A stretch of 64,000 nucleotides of DNA, taken from assembly GCF_040515995.1 (NCBI RefSeq), contig NZ_CP159485.1:2170001-2234000 (forward strand), in the 5' to 3' direction. Shown here in pieces: positions 1-64,000 of this stretch. Source of the stretch: Proteinivorax hydrogeniformans (lineage in GTDB: Bacteria; Bacillota; Proteinivoracia; Proteinivoracales; Proteinivoracaceae). The position numbers and the translations under genes were made by a program. How positions within the stretch are numbered: the stretch's first letter is position 1; each line of letters begins with the position of its first letter. The notes below the pieces were generated by a model that did no database searches, was not told the origin of the DNA, and saw only the letters and a list, made by a program, of their open reading frames with translations.

Positions 1-974
1 GTTATGTTTTTAGGATGTTTTCCAAAAGCTGCAAAGCCTACCATAGTCATTAAACCACCAATTGTAGGGCCGTTTAAGTCTCCCCCGACCATTAATACAT
101 AGCTAATCCCGATAACACCTACAAACCCCATATTCATTAGTGAGTTTGCAAAACCACCTAAAGATACAAAATCAGTTGCTAGTGTACCGGGGTGTTTTAC
201 TATTTCAAGATAATCCCTCAATTTTCCTTTATTTAACGCTATCCCTATTATTATCATAGAAATAAACATTGTTCCAAAGATTGCTATAGAAATTGTGTTA
301 AAATCTTCCCCCCAGTATAGAACAGCCTGACTGTCATGACCAAAACTTCTAAGAATAGAGGTGAAAAGAAGTCCTACAAAACCCGCTGTAAAACCAATAT
401 TATATATATTGAAACCATTATGGGTTTTTAGCAAGTGAGATGCTAGAGGTGGCACAATAATTCCAGCTAAAATCCCAAAAAAGACCCCAGGCAAAACTCC
501 CCATCCGAACCCAAAGATAATTTGAGTAACTAAAGGTGCTAAAGCTGTACCGAAAAGGGCCGGAAGTAAAAAAGTTTTAAAAGATTCTTTACGTATTCTG
601 CTGTAAACAAATACTCCTGCGATTATCGGTAGCACTGAATATATGTTTTTACCAAAAAAGCCGAAACCCACCATTGTGAAAAGTGCAGCTAATATAGGTC
701 CGTTAAATGTAACTTTACTTAGTTTAACGAGACTATACCCTATTAGCCCTACAATGGAACCATTTACTAAGGTTGGTCCTACACCTCCGATTTCCATGTA
801 ATCACTAATTAAAAGCCCCTCTGTTGTAAGAATAGTCTTTAGTCCCTCCAAAAGCTCTGATGGTGCCTGCATAACCAATCCTAAGAGTAATAATCCTAGT
901 AGATAAAAGAGTGTTACTAATTCTTTTATGTTATCTTTTACCCTAATATAATCTAAACTCCATAATTTTTTCAT
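1..974 (-). CDS. DUF1576 membrane protein (3' end cut by window)
   Basis: I translated this by hand from the ATG at 974, which has a purine-rich site (AGAGAGGCGG) upstream. The frame stays open for about 324 codons to the window edge, so the C-terminus is missing. The protein is very hydrophobic with many membrane helices. It carries two similar glycine-rich segments, NGPILAALFTMVGFGFFGKN and, near the end, NGPTIGGLMTMVGFAAFGKH. This internal repeat and the wording of the motifs match my memory of the DUF1576 family, membrane proteins of unknown function in Firmicutes and other anaerobes. A transport role is possible but unproven. The gene lies next to a rubrerythrin gene and is separated from it by a terminator-like hairpin. 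Confidence 0.8.
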   Translation of the reverse strand, partial: MKKLWSLDYIRVKDNIKELVTLFYLLGLLLLGLVMQAPSELLEGLKTILTTEGLLISDYMEIGGVGPTLVNGSIVGLIGYSLVKLSKVTFNGPILAALFTMVGFGFFGKNIYSVLPIIAGVFVYSRIRKESFKTFLLPALFGTALAPLVTQIIFGFGWGVLPGVFFGILAGIIVPPLASHLLKTHNGFNIYNIGFTAGFVGLLFTSILRSFGHDSQAVLYWGEDFNTISIAIFGTMFISMIIIGIALNKGKLRDYLEIVKHPGTLATDFVSLGGFANSLMNMGFVGVIGISYVLMVGGDLNGPTIGGLMTMVGFAAFGKHPKNI

Positions 975-1091
975 TTTAGCTTACCGCCTCTCTTATTCCA
1001 ACTATGGTAGTTAAATCTTTCACGATTTATGCATATACTATTGTACCAAATTTCTAACCTAAGTGGAAAGTTAAATTTTGATTAAAATAAT

Positions 1092-1122
1092 AATAGCCCA
1101 ACAGTATTGCTGTTAGGCTATT
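1092..1122 (-). terminator. Terminator after rubrerythrin-like gene
   Basis: Inverted repeat AATAGCCcAACAG / CTGTTaGGCTATT, followed on the minus strand by a T-rich stretch. It lies just downstream of the stop codon at 1135. Confidence 0.75.
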
Positions 1123-1134
1123 GTGCTTTATAAT

Positions 1135-1557
1135 TTAAAAGTACCTTTCTAACAAACCTTCTAAAGCTCTAGCATGTCTTCCTTCGTCTTTGGCAGTTTC
1201 ATCAAAAACGTCGTGAGCTGGGTCATTACCAATTTCCTTGGCTTTTGTGGCTGCTTCTTTTTTCATTTTATTTGATTTTTGTTCTCCAGTTAAAGCGAAC
1301 TCTAAGTTGTCTTTGGTACTTGTGGAAATTTCTCCGTTTAGCTCTCCGAATCTAGCAGCGTGATCTGCCTCTTCCATAGCAATAGTTTTTAGTACTTCAG
1401 CAATTTCAGGATAGCCCTCTCTTTGCGCTTGTCTTGCAGCGGCTAGGTACCAGCCTACTTCTGTATTTTCTCCGGCAAAATTTGCATCAACCGCTTCCTC
1501 TAAAGCTGTGCCTCTTGTTGCACCGAGTTGATTTTCGACTACTAAGTCAAGTTCCAT
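1135..1557 (-). CDS. Rubrerythrin-type ferritin-like diiron protein
   Basis: 140 residues, all alpha-helical in character. The paired carboxylate/histidine motifs of a ferritin-like diiron centre are visible: a first Glu region with ENTEVGWY, then MEEADHAARFGE, and near the C-terminus KDEGRHARALEG (ExxH). The rubredoxin-like CxxC domain of classical rubrerythrin is absent. Family members reduce hydrogen peroxide in anaerobes using two iron atoms. Without the rubredoxin domain this one would need a separate electron donor, for example the ferredoxin at 5.1 kb or a rubredoxin elsewhere (inference). The gene is monocistronic with its own terminator; the start has an AGGGAGGTAA site. Confidence 0.85.
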   Translation of the reverse strand: MELDLVVENQLGATRGTALEEAVDANFAGENTEVGWYLAAARQAQREGYPEIAEVLKTIAMEEADHAARFGELNGEISTSTKDNLEFALTGEQKSNKMKKEAATKAKEIGNDPAHDVFDETAKDEGRHARALEGLLERYF

Positions 1558-1639
1558 TAAAATCGTTTACCTCCCTTCTTTTTCATCTAATATTTTCTCC
1601 ATATAAAAAATTTAGATGCAAAAAAAGAAGGCAATTATT

Positions 1640-2917
1640 TTAAAGTTTTTCTCGCTGAAAAAGCACTGCTAATATAGCAACAATACCCATTATAAGATAT
1701 ACTAAAAACGCCATCTGAAAAGCGTGCGTTGAGTCTGTACCTACACCGTTTAAAGATTGTCCTTGTATGTCTAAAATAAAGCCGATAGTATTGTTTAAAA
1801 GCGCTGCTCCTAAAAATCCACCCACGTTTGCAACAGATGTAGCTATACCTGACAAACTTGGCTCATTTACATTTTTAACATTTGTAAATGATAGTATAAA
1901 CGTTACTGCAGAAATACCCATCAACAGGTAAAGAGCAGGTAATATTGCGATATTGGGCTTTCCGCCTGCCAAAACTATTTTATATATCCATATTAAAGTA
2001 AAAATTATAGCTCCGCCTAGCATAATCTTTCTAGTAGAGCCTACATATTTAGCTAAATACCCTACCATAAGTGATCCTAACATTATGCCTATAGTTAACA
2101 GCAATACATAGATAGAAGCTGAATCCCTTGTCATATTATAAACTTGGGTTAAATATGGGATTCCCCACAAGCCTGAGAAGGATGTAATAGTTCCCATTAA
2201 ACAAAATAGCACAAAAAAATTGGGCCAGGTGTGTTTATTTAGCACTACCTTTTTTATACTTTGAAACAGAGTAGTGTTTGGTTTTGTCATAATATCCTTG
2301 TCATTAGGCCCTGCCAGCCCAACATCTTTTGGGCTGTCTTTGACAAGTAGCATTATCAACAAAAATAATATTAAAGAAACTAGCCCCATCATTTTAAAAG
2401 ATAGTTGCCATCCGATATACCCTACCAGTAGAGCAAAAGGATATGTGGCAAGAACCCCACCTAAATTTCCTATTAATGAGCTCCACCCGGAGATAGTGGG
2501 AAACTCCTCCGCTTTAAACCAGACAGCTTGAATTTTTAAAAGAGAAATGAAGCCCCCAGCAACTCCAATCCCAACTAGCAGTCTACCCACATAAGCCATT
2601 TGGATATTTACAGAATATCCCAAAAGTGCCGATCCTACTCCTGCAAGCAGCATCCCATAAGCTGTCGTTTTTTTCGGGCCTATGTAGTCTGCCATCACGC
2701 CTGATGGTATTTGCATTATCGCATATGCCCAAAAATACATGGCTGCAAGATTTCCTAGCTGAGTTCCCTGACGCTGAGGACTTAATCCTAGGTCACGGGC
2801 AAACTCCTCAGCCACTACTCCAGTTGAGTATCTATGAAAAAAAACAACTACAAACGCAAGAGCTATTAACCCCCAATTAGACCATTTATATGTTTTATAC
2901 CGCCTTTGACTGTCCAT
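1640..2917 (-). CDS. Major facilitator superfamily transporter
   Basis: 425 residues with about 12 predicted membrane helices. The loop between helices 2 and 3 has the MFS pattern (PSGVMADYIGPKKTTAYG), and the N-terminus has an aromatic RYSTGV segment after helix 1, as in anion:cation symporter and glycerol-3-phosphate-type carriers. It should move a small solute by coupling to an ion gradient. The substrate cannot be read from the sequence, and neighbouring genes give no clue. The gene stands alone, divergent from the HD-GYP gene. Confidence 0.85.
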   Translation of the reverse strand: MDSQRRYKTYKWSNWGLIALAFVVVFFHRYSTGVVAEEFARDLGLSPQRQGTQLGNLAAMYFWAYAIMQIPSGVMADYIGPKKTTAYGMLLAGVGSALLGYSVNIQMAYVGRLLVGIGVAGGFISLLKIQAVWFKAEEFPTISGWSSLIGNLGGVLATYPFALLVGYIGWQLSFKMMGLVSLILFLLIMLLVKDSPKDVGLAGPNDKDIMTKPNTTLFQSIKKVVLNKHTWPNFFVLFCLMGTITSFSGLWGIPYLTQVYNMTRDSASIYVLLLTIGIMLGSLMVGYLAKYVGSTRKIMLGGAIIFTLIWIYKIVLAGGKPNIAILPALYLLMGISAVTFILSFTNVKNVNEPSLSGIATSVANVGGFLGAALLNNTIGFILDIQGQSLNGVGTDSTHAFQMAFLVYLIMGIVAILAVLFQREKL

Positions 2918-3094
2918 AATTAGTACCTCACATTCTTTTACATATTGATCAACATTATTAGTTTACCTCTTTTAATAATTTTTGTACATACATTTTACTT
3001 TTAGCTAAGTACTTATTCTTTTTTAGCAGGTTAATGTTGGTAAAACGTCGAATAAGTTAAATAAATGTTTTTCTAAAGGGGTGTATTACTAAAT

Positions 3095-4141
3095 ATGAAA
3101 TTAGTTTCAGCTAAAGATCTAATGTCGGGCATGAAAGTGGCAAAGGATGTCGAAAATGACGCCGGTGGTATTTTAATTAAAGAAGGCACTTCATTAAATA
3201 AATATATGATAGATAAAATAAAGGCTTTATTTATTGACTACGTTTATGTTCATTCTGATGAAAAACCAGCAAAGACCCAAGAAAAAAAACTGCGCGAGGA
3301 CATAAAAAAATTCTCAGATCAGTATAACTTGGCATTTGAGATGACTGTAAAATTATTAGATACTCAAAAAAAGGGTAAAATATTAGATATGGACTTGGTT
3401 AGGAGTATTTCCACCATAGTGATGGAACAAATTTACCAAACAAACAACATCTTAGGTAGGTTATTCTCACAAGATAACGATCATATGTACCTTTACAAGC
3501 ATTCTCTTAATGTTGCCATTTTAAGTGGTATTATTGGAAAATGGCTAGGCTTAACAAAAAATGAAGTGCGAAGATTGGTTTATTCTGGTCTTCTTCATGA
3601 TATTGGTAAGCTACAGGTCCCTCAGTCGATACTAAATAAGCCGGGTAAACTTACGGACGAAGAGTTTTTTGAGATACAAAAGCACTGTTTGTTTGGTTAC
3701 CAGACTTTAAAGTCAAAACACAACATCAGCGGCGATGTGTTTACCGCTATAGCGCAACACCACGAACGAGAAGACGGCAGTGGGTACCCTAAAGGTTTAA
3801 TGGGCTCTCAAATCCATATATTCGCTAAAATACTAGCAGTTGCAGATGTATATGACGCCATGACATCTAACAAGGTCTATAGAAGAAAGTTTTCGCCGTT
3901 TTTTGTAGCAGAGCAAATAGCACAAAATAGTTATGGTATATTAGACACAAAAATCAGTCGTGTATTTTTAGATAACATCGCAACTTTCTATGTAGGTAAT
4001 AAGGTTGCATTAAGTGATGGCATGGTGGGTGAAATTATCTATATTAAGCCTTCAGAGCCCACAAAACCTGTAGTTAAGGTCGAAGATCAATACATTGACC
4101 TAACTTTTGAAAATGTTACAATAGAAGACATATTAGCTTAA
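3095..4141 (+). CDS. HD-GYP domain protein, probable c-di-GMP phosphodiesterase
   Basis: 348 residues. An N-terminal segment of about 60 residues (LVSAKDLMSGMKVAKDV) is typical of this protein type. The catalytic HD-GYP domain follows, with HDIGK at residues 168-172, HHEREDGSGYP at about 222-232 and DVYDAMTSNKVYR further on. These are the metal-binding and GYP signatures of phosphodiesterases that hydrolyse cyclic di-GMP to GMP. No membrane helix or receiver domain is seen, so the protein is soluble and its input is unknown. The start follows a GGGGTG site. It lies 24 nt upstream of hslO and is probably cotranscribed with it. Confidence 0.9.
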   Translation: MKLVSAKDLMSGMKVAKDVENDAGGILIKEGTSLNKYMIDKIKALFIDYVYVHSDEKPAKTQEKKLREDIKKFSDQYNLAFEMTVKLLDTQKKGKILDMDLVRSISTIVMEQIYQTNNILGRLFSQDNDHMYLYKHSLNVAILSGIIGKWLGLTKNEVRRLVYSGLLHDIGKLQVPQSILNKPGKLTDEEFFEIQKHCLFGYQTLKSKHNISGDVFTAIAQHHEREDGSGYPKGLMGSQIHIFAKILAVADVYDAMTSNKVYRRKFSPFFVAEQIAQNSYGILDTKISRVFLDNIATFYVGNKVALSDGMVGEIIYIKPSEPTKPVVKVEDQYIDLTFENVTIEDILA

Positions 4142-4165
4142 AGAAAGCACAGGAGGAATTTATTT

Positions 4166-5038
4166 ATGAAAGATTATCTATTATATAGTACAGCTGCAAA
4201 CGGTAACATTCGCTGTTTGGCGGCAATAACAACAAACCTTACAAACACTGCACAAACTAAACATAGTCTTTTCCCTGTTGCATCAGCCGCTTTAGGACGA
4301 CTGTTAACTGGTTCACTGCTTATGGCATCTTCTGAGTTTAAAGGAGAAGAAAGGTTAAATCTTAGGGTTAAAGGAGATGGACCACTAGGACAAGTCTTCG
4401 CAGACGCTAAAATTGGTGAAGTGCGAGGCTACGTAGCTAATCCTCAAGTTGAGCTTCCACTTAGCAAAAACAAAAAGTTAGATGTAAAAAAAGGGGTCGG
4501 TGCTGGCGAGCTTAGCGTTATTAAAGACTTAAAGCTAAAAGAACCTTATGTTTCAACCATGCAGCTAATTTCTGGTGAAATAGCTGAAGATTTGACTTAT
4601 TACTATGCCACTTCAGAGCAAAAACCATCTTCTTTTGGCTTGGGAGTATTAGTAGATACAGATGGTTCTATACTAGTTAGTGGCGGCTTTTTAGTACAAA
4701 TTATGCCAGATGCCACCGACGAACAGGTGACAGCTGTAGAAGAGCGGATAGCAAAACTAGGCGGAGTAGTTGAGTTCATTAAGGAAAAAGAAACTCCTGA
4801 AAAAATGATTGAAGATTTGTTAGATGGTTTGTCTCCAAAAATCTTACACAAACAACCTCTAGAATATAAGTGTTCATGTGATCGACAACGCTTTGCCAAG
4901 GGACTTATAAGTCTAGGAAAAGAAGAGTTAAATAATATGCTTAAAGAAAGTAAAGAGTTTGAATTAAGTTGTCATTTTTGTAACTCTAGATATAATTTTA
5001 AGCCGCAAGATATTGAAGGCCTTTTGAGGGAATTATAA
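4166..5038 (+). CDS. hslO: Redox-regulated chaperone Hsp33
   Basis: 290 residues, the usual length for Hsp33. The C-terminal zinc-binding redox switch is intact: CxC at residues 236 and 238 (CSCDRQR) and CxxC at 269 and 272 (CHFC). In the family these cysteines hold zinc when reduced; oxidation plus unfolding activates the holdase to protect proteins under oxidative stress. A strong AGGAGG site precedes the ATG. It follows the HD-GYP gene and ends at a bidirectional terminator. It fits with the rubrerythrin nearby as part of oxygen defence. Confidence 0.95.
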   Translation: MKDYLLYSTAANGNIRCLAAITTNLTNTAQTKHSLFPVASAALGRLLTGSLLMASSEFKGEERLNLRVKGDGPLGQVFADAKIGEVRGYVANPQVELPLSKNKKLDVKKGVGAGELSVIKDLKLKEPYVSTMQLISGEIAEDLTYYYATSEQKPSSFGLGVLVDTDGSILVSGGFLVQIMPDATDEQVTAVEERIAKLGGVVEFIKEKETPEKMIEDLLDGLSPKILHKQPLEYKCSCDRQRFAKGLISLGKEELNNMLKESKEFELSCHFCNSRYNFKPQDIEGLLREL

Positions 5039-5060
5039 AAAGTGAAGCTTCAATAAGATA

Positions 5061-5102
5061 AAAAAATCCTATCAACTCATTTAAGAGTTGATAGGATTTT
5101 TT
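5061..5102. terminator. Bidirectional terminator between hslO and ferredoxin
   Basis: Perfect 18-bp stem (AAAAAATCCTATCAACTC and its complement) with a 6-nt loop and T-runs on both strands. It serves the convergent genes on each side. Confidence 0.9.
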
Positions 5103-5107
5103 TATTC

Positions 5108-5275
5108 TTACTCAGAAATTGCGTCTACAGGACAAGAGTCTGTACAAGCTCCGCAGTCAATACAAGCATCAGCGTCAATTATGTATTGACCCTCACCTGC
5201 ACTAATTGCTTCTACAGGGCAAGTACCTTCACATGCACCACACTCAATACAAGCATCAGAAATTTTGTAGGCCAT
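5108..5275 (-). CDS. 2[4Fe-4S] ferredoxin, clostridial type
   Basis: Read directly from the minus strand: 55 residues beginning MAYKISDACIECGACEG. Two CxxCxxCxxxCP cluster motifs are present (CIECGACEGTCP and CIDCGACTDSCP), the pattern of the small acidic ferredoxin of anaerobic bacteria. It carries low-potential electrons between enzymes such as pyruvate oxidoreductases, hydrogenases and bifurcating flavoproteins. The Bcd-Etf system at 36-39 kb is a plausible partner (inference). The start follows a GGGGGG site at 5282-5290. A possible minus-strand -10 box (TATAAT) lies near 5359-5364. Confidence 0.95.
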   Translation of the reverse strand: MAYKISDACIECGACEGTCPVEAISAGEGQYIIDADACIDCGACTDSCPVDAISE

Positions 5276-5394
5276 TTATGACACCCCCCAACACTATTTG
5301 ATATAAATAATTTCAGTGGTTGACCACTAAAAAGATTTAGCATGTATCTACGATTTTGATTATATCACATGAAATAAAAACTGACTAGATAAGT

Positions 5395-6174
5395 TTAATT
5401 AATTTCAATAAGATATCCACGATACTTTTTTAGATTTAGCACTCCATCTTCCAATATTAGATACTGCCCCTTAGCCCCTAGCATTTTTGAGGTTATGATA
5501 CTGGTTTTATCTAAGTTTAGAGATTTCATTTTTGGAGGGCTTACCCAAGGAAATTCAATGCTAAGCTCCTTTGATCTAAGCTTTACGTCTTTGAAGTTAT
5601 CTTTTATAATATCCTGCGCTTTTAAGATGGCTTCCTCTAAACATTCAGCTTTATTATTTCTTAGCATCGCCCTCCAATTTGTCTTATCTGCAAAATATCC
5701 CATAAGATATTCTTCAACTTGACCAGCCTCTTTTCTGTTTTTTGCTTCTGCAATTACACATCCTTTTATCGCACCTTGGTCTAACCACCTTTTGGGAATA
5801 TTTTGATGATGGGTTATACCAACCTTGATTTCACTGGTATAGGCGATATAAATATAATGCTTTTGAAAGCAAAAGCTTTGTGCAAATTCTTCATCACGGC
5901 AAGTTCCATTTATGTGATGACATTTTTCTGGTTTAACCATGCAAATATCGTTTTGTGGCAAATCTCTAAAACAAGGAAAACAGTAGCCATTGTTAAAGGT
6001 TTTTCCTTTGATATCTCTCCCGCAATAAATACATTTTTTGCTGCCAGCAAATGATATCTGAAGCTTAGATCCGGTCTTATCTTTCAGCATTAAAAACTGT
6101 TCATCTATGTTTAAGCGATAATTTATTTGATCTCCATCAGAAATTATGTCTACTCCCTTTAAATAACCCTTCAT
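5395..6174 (-). CDS. DUF2797 family protein (GIY-YIG-like, zinc-binding cysteines)
   Basis: 259 residues from the ATG at 6174, chosen because a GAGGAG site lies just upstream; an in-frame ATG at 6204 lacks one. A cysteine cluster in the first third (CIYCGR, CFPCF) and further CMVKPEKCHH and CRDEE residues look like metal sites. The centre has IYIAYTSEIKVGITHHQNIP, then RWLDQGA, as in DUF2797 proteins, which resemble GIY-YIG nucleases. Function is not established for the family; nucleic-acid binding is a reasonable guess. It stands alone between the ferredoxin and amidohydrolase units. Confidence 0.8.
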   Translation of the reverse strand: MKGYLKGVDIISDGDQINYRLNIDEQFLMLKDKTGSKLQISFAGSKKCIYCGRDIKGKTFNNGYCFPCFRDLPQNDICMVKPEKCHHINGTCRDEEFAQSFCFQKHYIYIAYTSEIKVGITHHQNIPKRWLDQGAIKGCVIAEAKNRKEAGQVEEYLMGYFADKTNWRAMLRNNKAECLEEAILKAQDIIKDNFKDVKLRSKELSIEFPWVSPPKMKSLNLDKTSIITSKMLGAKGQYLILEDGVLNLKKYRGYLIEIN

Positions 6175-6281
6175 TTTAAAACACTCCTCTACATATTTGA
6201 ACATTGAAAGTCCTACTATAAGTATAAAACTTAATATCTACTTTGTCATTATCTCTTTTTGGCAGGGTGCTTATTAATAGA

Positions 6282-6306
6282 AACAACCCCCTTAGTGGGG
6301 GTTGTT
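6282..6306 (-). terminator. Terminator after amidohydrolase pair
   Basis: Perfect 10-bp stem AACAACCCCC/GGGGGTTGTT with a 5-nt loop, just past the stop at 6309. The following T-run is weak. Confidence 0.6.
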
Positions 6307-6308
6307 AG

Positions 6309-7490
6309 CTATCTTTTAAAAGCTTTTTTACCGCTGACAAATGTATATTTACAGGTTGATAGAAAATCAAATGGATGTCCTCTATATACTGTTATATCAG
6401 CGTCTTTACCTACTTCTATACTCCCTACTTTAGATTCAAGTCCTAAAACTTTTGCTGGATTTATAGTTATCATTTGTAGGGCTGTAAACTCATCTAAGCC
6501 ATCTTTTACTGCTTGAGCTGCCGCATGTAGTAGCCTATAGATAGGAAGCACTGGGTGGTCCGTTGTAAGGGCGACATTTACCCCTGCATCACTTAAGATT
6601 TTTGCTCCCTTTAAGCTTTTGTTTTTGGTTTCTACCTTTGTGGGCACTCCAAGGGAAGGTCCCACTACCATCGAAAATGGGTATTTCTTAACATGGTCTA
6701 CTATTAAGTGAGCTTCGGAGGCATGTTCTATAGTTATAGGTATTGAAAACTCATCGGCAATTCTCAAGGCTGTAGCAATATCATCAGCTCTATGAGCATG
6801 TACCTTAAGCGGCATCTTTCCTTCAAACACCATGCTCAAATTCTCAAGTTTTAGATCTTTAGCCGGCATTTTGTCCGGCTCTTTTTCTGCATTTTTCTTT
6901 TTTTCGTAGTACTCTTGAGCCTTAATCAACCATTGCCTCATTATTGCAGCGCTTGCCATTCTAGTCGAAGGAGTTATTTTCCGCGAGCCATAAGCCCTCT
7001 TAGGGTTTTCTCCTAGTGCTGCCTTCATACCCCCATACTCTTTGATAACTAACGAGGAGATTAAGTTATCTTTGCTGTAGTGTTTGATAACACTTCCAAC
7101 TCCTCCAATTATATTAGCACTTCCTGGAACTACCATTGAAGCAGTTATACCAGCTGCTATGGCCTCTTTAAATGCATTATCGGGAGGATAAATTCCATCT
7201 ACTGCAAAGACATCTGCCGTAATTGGACTTGTGGCTTCATTACCGTCAACACCTATAGGACCTTTGGCTTGTTCTATTAATCCTATATGGGTATGGGGAT
7301 CTATAAAGCCTGGAAACACATTATCTCCTTCAAGATCAATTACCTCACTACCTTTAGGAATTTCAAACTTTCCAACGGCGATAATTTTATCTCCCTCTAT
7401 TAACACCCCACCTTCTATGGGGTCTTTATCCACTCCAGTATGGATTATACCGTTTATTAAAGCAGTATATACTTTACTTACTACGGTCAT
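6309..7490 (-). CDS. Amidohydrolase, second gene of tandem pair
   Basis: 393 residues, a TIM-barrel metal-dependent hydrolase. Visible metal ligands are HTHIG near residue 65, HAHRADD and IEHASEAH in the middle, and TTDHPV (Asp) near the C-terminus; the protein ends with the usual beta-sandwich piece (GSIEVGKDADITV). The family includes imidazolonepropionase-like and dipeptidase-like enzymes that cleave C-N bonds in small amides or cyclic compounds; the substrate is unknown. A GGAGAGG site precedes the ATG. The start overlaps the end of the upstream paralogue by 17 nt, so the two are translationally coupled. Confidence 0.85.
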   Translation of the reverse strand: MTVVSKVYTALINGIIHTGVDKDPIEGGVLIEGDKIIAVGKFEIPKGSEVIDLEGDNVFPGFIDPHTHIGLIEQAKGPIGVDGNEATSPITADVFAVDGIYPPDNAFKEAIAAGITASMVVPGSANIIGGVGSVIKHYSKDNLISSLVIKEYGGMKAALGENPKRAYGSRKITPSTRMASAAIMRQWLIKAQEYYEKKKNAEKEPDKMPAKDLKLENLSMVFEGKMPLKVHAHRADDIATALRIADEFSIPITIEHASEAHLIVDHVKKYPFSMVVGPSLGVPTKVETKNKSLKGAKILSDAGVNVALTTDHPVLPIYRLLHAAAQAVKDGLDEFTALQMITINPAKVLGLESKVGSIEVGKDADITVYRGHPFDFLSTCKYTFVSGKKAFKR

Positions 7491-8637
7491 AAATTACCTC
7501 TCCATTTATAATCGTTTTTAAAACTTTGGTCTTATAATCGAATAAATCTCCATCTAATAAAATAATGTCAGCATCTTTGCCTTTTTCGATACTACCTACG
7601 CGCTCTCCTACCCCGATAATTTCTGCTGCATTTATAGTGATAGCTTTTAAAGCCTCTTCTTTAGGTAAGCCATCTTTATGAGCTAGTGCTGCACAAATAG
7701 GCAGGTAGTGTTGAGGAATAACAGGATGGTCAGTCATGATAGCAAATTTAACCCCTGCTTCCCATAACACTCTTCCTGTTTCAAAGGTAAGGTTTGCTAG
7801 CTCAACTTTAGGTCTAGAAGAAAGGGTTGGTCCAATGACAACGTCAACCTTCTTTTCTGCAAGGTAGTCAGCTACTAAGTGTCCCTCTGTACAGTGCTCG
7901 ATGGTAATTTCTACGTCAAATTCTTCAGCGATTCTTAAAGCAGTGACGATATCGTCAGCTCTATGAGCATGTGCTCTTAAAGGAATCTCTTTGCGTAAAA
8001 CTTTTACTAAACCTTCCATCTTTAAGTCTCTAGCCGGAGCTTTTTCTGGATCTTCTTCAGCTTTTTCAAGCTTTTTAAGATATTCCTGTGCTTTAGTTAG
8101 CTCCTCACGCATAACTGCCGCTGTTCCCATTCTTGTAGATGGAGCTTTCTTTTGGCTGCTGTACACTCTTTTAGGATTTTCACCGTAAGCACATTTCATG
8201 CCTGTAGGCTCTAATATAACCATTTCGTCAATTATTTTACCGTAAGTTTTCATGGCCATACCTTGACCACCAATTACGTTAGCACTTCCAGGTCCTGAAA
8301 CAACTGTGGTTATACCACCTTCATAGGCTTCTTTTAAAGCAGTATCCATAGGATTTACTGCATCGATAGCTCTAAGGTGTGGAGTTGAAGGATGAGTTGT
8401 TTCATTGCCATCTGCACCTTCAAAGCCCATTGCTTCTTCGAAAATACCTATGTGAGAGTGAGCATCAATAAGTCCTGGCATTACTACCTGCCCTTTAGCG
8501 TCGATAACTTCAGCATCTTTTGGGATGTCTATATTCTCTCCCACTTCCTCAATTTTTCCGTCTTTAATAAGTACAGTACCATTTTCTAAGGTCTCGTTAG
8601 CCATTGTGAAAATCTTTCCGTTTGTAATTGCTATCAT
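7474..8637 (-). CDS. Amidohydrolase, first gene of tandem pair
   Basis: 387 residues from the ATG at 8637. An earlier in-frame ATG at 8646 lies directly on the AGGAGG site, so the later one fits better. Motifs parallel the downstream copy: HSHIG, HAHRADD, IEHCTEGH, MTDHPV and GSIEKGKDADIILLDG. The two proteins align along their whole length, indicating an old tandem duplication. Their metal ligands are all kept, so both should be active, perhaps with different substrates. A proteolytic lifestyle would fit a role in peptide or cyclic-amide breakdown (inference). Confidence 0.85.
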   Translation of the reverse strand: MIAITNGKIFTMANETLENGTVLIKDGKIEEVGENIDIPKDAEVIDAKGQVVMPGLIDAHSHIGIFEEAMGFEGADGNETTHPSTPHLRAIDAVNPMDTALKEAYEGGITTVVSGPGSANVIGGQGMAMKTYGKIIDEMVILEPTGMKCAYGENPKRVYSSQKKAPSTRMGTAAVMREELTKAQEYLKKLEKAEEDPEKAPARDLKMEGLVKVLRKEIPLRAHAHRADDIVTALRIAEEFDVEITIEHCTEGHLVADYLAEKKVDVVIGPTLSSRPKVELANLTFETGRVLWEAGVKFAIMTDHPVIPQHYLPICAALAHKDGLPKEEALKAITINAAEIIGVGERVGSIEKGKDADIILLDGDLFDYKTKVLKTIINGEVIYDRSK

Positions 8638-8760
8638 ATTAACCATACCTCCTTTAATTGTTATAATTACTATTCTACAATCAAAGAGGAAATTCCTTCG
8701 TTAGTCGAAAGTTTTTTTATGAAGGTGTGAGTCCTAAAACAGTTAACCTGTGATAAAGAC

Positions 8761-8801
8761 AAAGCTGTCTCAACAGGAGTATTCCTGTTTAAGACAGCCT
8801 T
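8761..8801 (-). terminator. Terminator after 217-aa hypothetical gene
   Basis: Inverted repeat AAGCTGTCTcaACAGGA / TCCTGTttAAGACAGCcTT downstream of the stop at 8816. There is no clean T-run, so it is moderately supported. Confidence 0.6.
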
Positions 8802-8815
8802 TATCGTCGGATTGA

Positions 8816-9469
8816 TTATTCTTTAGTAATCTCATTTATGATTTTATTTTCTTTAAGTTGCATCTTGTATTCAAACTTTTCGTTAGCTGAAGCTATGAAA
8901 GCTCCTACCCAAGCACTGCGAAGAGAGTAAAACAACTCAATATCTGCACCTACAGACTCCCAATAACCGCGATGTAAGCAGGATACAACATCCCACCTTA
9001 GATACTCCTCCCTAACGTCAACTATGTTATTTACTTGATCGCAAGGCATCCCATCTAAAATATTGTTATTTAGTGATTGGTAAAGCTCTTCGGCATTTTT
9101 GGGTTCTTCTTTTTCCTTTGCTTTTTTACCAATACGCTCTCCATGAGATTTGTGAGTAGAAAGCAAAACGTTCTTTGCCTTTTTATCAAATGTAGCAGTT
9201 ACTTTAGCGATAAACTCAGCTTGCCTGGTTTCCGCTATTTCTATCCTTTGTTGTAACCATCCATGAATGTTATCATGTTGTATAGCTTTTTCTAAATCTA
9301 CTCCCTTTTCAAATGGATGCCCATACTTTTGTTTTACTTCAGCATAAATGGAGGCAATGTCTTCAGCAAACTCTTTTTGTAGGTCTTCTACTAATTGTGC
9401 CTCTAAATCTTCAAAAATAAGCACTTTGTTAAACAGCCAGTGATGTATCGATCCTAAAAATGCGCTCAT
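8816..9469 (-). CDS. Conserved-looking hypothetical protein, 217 aa
   Basis: I do not recognise the family with confidence. The protein is soluble, helical and charged. It opens MSAFLGSIHHWLFNK, has a central lysine/glutamate-rich hinge (GKKAKEKEEPKNAE), then GMPCDQVNNIV and CLHRGYWESVG. Several His, Glu and Cys residues (IHHW, CDQ, CLH) could bind a metal or cofactor, but no known motif is complete. It is monocistronic with a GGACGTGAT-type site before the ATG. Spacing and codon use look like a genuine gene. Confidence 0.6.
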   Translation of the reverse strand: MSAFLGSIHHWLFNKVLIFEDLEAQLVEDLQKEFAEDIASIYAEVKQKYGHPFEKGVDLEKAIQHDNIHGWLQQRIEIAETRQAEFIAKVTATFDKKAKNVLLSTHKSHGERIGKKAKEKEEPKNAEELYQSLNNNILDGMPCDQVNNIVDVREEYLRWDVVSCLHRGYWESVGADIELFYSLRSAWVGAFIASANEKFEYKMQLKENKIINEITKE

Positions 9470-9623
9470 TTAAATCACGTCCTTTCTTATATCTATTATA
9501 GTTAACTAAATGCTATGGGGCATTGACTGTAATCACATTTTCTCGTTATTATTTTCAGCTAGTTAACGTTTATTTATTATGTTATAATCGAATTTATATA
9601 TAACTTTTAGCTAGGTGGTTACT

Positions 9624-10121
9624 ATGAAAGAAAAAATCATTAACCTTTGGAAAAAGCTTTCACAAATTAGCGATACCCCGCATGCCATCGCTCTTGGTGC
9701 AGCCTTAGGTTTAGGATGGAATTTCATCCCATCTTTAGGCATAGGGCCCTTTATGAGTATTTTTTCAGCAAAAATCTTTAAAGCTAGCGGTATAGCGGCT
9801 GTAACTATTAATTTAGGAACTGGTTTTTTTATTCCAGTACTCTACACTTTAAACATGGTTACAGGTCGATTTATTTTAGGAGATTTTTTGTCTTTTATGG
9901 ACATGGAGGAAGAACTCAGCAATTCTATGCAATCTTCGCTAGATGGTATCGAAGCTGTGACAAATACACCGTCATCTTTCTTTTCTTTAGACACAGTTAC
10001 TGAGATGGGAGCTGAGTTCTTTCTTGGCGGCTTTATAAATGCTGCTATTTTTGGTTTGATACTTTACGGTCTAATCTGGACACCACCTTTTATCAAAGGA
10101 AAAATTCAAAGAAAAACTTAA
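9624..10121 (+). CDS. DUF2062 small membrane protein
   Basis: 165 residues from the ATG at 9624, with AGGTGG at 9613-9618; a GTG at 9615 lies inside the ribosome site and is unlikely. The pattern PHAIALGAALGLGWNFIPSLG and the following hydrophobic segments match DUF2062, a family of small membrane proteins of unknown function often found near glycosyltransferase or lipid genes. About three membrane helices are expected. It stands alone, convergent with a pilin gene across a shared terminator. Confidence 0.8.
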   Translation: MKEKIINLWKKLSQISDTPHAIALGAALGLGWNFIPSLGIGPFMSIFSAKIFKASGIAAVTINLGTGFFIPVLYTLNMVTGRFILGDFLSFMDMEEELSNSMQSSLDGIEAVTNTPSSFFSLDTVTEMGAEFFLGGFINAAIFGLILYGLIWTPPFIKGKIQRKT

Positions 10122-10125
10122 AAAT

Positions 10126-10170
10126 AAAAAGAGGGTCTATCTCAAGACATTTGAGATAGACCCTCTTTTT
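10126..10170. terminator. Bidirectional terminator
   Basis: A 20-bp stem (AAAAAGAGGGTCTATCTCAA with its complement, one bulge) lies between convergent genes, with T-runs on both sides. Confidence 0.9.
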
Positions 10171-10173
10171 ATT

Positions 10174-10521
10174 TTAATTATCATTATGTTCACTACATAC
10201 TATCTTACCACCTTCTAAGCTGTACTCACCACCTGATGGGCACTTGAGCATATTTTGCAAAAAGTTTTGTTTATGTAGATACTCAACTATATTTTCTTCA
10301 CCTAGCTTGCTTTCATTTAGCTCAGTATTATTTACAATTTCATATTGAGTCAAAGCCCCTTCAATGACTTTAATAGTGCTTTTACATAGTTCATCGTTGG
10401 CGTGGCTTGATCCAGTGGCAATATTGGGGACTGTCAGCACTAAAATAACACCTAAAAGCGAAATAACTATCAACACCTCCAAAAGAGTAAACCCTTTTTC
10501 GTTGAACTTTAACGACTTCAT
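10174..10521 (-). CDS. Type IV-like prepilin, ComGC-like
   Basis: 115 residues from the ATG at 10521, which follows a GGGGGAGAG site; the longer in-frame ORF to 10614 has no ribosome site. The N-terminus has the prepilin peptidase signal KGFTLLEVLIVI followed by a 20-residue hydrophobic helix. The C-terminal part has two cysteines and a CPSGGEY segment, as in Gram-positive ComGC and related minor pilins. Such proteins are cleaved after Gly and assembled into a DNA-uptake or adhesive pilus. No assembly ATPase, platform protein or peptidase gene is nearby, so it is an orphan here. Confidence 0.75.
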   Translation of the reverse strand: MKSLKFNEKGFTLLEVLIVISLLGVILVLTVPNIATGSSHANDELCKSTIKVIEGALTQYEIVNNTELNESKLGEENIVEYLHKQNFLQNMLKCPSGGEYSLEGGKIVCSEHNDN

Positions 10522-10711
10522 AAATAACCACTCTCCCCCGAAAATGTAACTTAATGTTTTAAATTCGACACTTTTGCACAAAATCCTGCGCAAAATTTTA
10601 AATTTTTCAATCATTAGTGAATATTTAAACTATACTAATTATTCCCTAGACGCCTTTTTATAAGATACTTAAACTATTTTATAAAAAACATCAAATATTT
10701 TAATATTTTAG

Positions 10712-10739
10712 TTGACATTTTGAATTGTTTGACTATAAT
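10712..10739 (+). promoter_or_regulatory. Sigma-A promoter for ABC exporter operon
   Basis: Perfect -35 TTGACA (10712-10717) and -10 TATAAT (10734-10739) with a 16-nt spacer, about 110 nt upstream of the first exporter gene. The untranslated leader is therefore around 100 nt. Confidence 0.8.
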
Positions 10740-10849
10740 TAAAGTAAGATATTAATAATATCAAGTTTTAAATTAAATATATGAATAGAACAAGGTTAAC
10801 TTAAATATTGTTTATTCATATATTAAAAATAATAAGGAGGATTTTAAAT

Positions 10850-12586
10850 ATGGTTGATAAGCGTTTGGTTAATTTATTTAAAAGGCAGCCTAGTCTAAAG
10901 CCTTATCTATTTATCACTGCTTTATGTATTTTAGCAGAAATCATACTCAGCTTGGTTATGGCTCAGTCTTTGAGGGTAATTACAGATAGCGCCATTGAAG
11001 TTAACTACGGACCTTTTTATACTTATTTAATAGTTTTATTAACAACTACAGCCTTGCTTTCACTATGTGTAGGGGTTAAAACTTTTTCAACGGGGCATTT
11101 AAGCGAGAGAATATCATTTAATCTTAGAAAAAAGGGGACCCAAAAAATAATAGATTTACCACAGTCAAAGCTCGATACTATGCATTCTGGAGATAGCATG
11201 TCTAAGCTTTCAAATGACCTGCAGTTGATTAGACAGTTTTTGGAATATGATGGGTACTTCTTAGTTCTTAGACCTCTTATGGCAGTCACTTCACTTGTTT
11301 ACCTGCTATGGTTAAACTGGCAGCTTACCCTTATCAGCTTAATTGTGTTACCAGTTTTAATTTTAGCCACTTCCCTTTTAGGAAAACCTATCGCCAAGTA
11401 TAGTAAAGGATTACAAGATGAACTTTCTAGCATGAACAACTCAACTCAAGATATTCTAGGCGGAGTTTCAATAATTAAAGCCTTTAATTTACAGGAAGTG
11501 GTTCGGCAAAAGTTTGATAAGCAGGTAGATAGATCGCTAAATAGGGGAGTTGAGTTAGGAAAAAAAAGAGCTGTACTGCAAAGCTTGACTGTAGCATTTT
11601 CTTTTATTCCTTTTTTGGCAACTTTTGGTATAGGTGGCTATTTGACAGTTATTGGTTCAATGCAACCTGGAGCTCTTTTAGCTTTTATAAATCTATTAAA
11701 TAACTTAACTTTTCCAATTGCTCAGATCCCAAATCATTATGGAAGCTATAAAACCGCTATGGAAGGGTTAAAAAGAATATTTAAGCTTTTAGATGAAGAA
11801 AAGGAAAGAGATAATGGTCAAACCTTTGATATATATGAAGGCGAAACGTTAGTTGATATTCAAAATCTAACCTTCGGTTATAACGGTAATGAAGTTTTAA
11901 AAAACTTAAGCTTTACTGTTCGCAAAGGTGAGACAATAGCGCTAGTGGGTCCTAGCGGCAGTGGAAAGTCGACTATATTCAAACTCCTTACAGGATTTTA
12001 CTCGGGGTATAGTGGAAAAATCAGCATGTTTGGAAAAGATCTAACTAAGTGGAATCTTGATGGTTTACGTTCAAACATTTCAACGGTAAGCCAAGACACT
12101 TATCTATTTCCAGCTACTATTATGGAAAACTTAGTGCTTGCTAAAACAGGCTGCTCCAAAGAAGATATGGTGAGGGCGTCAAAAATAGCAAACGCCCATG
12201 ACTTTATCCAAAAACAACCAGATAAGTATAACACCAAAGTCAGCGAACGAGGTGATAATTTATCCGGTGGGCAAAAACAAAGGCTTGCAATAGCAAGAGC
12301 TGTGCTAAAAAATCCAAAGCTATTGCTACTTGACGAAGCAACTTCAGCCTTAGATACTGAGTCAGAGGCAGTGGTACAAAGCGCTTTAGAAAAGGCCATG
12401 GAAGGCAGAACAAGCATTGTAATTGCCCATAGATTATCCACCATAGTCAAGGCGGATAGAATTTTAGTTTTAGATAATGGCTGCATTATCGAAGAGGGTA
12501 ACCATCAAGAATTACTAGCTCAAAAAGGATTCTATTATAGCCTTTACCATAAGCAGTTTAAGAAAAATAAAGGCGGTGTTGCATAA
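10850..12586 (+). CDS. ABC exporter half-transporter, subunit 1
   Basis: 578 residues from the ATG at 10850, preceded by AAGGAGG; the longer frame to 10808 has no site. Six membrane helices (about residues 20-310) are followed by an ATP-binding domain with Walker A GPSGSGKST, signature NLSGGQKQR and Walker B LLLLDEATSALD with catalytic Glu. It is a type IV fold (MsbA/LmrA-like) exporter for drugs, lipids or peptides; the substrate is unknown. The stop overlaps the start of the next gene by one base (TAATG), so the pair very likely forms a heterodimer. A strong sigma-A promoter precedes it. Confidence 0.9.
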   Translation: MVDKRLVNLFKRQPSLKPYLFITALCILAEIILSLVMAQSLRVITDSAIEVNYGPFYTYLIVLLTTTALLSLCVGVKTFSTGHLSERISFNLRKKGTQKIIDLPQSKLDTMHSGDSMSKLSNDLQLIRQFLEYDGYFLVLRPLMAVTSLVYLLWLNWQLTLISLIVLPVLILATSLLGKPIAKYSKGLQDELSSMNNSTQDILGGVSIIKAFNLQEVVRQKFDKQVDRSLNRGVELGKKRAVLQSLTVAFSFIPFLATFGIGGYLTVIGSMQPGALLAFINLLNNLTFPIAQIPNHYGSYKTAMEGLKRIFKLLDEEKERDNGQTFDIYEGETLVDIQNLTFGYNGNEVLKNLSFTVRKGETIALVGPSGSGKSTIFKLLTGFYSGYSGKISMFGKDLTKWNLDGLRSNISTVSQDTYLFPATIMENLVLAKTGCSKEDMVRASKIANAHDFIQKQPDKYNTKVSERGDNLSGGQKQRLAIARAVLKNPKLLLLDEATSALDTESEAVVQSALEKAMEGRTSIVIAHRLSTIVKADRILVLDNGCIIEEGNHQELLAQKGFYYSLYHKQFKKNKGGVA

Positions 12587-14313
12587 TGAAAAGCCTCCTA
12601 GGATTATTCAACTTGTTGAAGGGTTATCGAATAAAATATACCTTAGGGCTACTGTGTACATGTGTCCTTGACCTTAATCAGATTTTTATAGCTACTATAT
12701 TTATGATTTTATTTGATGGTATCATAGGCCAGGATATTGATTTAGTTATCAGTGCAGTGTATGGCTTTTTGGCACTGACAGTATTTCTTACAGTATTTAT
12801 GCTGATAGGACTAATTCTAATTAGAACATCTACTATCCGTGGCATAAGCAATTTGCGAGCTAAGGCCTTTGCCAAGATGTTAAATCTTCCCCAACAAGAA
12901 TATAGTAAAAACCATAGTGGAGATTTTATATCAAGGGTAACAAATGACATTCAAACTTTAGAAAAATCTTTAACTCAACACTTAGTAAACTTAACTAACA
13001 CATTTTTGGCCGGTATCGCATGTATAGTCTATATGTTTATTCTTAACTGGAAGTTTGCGCTAGGTTTATTGGCATGGAACTTATTAAATTTAGCTATTTC
13101 TAGCCTGTTTATTAAACCTATGAAAAAAAGTAGCGATAAAATACAAAAAAAATTAGGTTCTACAACTGAAGAAATCTCTGATATCATCGCAGGCTCCGCA
13201 GTTATAAAGTTATACAATCTTAAAAATTATGTGGCTAAAAAGTTCCACAGAAAAAATAGTGATGTATTAGATGCTTCCTTAAAAAGGGTTAAACTCAACG
13301 CCTTTATGCAGGGTATTAATAACTTCTTAAGTAAATTTTCTTTTGTCGGATTTTTAGCAATTGCTAGCATTTTTATTATCAGAAGAGAAGTCTCTTTTGG
13401 AGAGGTGTTAGCTATAAACCAGCTTCAAAATGGTGTAGGCTATTTCTTTAATAGCCTAGGAGAGTTTTTAAATCAAGTTCAGCAATCGCTAGCTGGCTTT
13501 AACCGAGTTAAAAATCTTTTAGAAAAAGATGATGAGCCTAAAGCCTTTGATAAAATGGCTGAACAAAATACCAGCTGTGCATTATCTTTAAAAGATGTTA
13601 AGTTCTCTTACAACTGCGAAGATAAAGTGCTAGAAAATATATCATTTGAGGTCCAAGAAGGGGAAACTGTGGCAATAGTGGGGCCTAGCGGTGGTGGAAA
13701 GAGCACTATCTTTAAGTTAATTTTAGGTCTGTACCAGCCAAAGGGTGGTAGTATGTCATATCTATCTAAAACTGCCCACCATTATTCTTTAAAAGAGCTT
13801 CGAGATCTAACCTCCTTTGTTCCGCAAGAGCCATATCTTTTTAGCGGAACAGTAAAGGAAAATATAGCCTATGGAAATACTGATGCAACTGATTTAGAAA
13901 TATATGCTGCTGCTAAGGCAGCAAACGCCCATGACTTTATATTAAAGTTAGAGAAGGGCTATGACACACCTGTTGGAGAAAGAGGTATATTTTTATCCGG
14001 TGGGCAAAAACAGCGTATAGCCATAGCTAGAGCGATTATTAAAAATGCCCCAATCTTGCTTTTAGACGAAGCCACTTCCTCTTTAGACAATGAGTCTGAG
14101 AGTTTAGTGCAAAGGGCATTAGATGACCTTATGAGAAATAAAACAACATTAATAATTGCCCATAGATTATCAACAATACAAAATGCAGATCGCATTTTGG
14201 TGGTTGACCAAGGACGGATAGTGGAAAGCGGAAATCATCAAGAGCTTTTAACTAAAAAAGGAATATATGCGGGGCTTCATAAAGTTCAGTTCGATAAGAA
14301 AAAAGGAGCCTAA
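12586..14313 (+). CDS. ABC exporter half-transporter, subunit 2
   Basis: 575 residues with six membrane helices and an ATP-binding domain: Walker A GPSGGGKST, signature FLSGGQKQR and Walker B ILLLDEATSSLD. In many heterodimeric exporters of Gram-positives one half has a degenerate catalytic site. By eye both halves here keep the Walker B glutamate and the full signature, so both sites may hydrolyse ATP. It is translationally coupled to subunit 1 and followed by a strong terminator. There is no peptidase C39 domain, so a bacteriocin-processing role is not supported. Confidence 0.9.
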   Translation: MKSLLGLFNLLKGYRIKYTLGLLCTCVLDLNQIFIATIFMILFDGIIGQDIDLVISAVYGFLALTVFLTVFMLIGLILIRTSTIRGISNLRAKAFAKMLNLPQQEYSKNHSGDFISRVTNDIQTLEKSLTQHLVNLTNTFLAGIACIVYMFILNWKFALGLLAWNLLNLAISSLFIKPMKKSSDKIQKKLGSTTEEISDIIAGSAVIKLYNLKNYVAKKFHRKNSDVLDASLKRVKLNAFMQGINNFLSKFSFVGFLAIASIFIIRREVSFGEVLAINQLQNGVGYFFNSLGEFLNQVQQSLAGFNRVKNLLEKDDEPKAFDKMAEQNTSCALSLKDVKFSYNCEDKVLENISFEVQEGETVAIVGPSGGGKSTIFKLILGLYQPKGGSMSYLSKTAHHYSLKELRDLTSFVPQEPYLFSGTVKENIAYGNTDATDLEIYAAAKAANAHDFILKLEKGYDTPVGERGIFLSGGQKQRIAIARAIIKNAPILLLDEATSSLDNESESLVQRALDDLMRNKTTLIIAHRLSTIQNADRILVVDQGRIVESGNHQELLTKKGIYAGLHKVQFDKKKGA

Positions 14314-14316
14314 ATA

Positions 14317-14360
14317 AAGAGCAAGAAGGCTTTAGCACAAGCTAAAGCCTTCTTGCTCTT
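14317..14360 (+). terminator. Terminator of ABC exporter operon
   Basis: A 20-bp stem (AAGAGCAAGAAGGCTTTAGC and complement) with a 4-nt loop, followed by TTTTG. Confidence 0.9.
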
Positions 14361-14379
14361 TTGTTATCGTTCAAAGTAA

Positions 14380-14550
14380 CTAAAAGTAAGGTCCGTAAAG
14401 CATCCATAGAATGTAAATAAAAAAGAGAGCAAAAATAGTTATTACTACAATCTTTTTATTGGTTGATTCTTTACTTCTTACTATGACTGCAGAGACTGGA
14501 AGAACAAAGGCTATTATGAATGTTATTAATGCAAAAATATGCTTATTCAT
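14380..14550 (-). CDS. Small membrane protein, 56 aa
   Basis: Read by hand from the minus strand: ATG at 14550, TAG at 14380-14382, with an AGGGGG site upstream. The product starts MNKHIFALITFIIAFVLPV and ends LWMLYGPYF. Two hydrophobic helices are joined by a short basic loop (RSKESTNKK). Function unknown. It follows the lipoprotein and sortase genes on the same strand and could be a late member of that unit, though a tandem repeat separates them. Confidence 0.6.
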   Translation of the reverse strand: MNKHIFALITFIIAFVLPVSAVIVRSKESTNKKIVVITIFALFFIYILWMLYGPYF

Positions 14551-14580
14551 ATAATCCCCCTTAGTGCCAGACGTGCTGTT

Positions 14581-14622
14581 ACTAGATACTAGTTACTAGT
14601 TACTAGTTACTAGTTACTAACT
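14581..14622. repeat. Heptanucleotide tandem repeat, unit ACTAGTT
   Basis: Six 7-bp units: one ACTAGAT, four exact ACTAGTT and one ACTAACT. The repeat runs up to the stop codon of the lipoprotein gene (14621-14623). Confidence 0.9.
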
Positions 14623-14911
14623 ACTGCCTATATTGCTTTCTCGTAAACGATATTCCACCAAATCCTCCGATAACAGCTAGGTAAAACCCAAAGTCATAAG
14701 CTAAGCCTGTGTTTATAGGCTCATAGATACGAATTCCTTCGTTAAAGAGTCCAATAATAAGAGAGATAGGTGCAATCCAGCCATGCCATATACCCCAGAA
14801 AAAACCTGCCGGCTCCTCGGTAGTATAAGAGCCATCGCCTGGTACACAACCAGTTAATAACATCAAAAATGTTAGAATTAACACCATTAAAATAACCTTT
14901 TTAACTTTCAT
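14621..14911 (-). CDS. Small conserved lipoprotein-like membrane protein
   Basis: 96 residues from the ATG at 14911, which has GGGGTGG upstream; a longer frame to 14950 lacks a site. The N-terminus is a signal peptide ending in a lipobox (LLTGC, Cys about residue 22). The rest has the segment PAGFFWGIWHGWIAPISLI and then YDFGFYLAVIGGFGG, with one or two membrane-spanning stretches. I recall small proteins with this wording in other Firmicutes but no assigned function. It lies 65 nt downstream of the sortase gene on the same strand. Confidence 0.65.
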   Translation of the reverse strand: MKVKKVILMVLILTFLMLLTGCVPGDGSYTTEEPAGFFWGIWHGWIAPISLIIGLFNEGIRIYEPINTGLAYDFGFYLAVIGGFGGISFTRKQYRQ

Positions 14912-14975
14912 TTCTACCACCCCGTTTAGATATTTGTATATTATATTCAAGATAGTAATAAGATAACCTTTTTTA

Positions 14976-15725
14976 TTATTCCGAATCTATTTTTGTGGCG
15001 TGTACTACCAGGCGAGCATCGTCAAAGGTATAATCGCAGGTAGATAGGGTTAAAATTTTGTTTTCTACTCCCACATCAATATCCATTTCTATTATAGATC
15101 GCCTTCTAATTTCATCTAGCAGGTCTTGGTATTCTTCATCGTTATCAAAGTCTGTTTCAATATAGTTGAAATCCGTATCAGTTATATATACCGAAAAGAC
15201 TTTCCACTTTGTTTCATCATATAGGGTATCTAGTTTTATGTATCTGTGTTCATTTGCAAACTCCTGGCTTTTATACCTTTTAAGATTTTCAAACATAGAG
15301 CCATCTCGCATTCTATGGCCATAAATTACAGTGTTTTTGCCTAAATCTTCAACTGTGTTACGAAAATCCATAAAAATAGCTCCACCAGGGTTCCATTCTC
15401 TATTAAAATTTCGCTCTAGGTAATAGTCGTTATCTTCTGCCTGAACAACAGGGTAGTTAATTTTTGTTTCTGGTATTTTTATCCAACCGACAATATCTTC
15501 ATTTATTTCCTTTAGCTTTTCAAACTTATCCACTTCATCATCATCATTATTTGTATCTTGTTTTTCTTCGTTTAACCGGTGACTTTCCTGATACATACTT
15601 TCCAACTCAGAATATACCCTACGGTTAGCATAATACCCATAAAAAGATTGCCCTATTTTAAATAACGAAAAAGCTAGTATAACTGCTAAAACTATTGTTA
15701 TAATTCTTTTTAACACCGTTATCAT
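14976..15725 (-). CDS. srtB: Class B sortase
   Basis: About 249 residues. An N-terminal membrane anchor (ITIVLAVILAFSLF) is followed by the sortase beta-barrel. The catalytic His lies in VIYGHRMRDGSMF, the Cys in TLSTCDYTF and the Arg in DARLVVHA, a complete His-Cys-Arg set with class B spacing. Sortases join cell-wall proteins to peptidoglycan after cutting a sorting motif. The gene lies directly downstream of a protein ending in NPETG plus a membrane anchor, its probable substrate. The start is uncertain: the ATG at 15725 overlaps the AGAGGTGAT site, so a GTG at 15716 may be used. Confidence 0.9.
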   Translation of the reverse strand: MITVLKRIITIVLAVILAFSLFKIGQSFYGYYANRRVYSELESMYQESHRLNEEKQDTNNDDDEVDKFEKLKEINEDIVGWIKIPETKINYPVVQAEDNDYYLERNFNREWNPGGAIFMDFRNTVEDLGKNTVIYGHRMRDGSMFENLKRYKSQEFANEHRYIKLDTLYDETKWKVFSVYITDTDFNYIETDFDNDEEYQDLLDEIRRRSIIEMDIDVGVENKILTLSTCDYTFDDARLVVHATKIDSE

Positions 15726-15748
15726 CACCTCTACTTATACTAAAATCA

Positions 15749-15779
15749 AAAATCAGCGAAGCATAGCTTCGCTGATTTT
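15749..15779 (-). terminator. Terminator between wall protein and sortase genes
   Basis: Perfect 14-bp stem AAAATCAGCGAAGC / GCTTCGCTGATTTT with a 3-nt loop, followed by T-rich sequence on the minus strand. It should reduce read-through from the LRR gene into the sortase gene. Confidence 0.85.
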
Positions 15780-15782
15780 ATT

Positions 15783-18530
15783 TTACACTAACCGTCTACG
15801 ACGAACAACCACCAATCCAAAAGTCGCTAATGCTGCTAGCACTACATATATGATGGAGAAACTGTCTCCTGTTTCAGGGTTTTCATCATCTTCATCTTCG
15901 TCAGAAACTTCTTCTTTGGCTTCTGGTTCTGAAGAATCTTCAAAAACAGTAAACATACTCCAGTGATCTGTCATACCGATAATGGTATTGTCTTCACCAA
16001 GTTCACTATCAATTGCAACCCATTTATCTGTTTCAGGATCTAACCAGAAAACTGATAAACTTTCTGGATTTTCCACTAGGTCTGGATCATAGTTAAATGT
16101 CATTCTTATTTTGTCTCCAAACTCACTTATACGCTCTCCATCAGCTTCTAAGCTAAATCTATATACGTTAGATACAGGTCTTAACTCTTTTTGCGTAGTA
16201 GGCTCAACCTTTTCATACTCATCAATACTAACTTCTATAGTTTCATAATCAGTTCTACCAAGTGCTGATTCTATCGCCCTTGACCAAGTTTCAACAGGCA
16301 CATCTACAGTAACTGACTCATTAGTAGACCTAACTTGAACCTCTTCTTCTTGCTCTAGCTCGTCCCTTGTTATGCTTTCTCTGGTTTGCTCAACTGGTTT
16401 AGTTACTTCTACTTCTTTGTCACTTAAACCTTCGACTGTAACAGTCGCTGAAACTTCTGTTCCCCTTATACCAGCGAAATATGCTTTTACTTCTACTTCA
16501 CCGTTTCCAACAGCTTTTATTTTACCATTTTTAATTTTAACTACTTCTTCATCAGACGATGTAAAGTAAATATAATCAAGATAGTCACTTATATCTTCTA
16601 CGATTTCAGTTTCACCATGGGCAAATCCTCCACAACAACCATCAAAAAAATCAACCAATTCGTTTTTTTCAATATTAAAAGGTACAGCCACTTCTCTGGT
16701 ATCCAGAACTATATCTTCTGCAATGAACTTCAAAGTATGCCCAAAGACACCATCCTGAACTAAGTCATACCAAAGAGTAGTAAAACCCCAACTATAATCA
16801 AGTTTATCATATGTTTTGGAGAAAATATTACTACTAAGCATATCTAAATCTTCTGAGCTTTGGTAAATCAATTCATAGTCAGATTTGTCTAAATCAGCAC
16901 CTAGTTCTAAAGAGTCCCAAATCTCAAACCTAGTTGCAATCTGTAAAATTTCATCTAAAGACTTTTCACTATCCTCAATAAACAAATACCCTACAGGGAG
17001 CCCGTTTTTTACTTTTACGTCCGAGTCTATTATTGTAAGTTGCGATACGTATTCTAATTGAGAAAGGTCCCCATCTACATTTTCTAGGGTTAATATAGGA
17101 ACGTGTAGTTCATTAAGTATCGAATAATCTAATTCTTGCTTAGGATTACTAATCTGTAGTCTATATAGATTAGATAATTGTTCTAAACCTTCTAAACTTG
17201 AAATTCCGTCAAGTCCCATATCCTCAATTTTACTTACTGCATCATAGTCTAAAGAACCTCCAGCTGCCTTTTTTACTTGATTTTCTAAAACATTACATTC
17301 AAAGCTTGCTTTATTCCCACTTTTATATTCATCCCTATATTGGTCTCCAACTGCGACCTCAATAGTTACTTCTGTGAATGAAGCTCCAGCAAAATAAGCA
17401 TTAATTTCAGCCACACCTTCAGCTAAAGCTATAATTTTTCCATCTTCAATTTTAACGACTTCATTATTAGAAGAAGCAAGGTAAATTAACTCCTTATAGT
17501 TCATGATGTTAGCTTCTTCAATACCTCCACCGTAAGGTGACGCCTCTTTCTTTAGTACAAGTGGTAATTCGTCTACTACCTCATCAACATCCATAAATAA
17601 TACTTTTGGGCCCTCTAACATAAGGTTGTAACCAATATGTTCTTTGATATCTCCGTCGACTAAAAAGTCGGTGTTTATAAAGAATTCATTAGGGCTATCA
17701 CTAAATGCTGCGCCAGAAAATCCATATATCAATTTGTTATCAAACACTTCCTCAGTATTACGCACGCTAAGCCACTCTAGTTCACTTAATTCATTTACAT
17801 ATTTGTAATAGCATGGACTTAATGGTGTACTTGTACTTAATGTTTTTAATTTACTAAACTCTTTGAGAAGGCTTAAGTCTCTTTTAACATTATAATCTAG
17901 GTTTAAAATTTCAACTTCTGTCTCAGAGAATATGCTCCAATTTTGGTAGTCACCAACCACCCTTAGCTTTTTTATGTTATCAAATCCTTCGAATTGCTTT
18001 ATACCTTCATAGCTTTCATATTCATTATTACGGCTTGGGAATAGCCTAAGAGTCTGTAAATTATATGCTCCTATTACCTTTTCTATTTCAGAATTCGTCA
18101 TTTCCATAGTGTCAATATTAGCAAGACCGTCGATAGTGCCTATGGTAGAATAATATATGTCTAACCTTTTTATTTGATTTAAACCTTCAATTTCTTTTAT
18201 GTTAACTCGATTTAGAACTAATTCCTTGAGAGAATGTATTTCATTAAGAATGCTAAAATCTAAATCGTTCTGTGGAGTTATAATTGTAATCTTTTCTAAC
18301 CCTGTTAATTGCTGTATCCCGCTCAAATCACTTGTTTCTTCCGGTATGGATATTTCCGTAATATTTTCAATGTCTTCAACCTTCAAGGAACCTGCTAAGT
18401 CTCTAACTCTTTCCTTCAACACCTCACATTCGAAATTAACTTCCTCAATAGCATAAACTGTTGATGCTGGAGATATAACTAAGAATAGCATCGACAGGAC
18501 CAAAAAAACTGACAAAATACTTTTCCTCAT
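15783..18530 (-). CDS. Cell-wall-anchored LRR and Ig-like surface protein (NPETG)
   Basis: 915 residues. A signal peptide (residues 1-27, cut near STVYA) leads into two tandem modules, each with leucine-rich repeats followed by a bacterial Ig-like (BIG2) domain. Both modules open similarly: NFECEVLKERVRDLAG near 32 and SFECNVLENQVKKAAGG near 408. The Ig-like parts share SSNNEVVKIEDGKIIAL and SSDEEVVKIKNGKIKAV. A charged region follows, then an acidic linker (KEEVSDEDEDDENPETGDS), a hydrophobic helix and RRRR: a sorting signal with NPETG at about 884. It is a probable adhesin or binding protein fixed to the wall by the adjacent sortase. Confidence 0.9.
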   Translation of the reverse strand: MRKSILSVFLVLSMLFLVISPASTVYAIEEVNFECEVLKERVRDLAGSLKVEDIENITEISIPEETSDLSGIQQLTGLEKITIITPQNDLDFSILNEIHSLKELVLNRVNIKEIEGLNQIKRLDIYYSTIGTIDGLANIDTMEMTNSEIEKVIGAYNLQTLRLFPSRNNEYESYEGIKQFEGFDNIKKLRVVGDYQNWSIFSETEVEILNLDYNVKRDLSLLKEFSKLKTLSTSTPLSPCYYKYVNELSELEWLSVRNTEEVFDNKLIYGFSGAAFSDSPNEFFINTDFLVDGDIKEHIGYNLMLEGPKVLFMDVDEVVDELPLVLKKEASPYGGGIEEANIMNYKELIYLASSNNEVVKIEDGKIIALAEGVAEINAYFAGASFTEVTIEVAVGDQYRDEYKSGNKASFECNVLENQVKKAAGGSLDYDAVSKIEDMGLDGISSLEGLEQLSNLYRLQISNPKQELDYSILNELHVPILTLENVDGDLSQLEYVSQLTIIDSDVKVKNGLPVGYLFIEDSEKSLDEILQIATRFEIWDSLELGADLDKSDYELIYQSSEDLDMLSSNIFSKTYDKLDYSWGFTTLWYDLVQDGVFGHTLKFIAEDIVLDTREVAVPFNIEKNELVDFFDGCCGGFAHGETEIVEDISDYLDYIYFTSSDEEVVKIKNGKIKAVGNGEVEVKAYFAGIRGTEVSATVTVEGLSDKEVEVTKPVEQTRESITRDELEQEEEVQVRSTNESVTVDVPVETWSRAIESALGRTDYETIEVSIDEYEKVEPTTQKELRPVSNVYRFSLEADGERISEFGDKIRMTFNYDPDLVENPESLSVFWLDPETDKWVAIDSELGEDNTIIGMTDHWSMFTVFEDSSEPEAKEEVSDEDEDDENPETGDSFSIIYVVLAALATFGLVVVRRRRLV

Positions 18531-18563
18531 TGAACCACTCCTTTGTCCTTAAATTTTAATTTA

Positions 18564-18583
18564 CTTGTAGATAATTCTACAAG
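18564..18583. promoter_or_regulatory. Palindrome upstream of LRR wall protein gene, site 1
   Basis: Perfect 8-bp arms CTTGTAGA-TAAT-TCTACAAG, 34 nt upstream of the start at 18530. The position fits an operator or leader hairpin. No regulator gene is adjacent. Confidence 0.5.
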
Positions 18584-18599
18584 CAATTGGAAAATCCTT

Positions 18600-18629
18600 C
18601 TTTAGTTGGAATATAATTTCCAACTAAAG
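18600..18629. promoter_or_regulatory. Palindrome upstream of LRR wall protein gene, site 2
   Basis: Perfect 12-bp arms CTTTAGTTGGAA / TTCCAACTAAAG around a 6-nt centre (TATAAT), 70 nt upstream of the start. The centre resembles a -10 box in either direction, so an operator overlapping a promoter is possible. Confidence 0.55.
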
Positions 18630-18706
18630 TTCTTTAACTAAAAGTTGATTAAATGTAAAATTATTTATTTTAATTGTGACTATAGATATACTGTTTTACT
18701 GTTGTT

Positions 18707-18758
18707 TTTGCATAACAAAAAAACAGCACGTTTTCATGCTGTTTTTTTGTTATGCAAA
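18707..18758 (-). terminator. Long perfect hairpin, terminator
   Basis: A 22-bp perfect stem (TTTGCATAACAAAAAAACAG and two more bases, with its complement) around an 8-nt loop, starting 2 nt past the stop at 18761. Runs of seven A/T lie inside the stem. It could act on both strands. Confidence 0.75.
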
Positions 18759-18760
18759 TA

Positions 18761-19969
18761 TTAGATCCCCAAGCAATTACCTTCCCGGTAAAATATTGCT
18801 GTTTCGTTTTCGTGTTTTACTATTGGGCTCATTCCTGTGAAGGTTATTCTTTTGAAGCCTTGTTGTACTATAAATTGCTGCCCCTCTTTGTCTTGATTTC
18901 TTTCGGCGTCGTCCCAGATTATTATACCGTTGGGCTTAAGCTTTCTCAAAGCGTATTTTGCACATTTTATTCTTTCTTTAGAGTCGATTACTATTACATC
19001 GTATTTCTTCTTTGTTTGTAAGATTTTTTCTGCAAACTTTCTTTCTTTGTTAAAGTCGGCATATATAAGGTTAACGTTCTCTTTTGCTTTTGTTTCCACC
19101 ATTTTAAGCCACTGGAGGTTATGCTCACATGAGGTTACTGAGCTTACTCTTTTTGACCACCAAAGGGAGCTATAGCCACACCCATACTCAAAAACATCCC
19201 ATTTGCTTTTTACCCTTTCTTCTAAAAAGGTTATAGCTGGGTAGGTAAACCAGGGCAAAGGATTGCCTTTTTTATCTAAGCTTTCTTTGCTTTTGAAGGT
19301 TTCAAACCAACCTCTGTTGTACAACCCTGTTTCGCCACATAATATTTCTATATATTTGTCTAAGTTATCAAAATCAATAGGAGTATTTAAAAGTATTTCT
19401 GCTATCTTTTTTTCTCTATCATTTCTAACTAGAAAGCGAAAATAAGGGTTGTGATGGGGGTGAGTATAGGTGGATATTTTTAGCTGGTCAGGGTTTTCAT
19501 TTATGTAGTTGTTTATGCGATGATACTTTCCCAAAACAATCTGGCATTTTTTTAATGCGTTATATGTAAAAATTTGAGCTGCCAGACCACAGTTTAGATC
19601 GGCATAGTTTATATCCAAAGTTTTGTTAGTCATTTCTTGTAGCATAGCAGAGCAGACATCTGTATCTAAAAACATCTGATCTCCCATCACTCTAATAATG
19701 TGCTGAGGCTTAAATTCTTTAGCTATTGCCACCATTCTTTTGCCTAGGTTTTGTTCCTTAGAAAAAAATACTTTTATGGGATATTTCTCTTCTAACTTCT
19801 TGTATGCTTTATTTTCTTTGCATTTATGTAAAGGCAAGATAATAGCCTCTATTTCCCTAATCATCATAAGCTTTTCGATGGTATGCTCGATAACCATCTT
19901 TCCATCAATAGTATAACGAAGGTTTTCAGTTTCTTTGCTATTAACATCGATAAAAGCGATAGCGTTCAT
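18761..19969 (-). CDS. Fusion: nucleotidyltransferase-like and SAM methyltransferase-like domains
   Basis: 402 residues from an ATG with AAGGAGATGATAC upstream. Residues 1-230 look like a GT-A sugar nucleotidyltransferase of the NeuA/SpsF type: ID(GK)MVIEHTIEKL, a lysine near 80, and MGDQMFLDTDV as the metal-binding Asp region. Residues 250-400 look like a class I methyltransferase: FEYGCGYSSLWWSKRV (SAM loop), SCEHN (acidic end of strand 2) and DVIVIDSKER. SpsF-like enzymes decorate spore coat or surface glycans; the second half might methylate the sugar. No other glycan gene is close, and the fusion is unusual to me. Confidence 0.7.
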   Translation of the reverse strand: MNAIAFIDVNSKETENLRYTIDGKMVIEHTIEKLMMIREIEAIILPLHKCKENKAYKKLEEKYPIKVFFSKEQNLGKRMVAIAKEFKPQHIIRVMGDQMFLDTDVCSAMLQEMTNKTLDINYADLNCGLAAQIFTYNALKKCQIVLGKYHRINNYINENPDQLKISTYTHPHHNPYFRFLVRNDREKKIAEILLNTPIDFDNLDKYIEILCGETGLYNRGWFETFKSKESLDKKGNPLPWFTYPAITFLEERVKSKWDVFEYGCGYSSLWWSKRVSSVTSCEHNLQWLKMVETKAKENVNLIYADFNKERKFAEKILQTKKKYDVIVIDSKERIKCAKYALRKLKPNGIIIWDDAERNQDKEGQQFIVQQGFKRITFTGMSPIVKHENETAIFYREGNCLGI

Positions 19970-20047
19970 AGTATCATCTCCTTGACGTACATTGGCATGT
20001 TTAAAGTTAAGCAGTTATTTACTTTACTTGTCTTTTACTATTATAGC

Positions 20048-20077
20048 AAAGTAGCTGGCTTTTTTGCCAGCTACTTT
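20048..20077 (-). terminator. Terminator after CoA-disulfide reductase gene
   Basis: A 12-bp perfect stem AAAGTAGCTGGC / GCCAGCTACTTT with a 6-nt T/A loop, 8 nt past the stop at 20085. Confidence 0.7.
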
Positions 20078-20084
20078 TGTTTGA

Positions 20085-21740
20085 CTATGAACTTAATTCT
20101 TTTTTCTCTGTTGTTGCCATATGATAGATATAATATCCACCACTTAGATTCTTTACATCGCTATAACCCTTTTGCGCAAGAAGCCTACCTGCTAAATACG
20201 AGCGCAATCCAGTTTGGCAAATTAAGATTATTTCTTTATCTTTTGGTATTTGCTGCCAGTTATCCCTAAACTCATCTATAGGAATATGAACAGAGTTTTC
20301 AATATGTCCATTATCAAACTCTTCTTTTGTTCTTACATCAACGAATGAGTACCTTTCGCTTCCTAGTATTGAATCTATCTCATGCCAATGTATTATATCC
20401 ATGTCACCCTTTAAGGTATTGTTTGCCACAAACCCTGCGACATTTACTGGATCTTTAGCAGTAGAATACGGTGGAGCGTAAGCTAATTCTAGCTGTTCTA
20501 AATCTTCAACATTCATTTTCGCTTTTATGGCGGTTGCAAAAACGTCTATTCTTTTATCCACACCTTTTTGACCGACTATTTGTGCTCCTAGCACCTTACC
20601 TTTCAAATCACAAATGGTCTTTACGGTCATGGGTATAGCTCCAGGAAAATAGCCAGCATGGGAGGCAGAGTTGGTGTAGGATGTGCAGTATTTTATCCCC
20701 AGCTTTTTTAATACCTTTTCACTATTTCCCGTTGCTGCTACTGTATAGTCAAATACTTTAGCTATACTAGTGCCTTGGCTTCCATGATAGACTTCTCTTT
20801 GGCCACCCACATTGTTTGCTGCAATCCTTCCTTGTCTATTTGCTGGGCCTGCTAGTGGTATAAAGGTAGGAGCTTTGTTAACTAAATCTTCTACTTCTAT
20901 AACATCGCCTACGGCATAAATTGATGGATCGGAAGTTTGGAGATATTTATTAACTTTTATAGTCCCTCGTTGACCTAAGTCTAGACCTGCCTCTTTAGCT
21001 AAGTCTGATTCCGGCGCTACGCCAATTGATAGAATTACAAGATCTGCATCTAATTCTTTTTTGCTATCTAAAGTAACCTTTTGGTTCTCAAAAGATATTG
21101 CCTTGTCGGAAAGATATAGCTTTGCTCCTTTATCTTTTAAATGCTTCTGAACTATAGCGGCCATCTCATAGTCTAAAGGGGGCATAACTTGATCTAATGC
21201 CTCAACAAGGCTTGTGTCTAGCCCCCTATCTATAAGGTTTTCAACCATCTCAAGTCCAATAAATCCTCCACCTACTACCACTGCTTTTTTAGGTTTTTCT
21301 GTCTCAATAAAGTCAGTAATGTTATCAGTATCCTCTAGGCTTCTAAGGCTAAAAATATGTTCGCTATCTATACCTGGTATCGGGAATTTAATAGGTTTAG
21401 CTCCTGGCGAAAGAATTAAATAGTCGTAGCTTTCCTCATACTGCTCGTTAGTGCCCCAGTTTTTTACGTGGACCTTTTTGTTTTCACGGTCAATTTTTGT
21501 GATTTCACTTTTTACCCTAACATCAATTCCAAACCTTCCTTCCATACCCTCTACTGTTTGGACTAGAAGATTTTGCCGTTCCTTTATTGTGCCTCCTATA
21601 TAATAAGGCAGTCCACAATTTGCAAATGATATGTGCTCTCCTCGTTCAAACATTATTATTTCAGCTTCTTCTGTAACCCTGCGAAGCCTAGCAGCTGCGC
21701 TTGCTCCTCCAGCGACACCACCAATTATTAAAACTTTCAT
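20085..21740 (-). CDS. cdr: CoA-disulfide reductase with C-terminal rhodanese domain
   Basis: 551 residues, the usual size of the reductase-rhodanese fusion. The FAD site GGVAGGASAAARLRR is at the N-terminus. The redox Cys sits in FANCGLPYYIGG, the signature of CoA-disulfide and NADH oxidase relatives, and the NAD(P)H site in VVGGGFIGLEM. The last 90 residues form a rhodanese domain with active Cys in CQTGLRSYLAG. Known relatives reduce CoA disulfide or CoA persulfide and polysulfide with NAD(P)H, so roles in thiol balance or sulfur respiration are possible. A GGAGCG site precedes the ATG. It stands alone with its own terminator. Confidence 0.9.
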   Translation of the reverse strand: MKVLIIGGVAGGASAAARLRRVTEEAEIIMFERGEHISFANCGLPYYIGGTIKERQNLLVQTVEGMEGRFGIDVRVKSEITKIDRENKKVHVKNWGTNEQYEESYDYLILSPGAKPIKFPIPGIDSEHIFSLRSLEDTDNITDFIETEKPKKAVVVGGGFIGLEMVENLIDRGLDTSLVEALDQVMPPLDYEMAAIVQKHLKDKGAKLYLSDKAISFENQKVTLDSKKELDADLVILSIGVAPESDLAKEAGLDLGQRGTIKVNKYLQTSDPSIYAVGDVIEVEDLVNKAPTFIPLAGPANRQGRIAANNVGGQREVYHGSQGTSIAKVFDYTVAATGNSEKVLKKLGIKYCTSYTNSASHAGYFPGAIPMTVKTICDLKGKVLGAQIVGQKGVDKRIDVFATAIKAKMNVEDLEQLELAYAPPYSTAKDPVNVAGFVANNTLKGDMDIIHWHEIDSILGSERYSFVDVRTKEEFDNGHIENSVHIPIDEFRDNWQQIPKDKEIILICQTGLRSYLAGRLLAQKGYSDVKNLSGGYYIYHMATTEKKELSS

Positions 21741-21932
21741 TATACACGCTCCTTTATACTTTTTAGTTAGCTTATCCTTTGTTATAAGATATTAGTACAA
21801 ATTGAAAAAAGAGTAAACCATAATATATTTAAACAACAATTTTAAATACAGTAAAATACAGAAGGTTGTACCCAGTTAGGCTGGGTTTACACAGAGTCTC
21901 TCCGATGGGTATGTTGCCATTTTTTGTTGCAA

Positions 21933-21953
21933 CTCCTATCTCCTATCTCCTAA
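21933..21953. repeat. Heptanucleotide tandem repeat, unit CTCCTAT
   Basis: Three 7-bp units (two exact, the third ending AA) in the 254-nt gap between the CoA-disulfide reductase and pepF genes. The rest of this gap shows only a short ACCCAG/CTGGGT hairpin near 21880 and the terminator at 21957. Confidence 0.8.
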
Positions 21954-21956
21954 TAG

Positions 21957-21987
21957 AACAGACTGCTGACTTAGTCAACAGTCTGTT
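21957..21987. terminator. Terminator-like hairpin after pepF
   Basis: A 14-bp stem AACAGACTGcTGAC / GTCAACAGTCTGTT with one mismatch and a 3-nt loop. The T-run is on the plus-strand side, so its orientation relative to pepF (minus) is not ideal. Confidence 0.5.
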
Positions 21988-21994
21988 TTTTTAC

Positions 21995-23767
21995 TTACTC
22001 AACTAGCTCTAAAAACTTATCTATATCTTTGGCAATGATATTTAGCGAACTTCTCCAAAAATCTACGGACCTAACATCTATCCCCACCATAGCGGCTACG
22101 TCTGCTATAGTGTTTTTGCCAGTAAGTGATAGAAGTTTATCGTACTTTTCTACAAAGGCTTCACCTTCTTCTAAATACTGGGCGTAAATACCTAAAGAAA
22201 ATAGCAGTCCAAAGGAGTATGGGAAATTGTAGAAGCTTCTACCTGCAGAGTAGTAATGTGGCTTGCATACCCACATGTACGGATGCAAATAGTCATGATC
22301 AAGTCCGTCTCCATAGGCTTTTCTTTGGGCTTCTAACATAATTTCTTTTAGTTCATCTACAGATAGGGAGCTTTCCTTACGCTTTTCAAATAGCTTACTT
22401 TCAAAATAGTAGCGGCTGTAAATATCAGCTATCACTTGGCCACTTTGGGATATAGAACCTTCTAATATACCTATCGCTTCTTTGTCAGATGCTTCTTTTA
22501 GCACTGCATTAGAAACTATAGTCTCACAGAAAATCGAAGCAGTTTCAGCAAGTGGCATAGGGTATGAAGAGTTTAACATCGATTCTTCATACAGGCACTG
22601 TCCGTGATAACCATGACCTAACTCATGGGCTAAAGTTCCTACATCGCTTAAAGATCCAGTAAAGTTTGATAAAATTCTACTTTGTTTTATTGGGTGGAGG
22701 TTGCTACAAAAAGCTCCACCTCTTTTTCCTTCTCTAGGTTCAATGTCTAACCAGTTATTATCAAAAGCATGTTTTGCAAATTCTGCAAGCTTTGAACTAA
22801 AGGTGTCAAACTGCTCTAATATGAATTCTTGAGCCTCTTTGTAGCTAAATGTGGTTTCCACACTACCTACAGGTGCAAACATGTCATAAAAAGGAACTCC
22901 GTTTTTATGACCTAAAAGCTCGCCTTTTTTCTTATAATATTTATGGAAAATAGGTAGGCTTTCCTGGATAGCTTGCAGCATTGCATCTAAGGTTTCTTGG
23001 TCCATCCTAGATTGAATTAAGGTTTCTTCTAGGGGGGATTTAAACCCACGCATTTTGCTTACTGTAATAACCTCACCTTTTATTGCGTTTAAAGCTGCAG
23101 CTGATGACTCCTCTATTTTCTCATAAGATTTTAGCTCTGCTATATATGCTTTTTTTCTGACCTTAGAATCTTTGGAAAAGGCCATGTTGCGAACAACGGG
23201 AAGAGGATATTTTTTCTTATCTTTGTTTTCCTCAATCTCTACTGTTAACGTAGAAGTAAGGTTGTTTTGAAGCTTGCTCCAAGCACTCGAACCTGTGTTT
23301 TTCATTTTTGCAATAACTTCTTCTTTTTCTTTACTTAGAGTATATTTGTTTTGTAGCTCAAGCTCTTGGAAATAGAACTTATGCTCTTTAAGCTTTTCTG
23401 TACTATCTAAAATTTCATCTAGGTTTTCTAAACTACCTAACCACTCTTTAAAAGCCACGGTGGCAAAAGTTAACTCTGTCATCTTCATTTGCAACTTTTC
23501 AATGGCATTAGCTGCCTCTTGATTTTTAGCATCAGTGCTTAAACTTAAGTTGCCAAAAGCCATAAGCTTAACGATAAGACTGTATATTTCAGCATGCTGG
23601 TCTATGTACTCTTCTAAAACTTGCTGCGGATTGCTATTGTCAGTTAGTTTTTCTTTTGCCCAATTATTAATTTCTTTCACCTTTAAGTCAAGCTTTTCCA
23701 TGTCACATTTAAACTCAGAAGAGTCAAATGAGGTATATAAATCGTCTAAATTCCATCTTCCTTCCAT
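21995..23767 (-). CDS. pepF: Oligoendopeptidase F (M3 family)
   Basis: 590 residues, normal for PepF. The zinc site HELGHGYHG lies in the C-terminal catalytic half, with ETASIFCE supplying the third ligand downstream. Ahead of it is the long helical M3 N-terminal region. The enzyme is cytoplasmic and cuts short peptides of about 6-17 residues, supplying amino acids. This agrees with an amino-acid-fermenting lifestyle. The start has GGGGGAA upstream. It stands alone between the reductase gene and the sigma-54-controlled unit. Confidence 0.93.
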   Translation of the reverse strand: MEGRWNLDDLYTSFDSSEFKCDMEKLDLKVKEINNWAKEKLTDNSNPQQVLEEYIDQHAEIYSLIVKLMAFGNLSLSTDAKNQEAANAIEKLQMKMTELTFATVAFKEWLGSLENLDEILDSTEKLKEHKFYFQELELQNKYTLSKEKEEVIAKMKNTGSSAWSKLQNNLTSTLTVEIEENKDKKKYPLPVVRNMAFSKDSKVRKKAYIAELKSYEKIEESSAAALNAIKGEVITVSKMRGFKSPLEETLIQSRMDQETLDAMLQAIQESLPIFHKYYKKKGELLGHKNGVPFYDMFAPVGSVETTFSYKEAQEFILEQFDTFSSKLAEFAKHAFDNNWLDIEPREGKRGGAFCSNLHPIKQSRILSNFTGSLSDVGTLAHELGHGYHGQCLYEESMLNSSYPMPLAETASIFCETIVSNAVLKEASDKEAIGILEGSISQSGQVIADIYSRYYFESKLFEKRKESSLSVDELKEIMLEAQRKAYGDGLDHDYLHPYMWVCKPHYYSAGRSFYNFPYSFGLLFSLGIYAQYLEEGEAFVEKYDKLLSLTGKNTIADVAAMVGIDVRSVDFWRSSLNIIAKDIDKFLELVE

Positions 23768-23880
23768 TAAACATTCCCCCTTATAGTTGTTAATATAATG
23801 ATAACTCTTTTCAATAAAACTATCAATATCAAATTTTTAAAATATTTTAAACGTCTAGCTTGCCGAACATTTTAGTAAAA

Positions 23881-23913
23881 AAAAGTAACGGGAGGGAGGT
23901 CCCCGTTACTTTT
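23881..23913 (-). terminator. Terminator of alpha/beta hydrolase-KAS III unit
   Basis: A 12-bp stem AAAAGTAACGGG / CCCGTTACTTTT with a 9-nt loop, followed by a run of T on the minus strand. It closes the unit that begins at the sigma-54 promoter near 29 kb. Confidence 0.85.
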
Positions 23914-23932
23914 TTATATTATATATCTATAC

Positions 23933-24916
23933 CTACCATTTAAAGGCGGTACAAGCAACTGCAAATCCTACGCCAGATCCTACAAATACAACGTTATCTC
24001 CTGGCTTAACTTTCCCCTGTTTTAAGGCAACATCTAAAGCCATAGGAATGCACGCTGACCCTGTGTAGCCGTACTCACCCATGATACAAGTTGTCTTTTC
24101 CATAGGAAGCTTTAGTACATTCATTACTTCTTCGATAACCCATTTATTTATTTGAGTTAAAAACACATGGTCTATGTCTTTAACTTCAAGGTTAGCCTGT
24201 TTAAGGACATCTTTTATAATAGGAGGCCATAGCTTGATATTTCTATCAGGTGGCAATGGTTTTAAGAAGGTTAATAAATGTTCTTTGTTATCTATTCTTT
24301 CTTTGGTTATAGGGTTTTTAGCACCACCAGCATAAATCCCTAAAATATCATATTGCGTGCCATCTGCTATAAGCTTAGATGCCAAAAAGCCTCTGTCCTC
24401 TTCTGTAGCTGATAAAATAACTGCACCAGCTCCATCGGCAAAGATTGGGAAAACTGATATGTTTTCTTTGTCCACAAACTTAGTCATGTTATAGACACCG
24501 ATAAGCAGAACCTTTTTATAACCTCCGGACTGAATCATTCGAGAAGCTATATCCATAGAAGCGACAAACCCAGAGCAAGATGCGTTGACATCAAAGGTTC
24601 CTGCATTTGTAGCCTTTAATCTCCCCTGAACAACAGAAGAAGTAGCCGGACTTAAATATTCCGGGGTGTCTGTTGTAACCATAACTAAATCTAAATCCTC
24701 TGGAGTAATGCCTGCATCTTCGATAGCTTTAAAACCTGCTTCTGTAGCCATATCTGCCGAGCTTTCGTTTTCTGAAGTTATATATCTTTGTTTGATGCCT
24801 AATTTTGCTTCTAATGAGGGCTTAAGTGGCTGACCAAACCTTTCTTCTAAATCAGCGTTAGTCAGCAGAACCGACGGATGAGCTTTGCCGCTACCGATTA
24901 TTTTTGCATTAAACAT
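23933..24916 (-). CDS. KAS III-like condensing enzyme, copy 2 (altered active site)
   Basis: 327 residues with the thiolase fold of 3-oxoacyl-ACP synthase III. The nucleophile Cys is in VNASCSGFVAS. Where KAS III has HQAN this protein reads LTQINKWV, and where it has GNT it reads EYGYTGSACIP. By eye the usual His and Asn therefore seem replaced, leaving only Cys. It ends VGSGVGFAVACTAFKW. It could be an acyltransferase, a thiolase-like cleavage enzyme or the partner half of a heterodimer with copy 1 (compare PqsB/PqsC). It is the last gene of the unit, 12 nt after the CoA-transferase. An AGGAGGAG site is present. Confidence 0.75.
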   Translation of the reverse strand: MFNAKIIGSGKAHPSVLLTNADLEERFGQPLKPSLEAKLGIKQRYITSENESSADMATEAGFKAIEDAGITPEDLDLVMVTTDTPEYLSPATSSVVQGRLKATNAGTFDVNASCSGFVASMDIASRMIQSGGYKKVLLIGVYNMTKFVDKENISVFPIFADGAGAVILSATEEDRGFLASKLIADGTQYDILGIYAGGAKNPITKERIDNKEHLLTFLKPLPPDRNIKLWPPIIKDVLKQANLEVKDIDHVFLTQINKWVIEEVMNVLKLPMEKTTCIMGEYGYTGSACIPMALDVALKQGKVKPGDNVVFVGSGVGFAVACTAFKW

Positions 24917-24928
24917 TTAATCTCCTCC

Positions 24929-26248
24929 TTATCTAATTCCTAGCTCCTCAGCTTCTTTTCTAAGCTGCTCTCTAAAATCAGGGTGAGCGATACTAATTAA
25001 TCTTTCTACTCTATCTCGAACAGAGGTGCCTCTTAGAGATGCCACACCGTACTCTGTCACTACATAATCTACATCATTTCGCGACAAAGATACTACAGCA
25101 CCATGGGTAAGTCGAGGCACAATTTTGGAGATGGTCTTTCGCTCATCACTACCAGGCACCCGTACATTTGCTGTTGAGTATAATGCTATGATGGATTTTC
25201 CTTCTTTGGACTTTTGTGCACCCACAGCTGTGTCAGCTTGACCACCGGTTCCACTAAACTGTCGATGGCCTATTGATTCTGAACAACATTGTCCTGTTAG
25301 ATCCATTTCTAAAGTAGTATTAATCGAAACCATCTTATAATTTTTTCCGATAACATCAGGATTGTTCACCCAATTTCCGTTAAGTATTGAAACAGATGGG
25401 TTGTCATCTAAAAAGTCGTATAACTTTTTACTACCTAATGCAAAGGTTGCAACCATCTTACCAGGAAGCAATGTCTTTTCTTTACCTGTAATGGCTCCAG
25501 AATTATACAGGTCTACCATACCATCTGTAAACATCTCGGTATGGATTCCTAGGTTCTTTTTATCAACTAACTCAGATGCTACTGCGTTTGGAATTCCACC
25601 AATCCCCAGTTGTATTGTTGAACCGTCTTCTACAAGCTCTGCTATATACTTTCCAATAGTTTTGTCTCTTTCACTTGGCTCAACTATTGGTAGTTCAGCT
25701 ACTGGATAGTCTACATCCATTACATGATCGATATCACTAATATGAATGGTGGCATCCCCAAAGGTACGTGGTAGATTTGGGTTTACTTCCAATATAACTA
25801 AATCTGCTTGTTCTATTACTTCTTTTTCATAAGTTGTACTTAATGACAGGGATAAAAAGCCGTGCTTATCCATTGGCGTTGCCGTTCCTAAAAATACGTT
25901 ACACGGTCTGTGCTGAATTCTTTTAGCTCCAGCAAAATGTAGATGGTTAGGAATAAAAGAAACGTTGCCATTTTTATGAGCTTTTCTAAAACCTGGGCTA
26001 TAGAACCACCCTTCGGTTAGAAAGCTATCTTTATATTTTTCATCCGTAAAGAAAGGATAATTTTGCATTGGCAAACAGTTTGAAATATTTACGTCTTTTA
26101 CTCGCTCTGATATAGTATGCAAGTTAGAAAGTATTTGCTGAGGCTCAGCAGCTGCTAAAGCCGTGATGATGTTGTCTCCACTTTTAATTTTTGCTAAACC
26201 TTCTTCTAAGCTGATTAGTTTTTTATTATAAACATCTTGTATATTCAC
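24929..26248 (-). CDS. Acetyl-CoA hydrolase/transferase family CoA-transferase
   Basis: 439 residues, close to 4-hydroxybutyrate or butyryl-CoA:acetate CoA-transferases. The catalytic Glu lies in GIHTEMFTDGMVD; glycine loops IQLGIGGIPNAVASE and FSGTGGQADTAVGAQ surround the CoA site. The family moves CoA between acids, forming an enzyme glutamyl-CoA thioester. Here it would activate a carboxylic acid using acetyl-CoA or butyryl-CoA. The start is a GTG after GAGGAGGTATAAGG. It lies between two KAS III-like genes with gaps of 12 and 21 nt, so all three are surely cotranscribed and probably act on one substrate. Confidence 0.88.
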   Translation of the reverse strand: MNIQDVYNKKLISLEEGLAKIKSGDNIITALAAAEPQQILSNLHTISERVKDVNISNCLPMQNYPFFTDEKYKDSFLTEGWFYSPGFRKAHKNGNVSFIPNHLHFAGAKRIQHRPCNVFLGTATPMDKHGFLSLSLSTTYEKEVIEQADLVILEVNPNLPRTFGDATIHISDIDHVMDVDYPVAELPIVEPSERDKTIGKYIAELVEDGSTIQLGIGGIPNAVASELVDKKNLGIHTEMFTDGMVDLYNSGAITGKEKTLLPGKMVATFALGSKKLYDFLDDNPSVSILNGNWVNNPDVIGKNYKMVSINTTLEMDLTGQCCSESIGHRQFSGTGGQADTAVGAQKSKEGKSIIALYSTANVRVPGSDERKTISKIVPRLTHGAVVSLSRNDVDYVVTEYGVASLRGTSVRDRVERLISIAHPDFREQLRKEAEELGIR

Positions 26249-26269
26249 TTTCCTTATACCTCCTCAAGT

Positions 26270-27301
26270 TTAATTGTCAACAGGTCCCCATTTTATTACA
26301 TTAGCTGCCCAAGCATAACCAATACCTGCAGCTATCATTGAAATAACTGTTCCGTCTTTTACTTTTCCTTCATTTAACGCTAGCTCCAAAGAAAGTATTT
26401 GATCAACTTGACCCATGTGCCCATAGTCACTTAAATAAATTGACTGCTCTTCTGTTAAGCCTAATAGGTCCACCATATACTTGTGCATGGATTGTTTAAA
26501 GTGTAAAACTGCAAGATATCCTAGTTCGTCCTTTTTAACACCTGACTTAGCAAAAGCCTGGTCTATACAGTTAATCCAGTTTTTCATTGAAACTTCATTA
26601 AGTCTTTCCTTCATAAATTGAGGCTGGAATAACCTTAATGACTTGCTAGCTTCTTCAGCATTTTCAGAAGTTATAGGTTTTTCTGTTCCACCATACTCCA
26701 CCCCTGCCGATCTAGCTAAAGAACCATCTGTCATAATATGAGAGCTAAGCAAAGCATTTTTCCCGTAGTTTTTCTTCAGGATTATAGCTCCACCGCCAGC
26801 TGATAGATTGAACATCATAGACATAGATTTATCAGTGTAGTCCACAAAGTCACCGTTTCTATATCCTCCTACTACCATAGCTGTATTTATGTCATCATCA
26901 GCCATCATCATATCCTTGGCAATCTTCATTGCAGCAACAGTAGTACAACAGCGTTGCTGTACATCAATGGCCCACGCATTTTTGGCTCCTACCTGCTCTT
27001 GAATATATATACCAGAGGTTGTCAGAGGGTATTCTTTCCACTCTTCCCCCATACATATAATTAAGTCTATATCCATAGGATCAACACCAGTGTTTTCTAG
27101 TGCCTTTTTCCCTGCCTTCGCCCCCATCTCTTGAGTTCCATCACCTTCGTTAGCTGGGATTGGCTTTTTGTTTATACCCAGTTTTTCCTTTACTGCTTCT
27201 TCTGTCCACATACCTTTTGTTGCTTCTGCAATCTCTTTTGCGGTCATAAAATTTTCTGGGATGTAAAGTCCTGTTCCTACTATACCAACATGTTTCTCCA
27301 T
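26270..27301 (-). CDS. KAS III-like condensing enzyme, copy 1
   Basis: 343 residues, thiolase fold of the KAS III type. The nucleophile is one of two adjacent cysteines in VQQRCCTTVAAM. The histidine region reads LHFKQSMHKYM, and the place of the usual Asn reads SDYGHMGQVDQ, a His by eye; a Cys-His-His set would then resemble KAS I/II. It is only distantly similar to copy 2 at 23.9 kb, so this is not a recent duplication. No ACP or other fatty-acid synthesis gene is near. The operon context points to catabolism or a side reaction on CoA esters rather than lipid synthesis. An AGGAGGGAG site is present. Confidence 0.78.
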   Translation of the reverse strand: MEKHVGIVGTGLYIPENFMTAKEIAEATKGMWTEEAVKEKLGINKKPIPANEGDGTQEMGAKAGKKALENTGVDPMDIDLIICMGEEWKEYPLTTSGIYIQEQVGAKNAWAIDVQQRCCTTVAAMKIAKDMMMADDDINTAMVVGGYRNGDFVDYTDKSMSMMFNLSAGGGAIILKKNYGKNALLSSHIMTDGSLARSAGVEYGGTEKPITSENAEEASKSLRLFQPQFMKERLNEVSMKNWINCIDQAFAKSGVKKDELGYLAVLHFKQSMHKYMVDLLGLTEEQSIYLSDYGHMGQVDQILSLELALNEGKVKDGTVISMIAAGIGYAWAANVIKWGPVDN

Positions 27302-27314
27302 TTGAGACTCCCTC

Positions 27315-28145
27315 CTATTTATTATTACTTAATTGTTGTGCTTGTTTATATAAACTATCAGCTAATCCATTAACATCAGTCATTACCTCGTTTATAGATT
27401 GAATGTACTTTTGTTGTAGCTGACAGACTCTTAACAATCTCGAAACTTCTTCATCAATCTCGTATTTAGATTCGTTAATTTCCTCTAAAATAGCTTCCAC
27501 CGTCAAAACATAGTCATTGGTTTTAGAAGAAAGCTTTCGTGTTTCGTCGGCAACAACACCGAAACCTTTACCTTGCTCACCTACACGGGCTGCCTCTATT
27601 GCTGCATTTAATCCAAGAAGATTAGTCTGATTCGCAATATCTTTAATAAAACCTAGCACTTTATCAGTCTGTTGGATTCTTTCAAGTGAGTCTTTAAATA
27701 CTCCACTTAGATCAGTTCCCGCCTCTTCGGTTTTATCAACAGTAGCTGCGATATCATTGGCGTAGATTTCTAGATTATCCATAGCTTTTTGAAGGTTTTC
27801 TGCCGCTGTAAGCAGCATATGTTGTTTGTCCACTGTTTCTGCAAAAGAAACGGAACCAACTACCTGTTGTTGATCATTAAAGAGGGGGATAGCAATTGCA
27901 ATATACGGAAAACCAAATACTTCTTCATCCACCCTCTGTATAATTCGCTGCCTCTCGTTTATACACTTGTGCGCTGTAGAGCCTTCCACATGAGCTTGCC
28001 CTGCTTTTAAACCGTGGTTTAATTTTTCTGAAGGGAAATACGCTACACACCCATTTAAGTCACAAACGGCTACTGCAAAATCAGAAACTGTTAGTTTATT
28101 AATAAATGGTGCCACATCTACAAAGCTCTTTATGATGGGTTCCAT
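27315..28145 (-). CDS. Soluble chemoreceptor-like (MCP signalling domain) protein
   Basis: 276 residues without membrane helices. Residues 1-120 look like a small ligand- or redox-sensing domain ([15 protein letters not shown], then a Cys/His-containing stretch and [11 protein letters not shown]). Residues 150-240 carry the methyl-accepting signalling hairpin with [18 protein letters not shown] and [13 protein letters not shown], the tip that binds CheA/CheW. Soluble receptors of this kind read internal metabolites or energy state. Its place inside a catabolic unit, 11 nt after the alpha/beta hydrolase and 13 nt before KAS III copy 1, suggests it senses the substrate or an intermediate (inference). 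Confidence 0.85.
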
Positions 28146-28156
28146 CTAAAAACCCC

Positions 28157-28960
28157 CTACTTTTGTGTTAAAAAATTTAGAAAAACTTCGTTACTTTTGT
28201 CAGGCTGTTCCATAAAGAAAACATGTCCCCCGTTTTCGATAATTTCCAGCTTAGAAGAACAAATTCTCTCGTGAAGTAAGTGTGCATTTTCCGGCGGCAC
28301 CACTTTATCCTTTTCACCAGCAACTATTAGCGTCTCAGCCTTTATCTTTTGAGTATTAGCCTCACCATTAAAAGAAGCACCTGCCATTAACTGTCTTTGA
28401 TAAGCATATTTAGGCTGCGGCTCTTGTCTTTTTTCGGTCATAATTTTATCTAAAACTTCTCTATCTTCAGGGATTTTACCATCATAAAAAGCTGTAGATA
28501 TTGCTTTTTTAATATCTAACAGAGTTTTATACTCTCCCCCACCTTTCATCATTATATCTAATGTTTCTTGGGGAATAGGGATGCTGTTAGGTCCTCCAAA
28601 GGATGTCGAGCACAATATCAACCTGTCAACCATTTCAGGATAGTTAGCAGAAAACTGTTGTGCAATGAATCCGCCCATCGAAACTCCCAGTATATGTGTC
28701 TTCTTTATGTTCAAAGAACGTAAAAGCCCCGCTAAGTCGTCGGCCATCATCTCTATCGAATATTCACTATCAGGTTTATCTGTTTTTCCTACTCCGCGAT
28801 TATCAAACATTATTACTTTAAAATGCTTTGATAGTTCATCTAACTGCTTATACCACATCCAAGTCGAGTAGCCCAATCCTTCAATGAGAACTAAAGGCTC
28901 CCCTTCACCGATAATTTCGTAGTACATGCTAATGTCATTAACTTTAACTGTAGGCACCAT
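28157..28960 (-). CDS. Alpha/beta hydrolase
   Basis: 267 residues from the ATG at 28960, with AAGGGAG upstream. It has the alpha/beta hydrolase fold with nucleophile Ser in GVSMGGFIAQQ, an acid in VAGEKDKVVPP and His in NGGHVFFMEQP. The overall wording resembles 3-oxoadipate enol-lactonase and carboxylesterases. It would hydrolyse an ester, lactone or C-C bond in a small carbon compound. It is the first gene after the sigma-54 promoter at 28991-29006, so it heads a five-gene unit with the chemoreceptor, two KAS III-like enzymes and a CoA-transferase. Confidence 0.87.
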   Translation of the reverse strand: MVPTVKVNDISMYYEIIGEGEPLVLIEGLGYSTWMWYKQLDELSKHFKVIMFDNRGVGKTDKPDSEYSIEMMADDLAGLLRSLNIKKTHILGVSMGGFIAQQFSANYPEMVDRLILCSTSFGGPNSIPIPQETLDIMMKGGGEYKTLLDIKKAISTAFYDGKIPEDREVLDKIMTEKRQEPQPKYAYQRQLMAGASFNGEANTQKIKAETLIVAGEKDKVVPPENAHLLHERICSSKLEIIENGGHVFFMEQPDKSNEVFLNFLTQK

Positions 28961-28990
28961 GATCACTCCCTTCGGTCATTATATTTATAC

Positions 28991-29006
28991 AGCAATTTTC
29001 GTGCCA
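28991..29006 (-). promoter_or_regulatory. Sigma-54 promoter for alpha/beta hydrolase unit
   Basis: On the minus strand TGGCAC-GAAAA-TTGCT, an almost perfect match to TGGCAC-N5-TTGCW with GG and GC ten bases apart. Predicted transcription start is near 28980, leaving a leader of about 20 nt to the ATG at 28960. Confidence 0.85.
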
Positions 29007-29058
29007 GTTTTATTTTCAACTAATTTGGGGCATTTCAGCAAGTAGAGTCGATATAACT

Positions 29059-29142
29059 GTACTTGTTTTGTACACTTTTAGCTAAATTCCTCACTATTTG
29101 ACTGTGTATTTTTTATACATGTATTTAAATACGTACACTTTT
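29059..29142. promoter_or_regulatory. Candidate activator-binding sites upstream of sigma-54 promoter
   Basis: Contains TGTACAC at 29069-29075 and ACATGTATTTAAATACGTACAC at about 29118-29139, i.e. TGTA-N10-TACA. Related words recur upstream of the other two sigma-54 promoters. The distance of 55-135 nt is right for an enhancer-type site. Confidence 0.5.
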
Positions 29143-29158
29143 TCCGCTGTTTTGTATA

Positions 29159-29188
29159 AAAAAAGCCCGAAATTAATCGGGCTTTTTT
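29159..29188. terminator. Terminator of ABC importer unit
   Basis: Perfect 12-bp stem AAAAAAGCCCGA / TCGGGCTTTTTT with a 6-nt loop, 10 nt past the stop at 29199. Confidence 0.92.
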
Positions 29189-29198
29189 ATACAGTTTT

Positions 29199-30389
29199 TT
29201 AGAATTCGTTAAAATCTGTAAACTGTTGGAAAATCCAGTTTCCTTCTTCATCTTGAACGATGTTACTTAGAGACATATGAGTTACCCCTTGTCTAGCACC
29301 GCCAGAGTAAGAAACCTCTGGAGCCATACCTTCTGTGAAGTGGATGTTCTCCATAGCTTCGATATAGCCTTCCCATGTAAGATCATCTCCAGCTTCCTCA
29401 AGACCAGCTACAAAAACTTCACCTGCTACCCAGCCAGCCATTGTATATGCGTTAATGATGCTATCTGGATGGTACTCATTCATAGCAGTTGCCAGTGGAG
29501 CTAAACCTGCATCATCCACGTCTAACCAACCCATAACATAAATATCATCAATGATATCTTGAATAGTCGCTGGCTCAACAGCAGCAATAAAAGAAGCGTC
29601 TGCATTTGAGTAAGTAGTTATAATAGGAATGTCAACCATTTGGAAGTCGTTGATTTGCCTTAGAGCAGGAGTAGCACCTGCAGCTAGTGTGTAAACAATA
29701 ATAACATCTGGATCTGCGTCACGAAGTTGTTGTACCTGAGCAGTCAAGTCTGTTTCACCTGGAGCAAAAGAAATGTCTGCAACTAGCGCATCTTCTTTAC
29801 CCATTTCTTCTAAACCTTCTTTAATTCCTTGGATGCCTTCTAACCCAACATCATCGTTTGAGTAAATTACTCCAATTCTTTCTGCATCAAACTCATCTAT
29901 TGCATATTTAGCTTTAAGCTTTCCTTCATAAACATAGTTTGGTTGAACTGGGAAGAAGTTTTCACCAAGTGTTGTTAGCTCAACAGCTCCAGAACCAAAA
30001 TATACAGATGGAATGCCATGCTCTTCAACTATATCAGCGGCAGCTAGCACACCAGGAGTTCCCAGCTGACCAACAATAGCAAATACGCCTTCGTCTTCGA
30101 TCAGGCTGTTAATACCATCGATAGCTAAAGCAGGATCGAACTCATCATCTTCGACGATTAGCTCTATTTCTCTACCGTTTACCCCACCTTGTTCGTTAAT
30201 GGTGTTAAAGTACGCTGTCATACCTTCGTAGTATGGTGTACCAATAAAAGCTAGTGGACCAGAAGTTACTCCTACAGAACCAATTTTGATAGTGTCTTCT
30301 GAAACACCTTGGTCAGCTTCGCCACCACCACAAGCGGCTAATGACATAACCATTACAATACATAAAGTGATTACTAAAAGCTTTTTCAT
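29199..30389 (-). CDS. livK: ABC importer substrate-binding lipoprotein, LivK type
   Basis: 396 residues. A signal peptide with lipobox SLAAC (Cys about residue 20) anchors it outside the membrane. The mature part is a periplasmic-binding fold of the branched-chain amino-acid family: IKIGSVGVTSGPLAF, YFNTINEQGGVNGREIELI and FAIVGQLGTPGVLAA. Members bind leucine-type amino acids but also aromatic acids, amides, urea and short carboxylic acids. Because it sits in a sigma-54 unit with a MaoC hydratase and beside CoA-ester enzymes, an acid substrate other than valine or leucine is possible (inference). It is the last gene of the unit. Confidence 0.9.
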   Translation of the reverse strand: MKKLLVITLCIVMVMSLAACGGGEADQGVSEDTIKIGSVGVTSGPLAFIGTPYYEGMTAYFNTINEQGGVNGREIELIVEDDEFDPALAIDGINSLIEDEGVFAIVGQLGTPGVLAAADIVEEHGIPSVYFGSGAVELTTLGENFFPVQPNYVYEGKLKAKYAIDEFDAERIGVIYSNDDVGLEGIQGIKEGLEEMGKEDALVADISFAPGETDLTAQVQQLRDADPDVIIVYTLAAGATPALRQINDFQMVDIPIITTYSNADASFIAAVEPATIQDIIDDIYVMGWLDVDDAGLAPLATAMNEYHPDSIINAYTMAGWVAGEVFVAGLEEAGDDLTWEGYIEAMENIHFTEGMAPEVSYSGGARQGVTHMSLSNIVQDEEGNWIFQQFTDFNEF

Positions 30390-30450
30390 TGATGTTGCCC
30401 CCTTAAATTATCTATATTTTATTTTTATCTAAGCCTTTTTGGCTTAAAGT

Positions 30451-31155
30451 TTATTCACCTAAATAGGCCTTTTTAACTGAATCATCATTGATTAACTTTG
30501 AAGCATGGTCGTGTTGAACTACCTTGCCCGTTTCTAAAATATATCCATAGTCAGCAACTGCCAACGCTTTCATAGCGTTTTGCTCAACTAAAAGTATAGT
30601 TGTGCCTTCTTGGTTAATTTGTTTGATAATGTTAAAGATGTTTTCAACAATTAACGGAGCTAACCCTAAAGAAGGCTCGTCAAGGAGTAATATCTTTGGC
30701 TTAGCCATTAACGCTCTGCCGATAGCAAGCATTTGTTGTTCTCCTCCTGAAAGGGTACCACCATCCTGATTTTTTCTTTCTTTTAGAATGGGAAAATACT
30801 CATAAACCTCTTCAAAGGTTTTAGGGATATTCTTTTTATCTTTTCGTGTATAAGCTCCTATTCTCAGGTTCTCCTCAACAGTTAGGTCTGGGAATATTTG
30901 TCTTCCTTCAGGAGATTGTACTATTCCCTTTGCAACTATTTTTTCTGGAGGTAATCCTACGATACTCTTGCCATCTAATGTTATGCTGCCTTTTTGGGGT
31001 TTCATTAGACCGGAAATTGTCTTTAAAGTTGTAGTTTTTCCAGCGCCGTTAGCCCCTAATAAAGTAACAATTTTGCCTTCAGGTACTTCCAAAGAAACAT
31101 CTTTAAGGGCATGAATATAGCCGTAATATGCCTGTACGCCTTCTAGTTTTAACAT
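30451..31155 (-). CDS. livF: ABC importer ATPase, LivF type
   Basis: 234 residues from the ATG at 31155, which has AAAGGGGG upstream and gives the normal LivF length; the longer frame overlapping livG is rejected. Walker A GANGAGKTT, signature LSGGEQQMLAIGRAL and Walker B ILLLDEPSLGLAP are complete. The C-terminal VKKAYLGE is typical. With LivG it energises the import of the LivK-bound substrate. The ATG comes one base after the livG stop codon. Confidence 0.93.
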   Translation of the reverse strand: MLKLEGVQAYYGYIHALKDVSLEVPEGKIVTLLGANGAGKTTTLKTISGLMKPQKGSITLDGKSIVGLPPEKIVAKGIVQSPEGRQIFPDLTVEENLRIGAYTRKDKKNIPKTFEEVYEYFPILKERKNQDGGTLSGGEQQMLAIGRALMAKPKILLLDEPSLGLAPLIVENIFNIIKQINQEGTTILLVEQNAMKALAVADYGYILETGKVVQHDHASKLINDDSVKKAYLGE

Positions 31156-31156
31156 G

Positions 31157-31936
31157 CTACTCATCCCCCTTTCCAAGATAAGCTTCTTGAACTTCAACGC
31201 TATTTTGTATCTCTTTAGGGGTTCCCTCTGCAATCTTTTTACCAAAGTTTATTGCACAAATTCTTTCGCAGACATCCATAACAAGACCCATGTCATGCTC
31301 TACTAAAAGTATAGTTACTCCGTAGTGATCTCTAATTCTTTTAATAGTTTCTGCCAGCTTGTCGGTTTCTGTATCATTCATACCAGCTGCTGGCTCGTCT
31401 AAAATAATCAGCTTTGCATCAGACATTAGAACTCTTCCAAGCTCTAACATTTTTTGAACACCATATGGCTGAGCTGATGCCTGTAAATTCTCTATACCCT
31501 TGAGATTTAGAAAGTCTAAAATTTCTAACGCTTTTTCCTCTACTCGTCTTTCCTCTTTATTTACAAAAGGCAGTCTAAGACCTTCTGCAAAAAAGTTTGT
31601 CTTGGTTTTGCCATGATGCCCCACCATCAAATTTTCTAAAACAGTAAGGTTATCAAATAACTCTACATTTTGAAAAGTTCTAGCAAGGCCTTTATCTATA
31701 ACTTGGTGAACCTGATAATCAAGTAGATTAACTTCCTCCCCATTTGGCGAAAACAAAACTTTACCGCTATCAGGAGTGTAAAATCTACTAATACAGTTGA
31801 ACACCGTGGTTTTCCCAGCCCCATTTGGTCCTATAAGTCCGTAAATGGAGTTATCCTCAACTTCAAAGTTTAGGTTGTCAACAGCTTTTAGTCCGCCAAA
31901 GCTTATAGATAGATTTTGTACTTTTAGTATTTTCAT
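31157..31936 (-). CDS. livG: ABC importer ATPase, LivG type
   Basis: 259 residues. Walker A GPNGAGKTTVFN, signature region QPYGVQKMLELGRVL (the weaker LivG-type form) and Walker B LIILDEPAAGMND are present, with LVEHDMGLVMDVCERI at the switch. It partners LivF on the cytoplasmic side of LivHM. An AGGAGG site precedes the ATG. It is 11 nt from livM and one base from livF. Confidence 0.93.
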   Translation of the reverse strand: MKILKVQNLSISFGGLKAVDNLNFEVEDNSIYGLIGPNGAGKTTVFNCISRFYTPDSGKVLFSPNGEEVNLLDYQVHQVIDKGLARTFQNVELFDNLTVLENLMVGHHGKTKTNFFAEGLRLPFVNKEERRVEEKALEILDFLNLKGIENLQASAQPYGVQKMLELGRVLMSDAKLIILDEPAAGMNDTETDKLAETIKRIRDHYGVTILLVEHDMGLVMDVCERICAINFGKKIAEGTPKEIQNSVEVQEAYLGKGDE

Positions 31937-31947
31937 CGTTTGACCTC

Positions 31948-32997
31948 CTAACTGTCGACTTTTTCTTTGCTTTGTTTTGATTGTGAAAGCAGTCTATTTT
32001 TAAGGCTTGTAATGATAAATATCGCTCTTCTATAGATGCCTTCAGGGAAAAATCTAATTACTAAGATTAAAGCCAATCCTGTAAGGATAAAGTTAATATT
32101 CATAATTCCCTCTATAAAAGGTATGCCTTGTGTTAGGCGAGGGATTATAACTAAAAATGCTGCACCGGCTATACTTCCTCCTATAGAAGCTAAACCGCCG
32201 ATAACAACCATAGCCAAAATATCCAAGGATAACTCTGCTCCCCATGTGGCAGGGTAAACAAATCGCTCACTAATGGCGTATAGACCACCTGCAACTCCTA
32301 CATAGAAAGAACTTATGGCAAAGGCCACTAGCTTGTATCTGAATAAACTAACGCCCATAGCCTGCGCTGCGTGGTCGCTTCCTCTCATCGCTATTAAAGC
32401 CCTTCCAGTCTTTGAACGCAAGAAGTTGTATGAAAATAGTGCAAAAAGCAGCACTAATATTACACATAGAATTAAAAGGTTGTGAGATGAGATCCTAGCT
32501 GAAAACAGCTCAGGTGAGCTTACACGCGTACCAGAAAAGCCGCCGGTAAACTCTGTCCACTCTTGGAATATATACTGGATTGTAACACCTAGACCCAAGG
32601 TGGCGATTGCTAAATATAAACGTTCCAATCTTAAAGCTATAAGTCCTAAAATTAATCCAACTAAAGTTGGTACTATACCTGCAACAAGTAATGCTAGTAA
32701 AAAGGACATTTCCAGCTGCATAGTCATGTAAGCAGCGATGTAAGCGCCTAATCCCATAAATGCTGCATGGCCTAAAGAAATTTGCCCACCATAACCTAGT
32801 AAAATATTAAAACCTAAAGCAGCTATCGAGTAATACGCTACCCTAATCAACATACTTACGTTTCTAGACCTTAATATAGAAAAGTTCATGTCTATAACGA
32901 TAAAAGCTAGCATCGCAAGGGCAACTAAGATATAAAGTCCAGGTGTAGTTTTAAAGAAAGCAACTACCGGATTTTGAGTTTGTTTTTTTTGCTCCAC
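31948..32997 (-). CDS. livM: ABC importer permease, LivM type
   Basis: 349 residues with about ten membrane helices. The family pattern NILLGYGGQISLGHAAFMGLG appears split over helices 2-3, and the coupling helix region reads RALIAMRGSDHAAQAMGV. It forms the membrane channel with LivH. The start is a GTG preceded by GAAGGTG, two bases after the livH stop. The C-terminal tail is basic and cytoplasmic. Confidence 0.92.
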   Translation of the reverse strand: MEQKKQTQNPVVAFFKTTPGLYILVALAMLAFIVIDMNFSILRSRNVSMLIRVAYYSIAALGFNILLGYGGQISLGHAAFMGLGAYIAAYMTMQLEMSFLLALLVAGIVPTLVGLILGLIALRLERLYLAIATLGLGVTIQYIFQEWTEFTGGFSGTRVSSPELFSARISSHNLLILCVILVLLFALFSYNFLRSKTGRALIAMRGSDHAAQAMGVSLFRYKLVAFAISSFYVGVAGGLYAISERFVYPATWGAELSLDILAMVVIGGLASIGGSIAGAAFLVIIPRLTQGIPFIEGIMNINFILTGLALILVIRFFPEGIYRRAIFIITSLKNRLLSQSKQSKEKVDS

Positions 32998-32999
32998 GA

Positions 33000-33887
33000 T
33001 TACACCTTCTTTCTTCGGGCTTTTCCAAAGATTCCGTATGGCTTAAAGATAAGAACTAAGATTAAAAAGCCATATACTATAACTGTTTGCCAGCTAGTGG
33101 AAATATAATACCCTACTAAGTTGTCCATGATTCCAATAGTCAGTCCCCCAATTACAGGACCGATGAAAGAAGTAAAGCCTCCAAGTACAGCTGCTATAAA
33201 TGATTTTAGATGAACATCAGCCATCATACCCGTATGAACGTTAGTGGCTGGTGCAATCAAAATACCTGCAATCGCTCCAAGTACCGTAGCTATTATCCAA
33301 GAATAAGAGCTTACTTTCGAGGTCGGCACCCCCATCAGGCGAGCTGCTGTATCGTTTTGGGCAGTAGCTCTAATTGCTACACCAAACATACTCTTTTTAA
33401 TCATTATAAACAGACTTGTCATTAAAATAAGTGCTAGCGACATTACAAATATCGCATGGGGTCTAAGTAGAACCCCTCCTATATTCATATTCCCTTGAAT
33501 TGCCCTAGGCATAAAATGTGAGTCGGTGCCAAAGATCGCTGCCGCCCCACCATTAACCATCATTATTAAACCTAAAGTAACAATCATCTTTCCAACCATA
33601 GACCCTTTGCTAGCTGGTCGAATAAAGAATCTCTCCACTACATAACCAAAGCAAATTGCGAATAAAATAGTAGCTATAAAAGCAACAGGGTAAGGATATG
33701 GGAATCCTGCTTCAGCAAGGTTTCTCCAAATTGTCCACGCAACAAAAGAGCTAAACATCGCCATTTCACCTTGAGCGAAGTTTGTAACTGCAGATACCCT
33801 AAATATCAGCACTACTCCTAAAGCGGCTAGAGCATATAAACTTCCTGTTTCCATACCTGCTACGACGTTTTGTAAAAAAGTAGTCAT
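33000..33887 (-). CDS. livH: ABC importer permease, LivH type
   Basis: 295 residues with about eight membrane helices. It shows GSLYALAALGVVLIFRVS and NFAQGEMAMFSSF, both signatures of LivH. The coupling loop reads MFGVAIRATAQNDTAARLMG. It pairs with LivM. A GGAGGTGGAGGAAC site precedes the ATG. The upstream gene is a MaoC hydratase 31 nt away, and the whole group reads from the sigma-54 promoter at 34.38 kb. Confidence 0.92.
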   Translation of the reverse strand: MTTFLQNVVAGMETGSLYALAALGVVLIFRVSAVTNFAQGEMAMFSSFVAWTIWRNLAEAGFPYPYPVAFIATILFAICFGYVVERFFIRPASKGSMVGKMIVTLGLIMMVNGGAAAIFGTDSHFMPRAIQGNMNIGGVLLRPHAIFVMSLALILMTSLFIMIKKSMFGVAIRATAQNDTAARLMGVPTSKVSSYSWIIATVLGAIAGILIAPATNVHTGMMADVHLKSFIAAVLGGFTSFIGPVIGGLTIGIMDNLVGYYISTSWQTVIVYGFLILVLIFKPYGIFGKARRKKV

Positions 33888-33918
33888 TATTGTTCCTCCA
33901 CCTCCCGGACGGCAAAAA

Positions 33919-34335
33919 CTATTTTGGCGGCATCACAGTGGCTACACCATCTAGCACCACTTTGCCATCTTGATTAGTTCCAGTTGTTTTAAGTTTAATT
34001 ATGTTTTTATCTTCTTTAATTTCAATTACCTCGGCCTCTGCTTTTACTGTATCACCGATTCTTACAGGGGCTGTAAACTTAAGCTCCTGACCTAAGTAGA
34101 TTGTCCCAGGTCCTGGTAGATGCATACCTAGCACTGCAGAGATAAGCCCAGCCGTTAGCATTCCATGTGCAATTCTTTCTTTGAACATGCTATCTTTAGC
34201 GACCTCGTGATTTACGTGAGCAGGATTTAAATCTCCTGTGATTCCCGCATATAAATATACGTCTGTTTCTGAAATAGTTTTTTGGATAAATTCTTTTTGA
34301 CCCATGCTAATTTCTTTAATTGTTTTGCCTTTCAT
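33919..34335 (-). CDS. MaoC-family hydratase
   Basis: 138 residues from the ATG at 34335, which has GAAGGGAG upstream and lies about 30 nt after the predicted sigma-54 start. A longer frame to 34401 would begin upstream of the promoter's start point and is rejected. The hotdog fold is shown by the hydratase motif AGITGDLNPAHVNHEVA (catalytic Asp and His), then RIAHGMLTAGLIS. Members hydrate 2-enoyl-CoA to (R)-3-hydroxyacyl-CoA. Since the window also encodes a crotonase (S-specific), the two could interconvert stereoisomers or act on different chains. It leads the importer unit. Confidence 0.87.
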   Translation of the reverse strand: MKGKTIKEISMGQKEFIQKTISETDVYLYAGITGDLNPAHVNHEVAKDSMFKERIAHGMLTAGLISAVLGMHLPGPGTIYLGQELKFTAPVRIGDTVKAEAEVIEIKEDKNIIKLKTTGTNQDGKVVLDGVATVMPPK

Positions 34336-34376
34336 TTTTAAAAAACTCCCTTCAAATCTTATATGACATTCATATA

Positions 34377-34392
34377 TGCAACTTTTATGCCA
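34377..34392 (-). promoter_or_regulatory. Sigma-54 promoter for MaoC-importer unit
   Basis: On the minus strand TGGCAT-AAAAG-TTGCA, matching the -24/-12 consensus with exact spacing. Predicted start is near 34365. Confidence 0.83.
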
Positions 34393-34433
34393 AAACCTCA
34401 AACCCTTCTGCTACTAGGCTTAAAGCAAGACAT

Positions 34434-34484
34434 AAAAAAAGAAGGGGGTATTTTTGTCCTAATTTCGTACATAAAGACCCCTTC
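34434..34484 (-). terminator. Terminator of sigma-54 activator gene
   Basis: A 7-bp stem GAAGGGG/CCCCTTC with a 30-nt loop, followed on the minus strand by seven T. The loop is long, so confidence is moderate. It separates the regulator gene from the next sigma-54 promoter. Confidence 0.6.
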
Positions 34485-34522
34485 CTTAGTCGTACTAAGC
34501 CAATTTAGGTTGTCTGTTTTTA

Positions 34523-34546
34523 GTACACATGTATTTTTTTCAGACA
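34523..34546. promoter_or_regulatory. Candidate activator-binding site upstream of MaoC-importer promoter
   Basis: AGTACACATGTATTTTTTTC, about 131-154 nt upstream of the -24 box. It shares ACATGTATTTTTTT with the site near 42.29 kb. It abuts the end of the regulator gene. Confidence 0.45.
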
Positions 34547-35971
34547 CTATTCAATGCAATATTTTTCTATTTTATCATATAGGCTGGATCTGCTTATATT
34601 TAATATTTTTGCAGTTTGAAGCTTGTTTCCTTTGGTGTATTCTAAGGTTCTAACAATTGCTTCTTTTTCTGTCTCCTCTATGATGCTTTTCAAAGACCTG
34701 ATGTTTCCGTTGTAAGCAGTATCTGTTATTTCTTTTTTTGTTATATAGACAGGTAGGTGAACAGGCATTATGGTATCACCTTCAACTAAATTTATCGCCC
34801 TTTCGAGCACATTTTCAAGCTCTCTTACGTTCCCAGGCCAATTATGGGCGCGAAGATACTCCATAGCTTTTGGAGAAATTTTATCTACATATTTTCCAAT
34901 TTCCTTAGACACTTTCTTGATAAGTTTTTCGGTAAGAACTTCAATGTCACCCTCGCGCTCATTTAGGGTGGGAATTCCGATAGTCATTACATTTAATCGA
35001 TAATATAAGTCTTCTCTAAACTCTCCTTGTTTAGCTAGCTCTAAAAGATCTTGATTGGTTGCAGAAATAACTCTCACATCAACCTTAATTGTGTTGTTAC
35101 TGCCAACCTTTTCAATCTCTTGCTCTTGAAGAACTCTCAATAATTTTGCTTGCATCTTAAGAGGCATGTCCCCTATTTCATCTAAAAATATACTACCACC
35201 ATTTGCTAGCTGGAATTTACCTACTTTTCCGCCTTTTTTGGCCCCTGTAAATGCACCTTCTTCATACCCAAAAAGCTCTGATTCTAAAAGTTCAGCTGGT
35301 ATGGCAGCACAATTAACTTTAACAAAAGGGGCATGTTTTCGTAAGCTTCCGTTGTGGATAGCATGGGCAAAAAGTTCTTTACCGGTACCGCTTTTTCCCA
35401 AAAGTAGTACATTAGAGTTTGTTTGAGCAGCCCTTCTAGACATATACTTTGCTTGTACCATCTTTTCACTTTGTCCCACAATTGTTTCCCAAGAATACTT
35501 GGCGCCTTGAATTTTTTGCAATTGCTTTTTATAAAGATGTAGTTCTGATTCTAAAAGTTTATTCTTATTTATTATATCTTTAAACTCCTCTAGATCCTCA
35601 AAAAGAACCATCCCAAATCCATAGACTACTTCCCCTTGCTCATCTAGCACAGGTATTCTATGCACAATCCCTGTATGTCCATTTTCAAATTTGTGTTTCC
35701 ACGCAATTTCTGCTTTTTTAGTCTTAAAAACATACGGAAAGCGTGAGTTTTTATCTACTTCCCTTACCTCTTTCCCTATAATTTCCTCTTTAGGAAACTC
35801 TAGGTAATTTGCAAATACCCTATTGATCATTTTTACTTTACAATCTTTGTCGAGAAGTATAATAGGCACAGGTACTGGATCGAATATTTTCTCTAAGGTT
35901 GATACTAAATAATCAGTTAGGACAAGCTCAGGAGTATGTGCCACTTTGTTTTCATCAATCAAATTTGCCAC
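34547..35971 (-). CDS. Sigma-54-dependent transcriptional activator (PAS-AAA-Fis)
   Basis: About 474 residues. An N-terminal PAS domain ([20 protein letters not shown], residues ~35-140) is followed by a coiled linker and the AAA+ domain: Walker [17 protein letters not shown], sigma-54 contact loop [12 protein letters not shown], Walker [10 protein letters not shown] and the arginine region [11 protein letters not shown] Fis-type HTH ends it ([16 protein letters not shown]). It is the natural activator of the three sigma-54 promoters around it. The signal is probably a small molecule bound by PAS. The start is GTG at 35971 or TTG at 35962, the latter better spaced from AAAAGGGG. Confidence 0.95.
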
Positions 35972-35998
35972 CCCTTTTACATCTTTCCTTTACTAATA

Positions 35999-36026
35999 AT
36001 TATACCTCTTTTTTCAGGCTAGTAAA
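35999..36026 (-). promoter_or_regulatory. Sigma-A-like promoter of the activator gene
   Basis: On the minus strand TTTACT-N16-TATAAT: perfect -10, partial -35, about 28 nt upstream of the start. It suggests the activator is made constitutively, unlike its targets. Confidence 0.5.
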
Positions 36027-36043
36027 GCTAAACCGTTCTATAA

Positions 36044-36082
36044 AAAATGAATGGCTGATGTAAGGTAACAGCCATTCATTTT
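36044..36082 (-). terminator. Terminator of butyryl-CoA unit
   Basis: A 14-bp stem AAAATGAATGGCTG / CAGCCATTCATTTT with an 11-nt loop, then a T-run on the minus strand. It lies 4 nt past the etfA stop. Confidence 0.88.
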
Positions 36083-36085
36083 GGT

Positions 36086-37081
36086 TTATTTATTTAACTC
36101 GTTAATAAGTGCTGGAAGAACCTTGTTTACGTCACCAACGATGCCTATATCGGCTCTTTCAAAAATTGCAGCATTTGAATTTTTGTTTATTGCAATAATA
36201 AAGTCACTCTCTTCCATCCCAGCAACATGCTGTATAGCTCCAGAAATTCCGCAAGCTATATATAGGTTTGGTCTAACGGTTTTACCAGTTTGTCCCACCT
36301 GTCTAGCTCCGTCTGTCCAACCAGCGTCTACTACCGCTCTTGATGCAGAAACTTCGCCGTCAAGGACTTTTGCTAGTTCTCTTAGTCTGCCAAAGTTTTC
36401 CTCGCTACCTAGTCCTCTACCACCTGAAACAAGCACATTTGCATCTTCGATGTTTACTTTTTCTTTTTCTTCTTTTACTACTTCTAAAACCTCAATATCA
36501 ATATCTTCTTTAGATAGCTTTGCGTCCCAAGAGGTTATAACTCCCTCGCTATCAACGTTTTTGCTAGGCATCGGCATAACTCCTGGCCTTACTGAAGACA
36601 TCTGAGGTCGATGTTCAGGACAAATTATCGTTGCCATCAAGTTTCCACCAAAGGCTGGTCTTGTCATTAGCAGGTTGTTAGTCTCTTCGTCAATTTCTAG
36701 GGATGTGCAATCTGCTGTTAGTCCAGTTTTAACTCTAGCTGCAACTCTAGGCGCAAGATCTCTTCCTATTGTTGTTGCCCCAATTAAGAAAATCTCAGGC
36801 TTTTCTTTGTTTATAACATCAGCTAAAGCTTTTGTGTAAGGGTTTGTGGTATAAACTTCTAGCATTTCATCATCAACTACAATTGCTTCATCAGCTCCAT
36901 GAGCAGTTACTTCTTTTGCTAGTTTTTCCATTTTACTACCTAATAGTACACCCTTAAGTTCTACGCCCAATTTATCTGCTAGTTCTCTACCTTTACCTAG
37001 TAGTTCAAAGGAGACTTTTTGTATCTCTCCTTCTCTTTGTTCTATAAACACCATTATATTTTTATATTGATCAAGCTGCAT
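36086..37081 (-). CDS. etfA: Electron transfer flavoprotein, alpha subunit
   Basis: 331 residues. The C-terminal FAD-binding region is clear: VSGGRGLGSEENFGRL, ASRAVVDAGW, then QVGQTGKTVRPNLYIACGISGAIQH. With EtfB it passes electrons to or from Bcd. In anaerobes the complex can bifurcate electrons from NADH to crotonyl-CoA and ferredoxin, and the ferredoxin at 5.1 kb could accept them. Whether this is the bifurcating type cannot be settled by eye. A GGGAGGGG site precedes the ATG, 13 nt after etfB. Confidence 0.94.
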   Translation of the reverse strand: MQLDQYKNIMVFIEQREGEIQKVSFELLGKGRELADKLGVELKGVLLGSKMEKLAKEVTAHGADEAIVVDDEMLEVYTTNPYTKALADVINKEKPEIFLIGATTIGRDLAPRVAARVKTGLTADCTSLEIDEETNNLLMTRPAFGGNLMATIICPEHRPQMSSVRPGVMPMPSKNVDSEGVITSWDAKLSKEDIDIEVLEVVKEEKEKVNIEDANVLVSGGRGLGSEENFGRLRELAKVLDGEVSASRAVVDAGWTDGARQVGQTGKTVRPNLYIACGISGAIQHVAGMEESDFIIAINKNSNAAIFERADIGIVGDVNKVLPALINELNK

Positions 37082-37094
37082 TTATTTCCCCTCC

Positions 37095-37877
37095 CTATAT
37101 TATAAATTTTTCCTTAAGTTTCTCCACTATAAGTTTAGCACCCTCTTCTGGTGAAACCTCATGAACTTTACCAGCTGTTTTAGCTCCTTTAGTGAAGGAC
37201 TTTTTAACCTTTGTCGGTGAACCCTTAAGACCGATATTTTCTCTGTCCACATCTATATCATCTAGAGTCCAAGTAGTGATTTTATTTTCGTCCTGTGCAT
37301 CATATATACCAGCTACAGACATATATCTAGGAGTATTCATCTCTGATAAAGCTGTAATTAGGCATGGGGTTTTTACAGCGATTTTGTGATAGCCATCTTC
37401 AAAAGCTCTTTTTACCACAACTTTTTCTTCCCTTATTTTTACATCTTTTACATAGCTAACATGGGGAACTTCTAGATGCTCAGCCATTTGTGGACCAACT
37501 TGAGCTGTATCTCCATCAATCGCTTGCCTGCCTGCGATAATTATATCATAACCTAACTTTTTAACTGCAGAAGCAAGAGTGCTAGATGTAGCCCAAGTGT
37601 CTGCGCCTGCAAAAGCTCTGTCAGTCAAGAGGACTGCTTCATCAGCTCCCATAGCAAGAGCTTCTTTTAAAACCTCTTTAGCTTGTGGTGGGCCCATTGT
37701 TAACACCGTTACCTTGCCACCATAGTTTTCTTTCAAGGTTAGAGCCGCTTCTAAACCACTTTTATCGTCTGGGTTGATGATACTAGGAACACCTGCTCTT
37801 ATCATCGTCCCAGTTTTAGGATCTATTTTAACTTCAGTAGTATCCGGTACCTGCTTGATACAAACAACTATATTCAT
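37095..37877 (-). CDS. etfB: Electron transfer flavoprotein, beta subunit
   Basis: 260 residues from the ATG at 37877 (MNIVVCIKQVPDTTEVKID), which follows AAAGGAGG. The track of open frame to 37961 overlaps bcd and lacks a site. It has the EtfB features: GPPQAKEVLKEALAMGADEAVLLTD and AGRQAIDGDTAQVGPQ. It binds a second flavin or nucleotide and docks with Bcd. It is the middle gene of bcd-etfB-etfA, the classic clostridial order. Confidence 0.94.
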   Translation of the reverse strand: MNIVVCIKQVPDTTEVKIDPKTGTMIRAGVPSIINPDDKSGLEAALTLKENYGGKVTVLTMGPPQAKEVLKEALAMGADEAVLLTDRAFAGADTWATSSTLASAVKKLGYDIIIAGRQAIDGDTAQVGPQMAEHLEVPHVSYVKDVKIREEKVVVKRAFEDGYHKIAVKTPCLITALSEMNTPRYMSVAGIYDAQDENKITTWTLDDIDVDRENIGLKGSPTKVKKSFTKGAKTAGKVHEVSPEEGAKLIVEKLKEKFII

Positions 37878-37905
37878 TTTTGTTACCTCCTTTTGCTTTA
37901 TATCC

Positions 37906-39045
37906 TTATTTATATAGGTTCGCTGCGATAACCATTTTCTGAACTTCTGAAGTTCCTTCATAAATTTCGGTTATCTTAGCATCTCTCATCATTCTTTCAA
38001 CTGGATATTCTCTTGTATAACCATATCCTCCGTGAAGCTGAACTGCTTTTGTTGTTACTTCCATAGCTGTCTCAGAAGCATATAGCTTGGCCATAGCCGC
38101 TTCTTTAGCATATGGTTTGCCAGAATCTTTGTAGCAAGCTGCTTTATACACAAGCATTCTAGAAGCTTCTGTTTTAGCATCCATTTCCGCTACTTGGAAT
38201 TGTGTGTTTTGGAATTTAGCTATAGACCTGCCAAATTGCACTCTTTCTTTTGTATAAGAGATTGTTTCATCTAAAGCACCCTGCGCAATCCCTAAAGCTT
38301 GTGCACCTATACCAATTCTTCCACCATCTAGTGTTGTCATTGCTACCTTAAAACCTTTACCTTCTTTCCCTAAAAGGTTTTCCTTTGGAATTTTGCAGTT
38401 TTCAAAGATAAGTTCACAGGTTGAAGAACCTTTGATTCCTAATTTTTTCTCTTTTTTCCCGATAGTAAATCCTTCGGTATCAGCTTCAACGATAAAGGCA
38501 GAAATGCCACGAGTTCCTGCTGATTGATCAGTCATCGCCATGACAATATATGTGTCAGCATAACCGGCATTTGTAATAAAAATCTTTGAGCCATTTAAAA
38601 TATAGTGATCTCCCTCTAGCACAGCTGTAGTTTGTTGAGCAGAGGCGTCAGTACCTGCGTTAGCTTCTGTTAAACCAAATGCCCCAAGCTTTTCACCTTT
38701 TGCTAGTGGAACTAAATATTTTTGTTTTTGCTCTTCAGTACCAAACTGATAGATAGGTGCAGCACATAGCGATGTGTGTGCAGAAACGATAACCCCTGTA
38801 GTTGCGCATCCCCGAGATAGCTCTTCTACAGCCATAGCATATGCTAGGTTGTCGCCTCCCTGCCCGCCATACTTTTTAGGAAATGGTATTCCTAAAAAAC
38901 CATACCTGGCTAGTTTCTTAACCGTCTCCACTGGAAACTCTTCTTTTTCATCAACTTCTTCTGCCAATGGAGTAACCTCGTTAATTGTAAAATCTCTGTA
39001 CATCTTACGAAGCATCTCATGGCTCTCTTGTAATTTAAAATCCAT
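37906..39045 (-). CDS. bcd: Short-chain acyl-CoA dehydrogenase (butyryl-CoA type)
   Basis: 379 residues, the usual size. Flavin motifs GAFGLTEANAGTDASAQQ and YILNGSKIFITNAG are complete. The catalytic Glu is in ITEIYEGTSEVQKM, the position used by short-chain enzymes. It interconverts butyryl-CoA (or a branched relative) and crotonyl-CoA with EtfAB. A GAGGAGG site precedes the ATG. It is separated from thl by 167 nt holding unusual hairpins, unlike the tight spacing elsewhere in the unit, so it may be regulated separately. Confidence 0.92.
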   Translation of the reverse strand: MDFKLQESHEMLRKMYRDFTINEVTPLAEEVDEKEEFPVETVKKLARYGFLGIPFPKKYGGQGGDNLAYAMAVEELSRGCATTGVIVSAHTSLCAAPIYQFGTEEQKQKYLVPLAKGEKLGAFGLTEANAGTDASAQQTTAVLEGDHYILNGSKIFITNAGYADTYIVMAMTDQSAGTRGISAFIVEADTEGFTIGKKEKKLGIKGSSTCELIFENCKIPKENLLGKEGKGFKVAMTTLDGGRIGIGAQALGIAQGALDETISYTKERVQFGRSIAKFQNTQFQVAEMDAKTEASRMLVYKAACYKDSGKPYAKEAAMAKLYASETAMEVTTKAVQLHGGYGYTREYPVERMMRDAKITEIYEGTSEVQKMVIAANLYK

Positions 39046-39066
39046 TTGTAAACTACCTCCTCAGTT

Positions 39067-39088
39067 TGTGAAAGTTATTGCTTTCACA
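39067..39088 (-). promoter_or_regulatory. Hairpin just upstream of bcd ribosome site
   Basis: Perfect 8-bp arms TGTGAAAG / CTTTCACA with a 6-nt loop, about 7 nt upstream of the GAGGAGG of bcd in the mRNA. It could stabilise a processed 5' end. Confidence 0.5.
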
Positions 39089-39115
39089 GATAGTGTATAA
39101 AAAATTAGAATATAT

Positions 39116-39204
39116 AAAAACGGCCCCAAACTCAAATATAAATAATCAAAATTTTAGGGGTATCCAAGCTGAATACTGACAAAAGCTAAGCTTGGGACCG
39201 TTTT
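39116..39204 (-). terminator. Attenuator-like structure between thl and bcd
   Basis: Long-range arms AAAACGGtCCCAA and TTGGGgCCGTTTT (12 of 13 paired, ending in a T-run on the minus strand) enclose about 60 nt. Inside, CCAAGCT/AGCTTGG forms a second stem that shares the CCAA of the first arm, so the two pairings compete. This could be a partial terminator or attenuator that sets thl to bcd expression. Confidence 0.5.
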
Positions 39205-39212
39205 ATACTATG

Positions 39213-40394
39213 TTATCTTTCTACAATTAAACTTGTACCTTGGCCTCCACCTATACATAGTGTTGCTAGGCCTGTTTTAGCATCTCTTTTCTCCATTTCA
39301 TACAGTAGGGTTGTTAAAATTCTAGCCCCAGAAGCTCCTACAGGGTGACCTAAAGCTATCGCTCCACCATTGACGTTAACTTTAGAAGTCTCTAAACCTA
39401 GGTCTTTAACTACTGCCAAAGATTGGGCAGCAAAAGCTTCATTAGCTTCTACTAGATCTAAATCTTTTACTGTAATCTTTGCTCTTTCTAACGCTTTTTT
39501 GGTCGATGGAACAGGACCATAGCCCATAATTGTTGGGTCTAGAGCAACAGAAGCATAGGATTTAATAGTAGCTAAAGGCTCAACTCCCAACTCATCTGCT
39601 TTTTCTTTTGACATTACGATTAGCATAGAAGCGCCATCGTTAATACCAGAAGCATTAGCTGCAGTAACTGTACCGTCTTTTTTAAAAGCTGGTCTTAACT
39701 TTGACAACTTCTCAGCTGTAATACCCGGCTTAGGAAACTCATCTGTATCAACAACAATCGGGTCGCCTTTGCGCTGTGGTATTTCAACTGGAGCAATTTC
39801 ATCTTTGAACTTACCTTCAGCTTGAGCTTTTTCAGCTTTTTGTTGACTTGCAGCAGCAAATTGATCTTGTTCTTCTCGCGTAAGGTTCCATCTTTCTGCT
39901 ATATTTTCAGCAGTAATGCCCATATGATAGTCGTTGAATGCATCGGTTAAAGCGTCATGAATCATTGAGTCCATAATCTGCCCATGACCCATTTTTTGAC
40001 CAAAGCGTGCTTTTGGCATATAGTATGGAGCGTTACTCATGCTTTCGATTCCACCAGCTAGCACTACATCGGCATCCCCTAACATGATAAACTGCGCTGC
40101 CATACTCACAGCTCTTAGGCCTGAACCACATAGTTTATTTAACGTCATTGCCGGTGTAGTTTCTGGAATACCAACGTTTAAAGCAACTTGCCTTGCTGGG
40201 TTTTGCCCTAGACCCGTTGATAATATATTACCTACAAGAACATCATCAATATGTTCAGGTTTAATATTTGCTCTATCTATTGCTGCCTTGGCTGCCACTT
40301 CACCTAATTGCACTGCAGAAAGTTTAGCTAAACTCCCCCCAAAATTTCCAATCGGTGTTCTAGCAGCAGAAGCAATTACTACTTCTTTCAACAT
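39213..40394 (-). CDS. thl: Acetyl-CoA acetyltransferase (thiolase)
   Basis: 393 residues, typical for biosynthetic or degradative thiolase II. The nucleophile Cys is in [11 protein letters not shown], the second active-site His in [17 protein letters not shown] and the base Cys in [18 protein letters not shown]. It makes acetoacetyl-CoA from two acetyl-CoA, or cleaves 3-ketoacyl-CoA. In this unit it completes the beta-oxidation or butyrate cycle with crt, hbd and bcd. It follows hbd by 12 nt. Confidence 0.95.
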
Positions 40395-40406
40395 GGGAAA
40401 TCCTCC

Positions 40407-41252
40407 TTATTTGTTGTAATCATAAAATCCTTTTTTAGTTTTTCTACCTAACATATTACCCCTAACCATTTTCTTTAAAAGTGGATGTGGTCTGTACTTG
40501 TCCTCACCTAACTCGTTGTGTAGCACTTCCATAACAGCAAGACAAACATCTAGACCAATCATATCACCTAAAGCAAGAGGTCCGATAGGATGGTTAGCTC
40601 CTAGCTGCATAGCTTTGTCAATATCTTCAACGCTTGCTACGCCTTCAGCGTAGATTGCAGTAGCTTCGTTGATCATTGGAATTAAAATTCTATTTACTAC
40701 AAACCCTGGAGCTTCCTCTACTTGCACTGGAGTTTTTCCGATATCTTCACTTACCTTAGTGATGATTTGAGTGGTTTCTTCAGAGGTTGCGATACCGTTA
40801 ATTACCTCGACAAGCTTCATCACCGGAACAGGATTGAAAAAGTGCATGCCGATAACTTTTTCCGGTCTATTCGTAGCAGTGGCAATTTCAGTAATTGAAA
40901 GTGAGGATGTATTTGTTGCAAAAATTGTTTTTTCTTGACATACTTCGTCAAGCTCTGCAAAAATTTTCTTTTTAATTTCCATGTTTTCTATTGCTGCTTC
41001 CACTACGATATCTACGTCACTTACATTGTTAATATCAACTGTACCAGTTACCTTAGATAGAATCTCTTGTTTTTGTTCTTCTGTAATTCTTTCTTTTTTA
41101 ACACTTCTGTCTAAATTTTTGGTAATTGTAGCAATACCATTATCAACAAAATCTTCCTTAATATCTCTTAAAATAACTTCATTACCTTTTTGAGCAAACA
41201 CTTGGGCGATACCTGCCCCCATTGTTCCTGCGCCTAATACACATATTTTCAT
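40407..41252 (-). CDS. hbd: 3-hydroxybutyryl-CoA dehydrogenase
   Basis: 281 residues, the standard length of the monofunctional clostridial enzyme. The NAD site [17 protein letters not shown] opens the protein. The catalytic His is in [16 protein letters not shown], and the ending [12 protein letters not shown] is typical. It interconverts (S)-3-hydroxybutyryl-CoA and acetoacetyl-CoA. It is 12 nt from both neighbours, clearly in one operon. Confidence 0.95.
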
Positions 41253-41264
41253 TTTAATTCCTCC

Positions 41265-42044
41265 CTACTTGTTTTTAAACTCTGGTTTTCTTTTGTTAAC
41301 AAATGCAGCCATTCCCTCTTTTTGATCCTCTGATGCAAAGCATAGAGCAAAAAGATCTTTTTCAAGCTCCATAGCGGAGTCTATATCCATTTGCATTCCT
41401 CTGTTTATAGCAGCCTTTGAGTACTTTACCGGTATGCTGCTATAAGAAGCAATCTTTTTAGCCATTTTAAGCGATTCTTCTAATAACGCGTCAGCCTCAA
41501 CCACATTATTGACTAACCCTATATTTTGAGCAGTTTCTGCATCAATCATATCACCTGTAAAAATTAATTCCTTAGCCTTTGCTTCTCCAACAGTCCTAGG
41601 AAGTCTTTGAGTTCCTCCAAATCCTGGAGTTATCCCTAAAGTAACCTCTGGTTGTCCAAACTTTGCTTTTTCACTTGCTATTCTAATATCACAAGCTAAG
41701 GCAAGCTCACATCCTCCACCTAGAGCAAATCCGTTTATAGCAGCGATTACTGGAATTTCCATTAGCTCTATTTTTCTAAAGACGTCCATCCCGAGTACTG
41801 CAAAATTTCTAGCTTCTTCTGGCGACTTGTCGAGCATCTGAGAAATATCGGCGCCAGCAACAAAACTTTTTCCCTCTCCAGTAATAAGTAAGGCTTTTAT
41901 ATCCGCATTCTCTGTAATTTTTTCTATCGCTATATTAAGCTCACTTAGTAATTCTTGATTTAGAGCATTTAAAGCTTTGGGCCTGTTAATAGACAAAATA
42001 CCAACTTCCCCTTGCTTTTGATAAATCAAGTTGTTAAATTCCAT
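41265..42044 (-). CDS. crt: Enoyl-CoA hydratase (crotonase)
   Basis: 259 residues of the crotonase fold. The oxyanion-hole segments are KSFVAGADISQM and NGFALGGGCELALACDIRIA; the catalytic Glu residues lie in FGQPEVTLGITPGFGGTQ. It hydrates crotonyl-CoA to (S)-3-hydroxybutyryl-CoA. It is the first gene of the six-gene unit and has a GGAGG site; the sigma-54 promoter lies at 42086-42101, about 30 nt upstream of the predicted start. Confidence 0.94.
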   Translation of the reverse strand: MEFNNLIYQKQGEVGILSINRPKALNALNQELLSELNIAIEKITENADIKALLITGEGKSFVAGADISQMLDKSPEEARNFAVLGMDVFRKIELMEIPVIAAINGFALGGGCELALACDIRIASEKAKFGQPEVTLGITPGFGGTQRLPRTVGEAKAKELIFTGDMIDAETAQNIGLVNNVVEADALLEESLKMAKKIASYSSIPVKYSKAAINRGMQMDIDSAMELEKDLFALCFASEDQKEGMAAFVNKRKPEFKNK

Positions 42045-42085
42045 AAACCAATCGCCTCCATAACATTAAATTTAATATACTGTGT

Positions 42086-42101
42086 TGCAAAATACATGCC
42101 A
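42086..42101 (-). promoter_or_regulatory. Sigma-54 promoter for crt-hbd-thl-bcd-etfBA unit
   Basis: On the minus strand TGGCAT-GTATT-TTGCA, with GG and GC exactly ten bases apart. Predicted start is near 42073. The 547-nt gap 42045-42591 holds this promoter, the candidate enhancer sites below and the terminator of the next gene; I see no coding frame in it. Confidence 0.87.
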
Positions 42102-42210
42102 AAACGACAAACAGTTCAAAAATCCAACCTTGTTTCCAGAAAAATAAGCCTTTGAGACGCTTATATTTTTCACAATAGCACTATACCGGCATAAAAAAAG
42201 TGTCTTGTTA

Positions 42211-42308
42211 TCTGTACACTTTTAATGATTTATGCCTAGAACCCCCACGGTTAGCTAGAAAAAAGTGCGTAATGTGCGAATTTGCTACATGTATTTTTTT
42301 TGTACACT
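42211..42308. promoter_or_regulatory. Candidate activator-binding sites upstream of crt promoter
   Basis: TGTACAC followed by TTTT at 42213 and ACATGTATTTTTTTTGTACA at 42287-42306 (TGTA-N9-TACA). These lie about 112 and 190 nt upstream of the -24 box. The same words occur at 29.07-29.14 kb and 34.53 kb. Confidence 0.5.
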
Positions 42309-42548
42309 TAAAAGCTTCTTTTGTTTATATTATACTGATAAACGGTTTATAAAATGAGCTTCAATATTATTTTCTTAAAATAGCTGAAAAATCAGCACTA
42401 TAATTAAAGTTGATGTTATGGCGCTGGAAAAGTTGACAGTCTAAGCAATTAATTTAAATAGTCTACTACTTATATTATATATAAACCTTTATTTTTCCTT
42501 CTTTACTTAACATCTCGTCGGCATTACATAGCCTGCGCCATAGAGATA

Positions 42549-42584
42549 AAAAAATTATCCCATTTTTAAACGGGATAATTTTTT
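42549..42584 (-). terminator. Terminator of ABC-class ATPase gene
   Basis: A 13-bp perfect stem AAAAAATTATCCC / GGGATAATTTTTT with a 10-nt loop and a following T-run on the minus strand. Confidence 0.88.
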
Positions 42585-42591
42585 CTATTAT

Positions 42592-44301
42592 CTACATAAT
42601 TTTTAGCAACCTAAATCTGTTGATAGCTGCAGCTAACTCTTGCTTTCTTGGCATAGCTAAGTTGCCTGGATGACCTTTGTAAGATGAAATAGCGTCAAGA
42701 CCATTATGTTCAATAGTTTCATATACATTGTCGATAGTTTGTTTTAACGACAGTTCTTTTGGGGCAATATTTTTAGCGATATATTCAAAAATACAGGCAA
42801 TAGCAATGGTTTGACTGCTGTCAACTAATTGTTCTAAATAAGTTAGGTCTACAAATGTTTTGTTGTAATTTATAGATTTAAGGCCTTTAGATTTGACCTT
42901 TATACCCTTTTTCGCTGTGGGAAAGCTCATCTTACTTATTTTACGTAAAGTTCTTCCATTTGTAAAAAGGCTATCTTCCTTTTTTAAACCTTGGCGAAGC
43001 TGAGCTGTAGCAATTTCCTTCGCTGTTTCAGTAACATCTAAGGGCGTATATTCATCTAACATTATCACGGTATCTGCCACATCAAAATAATCACCACAGC
43101 CGCCCACCACCAAAATGGTGGATACTGAAAGATTATTATGTAAGTTTTTTACTTGGTCGATAAATGGGGTTATTGGCTCTTTATCCTGAGATACTAGTGC
43201 TTGCATCCTACCATCTCGCACCATGAAGTTTGTAGCGCTGGTATCTTCATCTATTAACAATAGATCTGTTCCTATCTCTAACGCTTCCATGATATTCGTT
43301 CCTTGTGATGTTGAACCACTGGCATTTTCTGATTGAAATTCTGTTGTATCTTGACCATTCGGTAAATTATTTATAAAAGGAGAAATATCTACCTTCTCCA
43401 CTCTTCTACCATCTTCAGCACGGACTTTTACAGCATTTTGCCTAGAAACTATATATTCTCTCCCATCTCCCAAAATGTGATTGTAAACCCCATTTTCTAA
43501 AGCTTTAAGTAAGGTTGACTTGCCATGGTATCCGCCTCCCACAATCAAGGTAACTCCTTGGGAAATGCCCATACCTTTTATAACTCCTCTGTGGGGCAAC
43601 TTAAAGGCCACTTCTAAGCTTTTTGGTGATTGAAAAGGAACAGCACCAGCACCAAGCGGTCTATCAGATACACCACTTTGACGTGGAAGTATAGATCCGT
43701 TAGCTACAAAGGCTACTAGGTCGTTTTTAATTAAGTTTTGTCGCAAAGCATTTTGGTCATCAGCCAGCTGTATTTGCTTCCATAAATCAGTTTGGTTTAT
43801 GTTTTGGTAAATTAGAGAGCTTTCAACAATTTTAGGAATATAGCTATGTAACATAGACCAAGCTTTTTTTGCAAGCACTTTTCTACCTGCTGCAGGCAAA
43901 CCTATCTCTAGTCTAGCTTCAACTTTTTTACTATCGATATAAACACTAGACCTTTCTAAAATTTTCTGCCCACATTTATCAATAGCTAAAAGTCCACTTT
44001 TTCCCGTTCCCCCGACATTTGAATATAATCGACCTATCTCATTATCGAAGACTCTTGTTAAAAAATCTGTGATCGCAATTTTTCGATGTTTAACATCATA
44101 AAACTCTTTAGGAAAAGCCGCCTGTGTTTGTGGTACAGAAACTCTAATGCGAGATGGAGAAGCAAATGGATCACCTTGCACATAATCAATATGTAGTTTA
44201 AACCCTTTAAAGTCATAAACTCCTGAAATGTCTTTATATGCTTTATATCCTTTTTTATCAATTCTGTTTAAAATCATTTGTAAGTCTTTATAGCTTTTCA
44301 C
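42592..44301 (-). CDS. ABC_ATPase family P-loop protein (COG3044-like)
   Basis: 569 residues, soluble. The N-terminal 240 residues are characteristic of the predicted ATPase of the ABC class (RIRVSVPQTQAAFP, RPLGAGAVPFQSP). The P-loop reads GGGYHGKSTLLKAL and the Walker B LLLIDEDTSATNFMVRD, followed by STILVVGGCGDYFDVAD. The family is widespread and poorly understood; a trypanosome relative binds RNA. The start is a GTG after AGGAGGCAG. It is monocistronic, upstream of and in the same direction as the crt unit but separated by a terminator. Confidence 0.85.
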   Translation of the reverse strand: MKSYKDLQMILNRIDKKGYKAYKDISGVYDFKGFKLHIDYVQGDPFASPSRIRVSVPQTQAAFPKEFYDVKHRKIAITDFLTRVFDNEIGRLYSNVGGTGKSGLLAIDKCGQKILERSSVYIDSKKVEARLEIGLPAAGRKVLAKKAWSMLHSYIPKIVESSLIYQNINQTDLWKQIQLADDQNALRQNLIKNDLVAFVANGSILPRQSGVSDRPLGAGAVPFQSPKSLEVAFKLPHRGVIKGMGISQGVTLIVGGGYHGKSTLLKALENGVYNHILGDGREYIVSRQNAVKVRAEDGRRVEKVDISPFINNLPNGQDTTEFQSENASGSTSQGTNIMEALEIGTDLLLIDEDTSATNFMVRDGRMQALVSQDKEPITPFIDQVKNLHNNLSVSTILVVGGCGDYFDVADTVIMLDEYTPLDVTETAKEIATAQLRQGLKKEDSLFTNGRTLRKISKMSFPTAKKGIKVKSKGLKSINYNKTFVDLTYLEQLVDSSQTIAIACIFEYIAKNIAPKELSLKQTIDNVYETIEHNGLDAISSYKGHPGNLAMPRKQELAAAINRFRLLKIM

Positions 44302-44441
44302 TTTTCTGCCTCCTTTTTACCCTAATATTTATTAACAACGGTTCACTCATTATCTAAAAAAAAAGCTTCGCATTAAATGCGAGCTTAAGTTAATTACATT
44401 ATAGTATTTCTCATATTATTTCTCAACATTAGTATTTAACC

Positions 44442-44729
44442 TTAGTCATCCCAAGGGTCATCATTATCACCGCCAAATAAGTTTGCTATTGCCTTAAACG
44501 GAAGTGAAAGAAAGCTAAATATAGTAGTTTTTAAAATTACAAAAGTAACTAACAACAACGTAAATGCCGCTATAAATAATCCAATCCCAACAGATACAGT
44601 TACAATAACCCCCACTATAAGAAAAACTACTGTTAAAATAAAAGCCGCTATCCCCAGTCCCAACAAAATAAGTAACCCTTTTATAACAGGGTTTGTGACT
44701 TCTCTTCCTTTAAAAAATACTCTCCCCAT
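44442..44729 (-). CDS. Small membrane protein, 95 aa
   Basis: Two long hydrophobic stretches (residues ~18-45 and 48-75) rich in Ile, Val and Gly, then a short amphipathic region (FKAIANLFGG) and an acidic tail DNDDPWDD. Function unknown. A GAGGAGG site precedes the ATG. It is divergent from the CofE-like gene. A partial hairpin (AAGCTTCGCATT/AAATGCGAGCTT) lies downstream at about 44363-44386. Confidence 0.65.
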   Translation of the reverse strand: MGRVFFKGREVTNPVIKGLLILLGLGIAAFILTVVFLIVGVIVTVSVGIGLFIAAFTLLLVTFVILKTTIFSFLSLPFKAIANLFGGDNDDPWDD

Positions 44730-44913
44730 TTTGTTTGCCTCCTCTAAATTTTAAAGAAACTTTTTTTAAGCTATATCGTCAAAACATATATACACTAACT
44801 ATATGAGGTGTAAAAGTATTAAAGTTAGCATTTTACAATAATTTTATGCATTATTATAATAATAGCCACTGTTTTACCCATATTATATATAAGAGGTATT
44901 AGGAGGGTAATAT

Positions 44914-45651
44914 ATGAGTGAAAAAACAGCCTTGATGTTAGGAGATGAGCAGGATATATTTCGAAAAAAAGATATTGACGTTGCTGATGTGGCTTTTGAA
45001 AGGTATGCTATTAAAACACATTTTATCACAAGAGGAGAAGATTACATAGACATAGTTAATCATTATGCTAGTCCCTTGTATAAAAATGGAGACACAGTCT
45101 TTATTGCTGAGAAGATTATTGCTATTTGCCAAGATAACGTAATAGATAAAGATGATATGAAGGTAGGGTTTTGGGCCAAGTTTCTTTCAAAGTTTGTCAT
45201 GAAGACTCCAGCAGGCTATTCAGTAGGCAACGAATATAAGATGCAGGCAGCGATCCAGTTAGCCGGCTTACCACGAATTTTATTTGCTGCAATTTTGTCA
45301 GCCATAGGAAAAATATTTGGAATAAGGGGCATCTTTTATAAAGTGGCAGGCAATAACATTGCAGGTCTAGATGGATTTTATGGAGAGGCGTTTGATGAGT
45401 ATTCACACATAGGCATCTTAAATCCTATAAAGCCAGAAAAAGTCTGTCAGGAAATAGAAGACAAGTTAGGAATCGCCAATGCTATTGTGGATGCAAATGA
45501 CCTAGGTATAGAAATTTTAGGCAGGTCAGATGGAGTACACTATTCAAATGAGCAAATGGAAAAAATGCTAAGAGATAATCCTGCAGGTCAGGAGGATGAG
45601 CAAACTCCTTTAATTTTATACAGGCCAAAAAAAGAAACAACAACCCAATAA
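44914..45651 (+). CDS. CofE-like protein (F420-0:gamma-glutamyl ligase family)
   Basis: 245 residues. The N-terminal half has KTHFITRGEDYIDIV and KNGDTVFIAEKIIAICQ, and the C-terminal half NAIVDANDLGIEILG, all of which recall the COG1478 / F420 ligase family. In archaea and actinobacteria CofE adds glutamate to coenzyme F420. No other F420 gene is present here and clostridia generally lack F420, so this protein probably uses another acceptor (inference). A GGAGGG site precedes the ATG. Its last codons form the first arm of the terminator. Confidence 0.72.
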   Translation: MSEKTALMLGDEQDIFRKKDIDVADVAFERYAIKTHFITRGEDYIDIVNHYASPLYKNGDTVFIAEKIIAICQDNVIDKDDMKVGFWAKFLSKFVMKTPAGYSVGNEYKMQAAIQLAGLPRILFAAILSAIGKIFGIRGIFYKVAGNNIAGLDGFYGEAFDEYSHIGILNPIKPEKVCQEIEDKLGIANAIVDANDLGIEILGRSDGVHYSNEQMEKMLRDNPAGQEDEQTPLILYRPKKETTTQ

Positions 45652-45675
45652 AAAGGGTTGTTGTTTCTTTTTTTA
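45631..45675. terminator. Terminator overlapping the end of the CofE-like gene
   Basis: Perfect 16-bp stem AAAGAAACAACAACCC / GGGTTGTTGTTTCTTT with an 8-nt loop and five T after. The stop codon TAA (45649-45651) lies in the loop. Confidence 0.92.
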
Positions 45676-45688
45676 GCAAGCAACTAGT

Positions 45689-46213
45689 TTAAAACTTTTC
45701 TGGCTCTGGATATTCCACTCCAAAGGTCTCCACCGTAACTTTTTCCATAACTTGATCGGTTAGAGGCTTGTCACTTGCATCTCTTTTTGTATTTACGATT
45801 TCATCGGCAAATTCAATTCCTTCAAACACTTTGCCAAAAGATGCGTATTGGCCGTCTAGATGTGGGGCATCATTAACCATAACAAAAAATTGGGAGCCAG
45901 CAGAGTTAGGGTCCATAGTCCTGGCCATTGAAAGAACTCCCTTAGAATGTTTTAAATCATTTCTATGACCATTTTCTGTAAATTCACCTTTTATGCTGTA
46001 CCCTGGTCCTCCCATTCCAGACTTTTCTGGACATCCTCCTTGGATCATAAATCCTGGAATGACTCTGTGAAAAATTAACCCATCATAGAATCCTTTTTGG
46101 ATAAGGCTAATAAAGTTGTGAACTGTGTTTGGAGCTATGTCTGGGTATAGCTCCCCTTTCATTTTTCTACCGTTTTCTAATTCAAACGTTACTACTGGAT
46201 TTTTCTTTTCCAT
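45689..46213 (-). CDS. Peptidyl-prolyl cis-trans isomerase, cyclophilin type
   Basis: 174 residues from the ATG at 46213, which follows GAGGAGGAA. The cyclophilin core is complete: GLIFHRVIPGFMIQGGCP (catalytic Arg), SMARTMDPNSAGSQFFV and HLDGQYASFGKV. No signal peptide, so it is cytoplasmic and helps protein folding. It is translated right after the upstream flavoprotein gene (stop TAA one base before the ATG). Confidence 0.94.
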   Translation of the reverse strand: MEKKNPVVTFELENGRKMKGELYPDIAPNTVHNFISLIQKGFYDGLIFHRVIPGFMIQGGCPEKSGMGGPGYSIKGEFTENGHRNDLKHSKGVLSMARTMDPNSAGSQFFVMVNDAPHLDGQYASFGKVFEGIEFADEIVNTKRDASDKPLTDQVMEKVTVETFGVEYPEPEKF

Positions 46214-46214
46214 T

Positions 46215-47810
46215 TTAAAATTCCTCCTCAATTTTTATTGGAGCATATTTTGATGCCAGCTGTTCAGCCACCTTGATTCCATCTACGGCAGCTGACATTA
46301 TTCCTCCTGCATATCCTGCTCCCTCTCCAGCTGGGTATAACCCAGCAATATTACTTTCAAGTGCATCTGTCCTAAATATCCTTATAGGAGAAGAACTCCT
46401 GCTTTCAACTGCTGTTAAAACTGCATCCCCTAGGCTAAACCCATTGAGTTTACTTTCTAACTCAACAATTCCCTCTCTTAGCGATTCAGTGACAAAATCA
46501 GGGAGACATTTATGTAGGTCTGTTAGCTTTACGCTAGGTTTGTACGATGGCACTACTTCTCCAAAGTTATCCGATGGCACCCCTTTGACGAAATCCTTCA
46601 CTAGCTGAGCTGGAGCTGAGTAGTCTGCTCCTCCCAATTCAAAAGCTTTTCTTTCAAGTTCTCTTTGAAAAAACATGCCTTTTAAAGGATGATCCGTTGG
46701 TAGGTTTTCGGGCATAACATTAACTAAAACTGCGCTGTTAGCGTTAGGCTCATCTCTATTATAGTAGCTCATACCATTAGTTACTAGATGTCCTTTTTCT
46801 GAGGCTGCAGCTACTACCTTTCCACCAGGGCACATACAAAAAGTATAAACTGATGGTTTGTCCTTTAGATGAACATTTAACTTATAGTCAGCAGCTGGCA
46901 AGTTGTACTTCTCATAGTCTTCGCCATATTGGCTAAGGTTAATCAAATTTTGCGGGTGCTCGATTCTTACGCCCACAGAAAAGGGTTTTGGCTTTATTTG
47001 TACTCCTTTTTTGTATAAAAGCTCAAAGGTCTCTCGGGCGCTATGACCTAAAGCTAGCACAGCTGCTTGTACTGATATACTTTTGCCACCGTTTACCTCA
47101 AGTTTACTTATCTTACCGTTTTCAATAAGTATGTCAGTTACTTGGCTGTCGAAAATTACCTGACCACCTAAGTCAAAGATAGCTTGTCGAAGATTTTTTA
47201 CAATCTTTCTTAATTTATCGGTACCTACATGAGGCTTGCTCATAAAGGTAATTTCTTCAGGGGCACCACATTTCACCATTTCGTCTAGCACTTTACGACA
47301 ACGAGGATCTTTAATCTGTGTTGTGAGTTTCCCGTCTGAAAAAGTTCCCGCTCCCCCCTCGCCAAACTGAACATTGCTGCGTGGATTTAGGGGCTTCCCA
47401 TTCCAAAAACCTTCTACACTAGAAACCCTGCGGTCAACCTCCTCGCCTTGCTCTAAAATTATCGGTTTATATCCCATTTGGGCTAAAACCAACCCACAAA
47501 AAAGGCCGGCAGGACCAGCTCCTACCACCACAATTGGCTTTAGCAATTTATTGTTACCTGGTTTTACAAACTGATAGGTTAAGTTAGGTGATTTTGTAAT
47601 CCCACCTTTTCCGATGTATTTATGTTCATTTTTTACCTCGACATCAACATTATATACATAAAATATATCTTTTCTCCTGGCATCTATAGACTTTTTAAAT
47701 ACTTTAAGTTCTTTGATTTGATCTTTTGAAATCCTAAGCTTATTACTAACAGCTTTTTTAATATCCTGTTTTTTATCAGCTGCAATTTTTATGTTATTTA
47801 TTCGTATCAT
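46215..47810 (-). CDS. FAD-dependent dehydrogenase, COG2509 type
   Basis: 531 residues. An N-terminal domain of about 80 residues (ISKDQIKELKVFKKSIDAR) precedes the FAD site VVVGAGPAGLFCGLVLAQMGY. Later motifs include NVQFGEGGAGTFSDGKL, ALGHSARETFELL and YPAGEGAGYAGGIMSAAVDG. This matches the widespread uncharacterised FAD dehydrogenases of bacteria. Electron partners are unknown. It has an AAAGGAG site and is 4 nt from the upstream flavoprotein gene; the three genes 49.05-45.69 kb form one operon. Confidence 0.87.
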   Translation of the reverse strand: MIRINNIKIAADKKQDIKKAVSNKLRISKDQIKELKVFKKSIDARRKDIFYVYNVDVEVKNEHKYIGKGGITKSPNLTYQFVKPGNNKLLKPIVVVGAGPAGLFCGLVLAQMGYKPIILEQGEEVDRRVSSVEGFWNGKPLNPRSNVQFGEGGAGTFSDGKLTTQIKDPRCRKVLDEMVKCGAPEEITFMSKPHVGTDKLRKIVKNLRQAIFDLGGQVIFDSQVTDILIENGKISKLEVNGGKSISVQAAVLALGHSARETFELLYKKGVQIKPKPFSVGVRIEHPQNLINLSQYGEDYEKYNLPAADYKLNVHLKDKPSVYTFCMCPGGKVVAAASEKGHLVTNGMSYYNRDEPNANSAVLVNVMPENLPTDHPLKGMFFQRELERKAFELGGADYSAPAQLVKDFVKGVPSDNFGEVVPSYKPSVKLTDLHKCLPDFVTESLREGIVELESKLNGFSLGDAVLTAVESRSSSPIRIFRTDALESNIAGLYPAGEGAGYAGGIMSAAVDGIKVAEQLASKYAPIKIEEEF

Positions 47811-47814
47811 TTAG

Positions 47815-49053
47815 CTACTCCTTTGCGGCATTTTCACCAGCTATAAACCCACTGCTCCATGCCCATTGTAAATTGAATCCTCCACAATCCCCATCTATAT
47901 CCAACAGTTCACCGCTAAAATATAGTCCTTTAACTATCTTAGATTCCATGGTTTTAGGGGATACATCCCTGACATCGACTCCACCGGCAGTAGTTTGTGC
48001 CTGATCCCATGAATTAAAATCCTTGACAGACATTCTCCAGTTCTTAAGAACTTCTACTATCTTTTGGATTTGCTGCTCAGTAACTTCATAGGCTAAAACT
48101 TTTATATCCTTAATATTAGCACATTGTAAAACTACCGGAATCATGTTTTTGTTAATAAGACCCACAAAGCTAAAGTCCAATGGCTTGGTGCCACTATAAG
48201 CAAGTCTTGTGCTTATAAGCTCCTGTAATTCTTTTTTAGAGTATTGAGGGAAAACATCAACTTCAACCCAAGGGGACTTACCTTTACTTATTTGTTCAAT
48301 GGCAGTCCTGCTAACCTGTAATATCGGCGGCCCAGATATACCATAATCTGTAAATAGTATCTCGCCGCACTCCACTCTCAAAGCTTTATCTTTCACGCCT
48401 ACAGAAACCTTTCCTTCAAACTTTACACCTTTCATCTGCTTTACGTACTTTTCATAAAGTTTAAGCTGCACAAGCGAAGGGTAAATTTCTGTAAGACGGT
48501 GCCCAAGCTTTTCAGCTAATACATAGCCACTGCCATTTGACCCTAGTTGAGGGCTTGCCTTTCCCCCTGTGGCTATAATGACGGAATCTCCTTTTAGCTG
48601 TCCCGACTTGGTTTTTACAATAAAGCCGGGCCTTGTGGGTACAATATCTAATACTTCAGTATCACACTTCTCCATTATATTTAAAGCTGCAATCTCATAT
48701 CTTAAAACATCTAATACGCTAGATGATTGTAGCGAGTAAGGATATACTTTTCCTTCCCCTTCAACCTTTGGGGTTATCCCTAGAAAGTCAAAGAAATCAA
48801 TTGTTTGCTTGTAGTCAAAACTATGTAAAGCGCCCAGTGCAAACTTAGGGTCGGTGCCGTGGAAAAAACTTATATCCATATTTGTGTTAGTTAAATTACA
48901 CCTGCCATTACCAGTTGCTAAAAGTTTTTTGCCTATACGGTTTAACCTTTCTAAAATAACAACCTTTGCGCCCTGTCTGGCAGCTGATATGGCGGCTATC
49001 ATTCCAGAAGCGCCTCCTCCAACCACGATAACGCTTTTCACATCTCTCATCAT
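47815..49053 (-). CDS. BaiN/HI0933-like flavoprotein
   Basis: 412 residues. The dinucleotide site VVGGGASGMIAAISAARQG is at the N-terminus, with LATGNGRCNLTN soon after and the C-terminal GELLDIDGDCGGFNLQWAWSSG, all hallmarks of the COG2081 family. Relatives include BaiN, reported in bile-acid metabolism, but most members are uncharacterised. Two adjacent ATG codons follow AAGGAGACTT. It is the first gene of the flavoprotein-cyclophilin operon. Confidence 0.87.
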   Translation of the reverse strand: MMRDVKSVIVVGGGASGMIAAISAARQGAKVVILERLNRIGKKLLATGNGRCNLTNTNMDISFFHGTDPKFALGALHSFDYKQTIDFFDFLGITPKVEGEGKVYPYSLQSSSVLDVLRYEIAALNIMEKCDTEVLDIVPTRPGFIVKTKSGQLKGDSVIIATGGKASPQLGSNGSGYVLAEKLGHRLTEIYPSLVQLKLYEKYVKQMKGVKFEGKVSVGVKDKALRVECGEILFTDYGISGPPILQVSRTAIEQISKGKSPWVEVDVFPQYSKKELQELISTRLAYSGTKPLDFSFVGLINKNMIPVVLQCANIKDIKVLAYEVTEQQIQKIVEVLKNWRMSVKDFNSWDQAQTTAGGVDVRDVSPKTMESKIVKGLYFSGELLDIDGDCGGFNLQWAWSSGFIAGENAAKE

Positions 49054-49149
49054 AAGTCTCCTTATCTCATTTGTTTGCTTACTTGATTATAAACAATTTG
49101 CCCCTTAAATTCAAACCTATCTCATGAAAACCTTAAACTTAATTTTATT

Positions 49150-49178
49150 ATGACAACTAAGTAACTTTGTGGTATAAT
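49150..49178 (+). promoter_or_regulatory. Sigma-A promoter of glutamine synthetase gene
   Basis: ATGACA (49150-49155), 17-nt spacer, TATAAT (49173-49178), 38 nt upstream of the start codon. Confidence 0.7.
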
Positions 49179-49216
49179 CCATAAAATATAAATAATTTTT
49201 AAGGAGATGATGGTCC

Positions 49217-51109
49217 TTGTCTGACACGATTTATTATATTGATCCTAAAAGACATAGCTTGCAAGAAATAAGTACTATGCTTAAAAACAATCCTCAGGTC
49301 AAATTTGTTTCGGTAATGGGTGTTGACTTAGGTGGAAATACCACTGATGCTAAAATACCAATAGAAATCTTTTTAACCGATATGGAAGGCTTTTTAAAAA
49401 ACGGGGTTCAAACAGACGGTTCCTCTGTTGTTTTGCCAGAGATAGCCACTTTAGGAGACGCAAAAGTGGATTTGCTTCCAGACACAGAGAGCAGTTGGTT
49501 TGTTGATTACAATTATGATAACCCTTATGATGAAAAACGCTATGTAGGAACCTTGAGAATTCCTGCTTTTTTAGTACATAACGGTAATTTTGTGGACTCT
49601 AGATCAATTTTAAAAAGATCTCTTAATTTCTTTGAAGAAAAAGTAAGAGAAGCATTAAAGGAGCATCCACACCTGTTAACAAACATAGGTATTGACGATG
49701 CTAGTAACATAGAGGAGTTTCTTTTTACTGCAGCAACTGAATTGGAGTTTTGGGTTAAAACTCCTGAAGATAGCGAAGATATCGAAAAGCTATCTACTTC
49801 GCAAAACCTAAAAGAGCAGTACTGGAAAAGAACGCAAGGGACGGTTCGTACTGCCTTAGAAAAAACTATTGAACTTATGGGCAAGTATGGAATCGAACCG
49901 GAGATGGGCCACAAGGAAGTGGGTGGCATTAACAGTACAATAGGTATAAACGGTAAACAAAATCATGTTGTCGAGCAGTTAGAAATTGACTGGAAATACT
50001 CCGATGCCCTTCAAGCGGGGGATAATGAAATATTAGTCCGTGAACTTGTGTACGATACCTTTACCTCCTTTGGCTTAGAGGTAACTTTTGCTGCAAAACC
50101 AATCGCTGATGTAGCGGGAAGTGGTGAGCACACTCACATGGGTGTTGCTGTTAAGCTTAATAACGGTAAGATAATAAATTTGTTTTCTCCAAAAGAAATG
50201 GACAATGACTATCTTAGTTTAATTGGGTATGGAGGGTTGTTAGGTCTTCTTAAAAACTATGAAGCTATCAATCCTTTTGTAACTAGCTCCACCGATGCGT
50301 TTAATCGCCTAAAACCAGGCTTTGAAGCCCCGGTTTGTACTGTTGCTTCTTTAGGTAATGATGTAAAAACGCCGTCTAGAAATCGGTCTATACTTGTTGG
50401 CCTTATTCGGGACTTAACAAATCCTATGGCCACCAGGTTTGAACTAAGATCACCAAACCCACTGTCAAATACCTATCTGGTAATGGCGTCTAGCTATCAA
50501 GGAATGCTAGATGGAATATTAGCAACGATGCATATCGAAGACCCGCAAACATTAGAAAACGAGATTTCTAAATCAGCTCAAACAGAGGGTATATACCTAG
50601 AACAAAATCGCCAGTATAGATGTGAACAAGACATATTCCACGATTTTTCTGCCCATGAACGAAGTAATCTTTTTGGCAAAACGCCAGAAACAGTTTGGGA
50701 TAATTTCCACTTTTTTCAACAAAACGAAGAAAAACAAGCTACGTTGCTTAATGGTAATGTATTTACAAAAGCTTTGATTTCCTCATATAAAACTGCCACT
50801 TTAGATCGCTGGAAAGAAGAACTTTTACACAGAATTATCCCCAGCAATATGGAAGTAGTGCGCGAGTTTGTTAAAAGCCACAACATCGAAGGTAGCACAG
50901 ATTTGGATGTAGTACGCTGGGAAAAAATATTAAAGCTTAGAAGTTATTTAGTAAAGGATAGTCTAGAGCAAAGTTCTCTGTTTACAAGACTCAGAGATGC
51001 TCTAAATGATGGGCAGTTAGATAAAGCCTCGGAGTTACAAAAAGAGATGAACTGTATCATGTCAGAACTACGCAACCTATATTCCTCTTATAAAAGAAAC
51101 CTTATATAG
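49217..51109 (+). CDS. Glutamine synthetase, long form
   Basis: 630 residues, about 180 longer than ordinary type I enzyme. Catalytic features are present: the metal Glu in ATELEFWV and PEMGHKEVGGIN, the ATP/glutamate region VAGSGEHTHMGV, and NRSILVGLI with ATRFELRSPNP. The C-terminal 150 residues are helical and charged (YKTATLDRWKEEL) with no similarity I can name. It makes glutamine from glutamate and ammonia. The start is a TTG at 49217 with AAGGAG at 49201-49206; no ATG in frame lies close. It is monocistronic with sigma-A promoter and terminator. Confidence 0.87.
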   Translation: MSDTIYYIDPKRHSLQEISTMLKNNPQVKFVSVMGVDLGGNTTDAKIPIEIFLTDMEGFLKNGVQTDGSSVVLPEIATLGDAKVDLLPDTESSWFVDYNYDNPYDEKRYVGTLRIPAFLVHNGNFVDSRSILKRSLNFFEEKVREALKEHPHLLTNIGIDDASNIEEFLFTAATELEFWVKTPEDSEDIEKLSTSQNLKEQYWKRTQGTVRTALEKTIELMGKYGIEPEMGHKEVGGINSTIGINGKQNHVVEQLEIDWKYSDALQAGDNEILVRELVYDTFTSFGLEVTFAAKPIADVAGSGEHTHMGVAVKLNNGKIINLFSPKEMDNDYLSLIGYGGLLGLLKNYEAINPFVTSSTDAFNRLKPGFEAPVCTVASLGNDVKTPSRNRSILVGLIRDLTNPMATRFELRSPNPLSNTYLVMASSYQGMLDGILATMHIEDPQTLENEISKSAQTEGIYLEQNRQYRCEQDIFHDFSAHERSNLFGKTPETVWDNFHFFQQNEEKQATLLNGNVFTKALISSYKTATLDRWKEELLHRIIPSNMEVVREFVKSHNIEGSTDLDVVRWEKILKLRSYLVKDSLEQSSLFTRLRDALNDGQLDKASELQKEMNCIMSELRNLYSSYKRNLI

Positions 51110-51110
51110 A

Positions 51111-51147
51111 AAAAATGCTCCACCTTATAATTAGGTGGAGCATTTTT
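51111..51147. terminator. Bidirectional terminator shared by glutamine synthetase and GIY-YIG genes
   Basis: Perfect 14-bp stem AAAAATGCTCCACC / GGTGGAGCATTTTT with a 9-nt loop and T-runs on both strands. The stop codon of the minus-strand gene (51131-51133) lies in the loop. Confidence 0.92.
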
Positions 51148-51400
51148 TTATTAAAATTAATTTTTCTTTTGCAGCCTTTGAAAGCTGTTTAATCTCCCAT
51201 TCCCTCTTTTGCGCTTCACTTTGATTTGTGTGCTGTTCAAAATAAACTAGCTTTACCGGTAATCTTGGAGCAGTATATTTAGCCCCTTTACCACTGTTAT
51301 GAACTTTTAACCTTTTCTTTAAATCAGTTGTCCAGCCAGTATAGAGCGTATTGTCTGAACATCTCAGCATATATATATAACAGCTTTTTTTACTCAACAA
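51131..51400 (-). CDS. GIY-YIG domain protein, UPF0213 type
   Basis: 89 residues, a single GIY-YIG domain: [18 protein letters not shown], then [17 protein letters not shown] and a conserved Glu in KREWEIKQL. The family resembles nucleases but its small bacterial members (YazA/YhbQ) have uncertain roles, possibly in DNA repair. The start is a TTG with AAGGA upstream, inside the end of the VTT gene, so the two are coupled. Its last codons encode half of the terminator stem. Confidence 0.87.
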
Positions 51401-52049
51401 TTTTAGTCTTTTTCCTTATCACATTTACAAAAAGTAACATTACACACATCAAAGCTATAGATATTACCACACCAAGAGGATTTTCCTTAGCATCAGCAAC
51501 TGATGTAGAAAAATAAACCATTACTGCTAAAAAAGGTAACTTGCCCAAAAAAGTGGCTAAAGCATATTCTTTAAAGCTTATCACTGACAATCCCGAAACA
51601 TAGTTTAAAAGTGCATATGGAAATATAGGGATCAGTCTTAAGTAAAGCATTACCATAAACCCATGTTCTCCTATCTTATCAGAGTACTTCTTGATTTTTC
51701 CGTTTGCATCGATAAATTTTTCCACTTTCTCCTTGCCTAGCTTTCTTGCAATAATAAAGCATAAGTGAGCTGATAAATTAAAACCTATTAGCACGTAAAT
51801 TAAACCCCTAAAAAAACCAAATAACGGTCCAGCTAAAAGAGTCAGCGCAGATGCGGGCAACGAAATTAGCACGAAAGAAACATACACAAAAATGTAAATA
51901 AAGGGTGTCCATGGATTTGTACGTTGTTGATAGAAAAATTCCGTAAGGTTTTCCATGTTTCCTCTACTATGTGATATAACATATAGTGCAAAAATAAATA
52001 TTATAGATAGAACTATTGCATACTTGAATTTATTGATGAATTTTTTCAT
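51390..52049 (-). CDS. TVP38/TMEM64 family membrane protein (VTT domain)
   Basis: 219 residues with about five membrane helices. The VTT/SNARE-associated pattern is visible: [19 protein letters not shown], then [13 protein letters not shown] and [20 protein letters not shown]. Relatives (DedA superfamily) move or scramble lipids or ions. It ends in a basic tail. It lies 43 nt after the MntR-like regulator and overlaps the GIY-YIG gene by 11 nt. Confidence 0.87.
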
Positions 52050-52092
52050 ACTACCACACCCTTACTGTACTTATGCATAGGTTTTTTAGGTG

Positions 52093-52575
52093 TTACTCTT
52101 TTGTGAATTCCTCTTTAAAATTTTTAAACATGGACTTAATTTCAGGATGACAGCTTAAAAAACTATTGAACGTATGGAAAAAACGGAGAGTCTCTAATGA
52201 ACAATTATGCTCTATTAACTCAACATCTTTTAAACTAACTTCAGATGAGCATATATTTTTAAGAAACAATTCTACGATTTCGTGTCTGCTTAACAGAAAA
52301 CGTCCTACTTCCATTCCTTTTTTTGTTAACTTTATTGTACCATATTTTCTATAACTTACTAACCCTAAATCTGCTAACCTTTTCATCATTTTTGTTACCG
52401 AAGATTCTTTAACATTTAAACGCTTGGCCAAATCCGTAACCCTAATGCCTTCATCACATTGCCTAAAACGGTATATCATTTCTATATAGTCTTCCATACT
52501 TGATGTTAATTTATCATTTGTCATATTAGCAAGTTGATACCCCCGAACAGTGCGAAACTTGTCATCTTTACTCAT
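52093..52575 (-). CDS. mntR: DtxR-family metal-dependent repressor, MntR-like
   Basis: 160 residues. The winged-helix DNA-binding part reads RVTDLAKRLNVKESSVTKMMKRL. Metal ligands line up with Bacillus MntR: Asp and Glu in MEDYIEMIY, His in SRHEIVELF, and Glu, Glu, His in DVELIEHNCS. No C-terminal SH3-like domain follows, as in MntR. It should sense manganese and control the divergent transporter. A GGGGGAG site precedes the ATG. The 151-nt region between the two genes has no dyad that I could call an MntR box with confidence. Confidence 0.85.
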   Translation of the reverse strand: MSKDDKFRTVRGYQLANMTNDKLTSSMEDYIEMIYRFRQCDEGIRVTDLAKRLNVKESSVTKMMKRLADLGLVSYRKYGTIKLTKKGMEVGRFLLSRHEIVELFLKNICSSEVSLKDVELIEHNCSLETLRFFHTFNSFLSCHPEIKSMFKNFKEEFTKE

Positions 52576-52726
52576 AACACTCCCCCTTTCCTCTCTATCC
52601 TAAAACTTATGATAGATGCCTATGATTTATTCCTCACCTCATTAACACTTTCTACATAGTTTATGTTAGGTACAGAAGTTTCCCTTAGCTAACTTTTGTA
52701 ACTCAATATAAATGGAGGTTGAGAGT

Positions 52727-53920
52727 ATGTTTTTAGAAATTTTAGAGCTCTTTTTTGAAAGTGCAGAAGATGCTTTTTTAGAAGTAGGAGTTTTTGTGGG
52801 AGCGATTCTATTACTTTTCGGCTATATAAATTACAGAAAATCCGGAAACTTTATTAAGTCTATTGAACGATCAAAAAGATTTCAGCCTATACTTGGTGCG
52901 CTACTTGGATTAACCCCAGGCTGTGGGGGAGCAGTTTTTGTAATGCCGTTATTCTTCAAGGGAAGTGTGACATTTGGTACTGTTGTAGCAACGCTAATGG
53001 CTACTATGGGCGATTCGGCATTCGTGCTTATACCTACTAGCCCCTACCATTATGTGCTTGTGTCAATTTTATCTTTTATTCCCGCTGTTATTACCGGCTA
53101 TTTAGTAGATAAAACAAGTTTAGGAGACTTTATTCTCCGTAAGTATAAAGAGAAGCTGGCTTTATTAAATGGACAAAAGGATAAGCTGAAAGTGGAACCA
53201 AAACCAACGCCAACACAACAAAAAAATGGCTTAAAACTAACCTATATCTTTTGGGGCTTACTTGCGGTAGGTTTGGTCTTTGGAACTATGGAAATTTTGA
53301 TGATAGATATAGGGGAGTTTTCCTCTTTTCTAGGTGAGTTTGGAGACATCGTCGGTATTGTAGGAACTCTATTCTGCCTAGGTATAATGTTTAAAGGTAA
53401 AAAGTGGATTAGAGACGATAGCGTTGAAAGTCAAGAGGCTAAGTCTAAATCGTTAAAAGCAACTTTGAAGCATAGCACGTTAGAAACTGCCTTTGTAACA
53501 AGTTGGGTGCTAGTTGGATTTTTAGCTTTTGAGCTTTTAGTATTAGGAGCAGGGGGAGGGGATTACGCAGCCGGTGAGCAAGTAGTAGAAAGCGTATTGC
53601 TAGCAGCTGGGTTAGCTTCAGTTTTTGTAGCAGTTGCAGTTGGCATCATTCCAGGATGTGGTCCTCAAATTATATTTGTAGCTTTATTCACCCAAGGTTT
53701 AGTGCCTTTTGCCGCACTTATCGCTAATGCTATTTCCCAAGACGGAGATGCCTTGTTCCCTGTTTTGGCTATGGATAGGCGAAGTGCAATCTACGCTTCC
53801 TTAATCAACAAAGTACCGGCATTAATTATGGGGTTATTCATTTTCTGGCTGGAGTTTTATACAGACTTTGGCCAATATGTCCAATTAGCTTTGGATAGCT
53901 TTAAAGGAATATTTATTTAG
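52727..53920 (+). CDS. Putative manganese transporter (PF11449-like)
   Basis: 397 residues from the ATG at 52727, which follows GGAGG; an ATG at 52712 is too far upstream of it. About ten membrane helices fall in two halves with matching motifs: LTPGCGGAVFVMPLFFKG with MATMGDSAF, and IIPGCGPQIIFVALFTQG with ISQDGDALFPV. The repeated PGCG and GD residues suggest an internally duplicated channel. Families of this type are annotated as manganese transporters, probably exporters, and the divergent MntR-like gene supports that. Confidence 0.83.
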   Translation: MFLEILELFFESAEDAFLEVGVFVGAILLLFGYINYRKSGNFIKSIERSKRFQPILGALLGLTPGCGGAVFVMPLFFKGSVTFGTVVATLMATMGDSAFVLIPTSPYHYVLVSILSFIPAVITGYLVDKTSLGDFILRKYKEKLALLNGQKDKLKVEPKPTPTQQKNGLKLTYIFWGLLAVGLVFGTMEILMIDIGEFSSFLGEFGDIVGIVGTLFCLGIMFKGKKWIRDDSVESQEAKSKSLKATLKHSTLETAFVTSWVLVGFLAFELLVLGAGGGDYAAGEQVVESVLLAAGLASVFVAVAVGIIPGCGPQIIFVALFTQGLVPFAALIANAISQDGDALFPVLAMDRRSAIYASLINKVPALIMGLFIFWLEFYTDFGQYVQLALDSFKGIFI

Positions 53921-53926
53921 CAATAA

Positions 53927-53957
53927 ACCCAGCTTTGACTTTATGTTAGAGCTGGGT
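53927..53957 (+). terminator. Hairpin after manganese transporter gene
   Basis: 8-bp perfect stem ACCCAGCT/AGCTGGGT with a 15-nt loop; T-run weak. Confidence 0.5.
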
Positions 53958-54044
53958 CTATTGTGTTCTAAATTTATTTAAACCCTCCAATGGATAAGAT
54001 ATAACAAGTTTACAAACACTAATAAAAATATGAGGAGGGATATT

Positions 54045-55598
54045 ATGTCAAAAAAAACAATGACCATTGCAGCAGTCATTATAGCTGCGGTATTAGTTAT
54101 TTTCTTTTTAACAAGGGATACCGAAACTCCAGATGCCGAAGACCCTACACCTAATGGAGAGGCTGACACTCCACAACAAGAGGAAGAGGCACAACCAGAT
54201 TTTGATCAGTTTGATGGCTCCATCTATATAAATGACGAGGAAATAGAATTTGAGAACTACCCTATAGTAGATAAAGGAGTAGTTTATTTGCCAGCTTTGG
54301 AGTTGTCAGGATATAGTGAGTCGTTTGATTTAATATTTGAGCAAGGTGATAATTTGCTTTTGCTGACCAATGATAATGTAGAGACAGAACAAACACCGGA
54401 GATTGAATCTGAAGACAACATAAAACTCTACTATCATGACGTCAACTTAACGCCAGCTAATATTTTTGAGTTTCAAAACGACTTTTATATTTCAGCAAGG
54501 GATATCGCCCCACTTATGGGATGGTCGATATATGAAAATGTCTTTGCTAATTCAGTTTTTATAACTGATCAAGACTTGCCTGTAGATGATGGTGAGTATG
54601 TGGCAGTTAGACCTAGGGATGCTAGGGGATGGCAACCTCAATTGCGCTTAGATATATCTGAAGGAGAAATAGTAAAAGTAGAATATGATGAATACGACAT
54701 AGAAAACAATAGTAAACTTGATGATGATGAGTATATCGAAAACTGGCAAAACCGTTACCCAGACGTTGATCCTTTGGCCTTGATTGCGACTATGGAAGAC
54801 CAGCTTTTAGAAAGACAGAATCCAAATGATATAGATATTGCCACAGGAGCAACTGGTTCATATGCAAATTTTGTTAAACTGTCAAACTTAGCCCTTGGAA
54901 AGGCTCGCTCACAGCCTGATTTTGAGCTAACTGATGGAAACTACGAAGTATATGGCAACCCTAGCGAGAGAGGATGGACACCTCTTTTAACAATGGAGGT
55001 TACTGATGGAGATATTCGGTCTTTTAAGTATGACGAAATTGATGAAGACGGTAACCTTAAAAGGGAAAATCAAGAATACTTAGATAGCTGGAGAGAAGCA
55101 TATCCTGAAGTTGACCCTATCGCAATAATTGAAGAAAGAGAAGAGGATGTTATTAACACCCAAGACCCAAACTTAGTTGATGCTACTACCGGCGCAACAT
55201 CTTGGGGCCTAAATCTTAAAAAGCTATCGATAGGCTCCCTGCTACAAGCTGAGCAAGCTGACTTATCTGATAATGAGCAGATATATGTTTTTATAGGCGA
55301 AATGAATGCTAGAGGTGATAGACCACAACTGCTTTTAACAACATCGGATGACAGCGTAGAACAGGTAGATTTTAGCGATTATCGAAACGGAATCAACAAA
55401 AAGTTTGATGAGCCATATTTAAGTAATTGGCAAGAGCAATACCCTGATGTTGATCCGCCTGAGCTTGTACAACAGATGGAAGATACATTTCAAGAAACTC
55501 AAGATCCCGATGAACTTGACGCTATTTCAGGCGCAACATCTTGGCGTGAATCTTTTCAGGATTTAGCTAGAAGAGCTTTAGAAACTATGGGGTTTTAA
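54045..55598 (+). CDS. Membrane-anchored protein with three FMN-binding-like repeats
   Basis: 517 residues from the ATG at 54045 after GGAGGG. An N-terminal anchor helix (residues 6-23) and an acidic linker lead to a region like the copper amine oxidase N-terminal domain (GSIYINDEEIEFENYP, FYISARDIAPLMGW). Then come three repeats of about 114 residues. Each has GxYxV, WxPxL, a conserved WxxxYPxVDP block and a motif TGAT, TGAT or SGAT at about 267, 382 and 495. These resemble FMN_bind domains, in which ApbE attaches FMN to Thr/Ser. If so, it may carry electrons outside the membrane. Confidence 0.68.
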   Translation: MSKKTMTIAAVIIAAVLVIFFLTRDTETPDAEDPTPNGEADTPQQEEEAQPDFDQFDGSIYINDEEIEFENYPIVDKGVVYLPALELSGYSESFDLIFEQGDNLLLLTNDNVETEQTPEIESEDNIKLYYHDVNLTPANIFEFQNDFYISARDIAPLMGWSIYENVFANSVFITDQDLPVDDGEYVAVRPRDARGWQPQLRLDISEGEIVKVEYDEYDIENNSKLDDDEYIENWQNRYPDVDPLALIATMEDQLLERQNPNDIDIATGATGSYANFVKLSNLALGKARSQPDFELTDGNYEVYGNPSERGWTPLLTMEVTDGDIRSFKYDEIDEDGNLKRENQEYLDSWREAYPEVDPIAIIEEREEDVINTQDPNLVDATTGATSWGLNLKKLSIGSLLQAEQADLSDNEQIYVFIGEMNARGDRPQLLLTTSDDSVEQVDFSDYRNGINKKFDEPYLSNWQEQYPDVDPPELVQQMEDTFQETQDPDELDAISGATSWRESFQDLARRALETMGF

Positions 55599-55674
55599 AA
55601 AAACTTTCCCCCAGCGCTTATTTCTAATGCCTTCTTATTTAAGAACCTCATTTATAAAACTAGTATAAGAGCCT

Positions 55675-56724
55675 TTAATAACCTAGTCTTTCGAATAATG
55701 CTTCTATCTTTATGGGCCCGCCTTTTTCATAAACTTCAATTGCTATCTCAGGACGATCTGTAAATACCCCGTCTGCTCCGAAATGCCTCAGTAGCTTCAT
55801 TTGCCATGCAGGGTTAATAGTGTATGGGTGAATAATAAGCTGATGTTTATGTGCAGGTCCTAACCTCCATGGCCATGCCAAAGTTCCTACGGGACCAATA
55901 CCATCTGAAATATTAACAGCCTCTTCAATAATTTTGTTCCATCCCCGTTCTTCTTCTATGGACTCACTTATTAGCAGTACTGCCAAAACATCCGGTGCTA
56001 TTTTTTTAAGTTCCACTACACTCTCGGGATAAAAGGACTGAAAAATCACTCTAGATGAACCTTCCGCCACATTAACAGTTGGAGCACCTATTTCCTTATT
56101 AGAAGACTTATCTATACCTGAAAGCTTTGGCTCTTTTCCAATCCAACCTCTAGATTCTAGTATGTCTACTATATCTTGCTCCATCCCAGGGTATTTGTCT
56201 ATAAACTTTGTCTCTAGATATAATCCTGGATTGTTGTTTCCTGCTTCAGCTATATCGATAAGTCCATCTAATGTAAGTATTTTAAGTCCTAAGTAAGATT
56301 CTCTATACCTCTCTGGGTGCTTGTCATTAAACCAGCTTCCTATATCAAGCTTTAAAAGTTCCTCGTATGTGAATTGATCTATGGTTTGATGTAGTCTATT
56401 TGGGTACACTTCTTCTATATTTGTTGTTCTTTCTAAAGTTTCATCATGAAATACAACAATTACTCCGTCTTTAGTGCGCTGAAGGTCTGCTTCTAGATAG
56501 TCTGCCCCTAAATCTCTAGCTAACTTATAAGCGGGCGCTGTTGACTCGGGTGCCAAATGAGATGCGCCCCTATGAGCTATTACGGTAGGATGAGGGATTT
56601 CTAGTTTATCAGAAAGCTCCGCTCCTAAGCTTTGTTGCCCCATAACTGGAATTAGCAACCACACAGTAGTGAATAAAACTACCATCGCCGTAAAAGTTAA
56701 CGCTAATATTTTAAGCCATTTCAA
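55675..56724 (-). CDS. Glycerophosphodiester phosphodiesterase, membrane-anchored
   Basis: 349 residues. A hydrophobic N-terminal helix (residues 5-27) directs it to the membrane or outside. The catalytic motif VIAHRGASHLAPESTAPAY, EADLQRTKDGVIVVFHD and later FTDRPEIAIEVY define the GDPD family. It hydrolyses glycerophosphodiesters, from lipids or teichoic acids, to glycerol-3-phosphate and alcohol. The start is a TTG with GGGGTGATT upstream. It is monocistronic. Confidence 0.92.
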   Translation of the reverse strand: MKWLKILALTFTAMVVLFTTVWLLIPVMGQQSLGAELSDKLEIPHPTVIAHRGASHLAPESTAPAYKLARDLGADYLEADLQRTKDGVIVVFHDETLERTTNIEEVYPNRLHQTIDQFTYEELLKLDIGSWFNDKHPERYRESYLGLKILTLDGLIDIAEAGNNNPGLYLETKFIDKYPGMEQDIVDILESRGWIGKEPKLSGIDKSSNKEIGAPTVNVAEGSSRVIFQSFYPESVVELKKIAPDVLAVLLISESIEEERGWNKIIEEAVNISDGIGPVGTLAWPWRLGPAHKHQLIIHPYTINPAWQMKLLRHFGADGVFTDRPEIAIEVYEKGGPIKIEALFERLGY

Positions 56725-56819
56725 AATTAATCACCCCTTTTAATCTATATATTAACAATTATATTCCCCTTAGGTTAAGCAAACCCTTTTTGAAAAGAAA
56801 ATTTTGTTGCTACCATAAG

Positions 56820-56853
56820 AAACAACCAAGAAAAGACTTATTCTTGGTTGTTT
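56820..56853 (-). terminator. Terminator overlapping the end of the GNAT gene
   Basis: 13-bp stem AAACAACCAAGAA / TTCTTGGTTGTTT with an 8-nt loop; the stop codon (56838-56840) lies in the loop. T-rich sequence follows on the minus strand. Confidence 0.88.
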
Positions 56854-57353
56854 TGATTATAATATTCATGCTCTAGTATAGACATAATTAGCATTGACCT
56901 ATAGCCTTCTGGATATTTTTTGCACTCTCGAAGCAACCCTTCTTTTACAAAGCCCTCGTTAAAATAAAGCTTAATTGCAGCTTCGTTATCATCAAATACA
57001 TCTAGCCAAAGACGATGATAAGATAAGATGTCAAAGCACAACTTCTTTATTAGTTTAATAGCTTCACGGCCATATCCTTTACCTTTTTTATCGACAACTA
57101 TCCTTTCAAGCTCCAAAGATTTATCTTTCGATTTCATACCACCTATGATAATATACCCAACGATTTCCTGAGTGCTTTTAGCTTTAATAACAAGATGAAG
57201 TTTGTCTTCATCTTCAATAGTATCTATATGGTTATCTTTAGACCAAACATAGACAAATCGACTATTTTTCTTTTCCATTTCCATAACAAGTGACAAATTT
57301 AAATGGCCAGTATAGTCAAACTCTATAAGCGGCGAACAAATTTTTTCGAGCAT
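56838..57353 (-). CDS. GNAT family N-acetyltransferase
   Basis: 171 residues from the ATG at 57353, which has AAAGGAGG upstream. The open frame extends to 57539, but that part is translated tandem repeat and has no ribosome site. The acetyl-CoA loop reads VVDKKGKGYGREAI, followed by RLWLDVFDDNEAAIKLYFNEGF, the usual GNAT C-terminal part. It transfers an acetyl group to an amine; substrates could be an amino sugar, polyamine or ribosomal protein. The last codons (NQNNQE) form half of the terminator. Confidence 0.87.
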   Translation of the reverse strand: MLEKICSPLIEFDYTGHLNLSLVMEMEKKNSRFVYVWSKDNHIDTIEDEDKLHLVIKAKSTQEIVGYIIIGGMKSKDKSLELERIVVDKKGKGYGREAIKLIKKLCFDILSYHRLWLDVFDDNEAAIKLYFNEGFVKEGLLRECKKYPEGYRSMLIMSILEHEYYNQNNQE

Positions 57354-57375
57354 GGCAAGACCTCCTTTGGTGTTG

Positions 57376-57443
57376 CAGGTGCGGTTGGCAGGTGCGGTTG
57401 GCAGGTAGCTGGTGGCTGGTGGCTGGTGGCTGGTGGCTGGGGA
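57376..57443. repeat. Tandem repeats, 13-bp and 7-bp units
   Basis: Two exact copies of GCAGGTGCGGTTG (57376-57401), then GCAGGTA, four exact GCTGGTG units and GCTGGGG. The 7-bp period is the same as in the repeats at 14.58 and 21.93 kb, though the units differ. Confidence 0.9.
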
Positions 57444-57722
57444 TAGAAAAATGTTTAAGATCGGGTCGGCACAGAGGCACGACCCCTCCCCTTGACAGGG
57501 AAGACCAAGGCGCCTAGATTCTAGAAGCAGGACACTCACATTTTGCTGCCCCCTAATTTATGCTGTGTGTAACGAAGGCAGGTGCTTTTCGATGTTCTAG
57601 GGGTGATAGTGAAGCAACGAAGTCAGATACTTTTCGATGGTCTAGGGGTAAACATTTAAGCAACGAAGGCAGGTGCTTTCCCGACCCCACTAGGCTGCTT
57701 AGAGGCGCCTAGATTCTAGGCG

Positions 57723-57783
57723 CAATGGCATTCCCAGGGCGGGAGCGTATATATAATACGTGACTGGTCTGGGAATGACATTG
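57723..57783. repeat. Long hairpin, copy A
   Basis: Arms CAATGgCATTCCCAG and CTGGGAATGaCATTG (14 of 15 paired) with a 31-nt loop containing CGTAT-ATATA-ATACG, a small inner stem. The loop is identical to copy B. Confidence 0.9.
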
Positions 57784-57846
57784 AAGCAACGAAGGTAGGT
57801 GCTTTTCGACCCCACTAGGCTGCTTAAAAGTGCCCAGATTCTAGGC

Positions 57847-57909
57847 GCAATGTTTACCCCAGGGCGGGAGCGTATATATAATACGTGACTGGTCTGGGGT
57901 AAACATTGC
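57847..57909. repeat. Long hairpin, copy B
   Basis: Perfect 16-bp arms GCAATGTTTACCCCAG / CTGGGGTAAACATTGC with the same 31-nt loop as copy A. The arms differ from copy A at the centre, yet pairing is kept. Confidence 0.92.
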
Positions 57910-57930
57910 AACAACGAAGATGGGTGCTTT

Positions 57931-58935
57931 TTAGCAGCCTAGCATGAATTCGGAAGTATAAGCATACAACGCCGGCGCCCCTCCGGAATGAATAAACAAC
58001 ACTTTATCATCGGAATTGAAGCGGCCTTTTTTAATCAAATCTATTAGACCGGACATGGTTTTCCCTGTATAAACTGGATCTAATAAGATTCCTTCGGTTT
58101 TTGCTACTAGCTTTACTGCTTCTACCATTTCCTTTGTGGGCAGGGCATATCCTGGACCTATATAGCTATCATAGCAGGTTATTGATTTTTCAGAAATCGT
58201 ATGCTGTAGTCCAAGCCGCTTTGTGGTTTCGCTTACTAGCTTCATAACTTTCGGCTCCATTTTTTCTTTAGGTCTGCTGATACTAACTCCTAAGACTTTT
58301 GTTTGACTTTGGTTTACCTCAAATCCTGTGATAAGACCTGCATGCATACCCCCGCTGCCACTTGTGCATACAACGTAATCAAAAGATATACCTAGATCAA
58401 ATGATTGCTGGATAATTTCTTGTGCACAGGATACATATCCTGTTGCCCCTATAGAGTTTGAACCTCCTACAGGAATTTTGTATGGTTTACCACCGTTTGC
58501 GTAAACTTGCGAAGCTACTTTATCCATCTCTTCAAAAACATCAGTTCCGTTGGGAACTATTCTCACATCTTCCACACCCATAAGGTTGTAAAGAAAGTAG
58601 TTTCCGCTTTTTTGGGTGTCATGCTCTACGGCGGCACTTTCTTCTAAAACTAGGATACAGTTTAAGTTTTCTCTATTGGCGGCTGCTAAAGTTAGTCGAC
58701 AGTGATTCGACTGCACTCCTCCTGCTGTTATAATGGTGTCTGCTCCTTTTTCCAAAGCGTCTGCAATCAAAAACTCCAACTTGCGTGTTTTATTTCCACC
58801 GGCTGTTAATCCTAAAAGATCGTCCCGCTTTATATATATATTAGGTCCTCCTAAGCTTTTAGATAATTTTTCAAGATTCTCTATAGGTGTGGAAAAATCT
58901 GTGTACTTCCTTCTTGGCAAAGATGTCAAATCCAT
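57931..58935 (-). CDS. dcyD: D-cysteine desulfhydrase / ACC deaminase-like PLP enzyme
   Basis: 334 residues, normal for the family. The PLP lysine is in TAGGNKTRKLEFLIA, with AGGVQSNHCRLTLAAA after it, SGSGGMHAGLITGF as the phosphate loop and FIHSGGAPALYAYTSEF near the end. Such enzymes degrade D-cysteine to pyruvate, sulfide and ammonia; the ACC deaminase reaction is the main alternative. A GGAGGAG site precedes the ATG. The final codons (MLGC) share CTAGGCTGC with the downstream repeat array, so the repeat touches the gene end. Confidence 0.87.
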   Translation of the reverse strand: MDLTSLPRRKYTDFSTPIENLEKLSKSLGGPNIYIKRDDLLGLTAGGNKTRKLEFLIADALEKGADTIITAGGVQSNHCRLTLAAANRENLNCILVLEESAAVEHDTQKSGNYFLYNLMGVEDVRIVPNGTDVFEEMDKVASQVYANGGKPYKIPVGGSNSIGATGYVSCAQEIIQQSFDLGISFDYVVCTSGSGGMHAGLITGFEVNQSQTKVLGVSISRPKEKMEPKVMKLVSETTKRLGLQHTISEKSITCYDSYIGPGYALPTKEMVEAVKLVAKTEGILLDPVYTGKTMSGLIDLIKKGRFNSDDKVLFIHSGGAPALYAYTSEFMLGC

Positions 58936-58999
58936 TTATATCTCCTCCATTTATAATATTAAGTGCAGTTAAGTAGTGGGTTAAAGTTTTAGCACTTCT

Positions 59000-59332
59000 T
59001 TACTTTGTTTTTGACTTACCTTTTAATCTTCTAACTTCAAAATAAAATACCGTAATCAACGCTAAGTTAGCAATAGGCAATAAAAACATGTTAGATAGAA
59101 TTCTCAACAAATACATAGTTGAGTTTTGTTCAGGTATGTATTTGAAAAATTCACTTGCCATAAGAACTTTTATTTGCGGATAAATTAGAAAACCGATAGC
59201 TATAACAAACGCTATATATGCACAAAACATAAAGTCAAACTTGTGATATGAAAGTAGTCCTTCGCTTTGTTCATTTTCTTTTACATTATCTTTCTCCTTT
59301 AAATCCCGTCCTTTATCTTCCATCATTTTCAC
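59000..59332 (-). CDS. Small membrane protein, 110 aa
   Basis: Function unknown. The first 30 residues are charged and hydrophilic, followed by two membrane helices (FMFCAYIAFVIAIGFLIY and NMFLLPIANLALITVFYF) and a basic tail. The start appears to be a GTG preceded by GGGGGAC. It overlaps the upstream gene by 20 nt, so the two products are likely made together. Confidence 0.6.
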   Translation of the reverse strand: MKMMEDKGRDLKEKDNVKENEQSEGLLSYHKFDFMFCAYIAFVIAIGFLIYPQIKVLMASEFFKYIPEQNSTMYLLRILSNMFLLPIANLALITVFYFEVRRLKGKSKTK

Positions 59333-59726
59333 TTTTTTGTCCCCCTTTTACTGCCCTTCTAGACTCGATATACAGAATTATCATCATTAACATAGTAAGG
59401 AAGGATATTAATACCTCGCCAAAATTAAGCTGTACATATATCACACCTATATACTCTAGAAGGCCATGGTGCTTTAGAGTCTCGCTTAAATAAGGTAGTA
59501 TTTGTGTCCTTACAAATTTGATAGCGGCGGTAGATTCTAAAGCTAATATAACCCCAACCAAAACAAAGGCTGCAATGATTTTAAACTTTTCATATGATTC
59601 ACTGTTTATATGCTGCAATGCTCTTAACTTGTAAGGCTTTATAGGTAAACTAATTATAACCAACACTAACAAAGCAGCAAATTGGACTCCTATTTTCCAA
59701 ATTGGCAGTTCAATTAACCCATACAT
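59313..59726 (-). CDS. Small membrane protein, 137 aa
   Basis: Function unknown. About three to four membrane helices: VQFAALLVLVIISLPI, IIAAFVLVGVILALES, a region near IGVIYVQLNFGEVLISF and LTMLMMIILYIES. A GGGGGAG site precedes the ATG. It is first of an overlapping pair and may form a two-component membrane complex with the 110-aa protein (inference from overlap only). Confidence 0.62.
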   Translation of the reverse strand: MYGLIELPIWKIGVQFAALLVLVIISLPIKPYKLRALQHINSESYEKFKIIAAFVLVGVILALESTAAIKFVRTQILPYLSETLKHHGLLEYIGVIYVQLNFGEVLISFLTMLMMIILYIESRRAVKGGQKSENDGR

Positions 59727-59896
59727 CTAACTCCCCCTATTTATATCCATACTTGTTTTCTTGTTATTTAAGTTCTATTAAAAATATTCTAAACCCTTTT
59801 TTAAATCTATTATTATTAAGTTTTCACAGTAAAACTTTTGTTCAAAACAAGGAAGGTCGGACTCTGACATTTACTGAGCTCCAAAATAATATAAAT

Positions 59897-59925
59897 AACA
59901 CCTAGCACTTTAAGCGCTAGGTGTT
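59897..59925 (-). terminator. Terminator after ArAE-like gene
   Basis: 10-bp stem AACACCTAGC / GCTAGGTGTT with a 9-nt loop, 6 nt past the stop at 59932, T-rich after. Confidence 0.75.
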
Positions 59926-59931
59926 TAACTT

Positions 59932-60822
59932 TTATTCTACTTGTTCTACTCTAAATCTTTTTGACAATTTTTCTATTAGCTCTAGAGCTATTTTTAAGTG
60001 GTAATTAAATACTATATCATCTGTATCAAGTTTCTGGCTATGGGATACATCTATTTCATATATTTTCTTAAGCAGCTTTGCATTATCTTCATCCAACTTA
60101 TAGCCGCCTCCCATATCCACTAACAAAACAACATTCCAGTTAAGCTTGTGCAATAACTTTTTAGTGTCATCAAAGTCAATGTCTTCGTCGCAATGCTCTT
60201 CACCTGGATGTATGGGTATTTTCTCTTCTTTTTCTATAGATGGAAATTCGTTTTCTAATTCATCTAGTTCCTCGGTGATAGCTTCTAAAGGTAGCTCTTC
60301 TTTATTTAAAATAAGCATTTCAATTATGTTGGTATACTTTTTGACTAAGTCCTCAGAATAATCGTATACTTTATCTCTGCTATACTGTGGTCTAATGGTA
60401 AAGTTAATAATAACTGCCACTACAATGCCGACAAATGTATCTAGTACACGGTTTAAACTGTAATAAATACTCGCAGTTTCATTTTTATCTAACATAATCG
60501 AAAGAAAAACAACAGAAGAGATAGTAATTGATTTATTCCAATCAAGCCTATTTGCAACATAGATTATTATAAGGATACCTATTCCTGTTATAACGGGATT
60601 TCCATGGGCAAAGGATGAGCCAATATAAGCAAAAACTGCCCCCATTATAGTGCCTAAAATTCTGTATTTCCCCATACTAAAAGAGTCAACTAAATTTCCC
60701 TGCATAGCTATAGCTGCAGCAACAGCAGCAAAAAATGGTGAATTTAATCCTAGAATATCAGCTAACACAACTGAAACTGTAACCGCCATGGCTGTCTTGA
60801 CAATACGCATTCCTACAAACAT
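59932..60822 (-). CDS. Aromatic acid exporter family (FUSC-like) membrane protein
   Basis: 296 residues. Six membrane helices in the first 150 residues include GLNSPFFAAVAAAIAMQGNL, YRILGTIMGAVFAYIG and NRVLDTFVGIVVAVIINFTI, the pattern of the ArAE/DUF939 family. The remaining half is a soluble, charged helical domain. Relatives export aromatic acids or have unknown roles. The ATG at 60822 lacks an ideal ribosome site; a GGAG lies about 15 nt upstream. Confidence 0.8.
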   Translation of the reverse strand: MFVGMRIVKTAMAVTVSVVLADILGLNSPFFAAVAAAIAMQGNLVDSFSMGKYRILGTIMGAVFAYIGSSFAHGNPVITGIGILIIIYVANRLDWNKSITISSVVFLSIMLDKNETASIYYSLNRVLDTFVGIVVAVIINFTIRPQYSRDKVYDYSEDLVKKYTNIIEMLILNKEELPLEAITEELDELENEFPSIEKEEKIPIHPGEEHCDEDIDFDDTKKLLHKLNWNVVLLVDMGGGYKLDEDNAKLLKKIYEIDVSHSQKLDTDDIVFNYHLKIALELIEKLSKRFRVEQVE

Positions 60823-60967
60823 TTCTTAATATCTCATCTCCAAATTATTGATATTAAGTATTATATCATTTATACATTAATTAAGCTAATACTAACGCAG
60901 GACTTTCACCTTGCATTACAGAATATAAAAGTAAAGGGTTCGTTGACTTATAAAGGAGGATATACCA

Positions 60968-61135
60968 ATGAGTGAGCTAATTAGCTATATAATAGCTGTT
61001 GCTATTTATGGATTATTAATGTTTCTTTTTCATAGAAAGAAGCATCAAGAAACAGAGCCAGCGCTTAAAGAGGCAGTGATTTCTACTGCAATTTTTGCAC
61101 TTTTATACGGATTGATTATAGTTTTATGGCGCTAA
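60968..61135 (+). CDS. Small membrane protein, 55 aa
   Basis: Read directly: ATG at 60968 after AAAGGAGG, TAA at 61133-61135. The product starts MSELISYIIAVAIYGLLMFL and ends LYGLIIVLWR. Two membrane helices flank a charged loop (HRKKHQETEPALKE). Function unknown, but the strong ribosome site, good terminator and codon use argue that it is real. Confidence 0.7.
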   Translation: MSELISYIIAVAIYGLLMFLFHRKKHQETEPALKEAVISTAIFALLYGLIIVLWR

Positions 61136-61143
61136 CTGTGCAG

Positions 61144-61172
61144 TAAGCACCCACTTTCAAAGAGTGGGTGCT
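61144..61172. terminator. Shared terminator, small membrane protein and LRR genes
   Basis: 11-bp perfect stem AAGCACCCACT / AGTGGGTGCTT with a 7-nt loop, T-rich on the plus side. It sits between convergent genes. Confidence 0.75.
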
Positions 61173-62617
61173 TATTTTAGGTTAACCATGAGATTTTCCC
61201 ATCTAATTTCACTTTCATTTTGTCTAAGGTTATACTTAATTTTTAAATTTGCTTTTTCTTCGTCCCACACCAAAAACCTAGGTGTTATTGGATTATCAAA
61301 TATGGAGCTATCTTGCTTAGCCACACTTACTACCTTCTGGAGGTCTCCAGCTTCAGATAACCTAAAATCTGCAATTTGCATATCCCTTACCTTGCCTTCA
61401 CTTGTAATAACCATGAAAACATACTCCCTAGAAGGTGACCACTCTAACTGAACCTTTTCATCATCAGTAACCGTTATATAGTTAGAAATTGCGGCACCAT
61501 CAAAAACCATATTTTCTATCGAGGGTAGCGAAACTAACTGACTATAAGCTTGGCTAGAGTTGTTATTCTGTATATCTAATTTAGCAAGCCTGTCTAGTTT
61601 AGCTAACGGCTCTACATTATTGATATTGTTATAAGAAAGGTCTAGCTCAGTTAAGTTTTTTAAGTTAGCTAACGCATCTATGTCTTCAATTGCATTATTT
61701 TTTAAGCACAACTCCTCTAGACCATGAAGACCCTGTAATGCAGTAACGTCCTCTATTTTATTACCTTCTAGCTTTAACACCTTTAAATTTGTCATGTTAG
61801 CTAAAGGAGTTAAATCCGCTATTTGGTTATGTGATAAGTCTAGCTTTTCTAAACTAGTAAGATGTAAAAGGGGGCTCAAGTCGGTAATTGAGTTATGAGA
61901 AAGATCCAACTCCTTTAAGTTAATTAAGCCTCTTAAACCGAATAAGTCATCTATATCGTTATTCTGTAGGTTTAATGATCTTAAACTATTTAACTTTTCT
62001 AAGTCTGAGATGGTACATATGCTACTATTAGGCAGGTTTAACACTTTTAACTGTGACAAATGTCTAATCCTATCCATCCCTGCAATTGCCGCATCTTCTC
62101 TAAACTCCAAACTAATTTCTTGTAAGTTTGTTGCATACTCTAAGCCGGTCAAATCATTTATTTGACTTGTGGTAGTTAAAGTTTTAACTTTTTTTAAGTC
62201 ATCTTTTGTTAAATTTCCCTCTACTTCTAATAAGGCTTTTAACTCCTCTTTTAACTCCCCCTGTACTAACAAGCTAACAAAATGAGCCTCAACTTCACTA
62301 TCTTTTTCCACCTCAAATAACAGTTGCTCTTTATCATAAATTTTTTCTCCATCTACAATCCACTTTTCTAAACGATACCCATCTTTAGGCTCTGCAGTTA
62401 TCGCTACCTTCTGTCCTATGTTATAGCCTCCTCCCCCCTTTACGACCCCTCCCTCCTTTGGTATCGCAATGGCGTTAATTTCCTTAAGATGAGAACTGCT
62501 TGCCACATAGGCAGCGCTAAAAATAATTAACAGCATTAACACCGTCACAATCTTTTTGTTCTTCTTAACCGGGATTACAATTTTGTCTGATATAAGCTTC
62601 TTCTTTAAGCTAAACAA
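61172..62617 (-). CDS. Internalin-like LRR protein with InlB-type B-repeat
   Basis: About 481 residues. An N-terminal basic segment and helix (VLMLLIIFSAAYVA) anchor or export it. An InlB B-repeat-like domain follows (VAITAEPKDGYRLEKWIVDG). About nine 22-residue internalin-type leucine-rich repeats of the pattern LxxLTxLDLSxNxIxDLxPL come next, and a C-terminal beta-rich domain ends it. No sorting signal is present, so it is membrane-anchored or secreted. The likely start is the TTG at 62617, with AGGGGTGG upstream; a GTG at 62626 is the alternative. It follows a second LRR gene by 15 nt. Confidence 0.83.
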   Translation of the reverse strand: MFSLKKKLISDKIVIPVKKNKKIVTVLMLLIIFSAAYVASSSHLKEINAIAIPKEGGVVKGGGGYNIGQKVAITAEPKDGYRLEKWIVDGEKIYDKEQLLFEVEKDSEVEAHFVSLLVQGELKEELKALLEVEGNLTKDDLKKVKTLTTTSQINDLTGLEYATNLQEISLEFREDAAIAGMDRIRHLSQLKVLNLPNSSICTISDLEKLNSLRSLNLQNNDIDDLFGLRGLINLKELDLSHNSITDLSPLLHLTSLEKLDLSHNQIADLTPLANMTNLKVLKLEGNKIEDVTALQGLHGLEELCLKNNAIEDIDALANLKNLTELDLSYNNINNVEPLAKLDRLAKLDIQNNNSSQAYSQLVSLPSIENMVFDGAAISNYITVTDDEKVQLEWSPSREYVFMVITSEGKVRDMQIADFRLSEAGDLQKVVSVAKQDSSIFDNPITPRFLVWDEEKANLKIKYNLRQNESEIRWENLMVNLK

Positions 62618-62632
62618 TAAAACCACCCCTAA

Positions 62633-64000
62633 TTAAAAGATTTCTATAAAGACGTCCACACCTTCCTTTTGCAAATCATTGGCAATTTCCCGCAGCTTAG
62701 CTTCTTCCATATTGTTGCTACCTAGCGAAACAAACTTCAAACTTTTAAATTCAAATAATAAGGAAAAATCTTCAATTAAGTTTCCACTTAAATATATGCG
62801 TTCAACGTTTTCTAGTGCTGCTAGAGGTGTTATGTCTGCTATGCGGTTTCTAGCTAAAGCAACACCCCTTAATTTCGATAAACTACTTAATGGAGTTAAG
62901 TCCTCAACTTTGTTGTTGCTCAATGTCAGTTCTTCCAGCTTATATAAATTTTTAAGGGGAGTTAAGCATTTTATCTCATTATGTCTAAGTAACAGCGTAT
63001 CAAGGTTTGTAAGATTTTCAACTGGGCTAATGTCTGAAAGTTGGTTGTCAGTTAATTGTAGGGTTTTGAGATTGTGCAAGGTTTTAATTGAGGATATATC
63101 ACTTATATTGTTGTAACTTAGATCTAGCTCCTCTAAATTATCTAGATTTTCAAGTGGAGATAAGTCACTTATGTTATTTTCTTTGAGACTTAGTGAGTAT
63201 AGATTATCTTTATCGCTTAAAAAGCTTAAGGACTCTATTTCTTGACGAGCTATGGCAAGTTCACTAAGATTTAAAAGCTCTTTTACAAAACTTAGGTCAC
63301 CATTACTATTCCTTATATATCTAAGAGTTTTCACATTGCTAAGCCCATTAAGAGCTTTGTTATCCTTTATTTCATTTGATGCTAGTTCTAACTTGCCTAA
63401 ACTAGGTAACTTATCTATCCCCTCTAAGCTATCTATCTTAGAGTTACTCAAGTATAGCTCATTTAGCTTTTTCATATCTTTAAAAACGTAAACGTCATCT
63501 ATACCTATGCCAGTTAGGAATAAACTTTCAAGCTTTGTTAAATTACGCAATCCTTCCTCTAAGCCTTTAACATCTTCTATTTTTGTAGTTTCATCAAAGT
63601 CTAGGGTTAGTGATAAGTGCTTTAGGTTTGGTAACTTGTTTAAAAATTTATAATCGTCTATTTCTACACTAACTATTCTAAGCTTTTTTATGGTCTGATT
63701 ATGTTTTATATCGCGCAAGTCATTTATGGTGTTACCATAAAATCCCATTTTTTCTAAACTTGTAAAGTTTTCAAGTCCTGATAAGCTGTTAACTACTGTG
63801 TCATTGTAAAATCTCATTTCTTGGATTTGTTGTAGCTCCTTAAAAGTTTCAAGACTATCTAAGTTTATATCTGAAAAAGATAATGTCTTTAAGTTTTGCA
63901 AATCTTTTAAGGGACTATAGTCAGTTATATTGTCATTTGAAAATGTAATTTCAGCTAAGTTTTCGGCATATTGCAACCCCTCTAAACTAGTAGCACCAAC
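62633..64000 (-). CDS. Internalin-like LRR protein (5' end outside window)
   Basis: 456 residues visible; the frame is open to the window edge (reading VGATSLEGLQYAENL at the start), so the N-terminus is missing. About 19 leucine-rich repeats of 20-24 residues run through it, for example NLEELDLSYNNISDISSI and NLDTLLLRHNEIKCLTPL. The C-terminus ends in a short non-repeat segment (LREIANDLQKEGVDVFIEIF), with no wall-sorting signal. It is the upstream partner of the LRR gene at 61.2 kb. The pair probably acts at the cell surface in binding. Confidence 0.85.
   Translation of the reverse strand, partial: VGATSLEGLQYAENLAEITFSNDNITDYSPLKDLQNLKTLSFSDINLDSLETFKELQQIQEMRFYNDTVVNSLSGLENFTSLEKMGFYGNTINDLRDIKHNQTIKKLRIVSVEIDDYKFLNKLPNLKHLSLTLDFDETTKIEDVKGLEEGLRNLTKLESLFLTGIGIDDVYVFKDMKKLNELYLSNSKIDSLEGIDKLPSLGKLELASNEIKDNKALNGLSNVKTLRYIRNSNGDLSFVKELLNLSELAIARQEIESLSFLSDKDNLYSLSLKENNISDLSPLENLDNLEELDLSYNNISDISSIKTLHNLKTLQLTDNQLSDISPVENLTNLDTLLLRHNEIKCLTPLKNLYKLEELTLSNNKVEDLTPLSSLSKLRGVALARNRIADITPLAALENVERIYLSGNLIEDFSLLFEFKSLKFVSLGSNNMEEAKLREIANDLQKEGVDVFIEIF

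Follow-up and report, generated by a model that had tools for sequence, protein, structure and literature searches.

Twin hairpins in the genome of Proteinivorax hydrogeniformans are probably tandem units of a mobile repeat of the ERIC kind

ERIC repeats, on which a common typing method rests, and REP palindromes, which depend on a tyrosine transposase, are the described systems closest to the element analyzed here. ERIC (IRU, RU-1) is an imperfect palindrome of ~127 nt that is dispersed at gene borders. Its range is given as Enterobacteriaceae and Vibrionaceae in a 2024 review (PMC10969869), and the same two groups are reported elsewhere (PMC2267715, PMC2759123); no literature linking ERIC to other phyla was found in the literature collection searched, and a search for the motif letters of the present element returned nothing relevant. 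The multicopy intergenic sequences of Geobacter (PMC2700814) are likewise intergenic families of palindromes; they come from Deltaproteobacteria, in which the present element is common, and may be comparable to it.

The repeat described here is best regarded as an ERIC-like MITE in a host group for which these papers do not describe ERIC. It came to light as twin hairpins at positions 57723-57909 of the window, that is, the whole 64,000-nt stretch of the P. hydrogeniformans contig that was analyzed (NZ_CP159485.1, positions 2,170,001-2,234,000). These coordinates hold for the inner hairpins, but the units extend farther, into outer stems that in unit B pair 57815-57841 with 57916-57942. The array consists of two tandem units of ~125 nt with identical cores (Table 1), which make up a direct repeat (D1, 57682-57806 versus 57807-57931, 125 nt, 86% identity), and of decayed units upstream of these, spanning 57488-57683; within 57571-57683, there are three AACGAAG..GTGCTT motifs, one of them with the 3' arm of copy B. 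Each unit is an imperfect palindrome of ~130 nt with two conserved internal loops, namely AGATTCTAGGCGC opposite GCAACAACGAAGAT, and the G-A loop of GNAGCGTAY..RTACGTGA. The inner hairpin is the inside part of this fold: unit B forms, from 57815 to 57942, a single end-to-end hairpin of 128 nt (z -14), and none of the 200 shuffles folded as well as the inner hairpins of either unit. The core is found as exact copies at three places in the genome and as near copies at two more.

The inner stem reads CAATG-G-CATT-CCC / GGG-AATG-A-CATTG in copy A and CAATG-T-TTAC-CCC / GGG-GTAA-A-CATTG in copy B. The four consecutive pairs that the first-pass annotation had singled out as differing between the copies yet paired in both (T-A/C-G, T-A/A-T, A-T/T-A and C-G/T-A, from the inside out) are indeed present, as is the T-A pair of copy B in the place of the G x A mismatch of copy A. 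The loop had been described as identical, which is correct, and as 31 nt long, which is not: it spans 41 nt (CCCAGGGCGGGAGCGTATATATAATACGTGACTGGTCTGGG) and is itself partly paired.

Table 1. Features of the repeat array and the adjacent gene, in window coordinates
Feature	Position	Strand	Support and remarks
Weak remnant of a further unit	57488-57600	+	R1 16 bits, E 0.033 in window
Decayed 3' halves of earlier units	57571-57683	+	families D2 and D3; inverted repeat I9
Unit A	57682-57806	+	D1; R1 123.7 bits; R2 66 bits over 57703-57806
Inner hairpin A, variable stem with one G x A mismatch	57723-57783	+	inverted repeat I4; z -7.6
Conserved core, unit A (G-A internal loop and apical hairpin)	57737-57770	+	
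Unit B, complete, closed by outer stem	57807-57942	+	R1 160.6 bits; R2 116.3 bits
Outer stem of unit B, 5' arm	57815-57841	+	inverted repeat I3 with 57916-57942; fold
Inner hairpin B	57847-57909	+	inverted repeat I1; fold z -10.1
Conserved core, unit B	57862-57895	+	
Outer stem of unit B, 3' arm	57916-57942	+	extends into the 3' end of the facing gene, whose stop codon it provides
Adjacent gene, pyridoxal-phosphate-dependent enzyme	57931-58935	-	Pfam PF00291, E 1.8e-52

Searching the genome and its relatives with a covariance model, as had been proposed for the twin hairpins at the outset, was productive: the model made from six units (R1) detects ~49 copies in the same genome. It also detects ~20 each in a congener and in a second genus of the family, as well as 4 in a distantly related family of the phylum. 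Some sites are common to two species of the genus and one is common to two genera, which is compatible with a retained function as well as with a mobile element. The two half-motifs occur with equal frequency (41 for the 3' half, 39 for the 5' half), so that a retro-element with 5' truncation, which was also considered, is unsupported. About 10 copies are located inside a larger conserved composite repeat of ~300 nt (L051, L053, L061 and L062 of G000; L036 of G001) that has inverted ends of its own (GGGTTTGTCATTTACTGGC .. AAATGACAAACCC), and ~eight 66-nt repeats (GACCCAATAAAACCACTTAGATGTGCCTAAAACTTAGGCACGATACAAA..) lie directly upstream of one copy (L004, 1500-2100, reverse strand).

The element reaches far beyond this family. 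When the core pattern was scanned over one genome per species, the loci listed came from many phyla and, among the matches listed, nearly all displayed loci have the same long hairpin with the same loops; R1 scores were 82 bits in Rokubacteria, 76 in Alkaliphilus, 66 in Nitrospirae, 66 in Scalindua and 62 in Bacteroidales. A second model (R2) was built from 51 hits of other phyla, with the genus of the window and the enterobacteria left out; the R2 scores of the training loci are flattering because these loci were preselected by the core motif and their alignment was fitted to R1, and the window units and the enterobacterial copies are outside the training set. R2 recovers unit B with 116 bits and unit A with 66 bits. 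In whole-genome searches, its copy numbers per genome are highest in Scalindua (at least 150) and Evansella (144), followed by Bacteroidales (109) and Nitrospirae (98); Alkaliphilus has 43 and Ruminococcus 38, with only 5 in Enterobacter and only one in Acetobacterium. In the phylum to which the window belongs, 42 of the 299 genomes have a match at E <= 0.001, so that the distribution of the element is patchy and R2 does not match indiscriminately. Alphaproteobacterial loci from Sphingomonadales and Rhizobiales (L128, L143, L167, L178 and L186) combine the shared core with an inner stem that is distinct and longer (CCGG..AGCGTAC..GTACGTGAGCACCGGAA), and are perhaps a separate branch.

The final codons of the adjacent gene (LGC and the stop) fall in the element: the gene ends with ..AYTSEFMLGC*, running into the element, whereas the element-free orthologue in genome G001 ends with ..AYTSEFL*, and two further copies likewise take the place of the terminal codons of genes whose G001 counterparts have no element. 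These three orthologous element-free sites show insertion at gene ends; at this one junction, compared with the terminal repeats and TA duplication of ERIC in view, the gene-side sequence is ATGCTAGGC in the window versus TTGTAAG in the element-free site. The copies are antisense to the adjacent gene, with the 3' end against its stop codon, in 44 cases versus 5 mirrored ones (p 8e-9; G000-G002, facing genes of at least 100 aa, with neighboring copies of one array not being independent) and in 36 versus 12 across phyla, and in many phyla the outer stem often begins at the stop codon or within a few nucleotides of it. Orientation counts from 1.7-kb loci, where ORF calls are unreliable, were discarded. 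A replication-driven orientation was tried and not retained, on a weak comparison that assumes a split of the chromosome halves at 1.4 Mb (the element follows the gene at 2 of the 21 sites where gene and chromosome half disagree).

Mobility of the element is supported at the sequence level, by element-free orthologous sites and by near-identical copies at separate sites in Scalindua, and several hallmarks of a MITE are found, namely dispersed copies, presence or absence at orthologous sites and zero coding capacity. Among the options originally offered, the REP/MITE-like mobile hairpin is supported as to mobility but not as to the REP/RAYT system. The twin hairpins are, in our judgment, likely to be two tandem units of a mobile MITE-like repeat that belongs to one structural superfamily with ERIC/IRU. 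Such an element would spread as a non-autonomous one, via a putative enzyme that reads the folded strand by its conserved loops, and the stems might afterwards drift or be swapped between copies, with pairing restored. In the host, the hairpin would probably sit as a structure at the 3' end of the adjacent mRNA and influence the end or the stability of this transcript, by analogy with the literature on Yersinia, where ERIC at gene 3' ends exposes an RNase E site and lowers the mRNA in an orientation-dependent manner (PMC10969869, PMC2229807). An intrinsic terminator was rejected as the sole function because the combination of A-run, GC and T-run is present in some stems and lacking in others.

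It is possible, albeit not probable, that the copies instead represent a functional RNA, such as a 3'-UTR regulator or a target of an RNase or another protein, that has been multiplied and is selected by the host rather than being a selfish mobile element. The loops conserved over large distances, the strong covariation, the sites common to different species and the position tied to stop codons all agree with such an RNA, but only 42 of the 299 genomes of the phylum carry the element, it is missing at orthologous genes, near-identical copies are dispersed in Scalindua, and the strand that folds better is the one antisense to the adjacent gene. Rfam 15 covariance models yielded no match in the window at the gathering score and, for six loci searched with E up to 5, no match to the element above the gathering score of a family.

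The fold itself is maintained, as had been proposed from the two copies. In the alignment of 44 copies (A4), the two internal loops and the apical hairpin are near-invariant, whereas the stems vary with pairing retained: double compensatory changes occur at 30 of the 37 pairs, with none of the 500 shuffles matching the observed values (216 double compensatory cells compared with 53 in shuffles), and pairing is lost when the partner is shifted by one column. Unit B has a fold energy of -81.8 kcal/mol on the plus strand versus -62.9 kcal/mol on the minus strand, the plus strand folding better because several pairs are G-U on this strand only. At pairs with C-G/U-A exchange, G-U intermediates outnumber A-C intermediates by 104 to 13 within the family and by 79 to 40 in the comparison of phyla, a count limited to columns with Watson-Crick exchange because the structure of A4 came from a plus-strand prediction. 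This excess suggests that one strand, apparently the plus strand, folds on its own, be it as RNA or as single-stranded DNA, and disfavors the protein-bound cruciform that had been among the initial options.

Two orthologous loci show inner hairpins that have changed en bloc from one species to the other, with the outer stem and the flanks kept, so that some of the double changes may not have arisen as compensatory mutations in their own right, and the covariation of the twin copies may come in part from exchange between copies rather than from stepwise compensation. To this extent, the earlier notion that the fold is made by the copying mechanism retains some support. That copying, through quasi-palindrome correction or exchange of inner hairpins, accounts for the covariation of the twins entirely, with the fold being unselected, appears unlikely: the block replacements favor it, as does a decayed unit of the array that also contains the 3' arm of copy B, but the loop positions have stayed unpaired, whereas correction would yield perfect palindromes, and G-U is far commoner than A-C among the intermediates.

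The conserved central core and loops of ERIC are present here; the two loop motifs come in the same order and are recovered by one covariance model, R2, which matches both window units and ERIC; the length and the location at gene borders are similar; and the E. coli ERIC copies examined share the orientation of the window element to the facing gene, one ending inside the facing stop codon region and the other 55 nt from one. In contrast to ERIC, the stem and terminal sequences are different, tandem arrays are a trait of the element here, and its hosts, that is, the phylum sample and the relatives, lie far outside Enterobacteriaceae and Vibrionaceae. Two loci found with the pattern, in Enterobacter and Klebsiella, read as ERIC; with the Enterobacter locus as the query, there are ~12 matching places per E. 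coli genome. R2 has matches in 23 of 40 genomes sampled from the enterobacterial family, those without a match being mostly reduced, and for 11 of the 16 sampled enterobacterial R2 loci there is an alignment with ERIC of 77-127 nt. With plain blastn, the window unit and ERIC are joined over no more than 28 nt, which would account for the link having gone unnoticed, and similarity to the ERIC consensus does not extend over the full length, so that the element is classified as ERIC-like rather than as ERIC. A tandem array also occurs in Rouxiella aceris (L154, 4503-5116), where five copies with a 122-nt spacing resemble the tandem units of the window.

Convergence, with unrelated mobile hairpins having merely similar loop motifs, is an improbable source of this resemblance. 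The stems share no sequence between phyla, and the loop motifs are the link, but both loops, their order and spacing, the unit length and the orientation to stop codons all agree, and R2, trained with the enterobacteria left out, recovers ERIC in whole genomes. On this evidence, the ERIC-like kind of element is far more widespread than the cited papers state. A broader view, to which we give an even chance, is that an ancient class of structured elements extends over all bacteria, with ERIC as its branch in the enterobacteria, and that these elements are inserted at stop codons in a fixed orientation and are read by one widespread loop-reading machine, which would be either an unrecognized transposase or a core RNA factor.

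A REP-type element moved by a RAYT (Y1) transposase is very improbable: hairpin repeats near gene ends, a RAYT-like gene in this genome, a remnant located ~500 nt from one copy cluster, and a RAYT-like gene ~600 nt from a copy in G002 are in its favor, but the units are ~130 nt rather than 20-40 nt long, no copy lies within 2-3 kb of the intact gene here, three genomes that carry 35-109 copies lack Y1 matches, and genomes without copies do contain them. The transposase look-up suggested at first did turn up a RAYT-like gene, but Y1 genes do not track the element, and no cognate mobilizing enzyme was found among the Y1 transposases, the class searched. The intact RAYT-like gene is flanked by two identical 404-aa ORFs in inverted orientation, in a composite-transposon-like arrangement (L349, 672-4406; G000:C1:2258500-2264500).

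If the superfamily spans many phyla, its mobilizing enzyme can be sought by comparing carrier with non-carrier genomes, and the rule of orientation toward stop codons can be put to the test; in Nitrospirae, Bacteroidales, Scalindua and Clostridia, an identity would then be available for elements that are so far unannotated and number tens to hundreds in each genome.

Elsewhere in the window, a short G/T-rich tandem repeat (GCTGGTGGCTGGTG) occupies 57373-57440, immediately upstream of the start of an acetyltransferase gene, and two neighboring minus-strand frames at 61172-63976 read as leucine-rich repeat proteins.
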